Source: Natrinema halophilum (lineage in GTDB: Archaea; Halobacteriota; Halobacteria; Halobacteriales; Natrialbaceae). From it: 64,000 nucleotides of DNA. Shown piece after piece: positions 1-64,000 of the stretch. Positions within the stretch are counted from its first letter, which is position 1; the number at the start of each line of letters is the position of its first letter. The notes under the pieces were generated by a model, which had not been told where the DNA came from, ran no database searches, and saw only the letters and a list, made by a program, of their open reading frames with translations. Made by a program: the position numbers and the translations under genes. Location of the stretch: contig NZ_CP058601.1 of the NCBI RefSeq assembly GCF_013402815.2, positions 2,852,001-2,916,000 on the forward strand, read 5' to 3'.

Positions 1-1
1 A

Positions 2-172
2 TCGCGGGGACGGCGGCGAGTGCCTCCAGCTCCGCTCGTCTCGAGGTGCTCGAATCCAGTCCGCGCGGGGAGCGCACACGTCGGCCGTCGGGCGGGCCTC
101 GAGCGGGTCGCAGCCGACGAGTGGCGATCGGTTCACGACTGGCTGACGGCCCACTGGTACGGCCGCGGATAG
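2..172 (+). CDS. possible C-terminal end of an upstream gene (partial)
   Basis: One forward frame is open from the window edge to a TAG at 170-172. Its last ~28 residues (ending WLTAHWYGRG) have a haloarchaeal protein-like composition, while the first part is rich in arginine and proline and less convincing. I recognise no family. It may be the tail of a gene beginning outside the window, possibly with a frameshift, or only GC-driven openness. Confidence 0.25.
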   Translation, partial: SRGRRRVPPAPLVSRCSNPVRAGSAHVGRRAGLERVAADEWRSVHDWLTAHWYGRG

Positions 173-208
173 TCGTTTTTTTACGGTCGGATCGCGTGAT
201 TTCTGGAC

Positions 209-1390
209 GTGCCGGAAGTACTGCTTATCGTAGGAATCATCACGGCGATCTTCGTCGGGTACAATATCGGTGGCTCGACGACCGGCCCCGCATTCGGACC
301 GGCCGTCGGGGCGAACGTGATCACGAAGGTACTGGCTGCCGGACTGATGTCGATCTTCTTCTTTCTCGGTGCCTACACGATCGGCCCGCAGGTCGTCGAC
401 ACGCTGGGAAATGAACTCGTCGCGGACACCTCGGTTTTTACGTTGCGGGCGAACGTAGCCGTGTTGTTCTTCATCGGCGGCGCGTTGTTCGTCGGTAACT
501 ACGCCGGCGTCCCCGCTTCGACGTCGATGACCGCCGTCGGTGCGATCGCCGCGCTCGGGTTTGCGACTGGTGAACTCAACTGGGACATCCTCGGCGAGAT
601 CGTTGTCTGGTGGGTCGTCGCACCGATCGTTGGCTTCTGGGTTGCCGGCGTCGTCGGGAGGTACTTCTATCCGCGGATCAACGCCTGGGTTGCCATCGAA
701 GGGAACCGGGAGGGGCGACCGATGGTCACCCTCGATCGCTCGGGTATCGCGCCGCGACTTCAATTCGGCGCTGGCGCCAACCGACGCGAGATCACGGGTG
801 CGTTGGTCGTCGTCGGTATCGGCTGCCTAATGGGCTTTGCCTCGGGAACGAGCAACATCGCGAACGCGATCGCACCGATCTACGGCACCGGCGACGTCGA
901 TATGACGACGCTGATTGTGATCGGTTCGGTGGCGGTTGCGGTCGGTTGCTTTACGATCGCCCGCCGAACCCTCGATACGCTCGGGAGCGACATCACGAAT
1001 TTGCCGTTGACCGCGGCGATCGTCGTCGCAGTCATCAGTTCGGGAATCGTCGTCACGCTTTCGTGGATCGGCATCCCCGCGAGTTTCGTCGTCATCGCGA
1101 CGATGAGCATCGTCGGACTGGGCTGGGGACGAGCAACCCGTACGACGACACTTTCCGACGTTCGGGCTGGCGAGAGAACCCCCGTCTCGGTCGGAGCGCT
1201 GACCGCCGAAGAGGAGGGCGAACGGTCGCCCAAGATCGGCGAGGAGGAACCCGAGGACATCCCTCGGGCTGCTGACCTGTTTGACCCGTCGACGACGGCT
1301 CGAGTCATTCTCATGCAAAACGTGGTCCCAGCCCTTTCGACCGTCGGCGCGTACCTCACCTTCCGATTCGTGCCCATCTTCGGGTTCTGA
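209..1390 (+). CDS. PiT-family inorganic phosphate permease
   Basis: Integral membrane symporter that should import inorganic phosphate with a cation. The 393-residue product opens with a hydrophobic segment and the family signature NIGGSTTGPAFGPAVGA (about residues 19-35). The second PiT repeat carries GFASGTSNIANAIAPIYG (about 212-229). Some ten hydrophobic segments are split by an acidic cytoplasmic loop near residues 320-355. The start is the GTG at 209; no ATG lies nearby. A decayed second copy follows at 1507-2258, so this was a tandem pair. Family assignment is firm; phosphate as substrate is inferred from the family. Confidence 0.9.
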   Translation: MPEVLLIVGIITAIFVGYNIGGSTTGPAFGPAVGANVITKVLAAGLMSIFFFLGAYTIGPQVVDTLGNELVADTSVFTLRANVAVLFFIGGALFVGNYAGVPASTSMTAVGAIAALGFATGELNWDILGEIVVWWVVAPIVGFWVAGVVGRYFYPRINAWVAIEGNREGRPMVTLDRSGIAPRLQFGAGANRREITGALVVVGIGCLMGFASGTSNIANAIAPIYGTGDVDMTTLIVIGSVAVAVGCFTIARRTLDTLGSDITNLPLTAAIVVAVISSGIVVTLSWIGIPASFVVIATMSIVGLGWGRATRTTTLSDVRAGERTPVSVGALTAEEEGERSPKIGEEEPEDIPRAADLFDPSTTARVILMQNVVPALSTVGAYLTFRFVPIFGF

Positions 1391-1506
1391 CCAGCCGCGA
1401 CAGTAGTCCCGGATCGAGCCACGGACTGCCCGACTCCCGTCGCAACACCTGTCACACCCGATGATATTCCTCTCATCGCTCCGAAACGTCTTTTCTGGAA
1501 GACGGA

Positions 1507-2258
1507 ATGGTGTTCGGTATGGTTTCCGCGATTCTCGTTCTCGGGCTCGTCGTGGCTGTTTTCGTGGGCTTCAACATCGGTGGGTCGTCCACGGGAATTG
1601 CCAGGGAGCCGGCCGTCGGTGCGGGTGCCATCGGCAAGACCGCGGCCGCGGCGCTCATGTCGATTTACGTCTTCGTAGGGGGCTGGAGCGTCGGGCGCAA
1701 CGTCATCGAGACGATGGGTGGCGACATCGTCCACCCGAAATCTTTCCGCTTCAGGCGAGTGCGGGCTACGACGGCACCGATCTCGGCATCGGGATCAGCC
1801 ACTCGCGATCAGCCTCGGCGGGTTTACGATCGCTCGCCGGACGATGAAAGCGGTCGGCAACGATCTCACTGAACTCCCGCTGCTGGCAGCGCTTATCGTC
1901 GCCGTCACCGCCGCGTCGATCACCACCTTCCTCTCTTCGATGGGGTTTCCGATCATCCCGTGATGGCGACGGTGATGGCCATCGTCGGCCTGGGCTGGAG
2001 GCGCGCAAGTCACACAGCGACGATTACCGGCCTCGCACGCAGCGAGGAACAACTCGAGTTATCGATGAACGTCCTCACCCTCACACAGGAACCGGCCGAA
2101 GAAGTTCTCAATATCGGCGAAGAAGAACCCGAAGAGGTCGTCGATGCGGACGACTTGGGCGGCCCGGGGCGGTTGCTCGGTTCAGCGCGTTCTGGATCAT
2201 CGGCCCGTCTGCGTCGGCCGGACTGGCGTACGTGTTCTGTCTGCTCGTGCCGATCTGA
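1507..2258 (+). pseudogene. decayed second PiT-family phosphate permease
   Basis: Three pieces of a PiT permease follow each other in three forward frames. The first frame gives a start and the N-terminal signature NIGGSSTGIAREPAVGAGA. The second (about 1820-1963) gives GGFTIARRTMKAVGNDLTEL, matching FTIARRTLDTLGSDITNL of the intact neighbour. The first frame resumes at 1960 with VMAIVGLGW and IGEEEPEE. The third frame supplies the C-terminus, ending AYVFCLLVPI before TGA 2256-2258. Roughly residues 85-250 of the family are missing, so there was an internal deletion as well as frameshifts. It sits 116 bases behind the intact gene in the same orientation. Confidence 0.85.
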
Positions 2259-2663
2259 GATGACGACGGTGGCCGGAAATCGACGAGCTCCTTCACGATG
2301 CACCTGACTGACCGCCCTCGTCCAGGTTCGCGAGAGACGGTCCTTTCGCTACCCGACACCTGTGCCGAGAACCACGTCTCTGATCGAGTCGGCGGGACGA
2401 CGAAAACGACAACTGGATGAGGTGTGTGGGAGACGAAGTCGCTTCACAGCCGGGAGATGTCGCCGACGACGTGAGGTGTCGAACCCGGCAACTAACACGA
2501 TGGTCGGCGAATATGTCTGGACGTATCTTTTTTCTCTCCCGTTCGACGTTCGATCTTGTAACGATACTGCCCATTCTTCCCTTCGAAATTGTCAATTCTG
2601 ACTCAAAGACAATGTAGGACTGAACAGCAAGCTATACCAGTACGGGACTCGAATCGGTGAGTG
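2259..2663. other. intergenic stretch, no gene seen
   Basis: About 400 bases between the PiT relic and ferredoxin. Short open frames on both strands have no family resemblance. AT-rich patches near 2520-2640 could hold the ferredoxin promoter, but I cannot fix a TATA box with confidence. Confidence 0.5.
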
Positions 2664-3053
2664 ATGCCCACGGTAGAATACCTCAATTACGAAGTACTGG
2701 ATGATCAGGGCTGGGACATGGACGACGATGATCTCTTCGACGAGGCCGCCGACGCTGGCCTCGACGAGGAGGATTACGGCACGCTCGAGGTCGCCGAGGG
2801 CGAATACATCCTCGAGGCGGCCGAAGCGCAGGGCTACGACTGGCCGTTCTCCTGTCGTGCAGGGGCCTGTGCGAACTGTGCGGCGATCATCAAAGAAGGC
2901 GAAATCCAGATGGACATGCAGCAAATCCTCTCGGATGAGGAAGTCGAAGAGAAAAACGTCCGCCTCACTTGCATCGGATCGGCAGAGACCGACGAGGTCA
3001 AAATCGTTTACAACGCCAAGCACCTCGACTACCTGCAGAATCGCGTCATCTGA
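2664..3053 (+). CDS. fer: 2Fe-2S ferredoxin, halophilic plant type
   Basis: Soluble electron carrier; in haloarchaea it accepts electrons from 2-oxoacid:ferredoxin oxidoreductases. The 129-residue product starts [10 protein letters not shown] and ends [11 protein letters not shown], as in the well-known Halobacterium and Haloarcula ferredoxins. The cluster ligands are C64, C69 and C72 (CRAGACANC) plus C103. An acidic insertion rich in Asp and Glu (about residues 10-45), a halophilic hallmark, precedes the ferredoxin core. The ATG at 2664 is preferred over the GTG three bases upstream because it gives the conserved N-terminus. It is a single gene with no operon partner. Confidence 0.97.
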
Positions 3054-3575
3054 GCAACAGCGTACGACACCCGTTTTACATACATCCGTATCGGGGTTGT
3101 ATAACTCCCGAATCTACTACTTTTTACCGCCCAGAAGCAGTTGCAACTGCTTCGTGAGACAGTGCAAAGTGAGCGAAAATCTGCTAACGGGGTGGTTACG
3201 AGCGGGCCCCGTCGTGTCATTCACTCGGCAAGTGCAGAGATTCAGATACCGTTGTTGTCGTTCGTGACCACCAGTCTGCGGCTTAGATCACGTTTCACTG
3301 AAACGTCGAAAACTTTACCGCAAGCAGCCAGCAATCGTAACGAGCCATCGACTGGTTCGGCAATCACGAGCAACCGCGACCACGGAAGATCCAGTCATCC
3401 GGGGTAGGTGTCTGCTGGTGAGGTTGCAGAACCTGTCTCTGGATCGAATTCGCGTTGTGCATGAACTCGATCATCGATGGCTGAATAATATGAACGGAAC
3501 AGTCGTTCCACCGGGATACGCTACGTCCGCGGGCTGAGACAATTCGGGGTTTGCTGCATGCACCTATAGTGGTGA
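3054..3575. other. intergenic stretch with a 20-base palindrome
   Basis: No gene recognised between ferredoxin and the IS630 relic. The AT-rich part near 3075-3130 precedes a perfect palindrome (separate entry). The remainder is probably the outer flank of the decayed insertion sequence. Confidence 0.4.
3134..3153. repeat. perfect 20-base palindrome
   Basis: The sequence GAAGCAGTTGCAACTGCTTC is its own reverse complement over all 20 bases. It lies 80 bases after the ferredoxin stop. It could be a protein-binding site, a terminator-like stem or an insertion-sequence end; nothing in the sequence decides between these. Confidence 0.6.
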
Positions 3576-4401
3576 TTAGAAATAACTGCCCACTTTTGGT
3601 ACTGAAATGATCAGGGGGAGTCCTGATCGCTGTGATTGCTACCTCGAGGGAGTCGAAGAATCGGTCGCTGAGATGTGACTCCAATTGTCTCCAGGACTCG
3701 TGGCATATTCTTCGAAGTGAACGAAAATGCGGTCACCGTCTACGGAGATAGCGCTCACCAAACTTGTTCAGTCACGTTTCCCGAGAGTTCGACGGATCGG
3801 TGCGTGAGCACGGAAACCACACGGCACGGGACTTGACCTGAACGGCCAAGAAATTGGACGAATTTCTTGGCGTGATTGATACTTACTACTGTGGCATCTA
3901 TCCTCTGGTGCATTGTTTGCGTTCATCAGAGAATTCGGCTGGTTCGTCTTCTTCGGCTCGAAGACACCGTTTTTGATAACTCAATCCCGCTTCTTTCAGT
4001 AACCGGCGGCAACTTGGGAGCGAACACTTGCCACTGTGCGTTTCTTCGAGGTACTGCTAGATCAGTGCCGTCGTCCACGCTGGCACTTCGATGCAGTCCT
4101 TCCTCGGTGGTCCGTGGACGATCTTCTTGAACCTCGCATGCTGTGTTTCTGAGCGTTTTCGCTCTTTCCAGGTTCGGTCACCATCAGTAACGGCTTGTTC
4201 AACCGACTCGTCAGTGTCGAGTCGAATGAACAATCTACTGATTGTTCGTCAGCCTGTGTCGTGCCACTTCACAAGGCCGGTCTGCGTGGCACTATTTTGG
4301 CACGTAATTGCTGCTAACAGTCGTTGTGTTGGGTTATTCGCCTCAATATTGGCGTGTGCGCTTTGAAGTTCTTCGACGGGTACCTCGGTGCGGTGATCCA
4401 T
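3576..4401 (-). pseudogene. decayed IS630-family transposase
   Basis: On the minus strand a start at 4401 reads MDHRTEVPVEELQSAHANIEAN and continues NPTQRLLAAITCQNSATQTGLVKWHDTG. This is the N-terminal helix-turn-helix of the haloarchaeal IS630-type transposases. Later pieces in shifting frames include a TSLVSAISVDGDRIF motif, RFFDSLEVAITAI and a C-terminal SVPKVGSYF ending at 3576. Several frameshifts, stops and an internal deletion, which takes part of the catalytic domain, make it inactive. I could not define terminal inverted repeats or the target duplication. Confidence 0.75.
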
Positions 4402-5042
4402 TGGATGAGCCAGTATGGATTGGGAAGAAAATTCTAATGAGTACTATAGTTTTGGCTATTAGACGCAATTCTGTGCCCCAGATGACGACACAAAAAGGAC
4501 AGTACGAATATCGTTTACTACACCGTGTTATCGTCGTGAGCGCAGGGTAGTGTGACATCCTCCCCGCCGGAAACGGCGGGGAATTCTCTCCTCGAAGAAA
4601 GATAGCACCATTGGCTTTGTATATCCGGAAAGTGACTAATGAGATTTCTATGTGTTATAGCAGTGTATAAAATGTAAACTTTTCTTCTGGTTTTCGCCCG
4701 ATTCCCATCCACAAATTAGGAAGTGACCACTGCAGATTGCCGGGGTATACATCCATTTTTCGATCAGTTTTGTTCGACAAAACCGAGTTGTGTCTTCATT
4801 CCGTATCGGAAATTGGAAGTCAGATTGTCGTAAACACCAGCCAGAAACATACTTAGAGCGGTTGTGGCCCTCTGTTACATGATGAAGAAGTATATCGGCT
4901 GAATTGGTGCTTTGTCAACCGAAGATTGCATTAGCAGGATCGTCTTTTGAGCCACTCGATATTGCAAATTATCGGCAATATAGAACAGCAACTATATAAA
5001 TAATAATTTTGATAATAGTGCCTAGCAACGGCTTCGCTGTCG
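4402..5042. other. AT-rich relic region between two decayed transposases
   Basis: AT-rich compared with the window average. Apart from the hairpin at 4552-4582 I see no gene or RNA. The N-terminal part of the IS6-type transposase that begins at 5043 is absent here, so a deletion boundary probably lies near 5040. Confidence 0.4.
4552..4582 (+). repeat. GAAA-loop hairpin, likely IS200/IS605-type end relic
   Basis: GTGACATCC is followed directly by a 9-base stem, TCCCCGCCG pairing with CGGCGGGGA, closed by a GAAA loop. Hairpins of this form lie downstream of tnpB genes in haloarchaea. A diverged copy in the opposite orientation occurs at 45266-45296. No tnpB remains next to it. Confidence 0.55.
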
Positions 5043-5475
5043 CAGGTCGCCATTGATGAGACAGCTGTCAAGACCAATGGAAACTGGTTTTGGTCAAATA
5101 ATGCATTCGCAACCGACTCACGTTGATTCTCGATGTCGCAGTCTTCGGCGGAGAGGGACTGATCCAGTCGCAGCATTCGTTCATAGATTGACTGAGAAAC
5201 ACGATCTCTCCGAAGCTGTGTTTCTCGTCGATGGCTGGGGCTATCTGACTGCCCTCGCTCGATTTGGGTTGAGTGGCCAACTCGACTACGTCGAGAGAAA
5301 CCTGATCGAACAGTGGATTCACACCCTCAAAATGCGGGTCGACCGTTTCCATAACCCGTGGGTCGGCAGTCGGGCTAGCATCAGAGAGTGGCTTGAACAG
5401 TTCAGACACTATTATAACACACAGCGACCACACCAGTCACTCAACGGTCAAACACCAGCAGAGGTGCTAAACTAG
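5043..5475 (+). pseudogene. truncated, frameshifted IS6-family transposase
   Basis: One frame starts mid-domain with QVAIDETAVKTNGNWFW, the region of the first catalytic aspartate, and stops at a TGA after DSR. Another frame then carries VFLVDGWGYLTALARFGLSG, YVERNLIEQWIHTLKMRVDRF (glutamate of the DDE triad in the NLIEQW stretch) and a C-terminus with HYYNTQRPHQSLNGQTPAEVLN. The N-terminal helix-turn-helix is missing. A frameshift lies near 5125-5150, so it cannot be active. Confidence 0.85.
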
Positions 5476-5878
5476 TTACTGACGAAACGAATGAATTAAC
5501 CACGTCGTATAGTAAGCGACATTATTTGTTTTATTTCCTGACGATTTCTCAGCGTCCATCGAAAGAAAATCGGTGCAGATGCCGCTACGTTTCCCGTCAC
5601 CTCAACGCCTGGCTTAAAATTGGGTCGAAATCACCGGACTGAATACACATAGGACAACTTGAAAATCGGGGACTCCAATAATTCTCTTTACTGATCGCTG
5701 GAACAGTATGTATGATTCTCACCGGTTTCGGATCACTGCTCGTGCAATCAACGAAATATCATTCTTGAGACACATGCGCCACTGGAACCAGTTACTTTCT
5801 CCGTCTGTGCGCCGAATTTCAGCAGCGCCACGACGATCTATCTGTTGGACCCACTCCAGTCTGAACTCGGCGAGAAGA
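5476..5878. other. intergenic stretch with a possible gene tail
   Basis: No complete gene. Codons from about 5776 to a TAA at 5899-5901 on the plus strand read protein-like (VTFSVCAPNFSSATTIYLLD, then ELGEKITTVSSR), which may be the tail of a lost gene. I do not recognise the family. The frame overlaps the end of the convergent gene at 5879. Confidence 0.3.
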
Positions 5879-6616
5879 TTACGACTGTGAGTAGTCGGTA
5901 AGCGTCTGAGTCTCGCCTGCGGACAGTTTCAGAAGATTCCGGGGCTTCGTTCCCGAGAGTCGCGCATATTCGTCTCGGAACACGTCTAGTTCGTCGCTTC
6001 CTGGAATGTAATGAACCGGCAGGATATCGACGCCGTCGAACCAGTTCGCGGCCACTGCAGCGTCATCCGGGGGCAATGGCGGATGAGCGCCTGGTGCGCT
6101 GCCGACGGGTAGCAGGACGAGGTCGGGTTCGTATTGATCAACGAATAGTTCAAGATCACTGAAAAGCGATGTATCGCCGACGTAGTAGAGGCTTGTCGGG
6201 CCAAAATCGAGGTAAAAGCCAATCGCCATCCCCGACCGATTTCCCACGGAAGATTCGAAGTACGACAGGTGTCTGGTTTCCATGGCTCGTACCTCGTACC
6301 CCTCGAGTTCGAATCGGTTGCCCCAGATTACGCGTTCAACGGCATCTTCAGTCAGCCCCAAGCCCACGAGATGTTCGACGACCGCGGGTTCGGTGATGAC
6401 GGTCGCGCCAGACCGAGATGCTATCTCGAAGGTGTCGCCGAGGTGATCACTGGCACCGTGGGTGACGAAAATGTACTCGACGTCGTCAAACGCGTCGATA
6501 TCCGGGGTTTGCCACGGTGGGTCCGTGATCCACGGATCGAATAATAGTCGAGTGCCGTCGACGCACACTTCGAACGACGAGAGGCCGTAGTAGGTCAATT
6601 CCACGTGAACGCTCAT
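5879..6616 (-). CDS. metallo-beta-lactamase-fold hydrolase, UlaG-like
   Basis: A 245-residue cytoplasmic metal-dependent hydrolase of the UlaG-like branch, whose members include lactonases. The metal motif THGASDHLGD provides H53, D57 and H58. Further candidate ligands are the histidine in ETRHLSYF, the aspartate in YYVGDTSLF and the histidine in ILPVHYIP. It is divergent from the uronate-dehydrogenase-like gene at 6749 across a 132-base shared promoter region. A TATA-like GATATAAGG about 27 bases upstream fits a leaderless start at 6616. A lactonase acting on the product of that dehydrogenase is attractive but inferred; the fold alone does not fix the substrate. Confidence 0.85.
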   Translation of the reverse strand: MSVHVELTYYGLSSFEVCVDGTRLLFDPWITDPPWQTPDIDAFDDVEYIFVTHGASDHLGDTFEIASRSGATVITEPAVVEHLVGLGLTEDAVERVIWGNRFELEGYEVRAMETRHLSYFESSVGNRSGMAIGFYLDFGPTSLYYVGDTSLFSDLELFVDQYEPDLVLLPVGSAPGAHPPLPPDDAAVAANWFDGVDILPVHYIPGSDELDVFRDEYARLSGTKPRNLLKLSAGETQTLTDYSQS

Positions 6617-6748
6617 AGCGTATCACATGGACGGATTCCTTATATCCCCATCGTTTCACCGAATACGAACGCGTTTTCGTCATCGTTGAATCCGTTCCAG
6701 CCGATGGCAACGCTTTATATACAATCGCGAGTATTTTTCTCTGTACCA
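6617..6748. promoter_or_regulatory. divergent promoter region
   Basis: It holds a TATA box for each neighbour: TTTATATAC near 6712-6720, about 30 bases before the ATG at 6749, and a reverse-strand ATATAAGG near 6638-6645, about 27 bases before the start at 6616. Both spacings suit leaderless or nearly leaderless transcripts. The arrangement would allow joint regulation. Confidence 0.6.
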
Positions 6749-7576
6749 ATGACTACAGACGTCCTGATGACTGGTGCTTTCGGTCGTGTTGGGCACGCGA
6801 TTATCGACCACATAGCAGACCACGACGAATACGAATTTTCGTACCTGAACAGATCTGACCGCGATGCATACGAGACGGTCGTCGCCGACGTCAACGACTA
6901 CGAGGCAATCCGTCCGGCCTTCGACGGACAGGATGCTGTTATCCACCTTGCGGGGTATCCCGAACCGGATGGAACGTGGGAAGAAGTTCTCAAAAGCAAT
7001 ATCATCGGGATGTACAACACACTTGAAGCCGCACGTGACGCTGGTGTCGAGTCGTTCATCTTCGGGTCGACGAATCACGTCGTCGGTATGTACGAGGTCG
7101 ACAACGCGCCGGACATCTACGACCCCGACTTCGACCTGACCGTCGACCATACCTCACCTGTGCGGCCGGACTCGTATTACGGATCTTCGAAGGCGTTTGA
7201 CGAGGCTATCGGTAGATTCTACGTCGAGAACTTCGAGTACCCTGAACGCTTTTACGCGCTTCGCATCTGCAGCGTCCGTCACCAGGAGTACGACCACCCC
7301 TACGGTGACGCCGAACACGGTGTCGACAACGGAAAGTGGGAGCGTGGAAGCGAAAAGTATGACGAAATGGTTGATCGAATGAAAGCGATGTGGCACTCGC
7401 GGCGCGATCTCGCACAGTTGATCGAATGCTGTCTCGAGGATGATACCGTCGAATTCGACATCTTCAACGGGGTCAGCGACAACGACGGTCGCTGGTTCGA
7501 TATCGAGCACGCGCGTGAGGTTCTCGGATACGAGCCACAGGACAACGGCAACGAGTGGTCCGAGCCACCACGGTAA
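6749..7576 (+). CDS. NAD-dependent epimerase/dehydratase, uronate-dehydrogenase-like
   Basis: A 275-residue Rossmann-fold enzyme of the extended SDR type. The nucleotide motif is GAFGRVG (residues 9-15). The catalytic YxxxK is Y144/K148 (YYGSSKAFDEA), with FGSTNHVVGMY around residue 107. NIIGMYNTLEAARDAGV and the ending NDGRWFDIEHAREVLGYEP resemble uronate dehydrogenase (Udh), which oxidises aldohexuronates to aldarolactones. The ATG at 6749 is chosen over an upstream in-frame start because a TATA box lies 30 bases before it and the motif then sits at the expected position. Udh function is inferred; another sugar oxidoreductase is possible. Confidence 0.8.
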   Translation: MTTDVLMTGAFGRVGHAIIDHIADHDEYEFSYLNRSDRDAYETVVADVNDYEAIRPAFDGQDAVIHLAGYPEPDGTWEEVLKSNIIGMYNTLEAARDAGVESFIFGSTNHVVGMYEVDNAPDIYDPDFDLTVDHTSPVRPDSYYGSSKAFDEAIGRFYVENFEYPERFYALRICSVRHQEYDHPYGDAEHGVDNGKWERGSEKYDEMVDRMKAMWHSRRDLAQLIECCLEDDTVEFDIFNGVSDNDGRWFDIEHAREVLGYEPQDNGNEWSEPPR

Positions 7577-8032
7577 TTTGCTACCAGTTGCGCGTCTCTG
7601 TGGGTGAGGAAAGCCCGTTCCTGCCGCTGGCGCGGATGGGGATACAGGAAACCGCTATTTGCCGGTCACCCTCTGTCGTACTTCTGTACCGGCGTCACGT
7701 TCGACGGACAAAGGCGACGATGTCCAACACACCCCGCGTGGTACTGGTACGATAGGTGAATCGACCGTCTTTATTCGGAGCTTTTTCGCATAGTGCCGTC
7801 GTTCCCGCATGAATACCCTCTACCTCGGTTTCAGTGACTCAGGGGTTTTGATCGGTGCTGCAAGGGGTCTCTGGCGCAACCATGCCTTCTGGGGTGCAGA
7901 GTTCGATGCAGGCACCGTCGCCGTCGATGTATACGCTGGGCCTGCTGGTTTCCCCGTCGAACTCGGAACGAAAGCTGATCCCAGGCAGACGGTTGTCGGA
8001 ATCCGCGAGTACGCCGCTTGTGCCTACCGTAG
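7577..8032. other. stretch with gene debris, possible VOC-domain tail on the minus strand
   Basis: No intact gene. On the minus strand, codons between about 8050 and 7839 read GISFRSEFDGETSRPSVYID and on to DGDGACIELCTP. This is reminiscent of the C-terminal strand of vicinal-oxygen-chelate (glyoxalase-type) domains, where a DPDG-like turn precedes IEL. The resemblance is weak. A short frame at 7722-7755 (MSNTPRVVLVR) may be a truncated gene start. Confidence 0.25.
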
Positions 8033-8345
8033 CGTTCGAACGTTTCCGATGAAAACGAAGTCGAGGCGGCAGTAGAGACGGCATCCGATACGTCCGAGTA
8101 CGACTGCCTGTCAATTGCGTCTATTCGACGGCCGCGAATACACTCGACGTCGAAGCGCCAGCAGACGTATTCAGCATCGAATTCCTCGCCTACTTCTGTG
8201 GATTCTCCGCCGCCTGAAACATCTCTGGACCGGGTTGGGTTCTGACGACGGAGGGCAGGCAGCCCTCTGGCTTGCAAGCGCCGCCACACGGTGCGTTACC
8301 GGTCCAGCCGTTCCTGTCGACGCCGGATTCACAGCAACGCAGTAG
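8033..8345 (+). pseudogene. remnant of a short-chain dehydrogenase
   Basis: Codons from 8033 read NVSDENEVEAAVETASDTSEYD, matching DVTDESDVEEAIEAAIDEFG of the intact SDR that follows on the other strand. Another frame ends with ALWLASAATRCVTGPAVPVDAG before TAG 8343-8345, matching the intact C-terminus LWLASDAARYVTGAALPVDAG. The catalytic centre between these pieces is gone. The relic faces the intact gene tail to tail, about 110 bases apart. Confidence 0.7.
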
Positions 8346-8452
8346 TCACCCACCGATGCCATTCCAACGGTGTTGGAAGCCTGCGAGGCCTCCTGCCCAA
8401 ACAGCTGGAATTGAAGACTGGTACGGTTCAGTTTGGCACACACTGGAACAGG

Positions 8453-9277
8453 TTACTTGATTGTAAAGCCCGCGTCGACGGGGAGAGCCGCACCAGTGAC
8501 GTACCGAGCGGCATCGCTCGCCAACCAGAGGAACGCCTCGCTCACCTGCTCCGGTTCAATCGCGCCAGTGCCGAATATATTCCACGGCCCCGATAGCTCG
8601 GCCGCTTTTTCGACGTATTCACTGCCGTAAACCCTGCTGGTTTCTTCTACACCTGGGGTATTGGTTCCTGTCGGAAGGACGCAGTTGACGTTGACGTCAT
8701 ATTCGGCCAACTCGAGTGCTAGCGACTTGGTCAACCCGATCACACCGTGCTTACTTGCGCTGTAATGACCCATTCCGTGTTGGCCCACGATACCGGTCGT
8801 CGACGACGTCGAAACGATCTTTCCACCCTCGTTTCGCTCCATGAAGTACTTGCCAACGTGTTTGGAACAGAGCCAGACGCCCTTGAGGTTCACATCTAAC
8901 ACGGCGTCCCACTCCTCTTCGCTGACCTCTGTCAGAAGCCCGAAATCCCCGATACCTGCGTTGTTCACGAGTACGTCAATCCGTCCAAATTCGTCGATAG
9001 CGGCCTCGATTGCCTCTTCGACATCGGATTCGTCCGTTACATCCGTCTTGACTGGCAGTACATCTGCGCCGGTTTCCTCGACGCTAGAAAGCATCTCGTC
9101 AAGATCGTCGCTGTTGGCCCTGTGCGTCTCTAAATTGTCAGTGTCCTCATATAGGTCGAGCGCTACGATATCCGCACCATGTTCTGCGAATTTGACAGCA
9201 TGGCTTCGACCCATCCCTCTGGCTGCTCCGGTGACTAGCACGACCTGATCACTGAAGTCATAACTCGGCAGGTTCAT
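8453..9277 (-). CDS. short-chain dehydrogenase/reductase (classical SDR)
   Basis: A 274-residue NAD(P)-dependent oxidoreductase. The nucleotide motif is TGAARGMG (residues 16-23). D41 at the end of the second strand (IVALDLY) favours NAD over NADP. NNAG is at 105-108 and the catalytic Y172/K176 lie in YSASK, with serines near 157-159. The C-terminus PVDAGFTIK is typical of 3-oxoacyl-ACP-reductase-like sugar or alcohol dehydrogenases. The ATG at 9277 is preferred over an upstream in-frame start because it gives the standard N-terminus. It is last in the minus-strand run of ECF importer genes, 150 bases behind the ATPase, suggesting oxidation of the imported compound or a derivative (inference). 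Confidence 0.88.
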   Translation of the reverse strand: MNLPSYDFSDQVVLVTGAARGMGRSHAVKFAEHGADIVALDLYEDTDNLETHRANSDDLDEMLSSVEETGADVLPVKTDVTDESDVEEAIEAAIDEFGRIDVLVNNAGIGDFGLLTEVSEEEWDAVLDVNLKGVWLCSKHVGKYFMERNEGGKIVSTSSTTGIVGQHGMGHYSASKHGVIGLTKSLALELAEYDVNVNCVLPTGTNTPGVEETSRVYGSEYVEKAAELSGPWNIFGTGAIEPEQVSEAFLWLASDAARYVTGAALPVDAGFTIK

Positions 9278-9427
9278 GATCTTCTCGTCACAGCCAAGGG
9301 AAAAATAGGTTCCGAATTCGCACCGATCGATCTGTCTGCCGACCGATCGCACGTTTTCCGTTAGTCCAGTCGACCGCCCGGTCTCAGTAGTATCTGAACT
9401 CAAAAACTCGAGTACTCGATCGAAGCG

Positions 9428-11188
9428 TTACGTAGGTGTAACCGGAACGTCGAGGTCTCGTCGGAGTTTGTCGAGCAGTTCGTCGATGGTCAAAACAGTC
9501 GTATCGTGGCCTAACTCGAGCGAGAGCTGTGTTACCGTCGGCAAATCCACGTTCGTCTTCTGCAGCTCTTCGGGCTGGTTGAAAACCTCTTCAGGGGGGC
9601 CATCGAGAAGGAGTTCACCCTGTCGGAGGGCGATCACTCGATCCGAGTGTCTGGCTGCGAAATCCACGTCGTGCGTGATGACGATAATCAGTTTTCCAGC
9701 GTCGGCCATCTCCTCAATGAGGGAACCTAACAGTTCGGCCCCGTCTGCGTCCTGCCCACCAGTCGGTTCGTCGAGGACGAAAATCGGCGAATCCATCGCC
9801 AGTACGGATGCGACGGCAACGTGTTTTCGCCTCGCTTGACCGATATCGTAGGGATTTCGTTCTCGAACATCGTTCAGGTTCAACCGGTCGATGGCATCAT
9901 CGACGTTTTCGTCCATCGTATCGGCGTCGAGATCAATGTTCTTCGGCCCGTACCGAACTTCTTCGTCGATAGAGTCGTGAAACAGTTGGTCGTTCGGGTT
10001 TTGGAAGCTCAAGCCAACATCCTTAGCCATCTCCGCGACACGGTGATCCCGTGTGTTTTTCCCTCTGACGGTTACCGTTCCCTCGGACGGTGTCAATAGT
10101 GCATTGAGATGCTTCGCAAAGGTGGTCTTCCCTGCACCGTTCTGACCGATCAAACAGACGACTCCGTGATCGAACTCAGTTGAGATGTCCGTGAGTGCCT
10201 CGACAGTGTCAGAATAGCGGTAGGTGACTGAATCGAGCGTTAACTGTGAGTCCTCGGCCGAATCGGATATGGCTTCGGTTCCCGACGACGCACTGATTTC
10301 TGGGGTGGCGTCGTCGGACGCCAACAACCCCTCCGCTCGATACACGTCCTGGAGTTCGGAAAGTGCATCTTGGTACGTGACAGGAAGTTGCTTCTCTGTA
10401 CTGACGAACCCGTTGTCGCGAAGCCATTTCCCGACCGAAATCTGAGTGGGGACCGATATCTTCGAGTCTTGCGTTGCGAGCGTCGCCAGTACGTCTTTTG
10501 GATCGCCGTTGTGGGCAATCTGTCCGTCCTCGACGACGACCATGCGATCGATGTGCGGCGCGAGTCGTTCGACTTTTTGACTGACTAGCACGATGGTAAA
10601 CTCGTCCCGGTCGAGGTTTCCGATGACCTCGAAGACGCTCTCTGTCCCCTCGGGATCTAGTTGAGAGGTTGGTTCATCGAGGATCAGAATATCCGGTCGT
10701 AATGCCAGAATCGAGGCCAGGGCGACACGCTGGGACTGACCGCCGGAAAGCTGATTTGGATTCCGCTGGTACAGATCTTCGATCCCCACGAGTTCCAGAC
10801 TCCACTTCACCCGTTCTACCATCTCAGGGACAGCGATACCCTGGTTCTCCAGTGCAAACGCTACCTCCTCGAACACCGTCGTACTCGCACCGGTCATTTG
10901 ATCGAACGGGTTTTCGAACAGCATGCCGACCTTGGTCGAGAGGTCTCCGATAGACGTCTCGCGAGTGTTTGCGCCATCGACGGTAACGTTCCCCTCGAAT
11001 TCCCCTTCGAAAAAGTTCGGTATATAACCCGGGATCATTCTCGCAAGCGTCGACTTGCCAGCATCGGCTGCACCCGTTATACCGACGAATTCACCCTTTT
11101 CGATCGAGAGGGAGACGTCTTCGATTGCCTGTTCGTCCGTCTGTGATCGATATGAATAATTGACGTTGTCGTATTCAATCAAACTCAT
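9428..11188 (-). CDS. ECF transporter ATPase, two fused domains (EcfA-EcfA')
   Basis: Cytoplasmic energy-coupling ATPase of an energy-coupling-factor importer. Its 586 residues contain two ABC domains. The first has Walker A GAADAGKST (39-47), signature LSGGQSQRVALA and Walker B ILILDEPTSQLDP. The second begins after a linker near residue 300, with Walker A GQNGAGKTT, Walker B IFVLDEPTGGQD and an altered signature, IGQARRKHVA, instead of LSGGQ. The ATG at 11188 overlaps the stop of the upstream ecfT gene as ATGA, and GGAGGT stands just before it, so this start is preferred over 11203. The two genes are translationally coupled. Confidence 0.93.
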   Translation of the reverse strand: MSLIEYDNVNYSYRSQTDEQAIEDVSLSIEKGEFVGITGAADAGKSTLARMIPGYIPNFFEGEFEGNVTVDGANTRETSIGDLSTKVGMLFENPFDQMTGASTTVFEEVAFALENQGIAVPEMVERVKWSLELVGIEDLYQRNPNQLSGGQSQRVALASILALRPDILILDEPTSQLDPEGTESVFEVIGNLDRDEFTIVLVSQKVERLAPHIDRMVVVEDGQIAHNGDPKDVLATLATQDSKISVPTQISVGKWLRDNGFVSTEKQLPVTYQDALSELQDVYRAEGLLASDDATPEISASSGTEAISDSAEDSQLTLDSVTYRYSDTVEALTDISTEFDHGVVCLIGQNGAGKTTFAKHLNALLTPSEGTVTVRGKNTRDHRVAEMAKDVGLSFQNPNDQLFHDSIDEEVRYGPKNIDLDADTMDENVDDAIDRLNLNDVRERNPYDIGQARRKHVAVASVLAMDSPIFVLDEPTGGQDADGAELLGSLIEEMADAGKLIIVITHDVDFAARHSDRVIALRQGELLLDGPPEEVFNQPEELQKTNVDLPTVTQLSLELGHDTTVLTIDELLDKLRRDLDVPVTPT

Positions 11189-12036
11189 ACGAGGAACCTC
11201 CATACGGCAACAGCGATGACGGCAAGTACCATCGTGGCCCTGAGCAAACTATCTGTCCTGGTGTCCGGGACCTCGATCAATGCTGATCGTTCGCCATCCC
11301 GGGTGAACCCCCGTGACTCTAACGCGAGCGCTCGCGTCTCTGTCGCAATCAACATACTGATCATCAACGGTGTGAATAGCGCCAAGACCGATTTCAATCG
11401 CTTGCGAATGTTCGCTTTCGTATCTAACCCCCGTGCCTGTTGAGCCTCGAGGATCGACCGAGCGCGATTTTGCACCTCGGGGATCAACTGAAGCGACGCC
11501 AGGAATACGTATGCGAACTTGTTCGACATTCCACGGTCCATGAGGGCGGTCGTCATTCGCTTCGGATGTGTCGTAACGATAACTAGCAGCAACGATAGCA
11601 TCAGCGTTGCGATACGGAATAAAAATAGAAGCGCAAACAGCAATCCCTCCTCGTAAAACGTTAGCTGGTCGACGAGTGGAACCGACCCGATCACGAAGAA
11701 CGCAGTTTCGTTACCCGGATACAACAGCCCCTGAATCAGGAGTAACGAAAGCGCAAGCGGTAGCCCAGCAAACGCCAGTATCTTTGCAATCGACCGAAAG
11801 ACACCGGTTACTATTGCAACGAGTGAGAGGAGTAATACGAGAACGAGTGGGCCCTTGAAATCCGGCATCAAAAATGCGATGACGATCAATCCAAGACTCA
11901 GCACCAGTTTGGTTATGGGATTGAGACGGTGAATAATCGTATTTCCTGGTTGATATTCCAGGAGATGCCCCTGGCCCTCCGATTCAGTAATGAGGGAATC
12001 CAGTGGTTTCCCATAGATTTGGTAATCCTCTGCCAT
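11185..12036 (-). CDS. ECF transporter transmembrane component EcfT
   Basis: Membrane scaffold that couples the ATPases to the substrate-binding S protein. It is 283 residues long with about six hydrophobic segments. The conserved EcfT cytoplasmic helices carry the Ala-Arg-Gly type motifs: RARSILEAQQARGLDTK and, further on, ETRALALESRGF. The start is the ATG at 12036, with a TATA-like ACTTAATAGG roughly 25-30 bases upstream; a GTG at 12051 is less likely. It overlaps the downstream ATPase gene by four bases. A dedicated S component lies upstream at 13092. Confidence 0.92.
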   Translation of the reverse strand: MAEDYQIYGKPLDSLITESEGQGHLLEYQPGNTIIHRLNPITKLVLSLGLIVIAFLMPDFKGPLVLVLLLSLVAIVTGVFRSIAKILAFAGLPLALSLLLIQGLLYPGNETAFFVIGSVPLVDQLTFYEEGLLFALLFLFRIATLMLSLLLVIVTTHPKRMTTALMDRGMSNKFAYVFLASLQLIPEVQNRARSILEAQQARGLDTKANIRKRLKSVLALFTPLMISMLIATETRALALESRGFTRDGERSALIEVPDTRTDSLLRATMVLAVIAVAVWRFLV

Positions 12037-12267
12037 GCAAATGGGAGACACACTGTGCCTATTAAGTCTTGTGAAATTCTGACTTGGGGTGTCCCGAAAA
12101 GAGCAAAATCGGGCCCGTTGCCGACGTTTACGTCGTTCCGATTTGGATGGTGTGTGGTGTCAGGTTGCCCTCGATTTGCAGAGCGCCCCTGTCATTTTGC
12201 CGCCGGTGTGTTCGGTAGAATCGTCTGTAACAAGTCCGTCAGTTTCGGGACGTACCTGATTGCTCGC

Positions 12268-12717
12268 CTAGTTGGAGAGTCGTCTGTTAACTGCTTCGAC
12301 CAATTCGTCGGGCGACTCGACTTCTTCGTCGATGACTCCCCATACCATAGCATTGTAGGGTTCGCCCTCTGCAAACACTCTTCTACCAGTTTTCAACGCG
12401 ATGACGGGGATGTCGTGTTCGTGTGCGATGGCGGCTTCGATCACCGTTCCCTCCGATGGGACTCGGCCGTCGAGAACCGTCGTCACGAGATCGGCTTCCA
12501 GCACGCCCTCGCGGTCGACCTCGAAAATGTACTGCATGACGTCTTCGTCGGAGTCGTATCCCTCCTGTTCCTTGAGATTCAATTCACCGATGTCGCCACT
12601 ATCTCGTTGCGGAAGAAAGACGTCGTATCCCTCGTCTTCGAGCATAGCCGTGACGCGTGCGTTGAACTCTCGTTCGGCTTGGCAGAACAATGGGCCTGCA
12701 AAGTATACCTTTTGCAT
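12268..12717 (-). CDS. nucleoside 2-deoxyribosyltransferase-like protein
   Basis: A 149-residue protein opening with MQKVYFAGPLF, the N-terminal motif of the nucleoside 2-deoxyribosyltransferase superfamily. Members cleave or transfer N-glycosidic bonds of (deoxy)nucleosides and nucleotides. Other family features are the aspartate-rich stretch around DREGVLEADLVTTVLDGRVP and EGTVIEAAIAHEHDIPVIAL, which contains the region of the nucleophilic glutamate. It lies between the S and T genes of the ECF importer in the same orientation. This placement hints that the imported compound could be a nucleoside or base, or that the enzyme is only a passenger. Family assignment is good; activity is unproven. 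Confidence 0.82.
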   Translation of the reverse strand: MQKVYFAGPLFCQAEREFNARVTAMLEDEGYDVFLPQRDSGDIGELNLKEQEGYDSDEDVMQYIFEVDREGVLEADLVTTVLDGRVPSEGTVIEAAIAHEHDIPVIALKTGRRVFAEGEPYNAMVWGVIDEEVESPDELVEAVNRRLSN

Positions 12718-13091
12718 CGACTGGAGAGTGATGTCCCTGGTATAAATTCATTTTCTTTTTCTGATCCGGTTTTCGGTTGCCGAAGGCACCAGTCACCCGT
12801 AGTGAATCGAACTCGACTGCCGCCCCGCACTGATGTCGACGAAATGGGCAACAGTTTCTCAGGGTCGTCGAATTGCGTAGGACTCGTGGTGGAAATCAGT
12901 GATCCCCTCACGTACATTCGATCGAACGCTCCGAGCTTTCGGGTTTCACCAGCTGTTCCTCGTCCACCGGGCGGCTGAAAATGAGGCTGTCGTAGAACCG
13001 GCATCACCATTATGTAGTCGTGCTGGAGACTACGGTACTCACGACTCAGCTTCGGTCCACCACACAGCAAAAAATCAGCACTATGGGTTCC
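12718..13091. other. intergenic stretch inside the ECF gene run
   Basis: About 370 bases between the deoxyribosyltransferase-like gene and the S-component gene. Frames on both strands are open but unlike any family I know. An AT-rich patch near 12745-12775 could hold a promoter for the downstream genes. Confidence 0.4.
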
Positions 13092-13709
13092 TTATTCACC
13101 GAGCGCTTCGCGCCCGCGCTTCGGGAGATACCGCTTCGGAATGTTTACCGCGACGTAGTAGGCGACGATGATCGCGGCGGTTTTGTCGATCAGTTCGATT
13201 ACAATCCTTCCACCTAACACTGCCTGAAACAGATCCTGTCCCGACGCGAGGAGAACGCCCGTCATGACGTCGGCTGGAGCACCTGTGACCCCGCCGAATA
13301 GGTAAACGGCGATTGGCGTACTGATCAGGGTGGAGACGATCGCCAATATCACACCACTGGTGATTAGTTTCCAGTAATCAATCATCGTTTCGATGACGAA
13401 CCAGCCCCGGTAGGCCAACGTCCCGCTTACGATCCCGAACGCAATTTGGACGAAAATAAACGGCAACGACCCCGGGTTCAATCCAATTGCGATCATAATG
13501 CTCGTAAGTCCACCGCCAACAGCTGCGACCCACGGTCCGGCGATGATTCCTAACAGAATCGTCCCCGATGAGTCCAAAAATAATGGCAATCGAAGCGTCT
13601 GGACGATGAACCGTCCGACGAGATTGAGGCCGACAGCAACGGGAATTAACACCCAGGCTGTCGTGGTGAAATCACTCTGTACACGATCTAGTGTCGTTGT
13701 CGAACCCAT
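13092..13709 (-). CDS. ECF transporter substrate-specificity (S) component
   Basis: A 205-residue membrane protein with about six hydrophobic segments. The stretch LPLFLDSSGTILLGIIAGPW followed by VAAVGGGLTS is typical of the first helices of ECF S components, which bind the substrate and dock onto EcfT. It is transcribed first in the minus-strand run S, deoxyribosyltransferase-like, T, double ATPase, SDR. A TATA box at 13731-13739 lies about 25 bases before the ATG, fitting a leaderless transcript. I cannot assign it to a vitamin class such as ThiT or BioY; the substrate is unknown. Confidence 0.85.
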   Translation of the reverse strand: MGSTTTLDRVQSDFTTTAWVLIPVAVGLNLVGRFIVQTLRLPLFLDSSGTILLGIIAGPWVAAVGGGLTSIMIAIGLNPGSLPFIFVQIAFGIVSGTLAYRGWFVIETMIDYWKLITSGVILAIVSTLISTPIAVYLFGGVTGAPADVMTGVLLASGQDLFQAVLGGRIVIELIDKTAAIIVAYYVAVNIPKRYLPKRGREALGE

Positions 13710-13730
13710 ACCGGGCGATTGTATTGTTGG

Positions 13731-13739
13731 TATTTATAA
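13731..13739 (-). promoter_or_regulatory. TATA box of the ECF operon
   Basis: On the minus strand TTATAAATA lies about 25 bases before the S-component ATG at 13709. This is the spacing expected for a leaderless haloarchaeal gene. Confidence 0.6.
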
Positions 13740-13892
13740 TTTGGGTCGTGTTCTCAAACATCAGCCATTTGAATTACATATGTGGTGGACGATGAAGCGG
13801 GATGGCTGAACCAACTGGTGAATATGGGATCGGCTGTTGTAAGAGCGGATCAAGAAAAGTAGAAAAAGAGAGGTAGCCACTCAGAAACGTGT

Positions 13893-15119
13893 TCAGACGT
13901 CCGAAAAGCCGGAGTTTCCTGCAAGTAGATGATCGTCGACGACGTCCTCGTCGAGTTCGATCCCCAGTCCGGGTGTTTCGGGAACTTGGATGTATCCGTC
14001 CTGGATCAGCGGTTCTTCCTGGGCGACGAGGTCGTCCCACCAGTCGACCTCCAGGGCGTGATACTCGAGTACGTCGAAGTTAGGGATACTGGCTGCGAGA
14101 TGAACACAGGCCATCGTCCCTATCGGACTACAGACGTTGTGTGGTGATACGGCCATGTAGTTCTCCTCGGCGCGATTGGCGATGGCTTTCGACTCTGCAA
14201 GACCTCCACAGGTCATCGGGTCTGGTGTGAGAATATCGACGCCGTACTCGTATATCAGGTCTGTGAACTCGTGAACGCGAAATCGGTTCTCGCCAGTCGC
14301 AAGTGGCGTCTGTGTCGAACGGGCCACTTCACGCTGGACGTCTTCGTTCTCCGGCGGGACGACGTCCTCGAGCCACATCAGGTCGTAGGGCTCGAGCACG
14401 TGCGCGAGGCGTTTCGCACTGTCGAGTGAGTAATCCCAGTGACAATCGAAAGCAAGGTCAATGTCGTCACCAACCGCCTCGCGGACAGCAGAGACGATCT
14501 CAACTTTTCTGTCCAAAGCTTCGTTGCTTAGACGACCGTTGAAGGGGTCCGGCCTGTTGTCGATGGGCATGTCGAGATCGAATTTCAGTGCCGAAAAGCC
14601 CATTTCTTTTACTCGCTGGGCTTCCTGAGCGTATGCCGCTGGACTGTACGCCCCCTCGTCGTGGTATTCCGTAAAGCCGTCTTCGACCTCGTAGGCTTCG
14701 CCAGCGTGACAATCCGCATAGATTCGTATATCATCACGGTACTTGCCGCCTAGAAGTTGGTAGACCGGTAACCCGAGAATCTTTCCCGTGGCGTCCCAGA
14801 GAGCAACCTCGATACCAGACGCTGCGGTAACCACTTTACCGGTCGTACCGCCGTGCCCAGACATTTCTTGAACCATGCGGCGAAACAGTCGTTCGACATC
14901 GAGGGGATTTTCGCCGATCAGAAACCGCTTCATGTACTCCATAATTTCCGTAACGCCCCCACCGCGATACGACTCCCCGATACCGGTGACGCCCGCATCT
15001 GTGTGGACTTTCACCAGATTCCACTCGAAGTTCCCCTCAACGACGCAGGTTTCGATGTCGGTAATTTCGACGTCCCGCTCTGGAGTTCGCGTGTTCGCGT
15101 GATTCGAGTAATCTCGCAT
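13893..15119 (-). CDS. enolase-superfamily acid-sugar dehydratase
   Basis: A 408-residue mandelate racemase/muconate lactonizing enzyme-type protein with an N-terminal capping domain and a barrel. The metal and catalytic residues follow the galactonate/mannonate dehydratase pattern. They are D225 and H227 (AFDCHWD), E251 (WLEDV), E277 (ATGENRF) and H327 (SPHNVCSPIG), with K179 in SALKFDLD. The expected reaction is dehydration of a sugar acid to a 2-keto-3-deoxy acid. The ATG at 15119 is preferred over an in-frame start 24 bases upstream. It is divergent from the LarA-like gene. The exact acid is not predictable from sequence; close homologues with known substrate would settle it. Confidence 0.88.
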   Translation of the reverse strand: MRDYSNHANTRTPERDVEITDIETCVVEGNFEWNLVKVHTDAGVTGIGESYRGGGVTEIMEYMKRFLIGENPLDVERLFRRMVQEMSGHGGTTGKVVTAASGIEVALWDATGKILGLPVYQLLGGKYRDDIRIYADCHAGEAYEVEDGFTEYHDEGAYSPAAYAQEAQRVKEMGFSALKFDLDMPIDNRPDPFNGRLSNEALDRKVEIVSAVREAVGDDIDLAFDCHWDYSLDSAKRLAHVLEPYDLMWLEDVVPPENEDVQREVARSTQTPLATGENRFRVHEFTDLIYEYGVDILTPDPMTCGGLAESKAIANRAEENYMAVSPHNVCSPIGTMACVHLAASIPNFDVLEYHALEVDWWDDLVAQEEPLIQDGYIQVPETPGLGIELDEDVVDDHLLAGNSGFSDV

Positions 15120-15340
15120 CAGTATCCACCACCGCGGATACAATCGTTGGTCGTCGTTCCTATCCGTTGCACTGACGAGTCTGCGGGCGCTGCCTGCATA
15201 CTATCTCCGGCAGATGGAGGCGGACAACAAATAGTTTTGGGTCCATAGACTCGACGCGGGTCGGCTCGCGGGAGATCGACTATGAATCGCCGATCAGTCG
15301 TTCCCAAAGTATTAACTCCGAATCAGACAGCACCATACGT

Positions 15341-16660
15341 ATGGAATTCCCAGAGCCCGAATCATTTGATTCGATAGTTGGAGACGTAACGTTGCCGCCG
15401 CTGGCTCGCGTGCAGTATGACCCACCGACTCCGTCTCTTTCGAATCCGACTGAGCGGACGCGTAAAGCGGTGGAGTCACTGCCGCTGTCGACCCTGCAAG
15501 ACGGTGCAACGGTTGCGATTGGGATCGGGTCACGGGGCATCCACGACATCGTCGAAATCGCTACTTCGGTCGTCGATTCGGTTCGGGATGCTGGCTTCGA
15601 CCCGGTCGTCGTTCCCGCCATGGGAAGTCATGGGGGGGCCACACCCGAGGGACAGCGCGAGACACTTGCGGCACTGGGGATCTCCGAGGAGACGCTTGAC
15701 TGTCCTATCGATGCACGGATGGACACGGCGGTTCTGGGCCGTGGGGATCTGGATTTCGATGTTCACTTCTCGGAGGCTGCGCTGGAAGCAGACGCCTGTC
15801 TCGTCGTCAATCGCGTGAAAGCGCATACGAACTTCACGGGCGACATCGAGAGTGGCCTCTGTAAGATGCTGACTATTGGTCTTGGAAAACAGAAGGGTGC
15901 CGACACGGCCCACGCAAACGCGCTGGTCGAAGGCTACGAGGCGGTAATCAGAGACGCAGTCGACATTATCCGACGCGAAGCGCCAGTCGTGGGCGGCATC
16001 GCTATCGTCGAGAATTTCGCAGACGAAGTGGGGCTCATCGAGGGGGTATCGGCAAATCGCCTCCTCGAACGCGAACCGGAACTGCTCACACAGGCACACG
16101 AGTGGATGCCCACCCTTCCGTACGACGAACTCGATGTTCTGGTCGTCGATAGATTCGGAAAGGACATTTCTGGATCCGGGATGGATACGAACGTCATCGG
16201 CCGGTATCAAATTTTAAACGAACCGGAACCCGAGACGCCACAGATAAAACGTATTTATTTGCGGAACCTCTCGGAACGATCTCACGGCAACGGAAACGGC
16301 CTCGGACTTGCAGATATCACACGGCGAAGCGTGATCGATGACGTCGACCTTCAGCAGGTATACGCAAACACGTTGACGAGCAACTCCCTGTCGAAAGCCA
16401 AGATCCCGCTGGTCGCGCCTGATGACGAACTCGCGCTGACGGCTGCCGTCTCGACTATCGGACCGTACGATCCGGAAACAGCCCGAATTGCCTGGATCGA
16501 AGATACTTCCTCTCTGACATCGTTTCGCGTATCCCCGGCTTTGCTAGACGATAACGACGCGTCCGACCACATCTCCGTCGTGGGGTGGGACACCGTCACA
16601 TTCGAAGACGGGTCCGCCACGTTCCTCGAGACGACGCCGCCGACAGAAGACGCCCTCTAA
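15341..16660 (+). CDS. LarA-like (DUF2088) racemase/epimerase family protein
   Basis: A 439-residue homologue of lactate racemase LarA, a family of 2-hydroxyacid racemases and epimerases that use a nickel-pincer cofactor. Candidate equivalents of the key LarA residues are present: H97 (PAMGSHGGATPEG), H162 (VKAHTNF), K175 (GLCKMLTIGLGK) and H191 (DTAHAN). In this setting it might invert the 2-hydroxyl of a sugar acid before or after the enolase-superfamily enzyme (inference). No larB, larC or larE cofactor genes lie in the window. The gene is divergent from the dehydratase gene and convergent with the IclR regulator gene, 23 bases apart. Confidence 0.8.
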   Translation: MEFPEPESFDSIVGDVTLPPLARVQYDPPTPSLSNPTERTRKAVESLPLSTLQDGATVAIGIGSRGIHDIVEIATSVVDSVRDAGFDPVVVPAMGSHGGATPEGQRETLAALGISEETLDCPIDARMDTAVLGRGDLDFDVHFSEAALEADACLVVNRVKAHTNFTGDIESGLCKMLTIGLGKQKGADTAHANALVEGYEAVIRDAVDIIRREAPVVGGIAIVENFADEVGLIEGVSANRLLEREPELLTQAHEWMPTLPYDELDVLVVDRFGKDISGSGMDTNVIGRYQILNEPEPETPQIKRIYLRNLSERSHGNGNGLGLADITRRSVIDDVDLQQVYANTLTSNSLSKAKIPLVAPDDELALTAAVSTIGPYDPETARIAWIEDTSSLTSFRVSPALLDDNDASDHISVVGWDTVTFEDGSATFLETTPPTEDAL

Positions 16661-16683
16661 CGGTACTCGACTGCTCGAGACCC

Positions 16684-17484
16684 CTACATTCGATCGCGCA
16701 ACTCGGAACTTTTTTTGGCCATGTTGATGTTCGCCTCAATGACGTTCGCCGTTTTCATAACCTTCTCCGGGAGCGTTTCGTAAAACTGCACGTCCGGCAT
16801 CCGCCGGACCGGAGCAGAGACGCTCACCGCACCGATCACGCGATCATTACGGTCTCTAACTGGCGCTCCGACAGCGCGGATTCCCTCAACTTCTTCCTCG
16901 TCGTTACAGGCAAATCCTCGTTGTGCGATAGTTTCGAGTTCCTCGTTCAGTTCCGCACGGGTGCTGATCGTGTTTTCCGTCCTCGTTGGCAGGCCGTAGT
17001 GGTCGATGATTTGGTCGGCCTCTTCCTGTGGTAAAAACGCGAGAATCGCTTTGCCGGTCGCCGTGTGATGCAGATGTTCGGGCTTCTGTAGTTTCGTTTG
17101 CTGGTATCTGGTCCCCACTGCCTGGTCGCCTTTCGACTTGTAGAGTTTGATGCCCTGCCCGTGTTGTTCGGTCGAAAGGTGTGCATACTCACCGGTCTCG
17201 TCGGCTAACGCATCTGTCGGTTCCTTCCCGTTGACGTAGAGGTCGTTGTGATTCCGTACGTATTCCCCAAAGATCAGAAATTGTAGCCCCAGTTCGTAGA
17301 TTCCATCGCTTTTGACGACGAAACCGTTTTCCTCAAGCGTCGTCAGGTGGTTGTGAATCGCCCCTTTCGAAAGGTCCACCGTGTCTTCCAGTTCGGTGAT
17401 ACCTGCTCCATCTTTCTCTTTTAACGCCTGCAGGATATGTGTCGTTAGCGCAACCGCCTGGACCGGGTTCTTGGCCGTTTTCAT
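16684..17484 (-). CDS. IclR-family transcriptional regulator
   Basis: A 266-residue DNA-binding protein. It has an N-terminal winged helix-turn-helix (about 10-70, containing GITELEDTVDLSKGAIHNHL) and a C-terminal IclR effector-binding domain with GKAILAFLP, GFACNDEEEVEGIRAVGAPV and GAVSVSAPVRRM. IclR regulators commonly control sugar-acid and aromatic-acid catabolism. It sits in the middle of the catabolic island. A perfect 14-base palindrome 18 bases before its start suggests autoregulation, and a similar palindrome precedes the NicX-like gene. Confidence 0.93.
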   Translation of the reverse strand: MKTAKNPVQAVALTTHILQALKEKDGAGITELEDTVDLSKGAIHNHLTTLEENGFVVKSDGIYELGLQFLIFGEYVRNHNDLYVNGKEPTDALADETGEYAHLSTEQHGQGIKLYKSKGDQAVGTRYQQTKLQKPEHLHHTATGKAILAFLPQEEADQIIDHYGLPTRTENTISTRAELNEELETIAQRGFACNDEEEVEGIRAVGAPVRDRNDRVIGAVSVSAPVRRMPDVQFYETLPEKVMKTANVIEANINMAKKSSELRDRM

Positions 17485-17502
17485 ACCGGTCCTTTGCAGT
17501 CG

Positions 17503-17516
17503 AACACTATAGTGTT
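17503..17516. promoter_or_regulatory. palindromic operator candidate for the IclR regulator
   Basis: AACACTATAGTGTT is a perfect 14-base palindrome 18 bases before the regulator's start codon. A related imperfect palindrome is at 19282-19297. Binding by the IclR protein is inferred from position and similarity only. Confidence 0.5.
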
Positions 17517-17724
17517 TAGGAGGGCTAAATGAGTCAGTTTGCGGATCACAGTATCGTCGCCTCGCCGTACCCGTTGGAACGGCCTGCCGAGATGCCTCCG
17601 AACAACTCTCGAAAATATCCTGCCGGTCCCCGGGGGGTCGGGTTCACTGCCGCGCTCGATTTCCCGTTCTAATTCCGGCAACCGTTTCTAGCATGGTGTT
17701 CGCTGATACTGACTCCCGTTCTCT

Positions 17725-18129
17725 CTATCGAAGATCGTGGTTGATTCCGAATAAGTACCCCAGAAGGAGCCAGGCGGGCTGTAATCCTCGCACTTCGATA
17801 TCCCCCTCGAGATACAACTCGGACAGGAAGGTGCCATCCAGCAACTCCTGCAGTTGTGCGCTCGAGAGGAAAATCGTGGTCGTCTCGTACTCCGGTGTCG
17901 ATGTTTTGTTATAGCCTGGGGCGACAGGGTGAGTGTCGTCGTCAGCAAGCACGACGTCGAGCGACGATTCGTGTGCCCGAAGGCAAACCGTAATGGGTTC
18001 ATCGTCCTCGAGGGCGAAAACGAAATCCTGATCGAGCGGGTTCGTTTTGAGCGCAGCCTGTCCGTCCTCTGTTTCACAGACTGCGGCGAGTCTGTCGTCG
18101 AGTTTCTTGGAAAGTGTTTGTCGTGTCAT
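17725..18129 (-). CDS. SCP2-like small protein
   Basis: A 134-residue soluble acidic protein. A strand-rich middle and the C-terminal stretch YLEGDIEVRGLQPAWLL resemble sterol-carrier-protein-2 (SCP2) domains, where a similar GxxxxEGD segment precedes the last helix. These domains bind hydrophobic ligands. It starts 6 bases after the stop of the NicX/M29-like gene and is probably cotranscribed with it. Function is unknown; the SCP2 assignment is moderate. Confidence 0.6.
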   Translation of the reverse strand: MTRQTLSKKLDDRLAAVCETEDGQAALKTNPLDQDFVFALEDDEPITVCLRAHESSLDVVLADDDTHPVAPGYNKTSTPEYETTTIFLSSAQLQELLDGTFLSELYLEGDIEVRGLQPAWLLLGYLFGINHDLR

Positions 18130-18135
18130 GTATTG

Positions 18136-19272
18136 TCACCAGTCTGTCGTGCCAGGGCTGAGCAAGGTGTCCGGATCGCCGTACTCCGCCGCGACCTCTC
18201 GTACCGTTGGGTCGTTCCGAACCTCATCGAGAAGGTAGAGCGTCCCGTCTTCCATGATCGTCTCACCGTCGACAGTGACGGTGGGGCCTCGGTTCAACGC
18301 GTCGACGTGGGTTGGGTTTGCGTCGACAGGGACGGCCTTGTTCGTCGAGATACCGGTCGCGATGTGGAACGTACCGGCCATCGGGAGCAAGCCTGCAGTT
18401 CCCCGACGATCTGAATCCCACGTACAGTTCGGGTTGAACCCGAACGAGGCCTCGGCGATCATCTTACGCGTCCCCTCTTTCGCGTGACTGTCGAGAGCGG
18501 CCTCGAAGTGATCCGCGACCCTTCCGCCAGTGACTTCGACGAGCGCCCCGTCGTCGATTTGCCACGTCACTGATTCGTCGAGGACACCATACCCATCGAG
18601 AGCGTCGACGACGAACGTCCCCGTTGCGCTATCGAATGGGTGCCATCCGACTTCTCCCGTCGGGAATATCCGCAACAGCTCTCCCCAGGGGGACTCGTCT
18701 GGCCCGAAATGGGGTTGTGCCGCTTGCAGAAGGGAGGGTTTGTCCGGGTGAGTCGCCTCACCGGCACCGATCAGATGTAAGTCAGTTCCCCGGTCGTCCG
18801 TGACGTGAATCTCGCAGTCGTTCCCGAACATCCGTTCTGAGATGGTCCCGGCGACCGTCACGGCGAGTTCGTGGGGCCACTCGAGAACCGGACCCGCGAG
18901 AACGTCGGCCGATGGACTGAACGACATGTGCGAAACGTTTCGGTCCATCATTGCACCGAAGACCGATTTACTCCACTGGAACTGGGCTGCGGAGAGGTAC
19001 GGATGGGAAATGAGGACGTCGCAGTTTCGAATCGCCTGTTCGATCGGGGCAGGAAGCCTGAGGTCCTCCCGCCATTCCTCGAACGAGGGATATTGATGTA
19101 TCGTCACCGACGCGCCCGATTCCCGTGCTGCTGCGGCGATGATCTCCGAGACGACCGGGTCCGCTGGTTCGCTTCGAACCACCGCGACCTCTGTCCCGGG
19201 TCCTATATGGGGTGCCTCGAGTACTTTTGTTCCTACTGTTTGCCAGAGTCGGTTCGTTCGTGCAATACTCAT
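18136..19272 (-). CDS. NicX/aminopeptidase-T (M29)-like metalloenzyme
   Basis: A 378-residue protein of the superfamily joining M29 aminopeptidases and 2,5-dihydroxypyridine 5,6-dioxygenase (NicX). Recognisable parts are the N-terminal alpha/beta domain (AAARESGASVTIHQY, DVLISHPYLSAAQF) and the motif LRIFPTGEVGWHPFDSATG, equivalent to the FPxGEV motif carrying a metal-ligand glutamate. A glutamate in IAEASFGFNPNC and the histidines in GTFHIATG and NPTHVDALN are likely further ligands. It is first in a short operon with the SCP2-like gene. Whether it is a peptidase, a ring-opening dioxygenase or something else cannot be told; its place in a catabolic island favours a catabolic role. Confidence 0.72.
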   Translation of the reverse strand: MSIARTNRLWQTVGTKVLEAPHIGPGTEVAVVRSEPADPVVSEIIAAAARESGASVTIHQYPSFEEWREDLRLPAPIEQAIRNCDVLISHPYLSAAQFQWSKSVFGAMMDRNVSHMSFSPSADVLAGPVLEWPHELAVTVAGTISERMFGNDCEIHVTDDRGTDLHLIGAGEATHPDKPSLLQAAQPHFGPDESPWGELLRIFPTGEVGWHPFDSATGTFVVDALDGYGVLDESVTWQIDDGALVEVTGGRVADHFEAALDSHAKEGTRKMIAEASFGFNPNCTWDSDRRGTAGLLPMAGTFHIATGISTNKAVPVDANPTHVDALNRGPTVTVDGETIMEDGTLYLLDEVRNDPTVREVAAEYGDPDTLLSPGTTDW

Positions 19273-19281
19273 TGCCGATCA

Positions 19282-19297
19282 CAAACACTAGTATTTG
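19282..19297. promoter_or_regulatory. operator-like palindrome before the NicX-like gene
   Basis: CAAACACTAGTATTTG is a 16-base near-palindrome with one mismatched pair, 9 bases before the start at 19272. Its AACACTA half-site equals that of the palindrome in front of the IclR gene. It is a candidate binding site for the same regulator. Confidence 0.45.
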
Positions 19298-20508
19298 ATA
19301 TTCGAACCATAACGCTCGATTTGCGATCGACCTATTTTATTGTTACGAATACGTTGAGGCTGCGTACGCCGGGGACACCGCCGCTTGATACAGTATTCAG
19401 TGGCTGTCCATAGACAGATCTGTCCGGAAAGACAGCTTGTTGAGTTTTATATTACTAAATACGTGGCGAAAGCCTACCGAGCGGTACAAAATACGGTGTT
19501 AACCGCCTCCCTATCCAACTGGTGATAATACGCATCTTATAGTCATTGAACCGATTTACTCACTGCTCGCAGTGCTGCGGCCAGCGAGCACAGGCTGGCC
19601 GCAAATCCGTGAGCGGGCGGTGCAGTGACTTTCACTGTCTACTAGAGGGGGATTACGCTGTAATCGGTGGATGGTATGCTCGTATAGCACGCCTTCCGTA
19701 CCCGAGCATAGTGCTGCCGTCGCCACGTTTCCACGTCGCTCGTTCGTCCTGTTTTCTCGGTTACCGACCGAAAATACTGTATCCACTCGTCTATTTAATC
19801 CGCTGTTCGTACGCCTGCACGCGGTTCTGGATCTGATCGGTCACCGGGTGGGACCGTGCGAGAAATCTCGTGCTCCCGTTCGATCGGTCTTGCGTATCGT
19901 TCACTCTGACTTTTGTGGGCCTGCCGGGTCATCTGTCCACTCCGATTACACCCCTGTATTGGTCCTGCTTGGACCGACAGTGATCGCATCTATCGGATTG
20001 TAACGGATTTGTCGGTCCCGTCTGGTGACCGAGAACGGCGGGCTTCGATGGGCAACCTCTTCCTCGCACTAGCGCCATTCTACGGGGGTGATAGGCGAAA
20101 CCGCGTGCTGGTTGCCGTTTCGCTCAGCAGTCGACAGTTTGAACGGGCCCAGCGCTCACCGTTTTTTGTATAACTAAACAATTGAGTATCATCGTCCAGC
20201 GCCTGAAAATCGTATGAGAGACGGCCGTCGTGGAGTTTGACCTCCAATATCCACATGTGAAAGACTAGTCGATCCACAGTCCGAAACTCGAGCAGTTCGG
20301 TTGCATGCTGGTTTGGATCGCTTCCAATTACACTCGTATGAGTGTAATATCGCGTGCCATGTTGACTGGAATTGAGTCCGGGTCAGTGTTTCCATCGTGG
20401 ATCACGTCTCATTCACATCGCTCCCTGGAGTTTTGTATTACTAAAAACCGTCGCTTGCATGATCGCGGTGATCGGAACCGAATTCGGTAGTCGTCTGACA
20501 GACCATCT
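19298..20508. other. long low-coding stretch with a recurring AT motif
   Basis: About 1.2 kb without a recognisable gene. The motif TTTT(A/G)TAT(T/A)ACTAAA occurs three times (19445-19461, 20164-20179, 20431-20447). An inverted repeat lies at 20327-20348. The sequence just before 20509 may hold the lost N-terminal part of the creatininase relic, but I cannot read it with confidence. Confidence 0.45.
20327..20348. repeat. 9-base inverted repeat with a 4-base spacer
   Basis: ATTACACTC, spacer GTAT, GAGTGTAAT. The arms match perfectly. It lies some 180 bases before the recognisable part of the creatininase relic and may be an old operator; no function is shown. Confidence 0.5.
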
Positions 20509-21105
20509 TGTGATGCGGTCATTGTCCCTGCAATCCGTCTCGGTCATGTCACGGTCATCGTTCGTTTCCAGGGACGGTGTCGCTATCGCTTGAGACGTTT
20601 CTCTACGTGGTCCGCAATAGCGTCCGACTTTTTGCTGGCAGCGAATTCGGGTATGTCGTCTACCTGTCCTCACACGGCGGAAAATTCGCACCGATCCCCA
20701 CGTAGTACCTGAACGTACCCGTGAGATCGATATAGCTGCGGTGATCCCGTTTGCGGATTTCGATCGGTACGTCAATTTCCTCAACCACACTCTCCCACGG
20801 GCAGATATCGACTACGAGGAATAAACCGCCCGCGCCAGTGCATTTGAAACCGCGCTACTGATATCGATCGATCCAGCCCCTGTCAATGAAACCGCGATCG
20901 CTGCTGAGTCGAGTGTCTTGCCTCTTCTGCTCACCCTCTAACCAACGTATTTCAGGTGACCACAGAAGGCGTGCACAGTGGTCCAACTGTCGCGACGCCT
21001 GAAATAGGGACCGCGATTCTCGAAACGGTGGCGGCTGCCTACCCCCACCAGACCGCACACGAGCGTGCGTTTCTTGATCGCCGAACAGTGTTTCAATTGA
21101 AATGA
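20509..21105 (+). pseudogene. decayed creatininase-family amidohydrolase
   Basis: Pieces in several plus-strand frames line up with the creatininase family. CDAVIVPAIRLGHV is followed by FPGTVSLSLETFLYVVRNSV and FGYVVYLSSHGGKFAPIPT (the metal-binding NGHGGN-like region). EIDIAAVIPFADFD comes next, then ASAFETALLISIDPAPVNET (the HAGxxET-like region). The end is GVHSGPTVATPEIGTAILET, running on to a TGA at 21103-21105. Stops and frameshifts interrupt it at least four times and the N-terminus is missing. Creatininase-family enzymes hydrolyse cyclic amides and related rings, so the gene could once have belonged to the catabolic island upstream. Confidence 0.75.
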
Positions 21106-22259
21106 CGTTCGGACTCAGCGTCCTCTCACGTCCCGGCTAATCTACTCACCCGACGATCACGGCTAGAATGGCGACCCTTGAGTCGTTGAACCGAGTGACG
21201 CACTATTCCACTACCGCGACGAACAGATTTCCGCTCGTCACGCGTTCGCGAGTGAATGGTTCAGTGGCGGGTATTACATCGTGACTTTGGGTATCTCACC
21301 TCTCAAATTCACATGTGCTGATGCTGAACTGTATCTAGGTCTAAATGTCTATATAGTTTATTATCTATATATTTATTTCACTGGTAGTGGTCTATTTAAC
21401 GGATGAGACACGATTCCTTTGAGAAGAATATATAGCTTGCAGAGAGGCGAACCGGACAGATGCAATCGAAACCGATTGAGGCTGTTCTTTTCACGGATCA
21501 TGGGTATTTTCCTTCGTAAATATTCGGTTCGACAATAGGGTTTGTTGTGCGCAATACGATGTGTATGGTTAGCATCGCCCCCATAGTATAGCCGACATCC
21601 CCTTTGGAATCAGCGGCTTTGCCGGGATTTGAGTCGACAGCAATCGCCATAGCAACGGTAACACGGATCGAGAGATGGATTCCCGAAATCCCCGTACCTA
21701 ATTTCTATGTAGGCTTCGCATTTCCTATGGCACCCTATAAGAAAACAGTATAACAGTTTAATATCGATTTGGATTAGAAAGCCATACCTGTCGAACGAAA
21801 ATCACACTTGAAGAGTGTCGGAGACACGAAAGCGCTAACCAAGACGACTTTAAAACGAGTCGCACGCGAAAGAGCAGGGTAAACGCTGAGAAGACGGGTG
21901 CAAGTGTCTACACGAATCCCCTTCGATTGAAACTCTTTACAACACACAATCGTCAGAGAGTTTCGTCCGCCTTCTGTGCATCTTCGATTGATAGACTGCG
22001 GTTTGATTCCGTAAAACGCCAGGCCGGAAGACCTTGCTGAGATGTGGCCGACAATTCATCCATCCAATAGCGTCACCTGGGGGGTCTTCTGCGTTCACTC
22101 TGGGAGACAATTTCCCCACAGCGTCTTGTCACGATCACAACGGCTACAACCTGGCATCGGTCGTCTTGAGTCACACGCGACTGGGGGCGTCTGACCTTCA
22201 TTACAGGGCGAAACCGGGTTCGAGGTTTCGGCTTCCAGACTCGAGTCCCTGGGGGGATC
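21106..22259. other. long low-coding, partly AT-rich stretch
   Basis: No intact gene. The part at 21340-21430 is very AT-rich with repeated TATA-like words. A 66-codon minus-strand frame at 21498-21698 looks protein-like (separate entry). The rest, including 21770-22250, has no recognised coding or RNA signal. Confidence 0.45.
21498..21698 (-). other. protein-like open frame of unknown origin
   Basis: On the minus strand the frame reads GTGISGIHLSIRVTVAMAIA, then VDSNPGKAADSKGDVGYTMG and AMLTIHIVLR, ending GKYP at a TGA. The composition resembles a real membrane-associated protein more than random sequence, but no convincing start or promoter is visible. I do not recognise it. It may be a fragment of a decayed transporter or enzyme. 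Confidence 0.2.
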
Positions 22260-22766
22260 TCAAGGGGTGATCGGAACGACGTTTTCGGCTGACCACTCAT
22301 TGGTCACGAGCGCATGCACGACCACGAGGACGACGACGACGAACACGATGAGTGCTCCATCGACCAGCGACGACAGCAACCCGAGTGAGACAATCAACGT
22401 CGTCGCGCAAGCAGGCGGATGGCTCGTTTCGGTCGCGAGCATTCCGCCTGACGTGAGCGTAACGGCGAGTACACCACTGGCGACGAGACGCAACTGTGAG
22501 GCTGCGAGCATCGGCGCACTCGTGGTCACCTCGAGCCCTGGCGCGATGGTGTGGTACGCTATCAACCCGGCGACGACACCGATGAAGTGTCCGCCGACGA
22601 TTCTTCGCGGACTGGTAACTTCGGCGTTCCCAACAGTTGCTAACAGAAAGGCAGAGGGTCCGAGACTCGGGAAAAGCAGGGTCCGCCCGGTCACCCAGGC
22701 AAGTAATCCGGGGACCGCGAGCAGCACGCCGACGTACAGCGTCGAAACCGTTGCTCCCTCTCTCAT
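22260..22766 (-). CDS. HPP-family membrane protein
   Basis: A 168-residue integral membrane protein with four to five hydrophobic segments. The family-defining motif is HPPACATTLIVSLGLL, and LLFPSLGPSAFLLA near the N-terminus is also typical. HPP proteins are membrane proteins of mostly unknown role; some plant and bacterial members transport nitrite. It is a lone gene, divergent from the sugar ABC cluster. Confidence 0.85.
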   Translation of the reverse strand: MREGATVSTLYVGVLLAVPGLLAWVTGRTLLFPSLGPSAFLLATVGNAEVTSPRRIVGGHFIGVVAGLIAYHTIAPGLEVTTSAPMLAASQLRLVASGVLAVTLTSGGMLATETSHPPACATTLIVSLGLLSSLVDGALIVFVVVVLVVVHALVTNEWSAENVVPITP

Positions 22767-22970
22767 ATCCGCCGCTTTGTCAGCACGGACTCATATACTG
22801 CTCGTTGCGAAAATTTGTGCACCCGAAGTCGGACGACAGCTCTGATAATCGAACGAATCGTTCCGAAAGCGTCGGGATCGGTTTTCGTCATACGGTCCGA
22901 TATCCCGTCTCATCAGCCCTTCAGGCTGACAATCATATCTTTTACTCGACGAAGAATTAACACGCAAAAC

Positions 22971-22992
22971 TTTATTACCAGTCGATAAGGAG
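22971..22992 (+). promoter_or_regulatory. TATA-like element and Shine-Dalgarno before the sugar ABC operon
   Basis: TTTATTA at 22971-22977 is TATA-like, and AAGGAG at 22987-22992 ends 9 bases before the ATG at 23002. A leader with Shine-Dalgarno would need transcription to start further upstream, for example from the AT-rich patch near 22931-22945. If 22971 is the real TATA box, the transcript would be nearly leaderless. Confidence 0.5.
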
Positions 22993-23001
22993 TATTGTAT
23001 C

Positions 23002-24354
23002 ATGTCGAACCAAGACATGACAAAAACGAAAAATACCGAGAATAAAACGCTCCACCGGCGTCGTGTTCTCGGCGCGGTGGGTGCCACAGGGGGGCTGGCG
23101 CTCGCCGGCTGCCTCGGTGGCGGAGGATCAAAAGCTGAGTCGCTCGACGAGGTGATCGACGGAGACCTCGAGGAAAGCGAGTACGAACCACTCGAGATCG
23201 GTCACTGGTGGACCGCAGGTGGTGAAAAGGACGCATTCGAGGCTCTCAGGTCGGGATTCGAAGAGAAACACCCCGACATCGACGTGAAATCGCAGGAATC
23301 TCCTGGTGGTGGCGGAAGCGCACTCGAAACGGACGTTCGAAGCCAGTTCGTCGACAACAATCCGCCGAGTACGTTCCAGATCTGGCCTGGGCAGGCCCTG
23401 ACAACGTATACGCAAGACGACTGGTTGTTCGACATCGGCGAACACGTCTGGAAGAGCGATATGCAGGACGCCTACCTTTCGGGCCCCAAGGAGCAGGCTC
23501 AGATCGACGGGACCTACTATGCGGTTCCACTCAATATCCACCGGCTCAACAACGTTTTCTACAACGTCTCGGTGCTCGAGGATGCGGGCGTCGACCCGAA
23601 CTCCCTCGAAAGCCCCGGCGACTTCGTCGATTCGCTTGCGACCATCGGAGACGCCGGTTACACCGGCTTCGCACAGTCGAGTAACGATACGTTCATGCTG
23701 GTTCAGTTGTGGGCGATGACGTTGCTCGGGGAGGGCGGCGCTGAAACCTACGATTCGGTTATCAGTGGAAACGTCTCCGATAACGAAGACACCGTTCGCA
23801 GCTCGCTCGAACGGGTCGTGGAGTTCTCGGAGTACTTCCCCGACGACGCAAGTTCCGTCGCGTGGGACGAGGCCAACGGCGACGTGATCGCCGGTGACGC
23901 TGCGTTCCACCACAACGGCGATTGGGCCGCCGGTGAATATCTCAGCGAGGACGGATTCGACTACGAAGAAGACTGGGACTACATTCCGTTCCCGGGAACG
24001 GCGGGGATGTACGCGTTGAACATGGATTCGTTCGTCTTTCCGAAGAGCAATCCGTCACCGAACGCGACGCTTGCGTTCCTCAGGTACGTCGGAACGCCGG
24101 ACGCCCAACGGCGGTTCAACGAGAAAAAAGGGTCGATACCGCCGCGGACCGACGTCGATACCGAGGAGTACACCGACTTCCACAAGCGCCAGATCGAGCA
24201 GTTCCAGTCGTCCGATACCCAGCCACCGTCGATGGCACACGGACTGGCGTTGTCGCCCGGGAAGCAATCGGACGTCGAACGGGTCATGACATCGATGGCC
24301 GAACAATGGGATGCAGACAAGGCGTACGACGGCATCGTCGATGCACTCGAATAA
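23002..24354 (+). CDS. sugar ABC transporter substrate-binding lipoprotein
   Basis: A 450-residue extracellular sugar-binding protein of the carbohydrate-uptake-1 (MalE-like) type. The N-terminus has a Tat motif (HRRRVLGAVGATGG) and a lipobox, LAGC, with C37 as the lipidation site followed by a glycine-rich linker. Mature features include IGHWWTAGGEKDAFEAL at the first strand, NPPSTFQIWPGQAL and a C-terminal RYVGTPDAQRRFNEKKGSIP. The resemblance is strongest to haloarchaeal and thermophile glucose-binding proteins. It is first in a four-gene importer operon. Glucose is the likely but unproven substrate. Confidence 0.92.
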   Translation: MSNQDMTKTKNTENKTLHRRRVLGAVGATGGLALAGCLGGGGSKAESLDEVIDGDLEESEYEPLEIGHWWTAGGEKDAFEALRSGFEEKHPDIDVKSQESPGGGGSALETDVRSQFVDNNPPSTFQIWPGQALTTYTQDDWLFDIGEHVWKSDMQDAYLSGPKEQAQIDGTYYAVPLNIHRLNNVFYNVSVLEDAGVDPNSLESPGDFVDSLATIGDAGYTGFAQSSNDTFMLVQLWAMTLLGEGGAETYDSVISGNVSDNEDTVRSSLERVVEFSEYFPDDASSVAWDEANGDVIAGDAAFHHNGDWAAGEYLSEDGFDYEEDWDYIPFPGTAGMYALNMDSFVFPKSNPSPNATLAFLRYVGTPDAQRRFNEKKGSIPPRTDVDTEEYTDFHKRQIEQFQSSDTQPPSMAHGLALSPGKQSDVERVMTSMAEQWDADKAYDGIVDALE

Positions 24355-24384
24355 TATGGATCATCGAAACGGCACTTCGTATCC

Positions 24385-25428
24385 ATGATCGCGCGACTCG
24401 TGCGCTATCTTCGACAGTCCGGTGATTCGGCCGCGGACTCGTCTCGACCCTTGCGATCCGATGGCGGAGTCGATACCACGGAGTCCGGTCTCGGCCGACC
24501 GGACGAGACCGATCCCGGACCGTCGGCGTCGACAGTCGAGTCCCTCCACCGAAACGAGTTCGTGCGGTCGCTTCCGTTTTGGCTCCCCGGATTCCTTCTG
24601 GTAGCCGCGTTCGTATACGGCGCGATCGGGTGGAATTTCCTGATCTCGCTGACCGACTGGTCCGGATTCGGATCGCCGAACTATGCAACCGTTTCGTTCG
24701 ATACGTACGTTCAACTCTTCCGGGACAGCGTGTTCCAGAACGCATTGTGGAACACGTTCGTGTTGATGGTATCGTTTACCGTCGTCGCGCTCGCAGTCGG
24801 GCTTTTCCTGGCAATCCTGATGGATCAAGAGATTCGCTTCGGCAACGGATTTCGGACGATTTACCTGTTGCCGATGAGCCTCTCGTTCGTCGTCACCGCC
24901 ATTTTCTGGAAGTGGATGTACAACGCTCAAGACGGCGTCATCAACGTGGCGCTTCAGGCGGTCGGGCTCGGTGCGATCGCTCCCAACTGGTTGGGCGATC
25001 CTCGCTTCAAGCTCTGGGCGGTCGTCATCGCGCTCATCTGGCAGTTCAGTGGCTACTGCATGATCGTCTACCTGGCAGCGCTGCGAGCTATTCCCGACGA
25101 CCATTACGAGGCGGCCCGCGTCGACGGTGCGTCCACCGTTCGACTCTACCGGCGCGTGATTATTCCGCAACTTCGCGCGGCGACGATGGGCGCGACGGTC
25201 GTGATCATGGTGTTCGCGCTGAAAGCGTTCGACTTCATCTACGTGATTTACGGCGGGGAACAACCGGGCCCATCGGCCGACATTCTCGGCATCATGATGT
25301 ATCGCGAAGCGTTCTCCGGTAGTTCGGAGTGGGCGTACGGATCGGCGATCGCGATGGTGCTGTTCGTCCTTGCACTCGTCGTGATCGCTCCCTATGCCTT
25401 CGCGCAGTATCGACGAGGTGACCTATGA
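24385..25428 (+). CDS. sugar ABC transporter permease (MalF-type)
   Basis: A 347-residue inner-membrane permease. An N-terminal hydrophilic extension of about 60 residues precedes six transmembrane segments. The EAA loop that contacts the ATPase is EAARVDGASTVRLYRRVIIP. Its stop overlaps the start of the next permease by four bases (ATGA), so the two are translationally coupled. It pairs with the MalG-type permease downstream. Confidence 0.93.
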   Translation: MIARLVRYLRQSGDSAADSSRPLRSDGGVDTTESGLGRPDETDPGPSASTVESLHRNEFVRSLPFWLPGFLLVAAFVYGAIGWNFLISLTDWSGFGSPNYATVSFDTYVQLFRDSVFQNALWNTFVLMVSFTVVALAVGLFLAILMDQEIRFGNGFRTIYLLPMSLSFVVTAIFWKWMYNAQDGVINVALQAVGLGAIAPNWLGDPRFKLWAVVIALIWQFSGYCMIVYLAALRAIPDDHYEAARVDGASTVRLYRRVIIPQLRAATMGATVVIMVFALKAFDFIYVIYGGEQPGPSADILGIMMYREAFSGSSEWAYGSAIAMVLFVLALVVIAPYAFAQYRRGDL

Positions 25429-26336
25429 GCAACGCACAACCACACTCAGCACAGGAAACGACCGAATCGCGGCTCGAACGACTGAACTATCGGCGTGTTG
25501 GCCTTTACGTCGTGCTGACCGTGATCGCCGTCCTCTTTCTCATTCCCTTACATAGCGGATTGATGGCATCGCTCAAGGACGGCAACGCGTTCGCAACGAC
25601 GCTACCGTTCGCCCCCCCGACGCCCGACGTTGCGACGCTCGATCCGTGGTCGACCGCGTTCTCGCGGCTCGGTCGATCGATGCTCAACAGCGCCGCAGTT
25701 GCCATCCCGGCAACGGTCCTTTCGGCACTGTTCGGAAGTATGACGGCGTTCGGGCTCACGAAGATCGAGTGGCGCGGACAAATCGCCATCGTCGCGCTGA
25801 TACTGGCGGCGATTTTCATCCCGTATCAGGCGGTCCTCGTTCCGTTGAAACAGGGCTGGTCGATGGTCGGACTCGAGCATACGCTCGCGTTGATTCCAGT
25901 CATCGGCGACACGTTGGCGGCACGAACCAGCCTGTTCGAACTGACGATCACTCACGCGGCCTACGGGATTCCGATCTGTACGATCCTCTTTCGGTCGTAC
26001 TATCAGAAACTCAACGACGAGATACTCGAGGCGGCGCGACTGGACGGGGCACCGGAACGGCGGGTCTACCGCCGGATCGTCCTGCCGCTTTCCGTTCCCA
26101 TGTTCGCGGTGACCCTGATCTATCAGTTCACGCAGATCTGGAACGAATTCCTGATCGCGCTCGTCATCCAGGACTCGTCGAAGAACTACGTGGTGACGAT
26201 GCAGTTGAACGCGCTCGCCGGGTCGATGCAGAGCATGTACAACGTCCAGATGGCCGGCGCGTTCATCGCGGCACTGCCGACGCTGCTTGTTTACATCGCG
26301 TTCGGAGAACAGTTCGCGAAAGGTGCAACGGTATGA
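25425..26336 (+). CDS. sugar ABC transporter permease (MalG-type)
   Basis: A 303-residue permease with six transmembrane segments. The EAA loop is EAARLDGAPERRVYRRIVLP. The end, with MYNVQMAGAFIAALPTLLVY then IAFGEQF, is the typical MalG-type last helix. It overlaps the preceding permease by four bases and lies 19 bases before the ATPase gene. Confidence 0.93.
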   Translation: MSNAQPHSAQETTESRLERLNYRRVGLYVVLTVIAVLFLIPLHSGLMASLKDGNAFATTLPFAPPTPDVATLDPWSTAFSRLGRSMLNSAAVAIPATVLSALFGSMTAFGLTKIEWRGQIAIVALILAAIFIPYQAVLVPLKQGWSMVGLEHTLALIPVIGDTLAARTSLFELTITHAAYGIPICTILFRSYYQKLNDEILEAARLDGAPERRVYRRIVLPLSVPMFAVTLIYQFTQIWNEFLIALVIQDSSKNYVVTMQLNALAGSMQSMYNVQMAGAFIAALPTLLVYIAFGEQFAKGATV

Positions 26337-26355
26337 GTTTCGAGAATTACGATAG

Positions 26356-27504
26356 ATGACAGGAGTAACGATCGACAGCGTAACGAAGACGTTTCAGGAC
26401 AGCAACGGCGAAATTGTCGCAGTTGACGACGTAACGATTGATATCGAGGACGGAGAATTCCTCGTCCTCGTCGGTCCGTCGGGGTGTGGAAAATCGACGA
26501 CTCTGCGGATGGTCGCCGGACTCGAGACGGTAACGGACGGGTCGATCAAACTCGACGGTCAATCGATCGAGCACCGACAGCCGAAGGACAGAAACGTCGC
26601 GATGGTGTTCCAGTCCTACGCGCTGTACCCGCATATGACCGTACGAGAGAACATGCGCTTCGGACTCGAGGAATCGACGGACCTCTCCGACGAGGAGATG
26701 GACAGTCGCGTCGAAGAGAGTGCGGAGATGATGGGAATCGGAGACTTGCTCGACCGAAAGCCGAGCGATCTCTCCGGCGGTCAACAACAGCGCGTCGCGC
26801 TCGGACGGGCGATCGTCCGCGACCCCGAGGTCTTTCTGATGGACGAACCGCTGTCGAATCTGGACGCCAAACTACGCTCGCAGATGCGGACCGAACTCCA
26901 GCGAATCCAACAGGAACTCGGCGTGACGACTATCTACGTCACTCACGATCAGACCGAAGCGATGACGATGTCGGATCGAATCGCCGTCCTCAACGAGGGG
27001 CGGTTGATGCAGGTCGGAACCCCGCTGGAGTGTTATCATCGACCGGCGAACCGCTTCGTCGCCGATTTCATTGGCGAACCCTCGATGAATTTCCTCGACG
27101 TGGAACGACGGGGCGATGACGCGCTCGTGACGTCGGACGATGGATTCACGTATCCCCTCTCATCGGCCGTTGCAGGTGATCTTGGGGATGCAACAGATCT
27201 CGTTCTCGGGGTCCGACCCGAAGACCTTGTGGTCGGAGGCGGACAGACGGCCGATAAACACACGCTGTCGGCGACCATCGACGTCGTCGAGCCGATGGGC
27301 GACGACAACGTCGTCTACTTGCAACTCGCAGCGGCGGACGTCTCGCTCGTCGCGACCGTCGACGGGATGCGTCGACTCGAGAGCGGCGAATCGGTGACGG
27401 TCGGCCTTCCCGAGGACGCGATTCACGTCTTCGATCGGACGTCCGGTGACGCACTGCACAACCGCCGCCTCGAGACGGTCGAAGTAGATCAGCCGATCCA
27501 GTGA
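26356..27504 (+). CDS. sugar ABC transporter ATPase (MalK/UgpC-type)
   Basis: A 382-residue cytoplasmic ATPase that powers the importer. It has Walker A GPSGCGKST (about 38-46), Q-loop VFQSYALYPHM, signature LSGGQQQRVALGRA, Walker B VFLMDEPLSNLDAKLR and the switch histidine in YVTHDQTEAM. A C-terminal TOBE-like regulatory domain follows (about 240-382, with LGVRPEDL). It is last in the operon of binding protein, two permeases and ATPase. Confidence 0.95.
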   Translation: MTGVTIDSVTKTFQDSNGEIVAVDDVTIDIEDGEFLVLVGPSGCGKSTTLRMVAGLETVTDGSIKLDGQSIEHRQPKDRNVAMVFQSYALYPHMTVRENMRFGLEESTDLSDEEMDSRVEESAEMMGIGDLLDRKPSDLSGGQQQRVALGRAIVRDPEVFLMDEPLSNLDAKLRSQMRTELQRIQQELGVTTIYVTHDQTEAMTMSDRIAVLNEGRLMQVGTPLECYHRPANRFVADFIGEPSMNFLDVERRGDDALVTSDDGFTYPLSSAVAGDLGDATDLVLGVRPEDLVVGGGQTADKHTLSATIDVVEPMGDDNVVYLQLAAADVSLVATVDGMRRLESGESVTVGLPEDAIHVFDRTSGDALHNRRLETVEVDQPIQ

Positions 27505-27591
27505 GGTGGCACCTCCCTGAAACGGACAGCGCTGGCGGTTCGTCTCGGCTGTGTCGAGCGAGCCGAAAACGTAACGCATCTCCGCTCGAGA

Positions 27592-28656
27592 ATGACGGCC
27601 GTGACAGTCCCCGGCATCTCAGCGACGGGTCCCGATCTGCTTCGACTCGTCGCCGTCCCCGTCTTCGCCTGGACAGCCTACCGCGACATCGAGACGCGCC
27701 GCGTCTCGAGTACCGTTTGGGTCCCCCTCTCGCTTCTCGGAACTGCAGTGCTCGTCTGGGATGGCTGGCTGGCCTGGTCTACCGGGGGGAACGTCTGGAC
27801 CACCGAGTTTCTCGTCCCGACTGCGATCAGCCTCGGGCTGGTCGTCCCGATCGCGTACTTGTTCTGGTGGTTTGGCGGCTTCGGCGGCGCAGACGCGAAA
27901 GCGCTACTCGTGCTTGCCGTTCTTTTCCCGACGTTCCCGGCGTACGGTCTCGGACCGTTGTCGTTCCCCCTCGAGACGCCGCCGATCGGGGCGTTTTCGT
28001 TTACCATCCTGACCAACGCCGTTCTCGTCGGCATCGCGCTCCCCCTCGTTCTCGCTGTTCGAAACGCAATCGCAGGCCGGATCGCTCCGGTCATGTTCAT
28101 CGGCTGGCCCGTCTCCTGGGAGCGGATTCCGGAAACCCACGGCCGGTTGCTCGAGACACCCGCGGGGCTCACTCGAGGCGGACTCGACCTCGACGCCCTG
28201 CGGATGTATCTTCGGTGGCGAGGACTTTCGCTTTCTGACCTGCGCGATCGACCCGATCGATACCGCGATCCGACGACGCTCCCCGCCGAGCCAAACCCGC
28301 CGTCCGACGGCGCAGTGACTGCGAAGACGCAGGCTCGCAGCGACGGCGGAGCGCTCGAGTCGACTTCCGAAACCGGCGATTCCGATGTGGACCCGGCGAC
28401 AGTCGAGGGCGGCGACTCCGAAGTGCGCCCCGCGACAGCTGAATTCGACGATCCGTGGGGTGCAGAAGTCTTTCTGAACGATATCGAGGGCACGGCCTAC
28501 GGGACGACACCCGAAACCTTGCGCGATGGGCTGGACGTACTCGCGACCGAAGAGACCGTCTGGGTCTCACCGGGGACGCCGTTTCTCGTGCCGGTATTTG
28601 CCGGACTGATACTCGCCCTGATCTACGGTGACGTGCTGGTTGGAGCGATCTTCTGA
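27592..28656 (+). CDS. pibD: archaeal prepilin/preflagellin peptidase (A24, PibD-like)
   Basis: Membrane aspartyl protease that cleaves the signal peptides of type IV pilin-like proteins and archaellins. The two catalytic aspartates are visible: D32 (AYRDIETRRV) and D101 in FGGFGGADAKALL, the GxGD-like motif. The 354-residue protein has about six hydrophobic segments. A large hydrophilic, acidic stretch (about 200-315) precedes the last membrane segment, as in haloarchaeal PibD. The start is the ATG at 27592, 87 bases after the ABC ATPase stop. Confidence 0.9.
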   Translation: MTAVTVPGISATGPDLLRLVAVPVFAWTAYRDIETRRVSSTVWVPLSLLGTAVLVWDGWLAWSTGGNVWTTEFLVPTAISLGLVVPIAYLFWWFGGFGGADAKALLVLAVLFPTFPAYGLGPLSFPLETPPIGAFSFTILTNAVLVGIALPLVLAVRNAIAGRIAPVMFIGWPVSWERIPETHGRLLETPAGLTRGGLDLDALRMYLRWRGLSLSDLRDRPDRYRDPTTLPAEPNPPSDGAVTAKTQARSDGGALESTSETGDSDVDPATVEGGDSEVRPATAEFDDPWGAEVFLNDIEGTAYGTTPETLRDGLDVLATEETVWVSPGTPFLVPVFAGLILALIYGDVLVGAIF

Positions 28657-28740
28657 GGGGTGTATAGCAACTCGTATTTACGCGGGTGCTCGCTGGCAGA
28701 GATGCGCTGCTAGCTCAACTCGTGGTCCGTCTCGTGCCCG

Positions 28741-29157
28741 TCACCTGTTGACCAGCACGCTCAGTACGAGCGAGATTGCGAGTGCGACGCCGACCGCGAC
28801 GCCTAGCCCCATGGTGAGATTCGGTTCGGTCTCGACGAACCCGATGGAGAGCATCGCAATGGCGCCGAGTTCGAGTCCGAGGCCGAAAACACCCATCTGT
28901 GTATTGGAACCCGGTCCACGGACGTTTTCTCCAACTGTGCGATCATCTCTCGCATTCTGGTCAGCTGACCGACCGATAATCCACGGTAAAAACAGGAACG
29001 TGCCGGTACCTGCAAAGAGGCCCATGATCACCCCGTAAGCACTGGAATCCAGCACGAGTACACCGATAGCGATAAAAACGATCGTATTCATCATCGCTGA
29101 ACCGCCACCGATCATCCTGAGAGTGCGACCGTCGATCCCTTCGCTTTCAGTGGACAT
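28741..29157 (-). CDS. four-helix membrane protein of unknown function
   Basis: A 138-residue product with four hydrophobic segments (about 10-32, 36-57, 88-107, 113-135). A short charged loop, GRSADQNARDDRTVGEN, separates the two pairs, so it looks like a duplicated hairpin. I recognise no domain. It is convergent with pibD, and the start ATG is at 29157. Confidence 0.7.
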   Translation of the reverse strand: MSTESEGIDGRTLRMIGGGSAMMNTIVFIAIGVLVLDSSAYGVIMGLFAGTGTFLFLPWIIGRSADQNARDDRTVGENVRGPGSNTQMGVFGLGLELGAIAMLSIGFVETEPNLTMGLGVAVGVALAISLVLSVLVNR

Positions 29158-29311
29158 GTCGGATAATTCCGACCCGATCTGGAAAATATTTATGATCTTA
29201 CTGCTATCACCCGGACTCGACTATCGGGGGACGTCAAAATCGAGGGGGACGAGAACGTTCGTTCTGTCGGGACGAACGGTCCGCAGTATCGATTGCGGCA
29301 ATACGAATCGC

Positions 29312-29539
29312 TTACAGCATCCGCTCGTACAGCGGCACCAGCACCGTCCAGACGAGCACGAACGCGACGCCGGCGCCGATCAGGACGAGCCACGCGTCGC
29401 CTCTCCCGGTCGGAAGACCACTCGAGAGGAGGACGAACGTCCCCGCGAACAGCAGGCAACAGACGAGGACGCTGCCGAGTTCGAGGGTCGTGGCGACGGG
29501 GTGAGTTCGAAACTGTGCGGCGATCCCGACGATGACCAT
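29312..29539 (-). CDS. two-helix membrane protein
   Basis: A 75-residue protein with two transmembrane segments (about 15-37 and 46-69) and a short C-terminal tail (PLYERML). The ATG at 29539 is preferred over an upstream in-frame start because the extra residues are cysteine- and arginine-rich and unlike a haloarchaeal N-terminus. It lies 83 bases after the HIT gene and may be cotranscribed with it. Confidence 0.65.
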   Translation of the reverse strand: MVIVGIAAQFRTHPVATTLELGSVLVCCLLFAGTFVLLSSGLPTGRGDAWLVLIGAGVAFVLVWTVLVPLYERML

Positions 29540-29622
29540 ACGGAGAAACTCGCGCGCGGGCCCAAAAACACACCGGCACCCGGGGGTGTGCCGGGCCGAC
29601 ACTACCCGCGCTCGACCGCCGA

Positions 29623-30042
29623 TCAGGCTCGAGACTCGATGTCGGCGGCGATGTCGTCGAGTTCGTCGTCTGCGAGGTCGGGTCGGTCGCCCGCGACGGC
29701 ATGGATTGGCCCGCCGCCGTCGCCCTCGAAGCGGGGGACGATGTGACAGTGGACGTGGGGGACCTCCTGACCGGCGGTTTCACCGTTGTTGAACGCGACC
29801 GTCGTCGCGTCGGCGTCGACGCTGTCCTCCACGGCCGGGACCAGCCGGTGGATGGTTTCGTAGAGATCCGACGCAACGTCGTCGGGGACGTCGTTCAACC
29901 GTTCATATTCGTCTTTCGGGATCACCAGCGTGTGGCCCGGGGCCAGCGGATTGGCGTCGAGGAAGGCCATCGTCGTCTCGTCTTCGTATACGATGCGCGC
30001 TGGAATCTCTCCCTCCACGATCTGGGTAAAGATCGTACTCAT
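29623..30042 (-). CDS. HIT-family nucleotide hydrolase/transferase
   Basis: A 139-residue protein with the histidine triad HVHCH (in QEVPHVHCHIVPRF) whose middle histidine is the nucleophile. The N-terminal strand (IFTQIVEGEIPARIVYEDE) and NPLAPGHTLVIPK are characteristic. HIT proteins hydrolyse AMP-linked or dinucleotide substrates such as adenosine phosphoramidates. The start ATG is at 30042. Confidence 0.95.
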   Translation of the reverse strand: MSTIFTQIVEGEIPARIVYEDETTMAFLDANPLAPGHTLVIPKDEYERLNDVPDDVASDLYETIHRLVPAVEDSVDADATTVAFNNGETAGQEVPHVHCHIVPRFEGDGGGPIHAVAGDRPDLADDELDDIAADIESRA

Positions 30043-30212
30043 ACGCGAGTGTGTGTCGGCTCGTCGTAAGAAACTTACTCGCCTCGTCGCAGTCGGCGAA
30101 CGACACGGCAGACTGCCGTCACCCTTCGCGAGTCGTCCACTCGCGCCTTACTGGATCGATCTGGGGCAACCCGCCGTCGACGGTGGTCGTCGGCAAACAG
30201 GGTTCGGGTGTG

Positions 30213-30587
30213 TCAGTCCTCGAGCAGGACTCGAGTCCGACGGTGACGATAACAGAGCATGGCCGTGAGCGACGGCGTTGCAAGGGGCAGGTCGCCAGCG
30301 ACCGGGAGCCGATACTTCACCCGATCGTGGACCACGGTTTGCCCACCCAGATCCGCGAACCGATGCGTGTGCCGCCACTGTTCGAACGGGCCGCTGTCGC
30401 CGACCTGTCCGTCGACGAACCGGGCGTGCTCCTCGTCTGTTTCGTACTCGGTGATCCGGACTACCCATTCGCCACCCGACATCGGCTCGAACAGCGGGCC
30501 CCGGAGGTGGACCTCCGTCCCACCCTCGTAGCCGGTTGGATCCCGGCGCCCGTCCGGACCGATCACGCAGGGGATACGCAGCCCCAT
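30213..30587 (-). CDS. SRPBCC-like ligand-binding protein, N-terminus uncertain
   Basis: A 124-residue frame starting MGLRIPCVIGPDG. The pattern GPDGRRDP..GYEGGTEVHL, the central WVVRITEYE and EQWRHTHRFADLGGQTVVHDRVKYRLP matches haloarchaeal SRPBCC (START/Bet v1-like) proteins, which bind hydrophobic ligands. Family members usually have about 30 more N-terminal residues. The same frame stays open upstream (ELKILTPDW is family-like), but no ATG or GTG is visible. The N-terminus may therefore use a rare start or have been lost by a frameshift near 30700. Confidence 0.6.
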   Translation of the reverse strand: MGLRIPCVIGPDGRRDPTGYEGGTEVHLRGPLFEPMSGGEWVVRITEYETDEEHARFVDGQVGDSGPFEQWRHTHRFADLGGQTVVHDRVKYRLPVAGDLPLATPSLTAMLCYRHRRTRVLLED

Positions 30588-30777
30588 CCAGTCTGGCGTC
30601 AGGATCTTCAGTTCGACCTTGCCGGTCCGGTATCGGTCGCTGTCGTTGCAGAACCGGTCAACTGGCTCACCGGTCGGCTCGAGGTGTTGTCCTGGCAGAA
30701 AGCGAACTGGGGGGATCGAGATCCCCGCTCGACGGAAAAAGAGACGCGTTTCGGCCTCTGACGGACAGCGGCCTGAA

Positions 30778-31104
30778 TTAAATGATGCTCGGCGTGAACG
30801 GGTACGAGTAGATTTCGCCGTTGTTGGCTTTGACGGTCGCGATGGCGACCAGAATGAGATCTATCAGTGCGACTATCGGGAGCAGAACGAGGCCGATCAG
30901 AACCACCATTAGAACAACGGAGATGATGATCGCGATAGTCATAATGATCTGAAAATTCAGTGCGTTCTTTGCGTTCTCCTTGACTAGCGTGTCATTGTCG
31001 TCTGCGAGCACGAGGATGATCAATGGTCCGATGAACGCTGCGACGAGCGCTGATAAGTGTGCCAGTGCTGCCATCGTCGTATCGCCGTCCGCATGATTCG
31101 ACAT
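30778..31104 (-). CDS. DUF4870-family membrane protein
   Basis: A 108-residue protein with three hydrophobic segments. ALAHLSALVAAFIGPLIILV, KENAKNALNFQI and IVALIDLILVAIATVKANNG are the recognisable features of the DUF4870 (Tic20-like) family, whose role is unknown. The ATG at 31104 gives the normal N-terminus; an in-frame start at 31131 would add nine residues. Confidence 0.85.
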   Translation of the reverse strand: MSNHADGDTTMAALAHLSALVAAFIGPLIILVLADDNDTLVKENAKNALNFQIIMTIAIIISVVLMVVLIGLVLLPIVALIDLILVAIATVKANNGEIYSYPFTPSII

Positions 31105-31663
31105 GGAGTGAACATTCAACCCAACATACATAATAACTAGTATATATAATCTCTACACAACAGTTCTGAAAAATGTCAAATCTGGCCGCACATTTCATTT
31201 TCTCAGTAGTTCACAATCGGGGCAATGCGAACCGATACGATTACGGCCCGGGAACGCCAGAACCGGCGTATCGGATCCATTCGCCACGATATGTGCGCGA
31301 GTGTTCAACGACGCACCTGTCCTGGTGATCTTGGTCTTCGTTCGCAATCCGCATTCTATCTCTGCCGATTTTCACCACCATGTATGGTGTACGATCTATT
31401 GTACGTAGTGAGAATGAAAACCACTCTGATATCACGGATATCGAATCGAAGTCGCCGTCCTTCGAGCCACTCACAGCAGACGGACCCGAGGCCGCGTCCG
31501 CGAGTCCCGGTCGTTTCACGTGCGGCCGAGACGGAAGCCCCGTTCTCACGTTCAACTGCCGGGCGTCGACGAAAGCGGGCTCGAGTGGCGTTCTAGATCC
31601 GAATTGCAGTGCCGAATCGTCTCACATCGTCGGATTCGATCCTGCAGTCGACGATGGGAGATT
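31105..31663. other. intergenic stretch, no convincing gene
   Basis: Overlapping frames on both strands (for example plus 31380-31667) show no family resemblance. AT-rich sequence at 31125-31160 probably holds the promoter of the DUF4870 gene. Confidence 0.5.
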
Positions 31664-32386
31664 CTAGCCTCGGTCATCGGTGGCCTCGGAGAGTTCGTCG
31701 AGCGTTTCTCGGATCGCCTCGAGGTATTCCTCGGGCTCGTACCCCAGTCGGCCGAGCCAGACGTCCTGATACGATGGGTGCAAGATCGGGACGAGGTGGA
31801 CCCCAAGGCGCTCACAGTATCTCTGCTCGAGCACGCCATCGACGAACCCTTCGAGTTCTCGATCCCCCTCTTCGGCCGCCAGGACGGTCGTCGTCGCGTG
31901 CTTGCCCGTCGCGAGCACGACCGTCGGATCGACGGCCTCGAGTTCGGTCAGGAGATGGTGCCGGCAGTTCGCCCGCTCTTCGGGCGTCGGCTCGCGGTTC
32001 GTGGTGGGATCCTCGGAATCTGCTGGGAAGCACTTCACCGCGTTCGTATAGTATGCGTCGTCGCTGTAGCCGATTCGCTCGAGCATGCGCCGGATTCGCC
32101 GACCGGAGTGACGTGAGGTGTAGGCTTTGCCGGTCCAGTTGCCGCCCCGCCATCGGTCGGCGTCGGGATTCCCGTAGCCGGGTGCCTCGCCGACGACCAC
32201 GATTTCTGCGTCGAGGCTGCCGGTGCCCCACGAAATGCGCTCGCGTGATTCGGTCAGCGCCGGACAGCGCGCGCAGTCGGCCTCGAGGACGGTGCGGTCG
32301 GTCGGATAGGCCGGCTTGTCAGTGCCGGCGGAGTCGGCGGTGTCTGGACCGCGATCGGTGGTCGAGTCTGGGTCGGAGGCGGGCAC
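31664..32386 (-). CDS. uracil-DNA glycosylase, Fe-S type (family 4/5)
   Basis: Removes uracil from DNA as the first step of base-excision repair. Motif A is VVVGEAPGYGNPDADRWRGG and motif B is LVPILHPSYQD. Four conserved cysteines for a 4Fe-4S cluster are plausible: the pair in DCARCP near the N-terminus, one in AVKCFPAD and one in ERANCRHH. The start is uncertain: the GTG at 32386 gives 240 residues, and a TTG at 32440 would add 18. The N-terminal 30 residues are low-complexity and acidic, as is common in haloarchaea. Confidence 0.9.
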   Translation of the reverse strand: MPASDPDSTTDRGPDTADSAGTDKPAYPTDRTVLEADCARCPALTESRERISWGTGSLDAEIVVVGEAPGYGNPDADRWRGGNWTGKAYTSRHSGRRIRRMLERIGYSDDAYYTNAVKCFPADSEDPTTNREPTPEERANCRHHLLTELEAVDPTVVLATGKHATTTVLAAEEGDRELEGFVDGVLEQRYCERLGVHLVPILHPSYQDVWLGRLGYEPEEYLEAIRETLDELSEATDDRG

Positions 32387-32504
32387 ACTCGAGCATCCGT
32401 ACGCGATTGATTTGTGTCGGTCGGTTCGGCGCGGTCGCAATCGTGCGGTCGCGTTGCACGCGAGGGGACAGGTTTACCTTCGGTGGGTGGGTAAAGGACT
32501 GCTA

Positions 32505-32735
32505 ATGACATCCATCGGTCCGGAGCTACTCGCTGACTCACTCTTGCAGGTCGTCTACGCCATCGTCGCCGGTGTGTTGACAGTTGGCGGCGTCCTCGTC
32601 GAACAGGCGAGCCTCCAGCACCTCGGAGCCGGCGAGGCGATGATCGCAGTGTGGCTTGGCGCACTCGGCGTCGTCATGCTCTATGCCGGCGCGTACAGTC
32701 TGGGGTATCAGAAGGTCCTTACAGAGTACGTCTAA
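32505..32735 (+). CDS. two-helix membrane protein
   Basis: A 76-residue protein with two hydrophobic segments (about 10-31 and 43-64). The ATG at 32505 is chosen because the upstream in-frame extension is arginine-rich and overlaps the UDG gene. It is divergent from UDG and precedes ileS. Function is unknown. Confidence 0.7.
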   Translation: MTSIGPELLADSLLQVVYAIVAGVLTVGGVLVEQASLQHLGAGEAMIAVWLGALGVVMLYAGAYSLGYQKVLTEYV

Positions 32736-32831
32736 CCGGCAGCGACGACGCTTTGGCTGCTCGAGTCGGCGGCGTCACGAGCGATCCGCAATATCGATTC
32801 CTCTTTACTGCCGGAGGCGATTAGGTCGGGT

Positions 32832-35800
32832 ATGAGCAGGTTCGGCGAGGTCGACGACCAGTACGACCCACACGATCTGGAGCAGCGGGTCTTCGAGTAC
32901 TGGGACGACGTCGACGCCTACGAGCAGACGGTCGAGCACCGATCCGACGGTGAATTCTATTTCTTCGTCGACGGCCCGCCGTATACGTCGGGGTCGGCGC
33001 ACATGGGGACCACCTGGAACAAGTCGTTGAAGGACGTCTACATCCGCTTCCTGCGGATGCAGGGGTACGACGTGACCGATCGGCCCGGATACGACATGCA
33101 CGGGCTTCCCATCGAGACTCGCGTCGAGGAGCGACTCGGCTTCGAAAATAAGAAAGACATCGAGGAGTACGGCGAGGAGAACTTCATCGAGGCCTGTAAA
33201 GAGTACGCGGAGGAGCAACTCGAGGGATTGCAGTCGGACTTCCAGGACTTCGGCGTCTGGATGGACTGGGAGAACCCCTACCGGACGGTCAGCCCCGAGT
33301 ACATGGAAGCGGCCTGGTGGGGCTTTTCGAAGGCCGCCGAGCGCGGCCTGGTCGAGAAGGGTCACCGCTCCATTTCGCAGTGCCCCCGCTGTGAAACCGC
33401 CATCGCGAACAACGAGGTCGAGTACGAGGACGTCGAAGACCCCTCGGTCTACGTAAAATTCGACCTCACGGATCGCGAGGGCTCGCTCGTCATCTGGACG
33501 ACGACCCCGTGGACGATCCCGGCGAACACCTTCGTCGCGGTCGACGAGGAGGGTGAGTACGTCGGCGTTCGCGCCCGAAAAGACGGCGAGGAGGAGGTCC
33601 TGTACGTCGCCGAAGCCAAACACGAGGAGGTCCTGAAGAAAGGACGCTACGAGGACTACGAGATTGTCGAAGAACTGACTGGCGAGGACCTGACCGGCTG
33701 GTCCTACGACCACCCCCTGGCCGAGGAAGTACCCGATCATCCGGACCACGAGGGCGCGTGCGAGGTCTACGCGGCTGACTACGTCGACACCCACGGCGAC
33801 GGGACCGGGCTCGTCCACTCCGCACCCGGCCACGGTGAGGAGGACTTCGAGCGCGGCCGCGAACTCGGGTTCCCGATCTTCTGTCCGGTCGGTGGGGACG
33901 GCGTCTATACCGACGAAGCGGGAACGTACGCGGGTCAGTTCGTCAAGAACGCCGACGACGAGATCACGGCCGATCTGGAGGAAAACGGCGCGCTGCTCGC
34001 ATCCGGTACTGTCGAACACAGTTACGGTCACTGCTGGCGCTGTGATACGGGAATTCTGCAGATCGTCACCGACCAGTGGTTTATCACGATTACGGACATT
34101 AAAGACGACCTCCTCGCGAACATCGAGGACAGCGAGTGGCATCCCGATTGGGCCCGCGACAGCCGGTTTCGCGATTTCGTCGAGGAGGCGCCCGACTGGA
34201 ACGTCTCCCGGCAGCGCTACTGGGGGATCCCGCTCCCGATCTGGACCCCTGAGGATCGAGATGACGATGCGGATATGATCGTCATCTCGACGCGCGAGGA
34301 ACTCGCCGAGTGCGTCGACCAAGCTATCGACCCTGAGGACGTCGACCTCCACAAGGACACGGTCGACGATCTGACGATCACCGACGGAGACACCACCTAC
34401 ACGCGCGTTCCGGACGTCTTCGACGTCTGGCTCGACTCCTCCGTGGCGTCGTGGGGCACCCTCGACTACCCCGCCGATGACAGCACGTTCGACGACCGCT
34501 GGCCCGCCGATCTCATCCTCGAGGCCCACGACCAGACCCGCGGCTGGTTCTGGTCCCAACTTGGCATGGGAACCGCTGCGATCGGGGAGATCCCGTACGA
34601 AGAGGTGCTGATGCACGGCCACGCGCTGATGCCCGACGGGCGGGCGATGTCGAAGTCAAAAGACATCCTGATCGACCCCCACGAGGCGATCGACCGCCAC
34701 GGCCGGGACGTCATGCGCATGTTCTTGCTGTCGAACAACCCACAGGGCGACGACATGCGGTTTTCCTGGGACGGCATGCAGACGATGGAAAACCACCTCC
34801 GCACGCTGTGGAACGTCTTCCGGTTCCCGCTGCCGTACATGCGACTGGACGACTTCGACCCGCAGGAGACGCGTCTGGAAGACGTCGACGACGATCTCGA
34901 ACTGATCGACGAGTGGGTGCTGGCTCGGCTCCAGTCCACCAAAGCCGAGATGACCGAGCACTTCCAGGACTTCCGGCAGGACCGGGCGATCGATGCGCTA
35001 GTCGAGTTCATCGTCGAAGACGTCTCGCGGTTCTACGTCAAGGCCGTCCGCGAGCGCATGTGGGAAGAAGAGGACAGCGCCTCGAAGAGGGCAGCCTACG
35101 CGACGATCTACCACGTTCTCCGGGAGAGCGTCGCCCTCCTCGCCCCATATGCGCCCTTCATCAGCGAGAAGATCTACGGGACGCTGACCGGTGAGGCCGA
35201 GTACGACACGGTACACATGTGCGACTGGCCCGACGTCGAGGAGTACTGGGTCGACGAACAGCTCGAGGAGGACGTCGCTCTCCTCCGTGCGATCGAGGAA
35301 GCGGGCGCGAACGCTCGCCAGCAGGCGGGACGCAAACTGCGCTGGCCAGTGGCTCGAGTGGTCGTCGCGGCGGACGACGAGCGGGTCGTCGAGGCCGTCG
35401 AGCGCCACACTGGACTCCTCGAGGATCGGCTCAACGCCCGCGCGATCGAACTCGTCGCTCCCGACGACCGCTGGGGCGAACTCGAGTACAGCGCTGAGGC
35501 GGACATGAGCGAACTCGGTCCGACCTTCGGCGACCGAGCCGGGCAGGTGATGAACGCATTCAACGAGGCTCGCATCGACGAGCCGACCCTCGTGGAACTC
35601 GAGACCGCCGTCGACGACGTACTCGAGGACGACGAATCCATCACCGAGGAGATGGTGTCGTTCGTCACCCAGACGCCTGACGGCGTCGCGGGTACTGCCT
35701 TCGGTATCGCCGGTGACGACCGGGGCGTCGCCTACGTCGACGCGTCGCTGACCGACGACATCGAGAGCGAGGGCTACGCGCGCGAGGTCATCCGTCGCGT

Positions 35801-36038
35801 CCAGGAGATGCGCAAGGACCTCGACCTCGAGGTCGAAGAGCGAATCGCACTCGAACTCGAGATCGACGACGACCGGGTCGCCGATCTGGTCGCCGAGCGC
35901 GAGGCCCTGATCAGCGAGGAAGTCCGCGCCGACGAACGCCGCGCGGTCGAAGACGGCCACCGCAAGGAGTGGGACGTCGATGGAGTGACGATGGAAATCG
36001 CGATCGACCCGCTGGCAACTGCGGAAGCGTCGGATTAA
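32832..36038 (+). CDS. ileS: isoleucine--tRNA ligase
   Basis: Class I aminoacyl-tRNA synthetase that charges tRNA-Ile. Its 1068 residues are close to the size usual for the archaeal enzyme. The HIGH-type motif appears as PPYTSGSAHMGT (about 50-61) and the KMSKS-type motif as AMSKSKD (about 604-610). The editing domain includes TTTPWTIPANTFVAV. A zinc-like cluster CPRCETAIANNEVEY lies near 180. The C-terminal anticodon-binding region is strongly acidic. A long antisense frame over its first half is a codon-bias shadow. Confidence 0.98.
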   Translation: MSRFGEVDDQYDPHDLEQRVFEYWDDVDAYEQTVEHRSDGEFYFFVDGPPYTSGSAHMGTTWNKSLKDVYIRFLRMQGYDVTDRPGYDMHGLPIETRVEERLGFENKKDIEEYGEENFIEACKEYAEEQLEGLQSDFQDFGVWMDWENPYRTVSPEYMEAAWWGFSKAAERGLVEKGHRSISQCPRCETAIANNEVEYEDVEDPSVYVKFDLTDREGSLVIWTTTPWTIPANTFVAVDEEGEYVGVRARKDGEEEVLYVAEAKHEEVLKKGRYEDYEIVEELTGEDLTGWSYDHPLAEEVPDHPDHEGACEVYAADYVDTHGDGTGLVHSAPGHGEEDFERGRELGFPIFCPVGGDGVYTDEAGTYAGQFVKNADDEITADLEENGALLASGTVEHSYGHCWRCDTGILQIVTDQWFITITDIKDDLLANIEDSEWHPDWARDSRFRDFVEEAPDWNVSRQRYWGIPLPIWTPEDRDDDADMIVISTREELAECVDQAIDPEDVDLHKDTVDDLTITDGDTTYTRVPDVFDVWLDSSVASWGTLDYPADDSTFDDRWPADLILEAHDQTRGWFWSQLGMGTAAIGEIPYEEVLMHGHALMPDGRAMSKSKDILIDPHEAIDRHGRDVMRMFLLSNNPQGDDMRFSWDGMQTMENHLRTLWNVFRFPLPYMRLDDFDPQETRLEDVDDDLELIDEWVLARLQSTKAEMTEHFQDFRQDRAIDALVEFIVEDVSRFYVKAVRERMWEEEDSASKRAAYATIYHVLRESVALLAPYAPFISEKIYGTLTGEAEYDTVHMCDWPDVEEYWVDEQLEEDVALLRAIEEAGANARQQAGRKLRWPVARVVVAADDERVVEAVERHTGLLEDRLNARAIELVAPDDRWGELEYSAEADMSELGPTFGDRAGQVMNAFNEARIDEPTLVELETAVDDVLEDDESITEEMVSFVTQTPDGVAGTAFGIAGDDRGVAYVDASLTDDIESEGYAREVIRRVQEMRKDLDLEVEERIALELEIDDDRVADLVAEREALISEEVRADERRAVEDGHRKEWDVDGVTMEIAIDPLATAEASD

Positions 36039-36343
36039 TCGCGCTCGAGTCGCTGGGGGCCGCGGAAGCGTCGGAGTTGTTGCCCTTCTGGGAGTGAGGC
36101 TAGAACTCCTCTCGAGTGAAACGGGGTACTAACCAGCGAAAGCGGAGTTCTCGTTGGACGGATTTTGTAATCGGTCACGAAAATCGCGGCCGACCTGATC
36201 AAAAACTAGCAGCCACCGAAATCGGCGTCAGGATGAGGTACTCGTCCTCGATTTGCGTCTGCTGAATGAAACAAGCGATGCGTTTACTACTCCAGCAAAC
36301 ACAGTAAAAATTTATATACCAGAACAAATTATTTGTGTATGAA
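36039..36343 (+). promoter_or_regulatory. intergenic region with TATA box for the secreted-protein gene
   Basis: After ileS there is no gene for about 300 bases. TTTATATACC at 36311-36320 lies roughly 25-30 bases before the ATG at 36344, indicating a leaderless transcript. The region becomes AT-rich from about 36280. Confidence 0.6.
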
Positions 36344-36979
36344 ATGGTTAGAAATAACCATTCGAAGACCCGACGAAACGTGATCCGATCAGTAGCAGGC
36401 ATTGGAGGTCTCTCTGTCGTTCCATTGGCTGCCTCACGCGCTCGCGCAGCAGAGTCACAGGAAGAGACGAGATACTACGAGATTGCCGATGATGGTGATC
36501 TCGTCTACGTCGGCCCTAATCAGGGACGAAACAACTATCTAGCGAGTGCTGTCGACGGTTTCAACGAAGCCAAAGACAGCGGTGAAATCCGGTTCGAGGA
36601 ACGGGACGACCGAGTGAACATTATTCCAGTGGATTCGTCCGACTCTGTCTCTATTCTTGGTTGTAAGGGGAAAGACGACTACGAGACCAAACTCCACTGG
36701 CAAGGGCTACGTCACATCTTCTGGTTCGATGACTGCACCTCCACCGAACTCCGGAATAAGCTGGCGGGTGGAGCGATCCTGTCCGAAGTCGTTGCTGTCG
36801 TCGCAAACGCCGCCCCCGGTGTCGGACAGGGGGCCGCTGCGGTTGCGGCCGTCGCAGGCATCCTCATGGGTGGCGGAGCGGGCCTCATTACGGCGAACAA
36901 CGAGGGAAGTGGGATAAAACTCTGGTTCCACGGCCCGAACATCGCCGACATCGACGTCTACGAGATTCGCCCACAGTAG
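36344..36979 (+). CDS. secreted bacteriocin-like protein with glycine-rich hydrophobic segment
   Basis: A 211-residue exported protein. The N-terminus has a twin-arginine signal (KTRRNVIRSVAGIGG) with a likely cut after AASRARA. The mature part begins acidic and polar, with two cysteines (ILGCKGKDD and WFDDCTS). It ends with a roughly 40-residue Gly/Ala/Val-rich stretch (GGAILSEVVAVV, AAAVAAVAGILMGGGAG) and IKLWFHGPNIADIDVYEI. A long hydrophobic glycine-rich segment in a secreted precursor is typical of halocins and class II bacteriocins. A 69-residue two-helix protein follows 49 bases later, like an immunity partner. I know no characterised homologue; the antimicrobial role is inference. Confidence 0.75.
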   Translation: MVRNNHSKTRRNVIRSVAGIGGLSVVPLAASRARAAESQEETRYYEIADDGDLVYVGPNQGRNNYLASAVDGFNEAKDSGEIRFEERDDRVNIIPVDSSDSVSILGCKGKDDYETKLHWQGLRHIFWFDDCTSTELRNKLAGGAILSEVVAVVANAAPGVGQGAAAVAAVAGILMGGGAGLITANNEGSGIKLWFHGPNIADIDVYEIRPQ

Positions 36980-37028
36980 CAGTTCACCACCGAAAAACAC
37001 ACTAGTTTAATACCCTTAGATACTACCG

Positions 37029-37238
37029 ATGACTTCCGAACTTATTTCCAAAGAGAAATCGATCAAAATCACGATTTTTTCCTCAGTCATGGTTCTGTTC
37101 TTTCTCTTCTTTCCCTATCTGTCCGGTAGCAAGAGCGTGAACCTGGCCAATCCGTACTACGCCACCGCGCTCATCGTGCTTCCGCTTGTTATTCTGATTA
37201 GCCTTGGCATGCTGATCCGGGTCAAGAGACGCAATTAA
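37029..37238 (+). CDS. two-helix membrane protein, possible immunity partner
   Basis: A 69-residue protein with hydrophobic segments at about 13-31 and 43-62 and a positively charged end (RVKRRN). It follows the secreted bacteriocin-like gene by 49 bases on the same strand and is AT-richer than the core genes. Size, topology and position fit a self-protection protein, but no domain is recognised. Confidence 0.65.
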   Translation: MTSELISKEKSIKITIFSSVMVLFFLFFPYLSGSKSVNLANPYYATALIVLPLVILISLGMLIRVKRRN

Positions 37239-37712
37239 GTGATGAGCCACAGTGACCGGAGATGACCGGTTCACGCAACGTTCTTGATCGCTTTGTTACG
37301 ATGAGATCAGAATAGATGGGACTCACGAAATGTCTCCTTTCGTCCTTATCTGATAGTACGGCCGCCATAAAAGTCTTGAGCACTGTCTCACTAGCAACGG
37401 ATATGATACCCCTGTTTTGAGTCCTCGTTTCTCTCGTCTTACTCGTCGGAAACCTGTCGACTGGTATCGGTGCCCTTGAGCCGTGCGAACGAGCGAAACG
37501 TCCATGAGCAGAGAGTAGTCGCGAGCCTCGTGAGGAAGAATGAAGTGAGTCCGTCAAAGAGAGCGGCGACCAGCAGAAGCCCTCGAGAAGAAATGCCGGT
37601 CAGTAGGAGATGTGACCCGTGAGCGTCCTGAATGGAAAGCGGCGGATACAGCGAGACGGCGACCTCGACCTGCGGAGTCGTCGATTTCCGCCGAGTTTGG
37701 GTCGCTTACTCG
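37239..37712. other. intergenic stretch, no gene seen
   Basis: About 470 bases between the two-helix protein and the convergent amylase gene. Frames on both strands are short or arginine-rich and without family features. Confidence 0.5.
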
Positions 37713-40700
37713 TTAGCAGTGATCATGGTCGCAGTCACGGCCATGGCCACGACCACGACCGCGGTTACGATTCCATCCGTATCCGCGGGAATCGCGGGCG
37801 AGTTCGCGGAACACCGTCTTGTCGACGGTTTTGCCGCCGGTGCCGGGAACGGGGTCGCCGCTCTTTCGGTACTCCCTGGCCTCGTGGATGTGGCCGGGCG
37901 ACGGTGGCTCGTCGCGGCCGACGATGGCTTCGCGGACGGTCGCGACGACCGGCCGGAACGGGATCTCGGCTCGAGCATCGCCGCTGTAGGCGAGCGCCTC
38001 CGAGCGGGAAATGCCGGTCGGCGTCGCCATATCGATGACCGCTGGCGCGGTGTCGTTTTCGGCTCCGCCGAAGTTCCACGTCGTCGGGTCGCCCGTGGTA
38101 ACGCCGCGGACTCCGCCGGTGGCGAACCCGTCGTAGCCGAGCATCAGGGGGGCGACATCCATTTCGGTCAGCTCACCGTCGATTGCATCCGTCGCGAAGC
38201 GCATGACGATCGCATTCTCCTCGGGCAGCGTATCGACGTGAAGTTGTCCGACGTCGTTTCCGGCCGCGTCCTCGAGCGCCGTCCACTCCATCGTGGCGGC
38301 AAGCCAGTAGTGGTAGTCGTTCTCGAAGGATGCGTTGACGCCGGGGCGGGCGTCGCTGGTTCCGTCGCTTCCGTCGGGATTTCGAACGTACACCTGCGGG
38401 AACTGGACCGAGAATCCGGGGTCGCCGCCCCACGGGTTCGTGATCGGCTCCGCCATCCGATAGACGAACGTGTAGAAGTCCGCACTCTCGTAGAGTTCGA
38501 CGGCTTCGACGTCGAGCGACCCCGCGGGAATCTGGTCTGTCGTCGGGTACGCGTACGTTCCGGGGCCATCGTCGGTCCCGGTCCCGATCTCGACCCGGAC
38601 GGCGCGCTCGCCGGGGACGATGACGTTTCGCTTCCCCTCTGCCGCGGTGACGAACGGAACCGTTGCACGCCCGTCCGTATCGTAGGCGAGTGCGGACGCG
38701 TTGTCCGCGTCCGGAGGTGTGAGAGCATCGAGCACGTTGTGGCGGGTGCCGTCTGCCGCCGCGCCGTACTCCGAGTCTGCGAACGTCCACTCGCCACCGC
38801 TCGCGGTGACGGGACGGATGCCGCCTGCCCGCTGCCCGTCGAAGCCGAGCAGCAGCGGCGCGAACTCGAGGTCCTCGAACGCCGATTCGAACGCGGTCGA
38901 GGGGACCTCGAAGATGATCTCGTTTCGGCTCGCGTCCGTCGTGACGTCGATCCCCGTCCCGTCGCCGCCGTCGGCGGGGTCGATCCACGCACCCCACTGG
39001 CCGGTACCCATGATTTCGTGGTGATACGGCTTATCGAAGGTGACGCCGACGCCATCGCGGTTCGGGTCCGTCCGGCCCTGACCGTCGGGTGCGTCAGGGT
39101 CGTGGACGTATATCTGAGGGAACTGGACGGAAAATCCGAACTCGAGGTCCCAGACGTTCTCGAGGTGGCCGACCTCGAGGGCGAATTCGTAGCCGTCGCC
39201 GGTGTCGCGGACCTCGAGTCGCTCGATGTCGAATGCGCCGTCGGCGAACGCGTCGGCCGTCGGGTACTCGTACCAGCCGGGGCCATGATCGTCGCCGGTT
39301 TCGTCGGACCACTGGGCGATCGTCTCGGAGATCGGTTCGAAATCCGGCGTCTCGAGGATCGCGACGGTGTCGACCGCGACGGTCATCGTTCCGTCGTCCG
39401 TTCCGACGTCGATATCGCTGTCGCTTACCAGATCGCGACCGCTGACGGCACTTCGGAGGTCGATCTCGATCGGTTCGGGTTCGTAGTTGATCACGACGAG
39501 GACCCGTTCCGGGCCGTCGATGGAATCGAGATCGCTCGCGTCGCGCCCGAACGCGAGGACGTGATCTCCGCCGGGATCGTACCAGTCGTCACGTACCGCG
39601 GCCTCGGTGTGCAAGACCTCGTACTCGTGGTAGACGTCGATCAGGTCGCTGTAGAACTGGAGGTGACTGTCGTCGAATTCGTCTCCCCAGTTCATGAACG
39701 CGCGGCGCTTGTCACCGGGCGAGATGTCGCCGTCGCGCGGATCGTCCTCGCCGCGGTGGCGACCCTCGCCGTACTTGCTGATCTCGCGCTCCTGGCCGTA
39801 GTAAATTGCCGGGACGCCGGGAAGCGTGACGCCGGCCGCCCAGCACGCCCGCTGGAGCTTGGAGGCGTACGCGTCGTCGTCGTACGCGTCGAGTGCCGCG
39901 TCGAGGACGCGTTTCTCGTCGTGATTCTCGATAGCGTTGTAGAACAGCGTGTGATCCGGGAACCCCTCGTTCTTCCGCGTCTCGATCGCCTCGCGGAACC
40001 CGCTGGCGTCGCCGTTGTTCTGGCCGATGTGCAAGGCGGTGTCGGTAAACGCTGCCTTGTCGTAGTGCATGTCGAACTCGTTTTCGGCGAAGGAGGGCTC
40101 TTTCGGGATCGTCTCGTCGAACAGTAGCACGTCTCCGTTGTTCGTCCGGGCGACGTCGCGGACTTCTTTCCAGAAGCTGTGGGGTACTCCCCACGCGATG
40201 TCACACCGGAGCCCGTCCACGCCGATCTCCCCCGTCCAGAAGTCCGCCATCGCGAGCAAGTGCTCCCGGACGGCGAGGTTGTCGTAGTTCCAGTTCGGCA
40301 TCACCGGCAGGCCGAAGAAGCCGGTCGCTCGCGGCGACGGCTCGAGGACCGTTCCGGCATCGAATTCCGGGTGGCCGTCCTCGGCGACGCGGGGTTCTTC
40401 GACCCGATCGAACCAGTCGAATGAAGACGAGTTTTCGTTCCACTGGGTGACTCGGGGAAAGTACCACCAGAGGTCATCGACGGCCCCGTCTTTCGCGGCG
40501 ATCGTGTCCTGGAAGAAGTCGTGGAACCGACCGGCGTGGTTTATGACCGTGTCGAAGACGACTTTGATATCCCGTTCGTGACAGGCGTCGACGAAGTCCC
40601 GATAGGCTTCGATCGGATCTTTCCCGTCGGGTGCGAGGTCGGGCGCGACGTCGAAGTAGTCGGTCGCATCGTAGCCGTGTGGGCCGCCGCCGACGATGAA

Positions 40701-41756
40701 CTCGTCGTCGTGCATCGTCGAACTGACCGAGGGAATGATGGGCGTAAGCCAGATCGCATCGACTCCGAGATCGTCGAGGTAGTCGACGCCCGCTGCGCCG
40801 AGGTCTTCGTCGCCGTCGATGAGCACGTCGAAGTCGGTGGCGTAGCGTTCGCCGGCCCACGACCGAGTGAAAATCTGGTAGATGACGGCGTCGTCGATCC
40901 ACTCCGGGGGACGATTCGGGAGGTGAACCGATTCGTCGGTGGGATCGACTTCGACCGTATCGAGCATGCTGTGTGCGTTTCCGTCCCAGGCTGCGGCGTG
41001 GATTCGCGCCGTCTCACCGTCGAGAGCGGCCCGATCGACGAACGCACGGGTGCCCTCGACCTCGATGTCGGCCGTAGTCAGCGCGTCACGGTCGTCCGCG
41101 AGAAACTCGACGGAAAGGTCGGCAGCCGTCGCACTCGCCTCGGGTGCGAGTTGCGGGTTCGATTCGATGACGAATCGGTCCTCCTCACGCGCGTACCGGC
41201 CCTCGAGTTCGATTCGGGGCGGCGGACCGTCACCCTCGGGGAAGGCGTGGATCGTCAATCGGTGGGTCTCACCTGTTTCGTCCTCGAGCTCGAGCGTATA
41301 CCGCCCGGGAACGTCGGCTTCGAATTCGGCGACGTTTTCGCGGCCTTCGTCGTAGCGGGCTTCGCCGAGCTCCTCGCTCGGTGAGGCGAATGTAACCTCG
41401 GCAGTGCTCCCGGCCGGTCGGTCCGCGACAGACCACTCGAAGTCGGCCTGGTCGTAATTATCGGGTGACAGAGACGGAATGGCCCCGGGTGCGAGATTGT
41501 CCCGACTGCCGTAGACGCCCTGATCGTGGCCGGTGGCCTCGCCGACGAAAACGGGGTTCGTGAGTCGGTCGCCGACTTCGACGAACCGCGGGTGTCCCGG
41601 ATGTCGAGATCGATCGACAGTCGGCGTGTACTCCGCTTTCGAACGCCCCGTCGCTGCATCCACTCCCACTGCAGTAGCCGTCGCGGAGAGCGAACCGAGG
41701 CCAGCTAACCCGCTCAAAACCGTTCGGCGCGAGAGGTCACGGTGATAGCCGCTCAT
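37713..41756 (-). CDS. secreted GH13 alpha-amylase-type glycosidase with tandem C-terminal domains
   Basis: A 1347-residue extracellular starch- or glucan-degrading enzyme. A Tat signal (SRRTVLSGLAGLGSLS) leads to N-terminal beta-domains. A GH13 barrel starts near 285 (DDAVIYQIFTRSW). The catalytic triad is the nucleophile aspartate in GVDGLRCDIAW (about 517), the acid glutamate in VLLFDETIP (about 548) and the aspartate in NAIENHDEKR (about 610). Two related domains follow (about 810-1050 and 1065-1290), both with the pattern GFSVQFPQ(I/V)YV and resembling glucodextranase C-terminal, DOMON-like domains. The tail ends in Gly/Arg and HGRDCDHDHC. GGAGGT directly precedes the ATG. Confidence 0.92.
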   Translation of the reverse strand: MSGYHRDLSRRTVLSGLAGLGSLSATATAVGVDAATGRSKAEYTPTVDRSRHPGHPRFVEVGDRLTNPVFVGEATGHDQGVYGSRDNLAPGAIPSLSPDNYDQADFEWSVADRPAGSTAEVTFASPSEELGEARYDEGRENVAEFEADVPGRYTLELEDETGETHRLTIHAFPEGDGPPPRIELEGRYAREEDRFVIESNPQLAPEASATAADLSVEFLADDRDALTTADIEVEGTRAFVDRAALDGETARIHAAAWDGNAHSMLDTVEVDPTDESVHLPNRPPEWIDDAVIYQIFTRSWAGERYATDFDVLIDGDEDLGAAGVDYLDDLGVDAIWLTPIIPSVSSTMHDDEFIVGGGPHGYDATDYFDVAPDLAPDGKDPIEAYRDFVDACHERDIKVVFDTVINHAGRFHDFFQDTIAAKDGAVDDLWWYFPRVTQWNENSSSFDWFDRVEEPRVAEDGHPEFDAGTVLEPSPRATGFFGLPVMPNWNYDNLAVREHLLAMADFWTGEIGVDGLRCDIAWGVPHSFWKEVRDVARTNNGDVLLFDETIPKEPSFAENEFDMHYDKAAFTDTALHIGQNNGDASGFREAIETRKNEGFPDHTLFYNAIENHDEKRVLDAALDAYDDDAYASKLQRACWAAGVTLPGVPAIYYGQEREISKYGEGRHRGEDDPRDGDISPGDKRRAFMNWGDEFDDSHLQFYSDLIDVYHEYEVLHTEAAVRDDWYDPGGDHVLAFGRDASDLDSIDGPERVLVVINYEPEPIEIDLRSAVSGRDLVSDSDIDVGTDDGTMTVAVDTVAILETPDFEPISETIAQWSDETGDDHGPGWYEYPTADAFADGAFDIERLEVRDTGDGYEFALEVGHLENVWDLEFGFSVQFPQIYVHDPDAPDGQGRTDPNRDGVGVTFDKPYHHEIMGTGQWGAWIDPADGGDGTGIDVTTDASRNEIIFEVPSTAFESAFEDLEFAPLLLGFDGQRAGGIRPVTASGGEWTFADSEYGAAADGTRHNVLDALTPPDADNASALAYDTDGRATVPFVTAAEGKRNVIVPGERAVRVEIGTGTDDGPGTYAYPTTDQIPAGSLDVEAVELYESADFYTFVYRMAEPITNPWGGDPGFSVQFPQVYVRNPDGSDGTSDARPGVNASFENDYHYWLAATMEWTALEDAAGNDVGQLHVDTLPEENAIVMRFATDAIDGELTEMDVAPLMLGYDGFATGGVRGVTTGDPTTWNFGGAENDTAPAVIDMATPTGISRSEALAYSGDARAEIPFRPVVATVREAIVGRDEPPSPGHIHEAREYRKSGDPVPGTGGKTVDKTVFRELARDSRGYGWNRNRGRGRGHGRDCDHDHC

Positions 41757-42036
41757 ACCTCCTTCACCCGTCTCGCTACCGAGTTCGCGTCGTTCGGCCG
41801 TCCAACCCCACCGTAAGTCGTCCGTTTATGTGACACCGTCTGGCACATTACAAAGTGTGATTACCTATTTCATCACATATAAATTGCTATGATAGTTCCC
41901 GATGATATTTCGTCCCCGCACCCGGAGAATTCGCTCTATACCTTCGGACAGCCCGCCCGTGCGGGGGGAGAGGGCCGTCCGACGGACGGAAGACGATGCC
42001 ACAAGAGTCTTGACAGTCACTTTCCAGTGTACGTCC

Positions 42037-44163
42037 GTGAACTCCCGCGTCGGCGTCGTTCTCGTCATCGTACTGCTCGCTGGATCGCTCTCCAGCAGCG
42101 TCGGTGCGATCGGAATCGGCCCGCCCGTCGATGCACCTGCTGATCAGTCGATCAGAGCGGAGGTGCAACCGACCGCCGGTACCGCCGTCCCTCGTTTGGG
42201 GACGGCGACGGCCGTGTCGGGCACCGACGCGACTGCAACCGACTCCGCGGCGGACATCCTCCACCAGACGATCGTCCTTCGACACCGACCTGACGATCCG
42301 GACGTATTCGAGACGGAGATGACGTTTCGCATCCCGGATTCGGTTACGGATCTCGAGATAACGCTCGGGCACGGTGCCACCGTCGAATCGAGGACCGGAT
42401 TCGAGCGGTCCGGCGAGCGAACGCTCCGTTGGACCGGCGAAACCGATGAACCGGTGGTACGGTACACGATGCCAGCCGGCGGAGGGGACGGCGAGCAGCA
42501 ATCGGTCGAATCGTCACGCGAGGGCTACGAGTTCGTCGATACCGGAGAGTGGGGTGTCGTCCGTGTTCCCGACGTTTCGATTTCGCAGAAAGTAACTGAG
42601 CCGGTCGGGGTCGAAGAGGCAGTATCCGTCGACGGCCCCGGCGCGACCGGCGGCGACATCGCCTTTTTCGGCGAGGTAACCGAGCACGAGCGCGCCGTCG
42701 ACGGTGGGATGATCAGGCTGGTCGTCCCCGAGGTTGCGCAACTACAGGAGTCCCCAGACGCGATTCTTGCGGCCCTTGCCGACGCCCGCGGTCGCCTCGA
42801 GGTCGGCGCTCAAAGCGACGAGGTATTCGTTGTCGCGGTGCCAAGCGACGTCGACTGGGGTCCGAAGCGAGGGATCCAGTACGGGCGGTCGGACGCCTGG
42901 GTCGTCGACGATGCCACGTTCGACGAAGCGAACCCCGTCTGGCTCCACGAGTACGTACACGTTCGCCAACGCTTCTCCAGCGTGAAAACCGGCACCGCAC
43001 CGGAAACGGACTGGCTCGTCGAGGCCCAGGCCGACTACTACGCTGGTCTTCTCGCCCTCGAAAGCGGCCGCTCCGACTTCGACGATTTCGCCACCTTACT
43101 CGAGCGAGGCGAGCAATCGCCGTATGCAGACGGCGTTCTCACCGACCGCTCGTCGTGGCAGGACCGTGAGACAGCCTACACCAAAGGGGCGCTCGTCTAC
43201 GGCGAGATCGACCGCAAACTACGGGTCGCGACCGACGGCGATCGAACGCTCGAGGACGTCTTCCGGACGCTGAACGCCCAGCAAGGGCCGATAACCGAGG
43301 CCGATTTTCTCGAGGCGATCGAGGACGCCGGCGGAACGGACGTCCGGGCCGTCGCCGAACGGTACACGCAAACGGACGCGACTCCGGAGATGTGGAGCCG
43401 AAAACAGCACCGAGCTGCCTTCGAACAGCCGGTCGCGGCCTTCGACTACGAACTCGGTTCGGAGCCGCTAACGGTGGCCGGCCAGGACTGGAAGCGCTGG
43501 GGACCGTCGGAAACCGACGACACCGATGGGAACGTCCGTGACGTGATCGCAGTTCCGGTCGGCGAACCCGTGTCCGTTCCAGTCGCGGTCAGCAATGTCG
43601 GCGACCGCGACGGTACCTACGACGCGACCCTGTCCGTCGACGGCAGGGTGGCCGATCAGCAACGCGGGACGCTGGGGCCTGGCAAGCGGGCGTCCCACCG
43701 TCTCTCGTGGACGCCGACCAGACCCGGCGAATACGAGGTTCGCGTCGGTACCCAGCGACTGACCGCCGTCGTCCGCTCACCGTCGAGCGTGACCGTCACC
43801 GACCTGCAGGTTGCACCCGAGAGCACCAGCCCCGGTGACCCCGTCACGGCGACCGCGACGGTCGAAGCCGCGGGTGAGCGGCCGGCCGCGACCGTTCTCG
43901 AGTTCCGAACCGCCGAGGGTGTCGTCGCGACGCGGCCCCTAGCGCTCCGACCCGACGAGACGACGACGGTCGGTGCAGACCTTCAGTTCGACGAACGCGG
44001 TCGGTACGAGATCGCCGTGGCCGGTGAAACGACCATCGTCGACGTCGGTACCGGTCCAGGCGCGACACTCGAGGAAATGTCCGGCTTCGGCGTCCCGGCG
44101 GCGCTCGGCGCCGTCGTGGTTGTGGTCGCAGTAACGCTCACGGCTCGCTCTCATCGCAAGTAA
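42037..44163 (+). CDS. secreted gluzincin-type metallopeptidase-like protein
   Basis: About 708 residues from the GTG at 42037, which places a Sec-type signal (VGVVLVIVLLAGSLSSSVGA) at the N-terminus. A first beta-rich domain (to about 240) is followed by an HExxH zinc motif, WLHEYVHVRQRF (H near 303). The third ligand is a glutamate about 25 residues later in DWLVEAQADYYAG, as in gluzincins. Behind it come CARDB-like beta domains (VPVAVSNVGDRDGTY and TDLQVAPESTSPGDPV) and a C-terminal membrane anchor (VPAALGAVVVVVAVTL). An in-frame ATG at 41902 with a TATA-like ATATAAAT 20-26 bases upstream could add 45 residues. It is divergent from the amylase gene. Substrate is unknown. Confidence 0.82.
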   Translation: MNSRVGVVLVIVLLAGSLSSSVGAIGIGPPVDAPADQSIRAEVQPTAGTAVPRLGTATAVSGTDATATDSAADILHQTIVLRHRPDDPDVFETEMTFRIPDSVTDLEITLGHGATVESRTGFERSGERTLRWTGETDEPVVRYTMPAGGGDGEQQSVESSREGYEFVDTGEWGVVRVPDVSISQKVTEPVGVEEAVSVDGPGATGGDIAFFGEVTEHERAVDGGMIRLVVPEVAQLQESPDAILAALADARGRLEVGAQSDEVFVVAVPSDVDWGPKRGIQYGRSDAWVVDDATFDEANPVWLHEYVHVRQRFSSVKTGTAPETDWLVEAQADYYAGLLALESGRSDFDDFATLLERGEQSPYADGVLTDRSSWQDRETAYTKGALVYGEIDRKLRVATDGDRTLEDVFRTLNAQQGPITEADFLEAIEDAGGTDVRAVAERYTQTDATPEMWSRKQHRAAFEQPVAAFDYELGSEPLTVAGQDWKRWGPSETDDTDGNVRDVIAVPVGEPVSVPVAVSNVGDRDGTYDATLSVDGRVADQQRGTLGPGKRASHRLSWTPTRPGEYEVRVGTQRLTAVVRSPSSVTVTDLQVAPESTSPGDPVTATATVEAAGERPAATVLEFRTAEGVVATRPLALRPDETTTVGADLQFDERGRYEIAVAGETTIVDVGTGPGATLEEMSGFGVPAALGAVVVVVAVTLTARSHRK

Positions 44164-44295
44164 CGTCACAGCTTACTCTCATCGCAAGTAACGTCACAGC
44201 TTACTCTCATCGCAAGTAACGTCACAGCTTACTCTCATCGCAAGTAACGCTCACGGCTTACTCTCATCGCCAATAACGTTCACGGCTCGCTCTCG
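44132..44295 (+). repeat. 28-base tandem repeat array overlapping a gene end
   Basis: Six copies of a TAACGTCACAGCTTACTCTC-ATCGCAAG-type unit. The units are at 44132-44160 (29 bases), 44161-44188, 44189-44216, 44217-44244, 44245-44273 (29 bases) and a partial one at 44274-44295. The first unit encodes the C-terminal VTLTARSHRK of the metallopeptidase-like protein, and the TAA opening the second unit is its stop codon. The array therefore arose by duplication of the gene's 3' end. There are no unique spacers, so it is not a CRISPR. Confidence 0.9.
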
Positions 44296-44378
44296 ACGGA
44301 GACCCGCTCGTCTACTGCCAGCAGGCCGATCGCGCGTTCAGTAGGCGCGTTTGACACACGAAGGTGTCTACGGCCGGG

Positions 44379-44918
44379 TCACTCGAGATCGATGCGGAAC
44401 CGACACGCATCGGCACCGTGGTCGACGCAGGCTGTTTTCGTGACGGTCGCCTCCGTATCGTAGGCGCTGATGATTCCTTCGAGGATCCCGTGAGCCAGTC
44501 CGCAGTACTGCTGGTTTCGGTGCGTCTCGTACGAGACGACCGCGTAGTCACCGTTACGGGTACAGGTCAGCTCCGGAAGCGTCGCCTCTTCCGTCGCGAC
44601 GTCGACGTCTTCGTACACGTCTTCGAACGAGTCGAGTAGTTCCGTCAGGTCCCAGTCGCGCCGCAGGTGGGCGCTGAACGTCGAAAGCAGTCGCGGGGCG
44701 AGCGACCGACCGAAATCGCGTTCGATCGCCTGCCTGTTCTGGGTTGCTATTCCCGTAAGCGTCTCGAGAACGGCGTCGATCTCTCCGTCATCGTAGTACG
44801 AAACGGGAAGGTATAGCTTGGGCTCGATTGCGGATCGTTCGATGACCGTGTCCCAGATATCGTCGCCGGTCCGTTCGATGACGTACTCCTTGAGGGATTT
44901 GTGGACGATTCCGTGCAT
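44379..44918 (-). CDS. HNOB-like (H-NOX-related) protein
   Basis: A 179-residue protein that begins MHGIVHKSLKEYVIERTGDDI, as in heme-NO-binding (HNOB/H-NOX) domains. SYETHRNQQYCGLAHGILEG (residues 129-148) matches the conserved YxSxR region with Thr in place of Ser. The canonical proximal heme histidine, expected near residue 100, seems to be replaced: the stretch reads FEDVYEDVDV. The end, CVDHGADACRFRI, resembles V4R-type small-molecule domains. It may thus sense something other than NO or bind no heme. It is a stand-alone gene with no signalling partner adjacent. Confidence 0.7.
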   Translation of the reverse strand: MHGIVHKSLKEYVIERTGDDIWDTVIERSAIEPKLYLPVSYYDDGEIDAVLETLTGIATQNRQAIERDFGRSLAPRLLSTFSAHLRRDWDLTELLDSFEDVYEDVDVATEEATLPELTCTRNGDYAVVSYETHRNQQYCGLAHGILEGIISAYDTEATVTKTACVDHGADACRFRIDLE

Positions 44919-45265
44919 CTGGCCCGTTCTCTCGCCACGTCGCTTCGTTCACACATCACCGCTTGCACGACGTGTTATCACCTACATCAGTGTCTGTCGC
45001 CTACTTAACCGTTTACAGGATTTCGAGCCGAATGCTCCGGAATTATCTTCAAACAGGTACAAATCCCTCCCTTCAGGGTGGCGATGGGGGCCGTATGCGT
45101 AACTGTCAATCTGAAGCCACAATAACTGTGCACGGAAACTGGCAGTTGATTCGGTGGTTGTCGAAACAAACCGTAAGCCGACCGCGGCGATTGTCGGAAA
45201 ACAAGTAGGTAACTCGAAGCCCCGCCGTCGTCGGGCTCTGCCCGACCGCCTGAGGGATCGAAGGT
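44919..45265. other. intergenic stretch with insertion-sequence debris
   Basis: No gene. It holds the promoter region of the HNOB-like gene and short stem-forming GC-rich pieces, for example GTCGGGCTCTGCCCGAC near 45227-45243. They lie next to the hairpin relic at 45266. Confidence 0.45.
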
Positions 45266-45296
45266 TCCTCTCCGTTTACGGCGGGACGGACGTCAC
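45266..45296 (-). repeat. diverged copy of the IS200/IS605-type end hairpin
   Basis: On the minus strand GTGACGTCCGTCCCGCCGTA is followed by AACGGAGAGGAA. This aligns with the hairpin at 4552-4582 (GTGACATCC, CCCCGCCG, CGGCGGGGA) with several changes that weaken the stem. It overlaps the stop codon of prs, so an element end was fixed at the very end of that gene. Confidence 0.45.
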
Positions 45297-46150
45297 AGGT
45301 GTGCTGCGAGCGTCGGTGCGACCGAGACGGCGCTGACGCTCCGTTCTATCGTGTCCGTCCCGTAGATACCCTCGACACCTGCCTGCGAGAGCTTCGTGGT
45401 GGCGTTTCGAGCGAGCAGCGGGTGGACGCAGGTGATGAAGATCCGACCGACGTCTCGATTCTTCAAAACGGCCACCGCTTCGCTCATCGTCGATCCTGTC
45501 GCGATGATGTCGTCGACGATGACGACGTCGCGCTCCATTACGTTCACGTTGCTCGGCGCGATTTCGACTTCGGTGCCGGAATGACGGGTCTTCTCGAAGT
45601 AATCGATCTCGCCCGCACCGGCCGCATCACGAGCGGTTTCCGCGAGGTCGATTGCGCCCGAGTCTGGTGCGAGAAAGACCGGGTCCACGAGTTCTTCGGG
45701 TAACGGTTCGGCCAGTCGTCCCGCCGCATCGACCGCCGTCGCCGTCGGGTCGAAGAACTCACAGACGCCCTCCTCGTGGGGATTGACGGTTATCACTCGG
45801 TCCGTTCCGGTTGAAATTGCGCGGGCGACCGCGCGCGCAGACACGGGATGACCCGATTCGAACGCTTTGTCTTGCCGACCGTATCCCATGTATGGCAGCA
45901 CAGTAACGATCTCGTCGACGCCGGCCTCGCGGACGGCGTCCTGGAGCTGGAGCACCTCGAGATGGGCATCGCTCGAGACGGTGGCAGCGACGATTATCGC
46001 TCTCTCTGGTCGAATCTCGTCGACGCCGGGGACGGCCGTGAGAAGCTCGCCGTCGGGAAAACGGTCGTATTCGACGGCGGCGAGCGGTTCCTCGAGTTCG
46101 CGCGCAAGCGCCGCGGCGAGAGCCTGCGACGCGGATCCGCTGACGATCAT
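45293..46150 (-). CDS. prs: ribose-phosphate diphosphokinase
   Basis: Makes PRPP from ribose 5-phosphate and ATP for nucleotide, histidine and tryptophan synthesis. The 285-residue archaeal-type enzyme has the PRPP-binding signature RDVVIVDDIIATGSTM (about 207-222). It also has the catalytic-loop region VLPYMGYGRQDKAF, the ATP-site stretch NPHEEGVCEFF, and a flexible loop with EKTRHSGTEVEI. The stop is TGA directly before the hairpin relic, and the start is the ATG at 46150. Confidence 0.97.
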   Translation of the reverse strand: MIVSGSASQALAAALARELEEPLAAVEYDRFPDGELLTAVPGVDEIRPERAIIVAATVSSDAHLEVLQLQDAVREAGVDEIVTVLPYMGYGRQDKAFESGHPVSARAVARAISTGTDRVITVNPHEEGVCEFFDPTATAVDAAGRLAEPLPEELVDPVFLAPDSGAIDLAETARDAAGAGEIDYFEKTRHSGTEVEIAPSNVNVMERDVVIVDDIIATGSTMSEAVAVLKNRDVGRIFITCVHPLLARNATTKLSQAGVEGIYGTDTIERSVSAVSVAPTLAAHL

Positions 46151-46272
46151 AGTCGGTGGGACAGCACGGGGATTAAACCAGTTTTCGTTCTCCCCGCCAT
46201 CTGCCGCTGCTCCTCGGCTCGGTCTGTGCTCGTCTCGGTCGGCTCTGCCAGCCCGGTCGGGCCCGCCACCGT

Positions 46273-47169
46273 CTACGCCCGGACGACCATCGCGGGGATC
46301 GCTATCCCGGACACGTCGGTGACGCCCAACGTTCGCGCCCGCCAGCCGCCGTCGTCCGCTGACAGAAACGTTCCCCGCTCCGTAACCGCGTAGACGGCTT
46401 CGCCGTGCCCGAATCCGATGGCAACGATCCGGTCACTTCGGGTGGGCAAGTCCTCGCGGGCCGTCCACTCGCCTCCGGCCGCGTATTCGTAGATCGTTTC
46501 GTCCGAAACGGCAGCCGCGCGCTCGAGGCGACCGCGTCCGGAACGCGGATCCGCCGCGACGGTTTCGACGGTTCCAGTGAGCACTTCCATCCAACCGTTG
46601 CCCAACTTGTAGAGGCCATCTGCGGTGGCGGCCAGCGGGACGCCGGCGACGGAGATGTCGCGAACGTCCGTCAGGCCCGCATGATCCAGCCCGCCGTCGT
46701 GAACGCGGTAGATGCCGTCTGCGGTGCCGATGAGGTCGCCGTCGATCGCCCGGACGGTCGCGTCGAGATCGCTTTCCAGCGTCGTCCACTCGTCGCCGTC
46801 GGCTGTCCGGCGTGCGATACGGCCGTCGGGACCGGCCGCGAGCAAATCGCCACCGTCGTAGCCGACGGCGACTGCCGGGCCGAATGCCGTTTCGACGAAC
46901 GTCTCGTCGCCCGCGACCGGCGCCGTATCGGACTCCTCGGCTTCGGCTCCGTCTTCGAGCCCGAACGCACGGACGTCTTCGTCGGTCGCGATAGCGACGC
47001 TGCCTCGAGTCGCCGCGACGTCCCGGGCCGTACAGCGCTCGCAGAGACCGAATTCTCCGACGCTGTCACCGGCGACGCGGACGCGGACGACGCCGACCGC
47101 GCTCGCAACGTAGGCGGTGAGCGCCCCCTGGCGGTCCCCGAAGACGCGCTTTTCCTCGATCGAGTCCAT
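46273..47169 (-). CDS. beta-propeller-like protein (resembles HVO_0234 family)
   Basis: A 298-residue cytoplasmic protein made of repeated short beta units: VGVVRVRVAGDSV, DRIVAIGFGHGEAVYAV and TERGTFLSADDGGWRARTLG. This resembles the haloarchaeal HVO_0234-type beta-propeller family, of unknown function. A CxxC pair (LCERC) lies near residue 45. It sits between prs and glmM, divergent from glmM. The family name is from memory and should be checked. Confidence 0.7.
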   Translation of the reverse strand: MDSIEEKRVFGDRQGALTAYVASAVGVVRVRVAGDSVGEFGLCERCTARDVAATRGSVAIATDEDVRAFGLEDGAEAEESDTAPVAGDETFVETAFGPAVAVGYDGGDLLAAGPDGRIARRTADGDEWTTLESDLDATVRAIDGDLIGTADGIYRVHDGGLDHAGLTDVRDISVAGVPLAATADGLYKLGNGWMEVLTGTVETVAADPRSGRGRLERAAAVSDETIYEYAAGGEWTAREDLPTRSDRIVAIGFGHGEAVYAVTERGTFLSADDGGWRARTLGVTDVSGIAIPAMVVRA

Positions 47170-47263
47170 ACGTGACCGTGGAGGGGCCGAACCGAAAACG
47201 TTCCGTCCGGCGCTGGAATGCGCTTCGGAATCCCTTTGGGGAATCCGGACAGACTAGGGAGTG

Positions 47264-48640
47264 ATGCAAGTCTTCGGATCGAGTGGGACGCGGGGCGTCG
47301 CCAACGAGGAACTGACGCCCGCGTTCGTCCTGCGCGTCGCGAAAGCGGCCGGGACGACATGGGACGACGGCCGTGGTGGGAGTCGCGTCGCGATCGCCCG
47401 TGACACTCGCCATACCGGGCGCATGCTGGCCGACGCAGCCGCCAGCGGACTGGCGAGTACGGGTACCGACGTCGACCGACTCGGAATCGTCCCAACGCCG
47501 GGTGCACAGGCCTACGCCGAACGGGAAGGGGTTCCCGTCGTGGTCATCACGGCTTCGCACAACCCGCCGCAGTACAACGGCGTCAAGCTCATCGGCAGCG
47601 ACGGCGTCGAACTGTCGACTTCGGCACTCGAGCGAATCGAAGAAACGCTGCTCGCCGAGTCGTTTACCGTCGCGTCCTGGGACGAAACGGGCCGCGTCCA
47701 CGAAATCGAGGGTGCGGCGCGCAAATACGTCGACGAACTACTCGCAGCCGCCGACCGAAAGTCGATCGCCGACGCCGATCTCACCGTCGCTCTCGATCCG
47801 GGCCACGGCGCGGGATCGCTGACCAGTCCCCGCTTCTTTCGCAAACTCGGTTGTCGCGTCGTCACCGTTAACAGTCAGCCCGACGGCCACTTCCCCGGCC
47901 GCGATCCCGAGCCCGTCCCCGGGAACCTCGCCGACCTGGGCCGACTCGTCCGCGCAACCGACGCCGACGTCGGCATCGCCCACGACGGCGACGCCGACCG
48001 CGCCATCTTCTTCGACGAAAACGGCGAGTACGTCGAGGGCGACGCCACCCTCGCCGCGCTCGCCGCCGCCGAACTCGAGGCCGGCGACACCACCGTCTCC
48101 GCGGTCAACGTCTCCCAGCGACTCGTCGATGTCGTCACCGATGTCGGTGCCGAACTCGAGTTGACCCCGATCGGATCGACCAACATCATTACGCGCATCC
48201 AGGAACTCGAGGACAAGGGCGAACGGGTACCGATCGCGGGCGAGGGCAACGGCGGGGTCTTCTTCCCGAGTTATCGACTCTCGCGCGACGGCGCCTACAC
48301 AGCGGCGAGCTTCCTCGAGTTGATCGCGGAGCGCCCGGTCAGCGAGATCGTCGCTCCCTTCGACGGATACGTCAACGTTCGGCGCAACATCGAGTACGAG
48401 TCGACGGCCGAACGCGACGCGATGCTCGACGCGGCGGCCAACCAGGCCCAGACCGCCGAGGCGGAACTCAACACCCGCGATGGCTACCGACTGGATTACG
48501 GCGATGCGTGGGTCCTCGCCCGCCCCTCCGGAACCGAACCGCTCGTCCGAATCTACGCCGAAGCCCGAGACGGCGACCGCGCCGAGGAACTCGCCGACGA
48601 CATGTACGAAGCGCTGGCCGCGGCGAAAGCCGACGCCTGA
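47264..48640 (+). CDS. glmM: phosphoglucosamine mutase / phosphohexomutase
   Basis: Interconverts glucosamine 6- and 1-phosphate (or related hexose phosphates) for UDP-sugar synthesis. The 458-residue protein has four domains. The phosphoserine loop is ITASHNPPQYNG (S98). The metal loop is HDGDADRAIFF, the sugar loop GEGNGGVFFP, and the phosphate-binding loop RPSGTEPLVRIYAEA. The ATG at 47264 directly follows a GTG in the same frame; the ATG gives MQVFGSSGTRG, the normal N-terminus. Confidence 0.93.
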   Translation: MQVFGSSGTRGVANEELTPAFVLRVAKAAGTTWDDGRGGSRVAIARDTRHTGRMLADAAASGLASTGTDVDRLGIVPTPGAQAYAEREGVPVVVITASHNPPQYNGVKLIGSDGVELSTSALERIEETLLAESFTVASWDETGRVHEIEGAARKYVDELLAAADRKSIADADLTVALDPGHGAGSLTSPRFFRKLGCRVVTVNSQPDGHFPGRDPEPVPGNLADLGRLVRATDADVGIAHDGDADRAIFFDENGEYVEGDATLAALAAAELEAGDTTVSAVNVSQRLVDVVTDVGAELELTPIGSTNIITRIQELEDKGERVPIAGEGNGGVFFPSYRLSRDGAYTAASFLELIAERPVSEIVAPFDGYVNVRRNIEYESTAERDAMLDAAANQAQTAEAELNTRDGYRLDYGDAWVLARPSGTEPLVRIYAEARDGDRAEELADDMYEALAAAKADA

Positions 48641-49047
48641 TTCGATCTTCTGTTTCGATTCGTCGCAGCCGTCCGAAGTTCGATGTTCCGGGTCGCGCCG
48701 TCGCCGCCACAGGTTCCTCACACCGAATCTCGCCGTTCGTATCGGAACGGCGACTCGAGCGACCGAGTGCAGTGCGATCGGACCGAATAGTTCGTCGGAG
48801 ACACCGGAAATCGGATACCGTGGACGGACGGCATCCGTATCGACCGCGTCGTGTCTATCGATGTGTGACCTTCGGGGGCACTGTGGTCAGCCGCCTGACT
48901 GGACCGCGAGAACGAGTCTCCGTCTGAATTGTAACTAGTTTCCGACGAAAATGAATAAGTAATATACTGTGGTAGGTTCAGTGGTGCTTGGTAACAATAA
49001 TCATACTACCGAGCACTCGTGAAACTCACGACACGGGGGAGAAAACC
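48641..49047. other. intergenic stretch, no gene seen
   Basis: Frames that run on from the glmM end are arginine/serine-rich shadows. The AT-rich patch at 48930-48980 is the likely promoter region of the DUF1059 gene, but no TATA box is certain. Confidence 0.5.
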
Positions 49048-49221
49048 ATGGCAGACGCGCACAAACTCGATTGCGAATCGGTATCGGATACGTGCCGGTT
49101 TATCGTCCAATCGGAAGACGAAGAAGAGGCGGTTGAATTGGCTCGAAATCACATGAAAGAGGTTCACGACCAGGAGTACTCGGACGACGAACTCCGGGAG
49201 GAACACCTGCAAGTCGTCTGA
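49048..49221 (+). CDS. DUF1059-family small protein
   Basis: A 57-residue acidic protein (MADAHKLDCESVSDTCRFIV, then ELARNHMKEVHDQEYSDDEL). The C..C spacing and the VELARNHMKEVH helix are the hallmarks of DUF1059, a small family of unknown function, possibly metal-binding through Cys and His. GGGGAG in the leader precedes the chosen ATG at 49048; an in-frame start at 48988 would add 20 non-conserved residues. Confidence 0.85.
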   Translation: MADAHKLDCESVSDTCRFIVQSEDEEEAVELARNHMKEVHDQEYSDDELREEHLQVV

Positions 49222-49668
49222 CGATCCGAGGAGTTACTGGTCTCGTTTTCTCTTTTCCGAATTATCTAATTTCGCTGCCATCCGGTTTTCTGGGTGATGC
49301 TGGCCAAACGTTCGCGCTCGCGTATCGCAGAGCCAAAATAGCCGGCCCCTTCTCCGGGTCCGTCCGCCCCTGTGGCTGTCCGGTTCTCCCCGGCACCGTA
49401 CAGTGCGGCCGCGAGTACCGCCTCGCCGCTCGAGTTTCGGTGATCGATCGGAGTTCCGCCCGGATGCGACCGAGCCACGGATTCGGCAACCCGATCGTCG
49501 AACCACCACACAGTAGCCACGGTCACCCGTCGGAACTTCGGACCACAGACGGAATTCGAGGCCCGATCCTCGAGATGGAACGGCGATATACGATTCGGTC
49601 GACGTATTTCCGCGGGAGAGACCCTCGTTTGTGGAAAGTTACTTTCACCGGCACGAATACGTGTCCGT
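49222..49668. other. intergenic stretch, no gene seen
   Basis: A long minus-strand frame crosses this stretch but runs into the Lrp gene and has no family resemblance. GAAAGTTACTTTC at 49635-49647 is a short palindrome about 20 bases before the Lrp gene and could be its operator. Confidence 0.45.
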
Positions 49669-50139
49669 ATGAGCGACGGTTCGATTGACGATCTCGATAG
49701 GCGAATCGTACACAGTCTCCAACAGGACGCTCGTAACACCTCGGCGAGCGAGATTGCAAAGCAAGCCGGCGTTTCGGCCAGCACGGTCCGCAATCGGATC
49801 CACAATCTGGAGCAGGCAGGCGTTTTGACCGGCTACCGACCCGAAGTGAACTACGAGGCAGCCAGCTATCAGCTTCACACGCTGATCGTCTGCACCGCGT
49901 CTATTCCCGATCGAGAAGCGCTCGCACAGCAGGCCCTCGACGTCCCGGGTGTCGTCGCTGTCAGAGAAATCATGACAGGGACCGAGAACGTCCACGTCGA
50001 AGCGGTCGGGTCGGACGGGGACGACTTGAGCAGGATCGGCCGCGATCTCGACGAGATCGGTCTCGAAGTCGTCGACGAGGACCTCATCCGGAACGAGTAC
50101 GAGTGTGCGTTTCACGGGTTCAGCGTCGAGGACGTGTAG
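49669..50139 (+). CDS. Lrp/AsnC-family transcriptional regulator
   Basis: A 156-residue regulator with an N-terminal helix-turn-helix (IDDLDRRIVHSLQQDARNTS, ASEIAKQAGVSASTVRNRI) and a C-terminal alpha/beta ligand-binding domain (PGVVAVREIMTGTENVHVEA). Such proteins sense amino acids. The downstream TrkA-N/amino-acid permease pair is a plausible target (inference). A palindrome, GAAAGTTACTTTC, lies about 20 bases before the start. Confidence 0.92.
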   Translation: MSDGSIDDLDRRIVHSLQQDARNTSASEIAKQAGVSASTVRNRIHNLEQAGVLTGYRPEVNYEAASYQLHTLIVCTASIPDREALAQQALDVPGVVAVREIMTGTENVHVEAVGSDGDDLSRIGRDLDEIGLEVVDEDLIRNEYECAFHGFSVEDV

Positions 50140-50423
50140 ACGTCCGCTTTTTCGCCATATAGATCCGAAGCCTGGCCGTCGCATCGTGTCCATTACAGTG
50201 GGTGCAACGCCAGGGCCGATATAATTCCAGTCGCTGTTTTCGCAGAATTATATGTGGTAAATTCACGATACCGAAATTAAACCGGTTAGTTTATGCGGAC
50301 CCAGGTCGCCCGTTCACATAGAGACCACTATGGAGATGGAATTCACCTCCGCGGCACGGCTCGCTTCGATCAGCAGCTCAGGCTCTTTAACGCACGTTTT
50401 GTGCCATGTTTTCGCGAGGGACC

Positions 50424-50864
50424 ATGGCTGATTCACGGATAGCGTCCAACGGACATATCGATCTAGCCCCCCGTCGAATTCATGTCGTCGGCGACGACGG
50501 CGTCGGGGTGTTCCTCGCCTCAGAACTATCTACGTACGTGCATACGTCGTTTGTCGGCGTCGACGAGACAGCAACGGCGAGTGCAGCGCGTGCTGGACTC
50601 GAAACGAGCCAGATCGACGTCACCGATCTGCGATCGTTCGCGTTCGCTACTTTCTCGGACGGGGACACCGTGATCGTTGCCTCAAGCGTCGATGCTCGAA
50701 ACTTCCTCTTGGCACAGACGATCAAAATGACAACTGGTGTCGACGAAATCATCGTTCGTCTCGCTAATCCACACAACGCAAGCGCGTTCGAAGAGATCGA
50801 CGTCGAAACCGTCTGTATCGCTTCGATGCTAACTACGGAAGTTCTCGATCGCCTCACGAGCTAA
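50424..50864 (+). CDS. stand-alone TrkA-N-like regulatory subunit
   Basis: About 146 residues from the ATG at 50424 (an in-frame ATG at 50406 is possible). IHVVGDDGVGVFLASELSTY resembles the nucleotide-binding RCK/TrkA-N fold, and RSFAFATFSDGDTVIVASSV and DEIIVRLANPHNASAF fit its later strands. The GxGxxG motif is degenerate (GDDGVG). It ends 3 bases before the amino-acid permease gene, so the pair forms an operon. It likely gates or regulates that permease in response to nucleotide or redox state (inference). Confidence 0.8.
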   Translation: MADSRIASNGHIDLAPRRIHVVGDDGVGVFLASELSTYVHTSFVGVDETATASAARAGLETSQIDVTDLRSFAFATFSDGDTVIVASSVDARNFLLAQTIKMTTGVDEIIVRLANPHNASAFEEIDVETVCIASMLTTEVLDRLTS

Positions 50865-50867
50865 TCT

Positions 50868-53075
50868 ATGCCAAAAGAACTGGAACGCGACCTCGGACTG
50901 TTCGCGGTAGTCGCTATCAGTATCGGCGCGATGATCGGGAGTGGAATCTTTATACTTCCGGGTCTGGCGCTGAAGACGGCTGGACCGGCGGTTATTCTGG
51001 CATACCTGCTCGCGGGTGTCCTCGTCTTGCCAGCCGCCCTGAGCAAATCCGAGATGGCGACGGCGATGCCGGAGGCCGGTGGGACGTACATCTACATCGA
51101 GCGCGGGATGGGACCACTGCTCGGCACGATCGCCGGCGTCGGAACGTGGTTTTCCCTCTCGTTTAAAGGCGCATTGGCGCTGGTCGGCGGCGTCCCCTAT
51201 CTGTTGTATCTGTTCGACCTGCCGGTGAAGCCGATCGCACTTGCACTGGCCGCGGTTCTCGTAGTCGTCAATCTCGTCGGCGCGAAACAGACGGGGCGTC
51301 TTCAGATTGCCATCGTCGCCGTGATGCTCGCTGCCATGGTGTGGTTCGTCGTGGGTGGGCTTTCGTCGACGAGTGGCGCCAGCTATGACGGGTTTTTCGA
51401 GAAGGGATCGGGTGGTCTCCTCGCCGCGACCGGGCTCGTATTCGTCTCGTACGCGGGTGTGACCAAGATAGCGAGCGTCGCCGAGGAAATCGAGAATCCG
51501 GACCGAAACATTCCGCTCGGGATTCTCGGCTCGCTCGCCTTCACGACCCTTCTGTACGTCCTGATCGTCGTGGTAATGGTCGGTGTGACACCTCCGGATC
51601 TATTGAGCGACTCCGCAGTGCCGATGATCCACGCGGCCGAGGCGACGCTCGCCTGGCCCGGTGTAATCGCTGTCATCGTCGCTGCCGTGCTCGCACTCGT
51701 CAGTACGGCCAACGCGGGTATCCTATCGTCGTCTCGCTATCCGTTTGCGATGGCTCGTGACAACCTTGCGCCGCCGTCGTTGACGGCAATCCACGAAAAG
51801 TGGGGAACACCGGTTCAGGCGATTACACTCACCGGTGCCGTTATGTTCCTGCTCATCGCGTTCGTTCCGATCCTCCAGATCGCAAAACTCGCGAGCGCGT
51901 TCCAGATCATCGTGTTTGCGCTCGTCAACGGTGCCGTCATCGCGTTTCGCGAAGGAAATGCCGACGGATACGATCCATCCTTTCGGTCCCCACTGTATCC
52001 GTGGACGCAGATCGTCGGAATCTTCGGCGGATTCCTTCTGATTGGATATATGGGGTTGATCCCGCTCGTCGGCGCCGCCGTTATCATCGCGGGATCGGCA
52101 CTCTGGTATGCCTACTACGCTCGCAGCCGAGTCCAGCGAGAAGGTGCCGCGACGGACGTGTTCCGCCGCACTGTCGGCCGCAAGGCCGTCGAACAGACGA
52201 GGTCTACCTTCGAGATGGGTGACGGATACGAGGTGCTCGTTGCGATTACAGAGGAAACGAGCGAACAGCGAGAGCGCTCGCTACTGCGGATCGCAGCCGA
52301 TATCGCCCGCGACAATGACGGCTGTGTCAGCGTCATCCAGTTCGACGAGGTTCCCGACCAGGTGTCGCTCCAGCAGGCATCTGAAACGCAATCGCCGGCG
52401 GACATCGAATTCGAGGCGCGAACGGAGCCTCTTACCGAGGAGTTCGACGTGCCGGTCAACTACGGAGAAATCGTCAGTCACGACACGAAGCGAGCGATCG
52501 TCAACTTCGCCGAACACGAGGATGCGGACTTCCTCCTGCTCGAGCGGAGTGGCGATCCACTGTACGCCCCAATATTCGGGACGCCTATCGAGTGGGTCAC
52601 CCGGAACTCGCCGTGTGATGTCTTGCTGATCGAGGACCGCCACGTCGACCGGATCGACTCCGTGACGGTCGTCACGGATCGGGGGCCGTTCGATCCCCAG
52701 AAGATCACCGTCGCAAACGCGCTGGCGAGTGAAGCCGGGGCGACCATCGAACTCCTGTACCCGCTCGCGACATCTGCGACCGGAACCCAACGGAACACGC
52801 TAGACGAGTATCTCGCCGAACTCGAGTCACTCTGCTCGGTCCCGGTGGACCGGTCGATCATCGAGACGGACGATCCCGATCGGGAGTTCGTTTCGAAGGC
52901 CGATTCCGACGACGTCCTCATCATCGGGACGGACGGTGGGCGAGTATGGGGGAACCTGTTCGGCCGTCCGGCGGACAAGATCGTCGACAGCGTCGATTGC
53001 ACGGCGATTCAGGTCAATCCGAATCGCCGCACGTCCGGCCCGCTCAGGCGGTTCGTCGAACGGCTCGTGTTTTAA
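50868..53075 (+). CDS. APC amino-acid permease fused to universal stress domains
   Basis: A 735-residue protein. The first ~425 residues form an APC-superfamily transporter of 12 membrane segments, with the family motif GAMIGSGIFILPGLAL near residue 22. Residues about 440-735 form two cytoplasmic universal-stress-like (UspA) domains: one around YEVLVAITEETSEQRERSLL to SPCDVLLIED, the other from VTVVTDRGPFDP to STAIQVNP-like CTAIQVNPN. Such permease-Usp fusions are common in haloarchaea. Its TrkA-N partner lies directly upstream. It probably takes up cationic or other amino acids; substrate is unknown. Confidence 0.92.
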   Translation: MPKELERDLGLFAVVAISIGAMIGSGIFILPGLALKTAGPAVILAYLLAGVLVLPAALSKSEMATAMPEAGGTYIYIERGMGPLLGTIAGVGTWFSLSFKGALALVGGVPYLLYLFDLPVKPIALALAAVLVVVNLVGAKQTGRLQIAIVAVMLAAMVWFVVGGLSSTSGASYDGFFEKGSGGLLAATGLVFVSYAGVTKIASVAEEIENPDRNIPLGILGSLAFTTLLYVLIVVVMVGVTPPDLLSDSAVPMIHAAEATLAWPGVIAVIVAAVLALVSTANAGILSSSRYPFAMARDNLAPPSLTAIHEKWGTPVQAITLTGAVMFLLIAFVPILQIAKLASAFQIIVFALVNGAVIAFREGNADGYDPSFRSPLYPWTQIVGIFGGFLLIGYMGLIPLVGAAVIIAGSALWYAYYARSRVQREGAATDVFRRTVGRKAVEQTRSTFEMGDGYEVLVAITEETSEQRERSLLRIAADIARDNDGCVSVIQFDEVPDQVSLQQASETQSPADIEFEARTEPLTEEFDVPVNYGEIVSHDTKRAIVNFAEHEDADFLLLERSGDPLYAPIFGTPIEWVTRNSPCDVLLIEDRHVDRIDSVTVVTDRGPFDPQKITVANALASEAGATIELLYPLATSATGTQRNTLDEYLAELESLCSVPVDRSIIETDDPDREFVSKADSDDVLIIGTDGGRVWGNLFGRPADKIVDSVDCTAIQVNPNRRTSGPLRRFVERLVF

Positions 53076-53269
53076 CCCAGCACGCGGTCGTAACGCATCC
53101 GGCTCACTGGTGGTTTTCGGGTAAGATTCGGTCAGTATTCCCGGAAGACGGCACGTTCGCTGGAGGTTCCGCCAGCGTAACGGATACCGGCGGGTAGCCC
53201 TGCACTGCCAGCCTCGTCAGTCCCGACCATTTCGGGCGTCGTCAAGACGAGATCCTCTCCCGGCCGCGG

Positions 53270-53614
53270 TCAGAGGACGATCGTCACCGGGACTGACGCC
53301 CGCCGCGTAACTCCTTCCGCGACGCTACCCAGCAGCATCCGCGAGACGCCTGCCTTGCCTTCGCCCCCCATTACGATCGCGTCGACACCCGCATCCGACG
53401 CGTACTCGAGGATCGAATCCGCCGTTCCAGCCCCTTCGACGACGGTTGTCTCGACCTGTCGATCGTACTCGTCGGCTACCCATCGAACGTCGGCGAAGAA
53501 CTCAGGTTCTGGATCTGCGGCCGCTACACTGCCATAGCTCGCCTCGAGGTCGCTGATCACGGAGAGGAGCGTCCCAAACCCAGATCCCTCCTGTTGAATC
53601 GCTTCCGGGCCAGT
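53270..53614 (-). pseudogene. 5'-truncated universal stress protein (UspA)
   Basis: The minus-strand frame after a stop at 53615-53617 reads TGPEAIQQEGSGFGTLLSVI and continues through VEGAGTADSILEYASDAGVD to the nucleotide motif MGGEGKAGVSRMLLGSVAEG and VPVTIVL. The N-terminal strand and helix (about 40 residues of a 145-residue family) are missing and no ATG starts the frame. A GTG at 53560 could initiate a 96-residue product, but it would lack the first part of the fold. It is probably a decayed gene. Confidence 0.65.
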
Positions 53615-53720
53615 TTAGGGAGAATATCGGAACGGAATATAGACCGCCGGCAGAATTTTCTACGGCGTTAACTAGTGGAAACTTTTAATAATAATAGCCT
53701 GGAATTATCAGCTGCCGACA

Positions 53721-54581
53721 ATGGCTGAGAAAAATAAAAACGACGGATTCAGCAGAAGAAGTGTACTGCGAAAGACCGCTGCGAGCGCGGCCACAGTGAC
53801 GCTCGCTTCGGCCGCAAACACCGCCTCTGCAGAGCAGGGAACTCCCGATTTCGAGGTCGTAAATCAAACTGAACTCTCAGACGACCGGGTGCAGACCGAA
53901 TTTGGTCACCTATTGGAGTCGTCTGCGGTCCAGAATCTCGATCGGGCGATCCAGGCGGAATCGGACGTCGAGGTAGCCGGACGGTTCGGGATCCAGTTCG
54001 AAACTGACGATCCTGAAATAAACAAAACGGACCCGGTGATCCTCTTTGGCGGATACCGGCCTGACCAACCCGGGCGGGAGGCCGCTGGGATGTTGGTTTC
54101 GATCGTTGTCGATACGACCCCAGACGAGGAAACGAGCACGAGAGAGCCAATGATGGCGTTCGGACGGACGATCGACTCACCGAACGAAAAGCGGGTGTCG
54201 GTGAGTTCGCATTCGGCGGGCGACTTCGAACTAAAGACGATCACCGCTGATGAACAGGGAACTGCGTCGGTGGTTCAGCGCGAACCGGTTCGAAATCCGG
54301 TTGCCGACGGCTCATCGGATGCCGACGGTGGCGTGACTACGCAGGACTGGCGAGACGCACTCGGCTGTGGTGCGTGCACTGCCATCGTCGGGACGCTCTG
54401 TGACGGTGCCACCGGCTCCGTTTCCCGGTATGCGTGTCTGGAAGCCTGCGCACCCTTCCTCGGAAGCGTGTGGGGATACGGTGCCTGTGGCGGCGCATGC
54501 TTCGTGATCGTTGATGCGATCAATAACTACGGCTGTGCGGTCGGTGCCGGGACTATCTGTGCCGGAATCGACGTCTGTTAA
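53721..54581 (+). CDS. halocin C8-like precursor (ten-cysteine C-terminal peptide)
   Basis: A 286-residue exported precursor built like ProC8 (283 residues) of halocin C8. It has a Tat signal (FSRRSVLRKTAASAATVTLA, cut likely after NTASA). A polar acidic middle of about 170 residues corresponds to the immunity part HalI. The C-terminal peptide of about 78 residues starts near DWRDALGCGACTAIVGTLC and ends GTICAGIDVC. It has ten cysteines and many glycines, as in the 76-residue halocin C8 with ten cysteines, which ends in a similar C-x5-C. ATAATA-rich TATA-like sequence lies at 53684-53693. Activity and processing site are inferred. Confidence 0.85.
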   Translation: MAEKNKNDGFSRRSVLRKTAASAATVTLASAANTASAEQGTPDFEVVNQTELSDDRVQTEFGHLLESSAVQNLDRAIQAESDVEVAGRFGIQFETDDPEINKTDPVILFGGYRPDQPGREAAGMLVSIVVDTTPDEETSTREPMMAFGRTIDSPNEKRVSVSSHSAGDFELKTITADEQGTASVVQREPVRNPVADGSSDADGGVTTQDWRDALGCGACTAIVGTLCDGATGSVSRYACLEACAPFLGSVWGYGACGGACFVIVDAINNYGCAVGAGTICAGIDVC

Positions 54582-54614
54582 TCCGCGAAAAGAGTGTCTG
54601 GGGGGTGGGATTTC

Positions 54615-54956
54615 TTACTCGTCGACAATGCGCACGCCTAGTAACCCACCGCCGACGAGCCCCAGATAAAGTACGTTTGTGAATGCGTTGGCGCCCATCC
54701 AGACGAGGTAGCACCCATAGCCACCGCCAATGACGAGAAGGATGGACGCTATCATGGGAGTCGCCTGCTGTCTCCATTGATATGCTTCGCTCACTCCATA
54801 CGTTAGTATCGCAGCCTGAACAAGAATTTGAAGGCCGAATTCCGCCTGTTCACTCCCAACAAGCAGTGACCCGAGTACGAGCGCGACTATGACGATTCCA
54901 AAGCCTATCTTCACGGTTGATTTCGTGCTCGTCATCAATCCATCTGCCATTTCCAT
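54615..54956 (-). CDS. four-helix membrane protein next to the halocin-like gene
   Basis: A 113-residue protein with hydrophobic segments at about 15-33, 40-56, 66-84 and 89-107. It is convergent with the halocin C8-like gene, 33 bases between stops. In-frame ATGs at 54956, 54950 and 54935 all have TATA-like sequence upstream, so the start is uncertain. No domain is recognised. The position suggests a role in halocin immunity or export, but this is inference. Confidence 0.65.
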   Translation of the reverse strand: MEMADGLMTSTKSTVKIGFGIVIVALVLGSLLVGSEQAEFGLQILVQAAILTYGVSEAYQWRQQATPMIASILLVIGGGYGCYLVWMGANAFTNVLYLGLVGGGLLGVRIVDE

Positions 54957-55112
54957 CAGATATATTTATCCCGCCTCGGTTATTAAAACATAGTGTGATC
55001 GACTGCGAACAGTTTGCCGATCGGTGTCGAGTCCCTGAAATGGTTCCTATGACGGCGTTAGAGAAAATATCCACCGGAACGAATCTGGCTTCGAGCGGAA
55101 ACCGTCCTGACC

Positions 55113-55562
55113 ATGCAACTACGGTTCGATGGTACTATGGTCGGGTTGAATAGGCGCATCGTATTCGTCTGGACTGTGTATCTCCTCGTCATTTCTGCCA
55201 TCATGTATGGTTCGCTGCGCGTCCTGCAATCGTCCGTGACCTCGATTTCAGCGACCGTGACTATCGTCGTCCCCGGAGTCAGTTTCGTCATCGGACTCGC
55301 CTATCTAATGCTTCAGTATCGATCCTGGGACGTCATGATGCAAGACGAGGAACTCCGCCTTCAACGTGGCGTCCTCCGGACGAAACAGACGTTTATTCCC
55401 TACAAGCAGATACAGCATATTGACGTGGAAGCACGACCGCTCGAGCGGGTGTTCGGACTGTCCCGTCTCGTCGTCTACACGGCCGGTACACCGCGTTCGG
55501 ACCTGGTGGTCCCCGGACTCGACTCGAGCGATGCGCTCGTGCTTCAGGAGAAGTTGTCATGA
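55113..55562 (+). CDS. bacterial PH-domain membrane protein, YdbS-like
   Basis: A 149-residue protein with two membrane segments (about 15-37 and 45-67) followed by a bPH_2 domain: DEELRLQRGVLRTKQTFIPY, KQIQHIDVEARPLERVFGLS and a TAGT motif. It overlaps the next gene by four bases (ATGA). The size and arrangement match YdbS of the Bacillus subtilis ydbST pair, which gives resistance to a Bacillus bacteriocin. The nearby halocin C8-like gene makes an immunity role plausible but unproven. Confidence 0.85.
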   Translation: MQLRFDGTMVGLNRRIVFVWTVYLLVISAIMYGSLRVLQSSVTSISATVTIVVPGVSFVIGLAYLMLQYRSWDVMMQDEELRLQRGVLRTKQTFIPYKQIQHIDVEARPLERVFGLSRLVVYTAGTPRSDLVVPGLDSSDALVLQEKLS

Positions 55563-57028
55563 AGGAACGGACGATACCCGACGGCTCGAGGCTCCACGTC
55601 AGGTCGATCGTTTGCCGTGCGATGGACGACATGAGTCGATCAGTCGTCCTGGTAACGGGCGTCTTGTTCGTGTACCAGGACGGGGTTCGCAATCTTCGTT
55701 ATCTGCTTCCGTTCGTCCTCCTGTACTTTCTCGCAGCAGCGCTGTGGGAGAGTCTCTACTGGTATCGATTCACCTACCGCGTGACGGACGAAGACGAGAT
55801 AAGCATCCGCTCCGGCGTGCTTCGGCGTCGTCACCGCACGGTTCCATTCGGTCGGATCGAGCACGTACGGCTGCTCGAATCCCCCGCGAGCCGTCTGTTC
55901 GGCGTTACCGGCGTCCACTGCGAGACCGCCGGAACGCGAGATAAAAGCGAAGTCAAACTCCGATACGTCTCTCCGGAGACGGCGAGCCGGCTGCGGAAAA
56001 CGCTCGAGTCGAGCCGTCTCGATCGGCCACACGAGTCTCGTTCGGACGAAACGCGGTTATACGACCTCTCGGCGCGCCAGTTAGCGGCGTACAGCCTGCT
56101 CAGAATCCATTACGCCCCGGTGATCTTCGCGGTCGGAACCGTCGTTTCGATTGCGGTCCTTCCGTTCGAGGCGACGGCCTCGCTCGATGCGCTGGTCGTT
56201 ACGTCCGTCCGGTCTGCGCTTCCCGCCGGCTTTGGACTATCGAAGTGGGGAGTATTGATCGTTCTCGCGATCATCGCTGGCTGGGTCGTCGGTGCCGCCC
56301 GGACGGCAATTAGACTGTATGGATTTCAACTCACGCGCGATGACGGCACGCTGTACCGACGTCACGGACTCCTCACTCGAGTCGAAGAAGAGATCCCGAT
56401 CGACAACGTCCAGATCGTCCGGTGTAGTGACAACCCGCTCGTTCGAGCCTTCGGGCAGACGGAACTCGAAATCCAGACGGCGGGTGGAAGCGAGATCATG
56501 CCGTTCGACTCGAAGACGACGCTCGTTCCGTTAGCGCCTCGCGCAGACGCCGAGGAAATCGCACGACTGATCCTCCCCTTTGACCTCGACGATGCGGCGA
56601 CCATCCCGAAATCCGCACGGAAGCGATACGTTGTCCGGTATCTGCTGGTCGTGGTGCTCGCTCTCTCTGCGACAGTCTTCGGTCGGGATTATGCCGCTGC
56701 GCTCGCATCGATCCCGCTTGCTGCGTACGCTATTCCGATGTTAATGGTACCAGTCGCGGCACACGTTCGCTGGTCCAGTATCTCGTATACCTTCGGAACA
56801 GACCATCTTCGGATTTGTAACGGGTTCTGGCGACGGCGGGAGTACATCCTGCCCTACCGAAACGTACAGCGGTACACCGTCTCACAGACTATACTGCAGC
56901 GCCGTCACGATCTCTCGACGCTGCGGATCGAAACGGCCGCATTTCCGCTTTCGATCGGTGCGAGTGTCCCCGACATGGATACTGAAACCGCGATAGGATT
57001 CGGTGATCGATTGCGCAGGCACCTGTAA
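55559..57028 (+). CDS. multi-PH-domain membrane protein, YdbT-like
   Basis: A 489-residue partner of the preceding gene, with three bPH_2 units each behind a pair of membrane segments. The units show the repeated pattern I(S/R)SGVLRRRHRTVPFGRIEHV, LYRRHGLLTRVEEEIPIDNVQ and LRICNGFWRRREYILPYRNV, followed by phi-FG-type turns and ETAGT, QTAGGS or ETAAF. This is the YdbT architecture. Translation is coupled to the YdbS-like gene by an ATGA overlap. It acts in the cell membrane; molecular function is unknown. Confidence 0.87.
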   Translation: MKERTIPDGSRLHVRSIVCRAMDDMSRSVVLVTGVLFVYQDGVRNLRYLLPFVLLYFLAAALWESLYWYRFTYRVTDEDEISIRSGVLRRRHRTVPFGRIEHVRLLESPASRLFGVTGVHCETAGTRDKSEVKLRYVSPETASRLRKTLESSRLDRPHESRSDETRLYDLSARQLAAYSLLRIHYAPVIFAVGTVVSIAVLPFEATASLDALVVTSVRSALPAGFGLSKWGVLIVLAIIAGWVVGAARTAIRLYGFQLTRDDGTLYRRHGLLTRVEEEIPIDNVQIVRCSDNPLVRAFGQTELEIQTAGGSEIMPFDSKTTLVPLAPRADAEEIARLILPFDLDDAATIPKSARKRYVVRYLLVVVLALSATVFGRDYAAALASIPLAAYAIPMLMVPVAAHVRWSSISYTFGTDHLRICNGFWRRREYILPYRNVQRYTVSQTILQRRHDLSTLRIETAAFPLSIGASVPDMDTETAIGFGDRLRRHL

Positions 57029-57200
57029 CCAACGATCAGCCGTCGCCTGACAGCCGGAGCACCGCTGTCGATGTGACACAGCCGCGATCACGAGTCGAGT
57101 GATTAGAGACATTCGTTCCCGAATCGAACGACTGGACGTCGAGCAAGCGGCCAGAAACTCGGCGTGTGGCTATTCCGAGACGGAACCGACGTGAGCCGAG

Positions 57201-58379
57201 TTACTCGAGATAATCGTTCTCGAGCGCGTCCTCGAGGCGCTCCCGTTCGCGTCGGAGATCCTCGAGTTCGGCTTCGACACGGCCGTCGGTCAACCGCTCG
57301 CGCTCGGCGGCCGTAAGCTGATCGACGGCCTGGGCTGCGGTCTGGAGGCGGTCGTAGTCGGTGTCGGTCGTGAGCAGTCGAACGTCGCGCAGTGCCGCGA
57401 CGGTGTCCTCGTCGGCGACGCGGTCGACGAACGGGCGATACTCCCGCGCACGGCAGCGGAGCGCGCCGGCCGGTTCCGGCGGCCAGTCGATCGTCAGCGG
57501 CTCGGGTCCGATGCCGTCGAGATAGGTCCGCTGGGTTGCGACGTTGCGCTTGAGTTCGTCCGCGCTGTCGACGTAGTGGGAGAGCTTCGACCGGGAATAC
57601 TCGGCGTACTCGAGCAGTTCCGGAATCGTGTAGTCGCCGGCCGGATCGGTCCGAACGTAGCGCTCGAGATCGTCGGGCGGCCGTTCGTAGTTCACGAACG
57701 GGTACCATCGACTCCGCTCGAGCAAGTCGAATACCTCGCGTGTGGAGGCCTCGTGGCGGTACGATTCGAACGCGTCGCGGATCGCATCGTTGTAGGTCTC
57801 GACGGGGTCCCGGAGCCGTTCGACCGGCGCGTCCAGGTCGGCCGTCGCCAGTTCGAGCAGCCGTTCGCGCTCGCCGATCTCGTCGTCGATCGTCCGCAGA
57901 CGTTTGTTCGCGTCCGTCCGCGCATCCGCCAGTTCCTCGCGGGCGGCCTCGCGCTCGTCGAGCAGTTCCGAGAACGTCGCTGCGGGCTCGAGAGCGTCGT
58001 GGGCCCGCTCGAAGTCGGATTCGCTGAGTCGCCGCTTGTCGATCGCGTCGAGTGCGTCCTCGAACGCCTCGTGCTCGATGAGATCGTCGGATAGGTTCGA
58101 GACGAGCGTATCGAACCGCCCTTCGAGTTCGACGTACGCCTGAAAGTTCTCTCGGCCGGTCCCGGTCGCGCGGTCGACGTACTCGTCCAGCAGGTTCGTC
58201 GCGTCGTGGTAAGCCGTGGCAACCTCCTCAACGGACTCGTTGCCGTACTCCGCGATCCGTCGTTCGACCGTCTCGAGGCGTTGCCGGGCGGCCTCGAGCG
58301 ACTCGAGCGGGGTCGGTTCGTCGTCGCTCCCGGTACCGCCATTGGAGCCGACGTCCGACGGGTGGGCGCGCTCGCTCAT
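57201..58379 (-). CDS. haloarchaeal coiled-coil protein, function unknown
   Basis: A 392-residue soluble, highly charged protein dominated by long coiled-coil helices (for example 28-50, 120-190 and 350-388, with EAELEDLRRERERLEDALEN). A short non-helical middle contains SRWYPFVNYERPPDDLERYV. It starts one base after the hisI stop codon, so the two are an operon. I recognise no catalytic domain; it resembles a conserved haloarchaeal family of unknown role. Confidence 0.75.
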   Translation of the reverse strand: MSERAHPSDVGSNGGTGSDDEPTPLESLEAARQRLETVERRIAEYGNESVEEVATAYHDATNLLDEYVDRATGTGRENFQAYVELEGRFDTLVSNLSDDLIEHEAFEDALDAIDKRRLSESDFERAHDALEPAATFSELLDEREAAREELADARTDANKRLRTIDDEIGERERLLELATADLDAPVERLRDPVETYNDAIRDAFESYRHEASTREVFDLLERSRWYPFVNYERPPDDLERYVRTDPAGDYTIPELLEYAEYSRSKLSHYVDSADELKRNVATQRTYLDGIGPEPLTIDWPPEPAGALRCRAREYRPFVDRVADEDTVAALRDVRLLTTDTDYDRLQTAAQAVDQLTAAERERLTDGRVEAELEDLRRERERLEDALENDYLE

Positions 58380-58380
58380 C

Positions 58381-58749
58381 CTATTCGTAGACGGTGTCGG
58401 GGTCGAACACCTGTTCGCCGACGGTCTCGCCGTCGACTGTCCGATAGAAACACGACCGGTGGCCGGTGTGACACGCTCCGCCTTCCTGATCGACGAGGTA
58501 GAGGAGCGTGTCGGCGTCGCAGTCGACTCGGACCTCCTCGACCGTCTGCACGTGGCCGCTCGTCGCTCCTTTCTCCCAGAGCTCGTCCCGACTCCGGGAG
58601 TAGTAGTGGGCCCGCCCGGTCTCGCGCGTTTGCTCGAGCGCCTCCGGGGAGACGTACGCGAGCATCAGCACCTCGCCGGTTCCGGCGTCCTGTGCCACGG
58701 CGGGGACGAGTCCGTCCTCGCCGAAGTCGACCGAAACGTCGTCGTCCAT
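58381..58749 (-). CDS. hisI: phosphoribosyl-AMP cyclohydrolase
   Basis: Third step of histidine biosynthesis, opening the adenine ring of phosphoribosyl-AMP. The 122-residue single-domain enzyme has the conserved [20 protein letters not shown] (zinc and magnesium ligands) and [14 protein letters not shown] motifs and the N-terminal [20 protein letters not shown]. No HisE domain is fused. The coiled-coil gene follows immediately in the same operon. Confidence 0.97.
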
Positions 58750-59040
58750 ACTCGAGGTGATGTTCGTCCGAGCGATAGGTCTTTTGCCGCGAACGAATCG
58801 CCGATGTCGAACTATCGGGTCCGAGTTTCCGCTGGTGACTCCCGCCCGCTCGTTTCAGGTGTCCGATGCGAGGTTGGTTCCGTTTCGTGGCGTTGTCGAT
58901 CGATCCGGGTCGAACTGTCGGAAATTCGCGAAAGCAATTCGCACTTTTCGGCTATAATATCTGTTTCCTTGATAGCTCTCTCTGATAACTTTCCTACTGA
59001 GAATCTGTCTGGCAAAAGGCACTCCATAGACAAATCACAC

Positions 59041-59262
59041 CTATTCACTGCTTTCATTCCTGAGAATCAGATACAAGGATATCCCGAGAATGCCTGGAAC
59101 AATATTGATCAACAGCAAAACCAGGATAATTAAAGAGGTCACTAACGGTCTGTTTATATTTCTTTTTCTCGCGTCGATATAGATGGCTGTTGCTAGTAAT
59201 ACTGCCAATACAAGCAAGATGGCAATTTCTATCGGTCCCAATGGTATGTTTAACCCGGCCAT
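59041..59262 (-). CDS. PLDc_N-like two-helix membrane protein
   Basis: A 73-residue protein with two hydrophobic segments (about 10-26 and 42-63). The pattern GPIEIAILLVLAVLL, then YIDARKRNINRP, then GILGISLYLILRNESSE resembles the PLDc_N (phospholipase D N-terminal-like) domain found in small membrane proteins. It lies 120 bases behind the split secreted gene on the same strand, and is AT-rich like it. The order secreted protein then small membrane protein repeats that at 36.3-37.2 kb. Confidence 0.72.
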   Translation of the reverse strand: MAGLNIPLGPIEIAILLVLAVLLATAIYIDARKRNINRPLVTSLIILVLLLINIVPGILGISLYLILRNESSE

Positions 59263-59382
59263 TATTGGTGGATTTGTTCTAATATACTAAAATCCTTATT
59301 ATATAAACTATCTACAGTTATATACAAAATCATCTTTTGAATATAACACTCGAAACTAGATCAGATGATCCTGAAACGTTTG

Positions 59383-60349
59383 TCAAGTCTCTATTCCGGA
59401 ATCAATGGTCCAGGAATCTGTATCACTACCTCCATCTCTCCCGAGAAGTTTTGAATATGGATATCCATCGTAGGCTGATACACCAATCACCGGCGCAAAA
59501 TGTTCCATATGGCCCTGTATATACGAAATATACCTCTCTTGAAATATATTGTCTTGAGGACCAGTCTTTCCAACCCGGTCAATTTTCTCCCATTCATCAA
59601 CTTTACCATCATAAGACATGAAGTATGTAGTGTGTTTTGGGCTGTGTTTGTTTCGAGTGTTATAAATTCTTCCTCCTTTGTTATCTATCCTCCAATCCCA
59701 ATAGATTTTATGCTGCCATCTAAATGTAGTTGAGCCTAAAAGGCTGTTTTCTTCAACTATATTTGCATAGCTATCACTTCCTCTGCGTGCTGCAGTTCTA
59801 ACAGTCTGTGATCTGTTTGTTGTCACACTATCTTTCCATAGATCATTTTTTTTGATAAAGAGCGAGCGATTCTTGGTTATCTTCGTTTATGAGTTGTTCC
59901 ACATTATCTCTGTTCCATTTTAGAGAGCCAATCGTATTATTATCGTTCACATCTCTTCGATTGCTTTGTGTCCTCATTCTTGATGTGGCAATTTTGTTAC
60001 TTCTAACCATCTCAATTGGGTCCAATGATTCCAACTGATTGCGGCGGCCAGAAGCACGAATTTCATATATTACAGTTTCAGCGGGCCTGTTGAATATCAT
60101 TATTGCATTCTGTTCTTTTTCTGAGAGATTTTCCTCAAGTTCCTCACGTTCGTCTTCTTCACACTCCCGGTATTGCCTTATGAAATCATATACTTCTTCA
60201 AACCTATATGGGTTAAAATTGCGATAATCTTTGTTTTCGGCCATAACTTTCCCAGATAGTGAGGTGAAAGCGGTCATAACTGATGCCAAGGTAATAATAG
60301 CACCTCTTCGAGTAATTCTATCCATCATACTATGAAGTAGATTAAACAT
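59383..60349 (-). CDS. secreted protein gene split by a homopolymer frameshift
   Basis: The first frame (start ATG 60349, TATA-like TTTAATATT about 27 bases upstream) gives a signal with TRRGAIITLASVMTAFTSLS and then an acidic part (ECEEDEREELEENLSEKEQN). It stops at 59843 right after a run of eight A residues (plus-strand T run 59846-59853). Dropping one A would join it without a stop to the second frame, which reads VTTNRSQTVRTAARRGSDSY, STTFRWQHKIYWDW and YFMSYDGKVDEWEKID. The joined product is about 320 residues. The gene is AT-rich compared with its neighbours, suggesting transfer. Family unknown; it could be a toxin- or halocin-like exported protein. Confidence 0.65.
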
Positions 60350-60580
60350 GGTAATAAGCTTTGCTTTTGAATACAATATTAAAATCAATTATTTATATTA
60401 TGGGTAAAAATGTGAATACATCTCACAAAGGGTCCCCGATACTTAAAAAATTCAATAGTTGTTGCGTTTAGTTACAATGTCTAACCGAACTCGAGGTTCT
60501 AATGAGAACGTGATCAAGAGATACCGATTGGTAAGAAAACAGTGTCTCAACCACAGATAGACAAACCGGTACGTAAACTA

Positions 60581-60634
60581 CCCTACCCTATTTCGCTCGG
60601 GGGCAATGGCCCCACTCGCTCGTTGAGGGTAGGG
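60581..60634 (-). repeat. right-end hairpin of the tnpB element
   Basis: CCCTACCCT pairs with AGGGTAGGG across a 36-base inner part that itself contains GGGG...CCCC and repeated CGCTCG words. It lies 21 bases downstream of the tnpB stop. In IS200/IS605 elements the 3' end of tnpB and this flank form the guide RNA scaffold and the element end. Confidence 0.6.
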
Positions 60635-60654
60635 CTTTCGCGTGGACTCCCGTT

Positions 60655-61851
60655 CTACGCCGCATCAGCGGCGGGAAGGTCGTACTCTCCACTCACGTTC
60701 AGCGTCCCGCGATTCAAGCGCACGTCTACAGGTTCGCCTCCGTCGTCTGCGTTTTGCCGACGTCGGGGATACTGAAAATCGATGTTCTTTGCCGTCGCAA
60801 AGTCGCTGCACGACTTTGGTGCCTGTCGGATGTAATCCGATGACCGCGTTGTAGTCGGCGTGGTTCTGGTAGCCGCAATCCTGACACTCGAAGTCCTCGC
60901 CGCGGCGGTTGTCATCGTGGGTAAACCCACAGTCGAACACCGTTTCGACGTGTTCCGTGGGTCAACTTGGACGGCTTCGACGCCCTGCTCTCCGGCTTTA
61001 TATACGACGTACTGATAAAGACGACGGAACGCCCACAGATGGTGTCACGAGGCTTCTGGCACGTTCTCACGAATGTCGGTCAGGTTCCCGAACACGATAT
61101 GCGCACAGGTGTGAGTGAGAGCTTCGGCCACGATTTCGTTGGCGACACGATGCAGGAATATCTCGAAGCGACAGTCCGCTTTGCGCTCTACGCCTGCTAT
61201 CGCGTCGTGTTCGGCCCGCGTCCCGCACTGCTGGAGGTCGCCACGCTGCTTCTCGTACTCTCGCTTCCAGGGGTTAAACTCGTCTGCCGACCAGAACCGT
61301 CCGGTCGATGCGACTGCGAGTTGATTCACACCGAGGACTGTTCTGTGCTCGGTGGTGGAATTGGTGTCGCCGTCCTCTTTGAGCATCGACGCATGAAGAT
61401 ACCAGTCACCATCACGTCGGTGGAGTGTCGCCCGCCGAAACTCGTAGTCCTCGTTGGCGACGTACTTCGTCGGCGATTTTTCGACGTCGTCGGGAAGAAT
61501 GTACTCGCACTCGATACGTCCGTTCACGGTTGATAGCGAACCGTGGTTGCGGTGGAACGTGGCGCTTCGCTTGTCGTAGACGACGGTATCAGCCGTGAAC
61601 GTCGGACGAGACGTATCTTGGCCGTTCTTGAGGCGTTCGACGCCGCTCTTGACTGATTCGACGGCTTGGCGAATCCCCTTCTGGATGAGATTCGCGGTCA
61701 ACTTCGTGTTCTCACGTAGCTGGTCGTACAGGCCGCGTTCGGCCTTGGCTTTCGATGTGACGTGGTAGCCGTCGTCTCCGTGCCAGCACCACTCGCTCGC
61801 GGTGTTGGCACAGTATTTATCAGAATGAGTGTGTGGCAGATCGTCCGACAA
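60655..61851 (-). pseudogene. tnpB: inactivated TnpB (IS200/IS605, IS1341-type)
   Basis: The main frame 61851-61045 shows the TnpB N-terminus (SEWCWHGDDGYHVTSKAKAE, LTANLIQKGIRQAVESVKSG) and the wedge region with TFHRNHGSLSTVNGR. RuvC-I is damaged: VLGVNQLAVASTG lacks the usual GVDxN aspartate and several residues. RuvC-II reads HIVFGNL with Gly for the catalytic Glu. A TGA interrupts at 61045 and the frame continues HHLWAFRRLYQYVVYKAGEQ. A missing base then breaks the zinc finger (CSTCGFTHDD, CQDCGY), and a further shift leads to the C-terminus DLPAADAA. RuvC-III HADYN survives. It is dead as a nuclease. Confidence 0.88.
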
Positions 61852-61855
61852 TCCG

Positions 61856-61921
61856 TTACTGCCCGGTTAGCGTTATATCGCTGCGACCGGTGATCTGCGA
61901 ATCGCACTCGAGGAGATCGCT
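61856..61921 (-). pseudogene. relic of a serA-like 3' end
   Basis: The minus-strand codons read LLECDSQITGRSDITLTGQ before a TAA at 61856-61858. This matches the C-terminus of the SerA gene further on (LEEDSRIIGVSDITLNGQG). The similarity stops upstream of about 61921. It directly abuts the tnpB relic, so an old duplication or a second serA-like gene was probably removed around the insertion. Confidence 0.7.
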
Positions 61922-62058
61922 TCTTTGCAAGCGGGTAGTTCTCCATTCTCTCGACTCGCTGGTTGGCATCGCGAGCAAGTGAGCGATCAGCGTACGCTGA
62001 GCGAATTCAAACGGAAGATCCGGTTTCGAGGACGGTCGTGCCACGGTGGGACCAGCGG

Positions 62059-62334
62059 CTACGACTCTCGCCCGTTCCACCTCCAACTCGCGAGAGCGAC
62101 GAGCGCGACGGCGAGTACGACGAAGCCGATCGCAACGCCAATCGTGATAGCGGTGGTCGTCGACGCCGCGATCTGTCCCGACGCCAGCATGAGGCCCACT
62201 ACCAGCAGCAATAGGCCGAACATCGAGGCGATCGCGAGGCCGATCCCCTCGCGGACCATCCATCTCGTTTCTGCGGCGTCCTCGCGAGCGCTCGAGGTCG
62301 GCTGGTGTTCCGGGCCGCGGTATGGATTTGTCAT
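62059..62334 (-). CDS. two-helix membrane protein
   Basis: A 91-residue protein with a polar N-terminus (MTNPYRGPEHQPTSSAREDA) and two hydrophobic segments (about 34-54 and 62-84). The ATG at 62334 is preferred over the one 12 bases upstream. It lies 158 bases behind serA on the same strand. Function is unknown. Confidence 0.72.
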   Translation of the reverse strand: MTNPYRGPEHQPTSSAREDAAETRWMVREGIGLAIASMFGLLLLVVGLMLASGQIAASTTTAITIGVAIGFVVLAVALVALASWRWNGRES

Positions 62335-62492
62335 CTCCTTCCTCACCGCCTGAACGGAGTCTATCTACCAGCATAAACGGCGTTTGTGGCGATATGGACT
62401 CTCCGGTTCGCGGGTAGGCTTCGACAGAAGGGGTTCAGTAATCGACTCGAAGCGAACTCGACTCCTGCATCGATATCGTTGTTCGAGAGCAG

Positions 62493-64000
62493 TCAGCCCT
62501 GGCCGTTCAGCGTAATGTCGCTGACGCCGATGATCCGTGAGTCTTCCTCGAGTTCTGTTTTGGCCGCCGCGGGGACGTCATTGTCGACGTTGTAGACGGT
62601 CAGCGCTTCGCCGCCGATGGCCTCGCGGGCGTTGAACATGCCGGCGATGTTGACGCCGTGGTCGCCCATGACGGTACCGATCAGGCCGATGACGCCGGGT
62701 TCGTCGGTATTCCGCGTGATGACCATCCGGCCGTGGGGGATGGCGTCGACGCGGTAGCCGTCGATGCGGACGATCCGCGGATCGTCACCTGCAAAGAGGG
62801 TTCCGTCGACCGACACTTGGTCATCGTCGTTGCTGACGGTGACGGTGATCAGGCTCTGGAAGTCCTCGGCCTGTCGGGTTTTGGACTCGGTGACGTCGAC
62901 GCCGCGGTCCTCTGCAATCTGGGGCGCGTTGACCGCGTTGACCTGCCACTCGAGCGGTTCGAAGACGCCCTTGAGTGCCGAGGCGGTGACGAATTCGACG
63001 TCCTCGCTTGCGATGTCGCCCTCGTAGGTGACCTCGATGTCCTCGATTCGGCCGTCGAGCAACTGGGCTGCGACCTTGCCGGCGGTATCCGCGAGTTCGA
63101 TGTACGGTTCGACTCGGGGGAACGCGCTCTCGTCGATCGAGGGGGCGTTCAGCGCATTGGCGACTGGTTCCCCGACCAGTGCAGCGTTGACCTGTTTGGC
63201 TGTCGACGTGGCGACGTTCTCCTGTGCGGCCTCCGTCGAGGCCCCGAGGTGGGGCGTGACGATGATGTCGTCGTGCTCGAGCAGCGGCGAGTCAGCCGAG
63301 AGCGGTTCCTCGGCGAATACGTCCAGTGCCGCGCCGGCAACCGTGCCGTCGTCGACCTTGGCGGCCAGCGCGTCCTCGTCGACGACGCCACCCCGAGCGC
63401 AGTTGATCAGGTAGCCGTTTCCGAGCAGTTCGAGTTCGTCCTCGCTGATCAGCCCCTCCGTCTCCGGCGTCAGCGGAGTGTGGACGGTCAGGAAATCGGC
63501 CCGCTCGAGGCTCGCCTCGAGGTCTACGAGCTCGGCACCGATGCGCTGGGCACGTTCCTCGCTGATGTAGGGGTCGTAGGCGACGATGTCCATTCCCAGC
63601 GAGTCGAGTTTTTTGGAAACTTCCTGGCCGACGCGGCCGAGGCCGACGACGCCCAACGTCTTCCCGTCGAGCTCGGCACCGAGATAGTCGCTTTTCGCCC
63701 ATTCGCCGTTCTTCAGGCGGATGTGTGCCTGCGGGATCGAGCGGGCGGCCGCAAACGTCATCGCGACGGTGTGCTCGGCGGCGGCGCGAACGTTCCCCTC
63801 CGGGGCGTTGGCGACGATGACGCCGTGGTCCGTCGCAGCGTCGATGTCGATGTTGTCGACGCCGATCCCCGCTCGTCCGACGATAACCAATTCTTCGGCG
63901 GCCTCGAGGACCTCGTCGGTAACTTCGGTACCGGAGCGAACGATCAATCCGTTCGCGTCCGAGACCGCCTCGAGGAGGTCGTCGCCCTCGAGTTCGTAGC
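62493..64000 (-). CDS. serA: D-3-phosphoglycerate dehydrogenase (5' end outside window)
   Basis: First step of serine biosynthesis, oxidising 3-phosphoglycerate with NAD. The frame is open to the window edge, and about 25 N-terminal residues are missing. Visible parts are VGRAGIGVDNIDIDAAT, the NAD motif LGVVGLGRVGQEV, the catalytic arginine in INCARGGVVDE, and the Glu/His region with ITPH-like VTPHLGASTEAAQENVA. An intervening domain and a C-terminal ACT domain (ITRNTDEPGVIGLIGTVMG) follow, ending SDITLNGQG. This is the long archaeal form with an ACT domain, likely serine-regulated. Confidence 0.96.
   Translation of the reverse strand, partial: YELEGDDLLEAVSDANGLIVRSGTEVTDEVLEAAEELVIVGRAGIGVDNIDIDAATDHGVIVANAPEGNVRAAAEHTVAMTFAAARSIPQAHIRLKNGEWAKSDYLGAELDGKTLGVVGLGRVGQEVSKKLDSLGMDIVAYDPYISEERAQRIGAELVDLEASLERADFLTVHTPLTPETEGLISEDELELLGNGYLINCARGGVVDEDALAAKVDDGTVAGAALDVFAEEPLSADSPLLEHDDIIVTPHLGASTEAAQENVATSTAKQVNAALVGEPVANALNAPSIDESAFPRVEPYIELADTAGKVAAQLLDGRIEDIEVTYEGDIASEDVEFVTASALKGVFEPLEWQVNAVNAPQIAEDRGVDVTESKTRQAEDFQSLITVTVSNDDDQVSVDGTLFAGDDPRIVRIDGYRVDAIPHGRMVITRNTDEPGVIGLIGTVMGDHGVNIAGMFNAREAIGGEALTVYNVDNDVPAAAKTELEEDSRIIGVSDITLNGQG

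Follow-up and report, generated by a model that had tools for sequence, protein, structure and literature searches.

The halocin C8 family is said to have been greatly expanded by Makarova et al. in 2019, and a helix-loop-helix of HalI, the immunity part of the halocin C8 (HalC8) precursor, is reportedly required for immunity, according to Mei et al. in 2008. To our knowledge, the fold, the disulfides and the target of halocin C8 are still open. Among halocins, halocin C8 is nonetheless described as the one best understood in molecular terms: its 283-aa precursor, ProC8, is exported by the Tat pathway and then yields HalI and the 76-aa halocin C8 (PMC11509114). The active fragment is C-terminal (PMC11509114; PMC12893001), and the activating protease is described as unidentified (PMC12893001). 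The latter paper also reports that HmHapP (HFX_0892) of Haloferax mediterranei is cut by a halolysin, which frees an N-terminal killer. In Enterococcus, deletion of ddE or ddF, which are PH-domain genes, stops export of the leaderless enterocin DD14, and DD14 then poisons its producer (PMC8657885); the two products measure 135 aa and 458 aa, respectively (PMC7332713). YdbST protects Bacillus against amylocyclicin (PMC8144471), and a saposin-like fold is common to circular and leaderless bacteriocins (PMC6072434).

We analyzed a window of 64,000 nucleotides from Natrinema halophilum (NZ_CP058601.1, positions 2,852,001 to 2,916,000), in which a preliminary description had pointed out a 286-residue Tat-exported protein resembling the halocin C8 precursor (Table 1). 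The open reading frame and the Tat-type signal were both confirmed: the motif S-R-R-S-V-L-R lies near residue 11, and R12, R13, and L16 are invariant across 10 relatives. The distance between the putative promoter and the ATG would imply a nearly leaderless transcript. Comparison of the precursor with TIGR04449 (NCBIfam, halocin C8-like domain) gave 30.7 bits (E 4.7e-7; residues 216-286; model positions 1-69 of 69), and the peptide domain alone scored 34.9 bits, where the curated cut-off is 24 bits. The domain is C-terminal within a precursor that bears the Tat motif, and 16 of the 18 members of the window-type subfamily score above the cut-off; in Pfam, no family covers the protein. Since the match exceeds the curated cut-off, the precursor is a divergent member of the named family, which upholds the halocin C8-like identity first proposed for it, and the NCBI annotation pipeline is expected to name the gene halocin C8-like. 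Among 29 congeners, an ortholog occurs in G376; it is 66% identical, and its genomic context is conserved in part. The peptide dS of 0.9 against a dN of 0.05 in this pair indicates a real gene and not a chance reading frame. Between the window gene and this only close ortholog, the peptide is 90% identical (dN/dS 0.05) and the N-terminal domain 58% identical (dN/dS 0.30), so that the peptide is the conserved part; it is under strong purifying selection.

Table 1. Features at the halocin locus, in coordinates of the window.
Feature	Position	Strand	Basis or remark
Universal stress protein gene, 5'-truncated	53270..53560	-	Left edge of halocin-bearing segment; 178-aa relative, G392 L271:6091-6627
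BRE/TATA promoter, archaeal-type, TGGAAACTTTTAATAATAAT	53676..53695	+	26-45 nt 5' of ATG; read from sequence
Halocin C8-family precursor gene	53721..54581	+	ATG 53721, stop ends 54581, 286 aa
Tat signal peptide, residues 1-37 (SRRSVLR ... ASA)	53721..53831	+	Sequence
N-terminal domain, residues 39-208	53835..54344	+	Related by profile to HalI region in HalC8-type precursors
V-T-T-Q motif, residues 205-208, putative site of processing	54333..54344	+	Motif recurrence before peptide
Candidate mature peptide, residues 209-286, 78 aa	54345..54578	+	TIGR04449 match, framework comparison, dN/dS 0.05
113-aa membrane protein gene, convergent with halocin gene	54615..54956	-	Present beside halocin in G376 (L065)
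bPH_2 protein, YdbS-like, 149 aa	55113..55562	+	PF03703 E 4.4e-15
bPH_2 protein, YdbT-like, 489 aa, three bPH_2 domains	55559..57028	+	PF03703 E 5.5e-44, 3 stretches

The preliminary description had placed ten cysteines in the last ~78 residues, and indeed all ten cysteines of the precursor fall within its last 71 residues (216, 219, 227, 239, 243, 256, 260, 272, 280, and 286), a clustering with a chance of ~8e-10 at an assumed 0.8% cysteine rate; the protein ends in C-x5-C, as does HalC8. The computed mass, pI, and GRAVY of the candidate mature part are 7.6 kDa, 4.05, and 0.85, and those of the 76-aa tail of a HalC8-type 283-aa protein (locus L123) are 7.4 kDa, 4.14, and 0.89. The likeness of the cysteines to those of HalC8 stood for their number and outer positions and failed for the four middle ones: the window peptide has the near-palindromic spacing 2-7-11-3-12-3-11-7-5, whereas that of HalC8 is 2-7-3-7-13-7-8-8-5. 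Comparison of the peptides of 69 precursors revealed two main patterns, framework A (that of HalC8) and framework B (that of the window). Conserved spacing was thus found among the homologues, across a coherent subfamily that has framework B in common, though it is unlike that of HalC8. A profile of framework A peptides aligned with one of framework B peptides at a probability of 93% (score 38.3 vs. at most 20.5 in 100 shuffles), which shows the two to be related. Judged by its sequence, the window gene encodes a true halocin C8-family member whose conserved cysteine framework differs from that of HalC8, and its peptide, with a computed mass under the 10 kDa that bounds the growth-inhibiting microhalocins, is predicted to be a new microhalocin.

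Quantification of cysteine losses in 25 framework-B peptides revealed that C1 and C10 were both absent in 8 and C5 and C6 both absent in 5, with no single loss of C1, C10, C5, or C6; in one framework-B peptide (G362), C1 and C10 were displaced together. Among 40 framework-A peptides, C3 and C8 were both absent in 4, and one (G231, L118, G231:C64:38043-38240) is without C3, C4, C7, and C8, its six cysteines reading C-x2-C-x19-C-x11-C-x23-C-x5-C. In a short form (G208, G043), the C5-C6 loop has ~4 residues instead of 12 and all cysteines are kept. Because the cysteines vanish in pairs, we hypothesize that five nested disulfides (C1-C10, C2-C9, C3-C8, C4-C7, and C5-C6) would close a helical hairpin rung by rung. 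The support for this is modest, since one event on the tree suffices for each framework-B double loss, which leaves few independent observations, and since three single losses occur in framework A (C1 in G391, C4 in G192_C2, C6 in G018). Repeated independent origins of the framework-B losses were considered and rejected, as the tree requires one event apiece. A single-sequence AlphaFold model showed four helices (pLDDT 58), and a Foldseek search with this model returned nothing at E<1. Membership of the saposins by sequence was likewise rejected: the Pfam saposin models matched none of 38 peptides, and a PDB sequence search that included the solved saposin chains gave no match.

On the far side of the 113-aa membrane protein gene lies another locus that may protect the producer or export the peptide, one absent from the preliminary description, namely a tandem of a one-domain and a three-domain PF03703 protein with TM-like segments, that is, a YdbS/YdbT-type bPH_2 pair, whose genes overlap by 4 bases. 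When the neighbours of 61 halocin loci were compared over 5–10 kb on each side, with a Pfam check, bPH_2 genes adjoined the halocin gene in eight, 96-531 bp away: the window, the G376 ortholog, the second copy of the window genome, G091, G192, and G181 (framework B), and G357 and G025 (framework A). Unbiased clustering of all neighbours again placed bPH_2 among the largest clusters. The remaining 53 loci, including that of HalC8, are without a bPH_2 neighbour. HalC8-type loci have other genes where the window has its bPH_2 pair: a regulator with an HVO_A0261 N-domain and a FilR1 middle domain stands beside the halocin gene in ten of them (e.g., L123:9129-9938, minus strand) and likely controls halocin production, and a membrane protein of ~534 aa that no Pfam family covers, often accompanied by a ~70-75-aa membrane protein, lies near the gene in eight (L123:10469-12073, L081:12464-14068, L120:4497-6119, and others) and is a candidate exporter or immunity factor.

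The bPH_2 pair could instead be a general membrane-stress module at accessory-gene insertion sites, unrelated to the halocin. Pairs of the same clade do stand at six other positions, all in genomes that belong to the same family, with no halocin detected nearby, and a search beside these pairs for hidden cysteine-rich neighbours found none, so that the link between the pair and halocins is not exclusive. At the place that corresponds to the window locus, congener G392 has no halocin gene: its stress-protein gene is longer, the membrane protein (72%) and both bPH_2 genes (86% for the large protein) are present, and similarity to the window ends at 53573 and restarts at 54622; G296 has the 113-aa membrane protein without halocin or bPH_2 pair. 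These sites indicate that the halocin gene comes and goes and that the pair can persist alone, and they mark the locus as a site of gene gain; the orphan pair in G392 would also fit a retained means of self-protection, as self-protection genes often are retained. Against an unrelated module stands the position of the pair, which is the immediate neighbour, with at most one gene between, in all eight loci despite the distance searched. Moreover, its orientation to the halocin gene varies (convergent, divergent, or co-directional), implying separate arrangements, of which six of the eight look independent, against an estimated ~0.3 adjacencies in 61 expected by chance at ~six bPH_2 loci per genome. 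We therefore rate the unrelated module as somewhat improbable, and the pair probably serves self-protection or export of the halocin. A text search of the literature for halocins together with bPH or YdbT, whose reach ended short of the 2019 work of Makarova et al., found no link between them among the papers listed. We also weighed whether the 113-aa membrane protein confers dedicated immunity and rejected this, as the protein occupies the same chromosomal place in the halocin- and bPH_2-free G296; it is probably a site resident and not halocin-specific. Further along the window, positions 59337-61851 form an island with AT-richer unusual ORFs (59383-59826, minus strand; 59843-60388, minus strand, with a Tat-like start) that adjoin fragments resembling IS200/IS605 TnpB.

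Sampling of 391 genomes from the class placed members of the TIGR04449-type family in 48 of them, spread over 28 of 86 genera, and relatives were found by sequence search in 7 of the 29 congeners. The window genome (4.84 Mb, 3 contigs) has a second halocin copy, 27% identical and ~174 kb away. Congener G004 encodes a 283-aa precursor with a 76-aa ten-cysteine tail, the published sizes of ProC8 and halocin C8, and the letters of this tail match what we take to be the HalC8 sequence. Proteins of Halorubrum, Halobacterium DL1, and DL31 align over 84% of the window protein at only 26% identity, and those of them that were read (G027 and G003) have exactly the cysteine spacing of the window. The Halorubrum trapanicum relative, annotated 'halocin C8-like domain-containing protein', is plasmid-borne, whereas the window gene is chromosomal. 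Framework-B genes of equal match score were seen in Halobacterium sp. DL1 (CP007061, where the copy is unannotated), halophilic archaeon DL31 (CP002989), and Halorubrum trapanicum (NZ_AP017570); the occurrence of such copies on replicons of three haloarchaea, the two that were read being nearly identical, suggests recent horizontal transfer. Two framework-B halocin genes lie 8.5 kb apart at L096 (G319:C1:1591205-1591753 and 1599880-1600584), and the first of them seems to be interrupted where its N- and C-terminal halves meet. Single-protein scans of genome contigs and viral contigs revealed no relatives, and phage records yielded none; the alignment of the divergent family was too variable for scanning, and a DNA pattern of the cysteine spacing lacked specificity when run across every genome, picking up unrelated bacteria.

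This distribution bears on whether the ten-cysteine domain might belong to a secreted, disulfide-stabilized TIGR04449 protein with a non-antimicrobial role at the surface, in signalling, or in DNA uptake. The family name derives from one characterised member, no framework-B member with activity was found in the literature, and the strong purifying selection that acts on the peptide contrasts with the way toxins often diversify; in addition, a tie to DNA uptake has been reported for halocin H4 (PMC6759562). However, presence in so few of the congeners and sampled genomes is patchy in the manner of a bacteriocin and not of a housekeeping protein, and the plasmid copies across three genera, the presence or absence of the gene at its locus, and the bPH_2 neighbours also speak against such a role, which we consider unlikely.

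Next to the predicted antimicrobial peptide, the precursor would carry its own immunity part. Comparison of the N-terminal domain with framework-A N-domains (hhalign) gave a probability of 80-89% and a score of 44.7, whereas 100 column shuffles reached at most 13.5, the aligned block being the N-terminal stretch of the domain; the homology was invisible in profile comparison with the HalC8 orthologs alone and needed the wider framework-A family as a bridge. We infer from this homology that the domain may confer immunity. In 17 of 65 precursors, the motif [VL][ST][TAPVS]Q stands within the 30 aa that precede C1, where ~0.017 per precursor, or about one in 65, would be expected at the rate seen in the rest of the precursors. 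The V-T-T-Q of the window is close to the point at which HalC8 has to be cleaved (283 minus 76 residues), and we propose that it marks the processing region, in which cleavage would take place. An active N-terminal part has a precedent in HmHapP (PMC12893001), yet here it is the peptide that is better conserved (90% identical to the ortholog, against 58% for the N-terminal part), and the peptide belongs to the family of HalC8, in which the active fragment is C-terminal (PMC11509114; PMC12893001), making this arrangement very improbable. A decayed, non-functional relic, to which the truncation of the adjoining stress-protein gene might point, is scarcely credible given the intact reading frame, the promoter, the ten cysteines, and the peptide dN/dS of 0.05.

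The reading we favour, and regard as likely, is that the product of the gene is an antimicrobial precursor of the halocin C8 family. It would fold and then be exported by the Tat pathway, and a protease would cut near V-T-T-Q to release a hydrophobic, acidic ~78-aa peptide. The nested disulfides would shut this peptide into a helical hairpin that may attack the membranes of related haloarchaea, while the N-terminal domain would shield the producer, a role that the literature gives to HalI. In the framework-B subfamily the adjacent bPH_2 pair would probably also protect, and may instead or additionally aid export. The TIGR04449 halocin C8-like family itself is already known, named and curated; new here are the framework B spacing, the N-half homology, the dN/dS of peptide and N-terminal part, the bPH_2 adjacency, and the retention of the pair without a halocin in a congener. 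The second conserved framework, with its co-vanishing cysteine pairs, yields a testable disulfide map, and the role of the bPH_2 partner is testable in genetically tractable haloarchaea.

Set against the known systems, the locus is closest to halocin C8 of Natrinema-type haloarchaea, with which it shares a Tat-exported precursor (283 vs. 286 aa), a HalI-like N-terminal part, a ten-cysteine C-terminal peptide (76 vs. ~78 aa) of similar mass, charge, and hydrophobicity, and the outer C-x2-C-x7-C ... C-x5-C; the middle cysteines differ (7-3-7-13-7-8-8 vs. 7-11-3-12-3-11-7). HmHapP is likewise a secreted haloarchaeal precursor activated by proteolysis, but its active part is N-terminal and no cysteine framework is reported in the available text of its source. 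Saposin-like peptides of the NK-lysin type are alike in length, helical prediction, first C-x2-C, last C-x5-C, and nested disulfide logic, and the saposin cysteine layout is resembled by the six-cysteine pattern of the framework-A peptide of G231. The leaderless bacteriocins of the enterocin DD14/aureocin A53 type and the circular ones of the amylocyclicin type are also small, hydrophobic, and helical, and their bPH_2/PH-domain pairs match in size (135 and 458 aa vs. 149 and 489 aa in the window). They are without leader and cysteines, whereas the window precursor combines a Tat signal with a large pro-domain and could form five disulfides, and we claim no sequence relation. The bPH_2 pair beside several halocin genes points to a means of self-protection or export that these archaeal loci would, in principle, have in common with bacterial bacteriocins, and we tentatively suggest that the locus may represent a distinct archaeal bacteriocin type, a disulfide-laddered helical hairpin of near-palindromic ten-cysteine framework with a HalI-fused Tat precursor and a dedicated bPH_2 pair, which would have converged with those leaderless bacteriocins of bacteria that depend on bPH_2 proteins.
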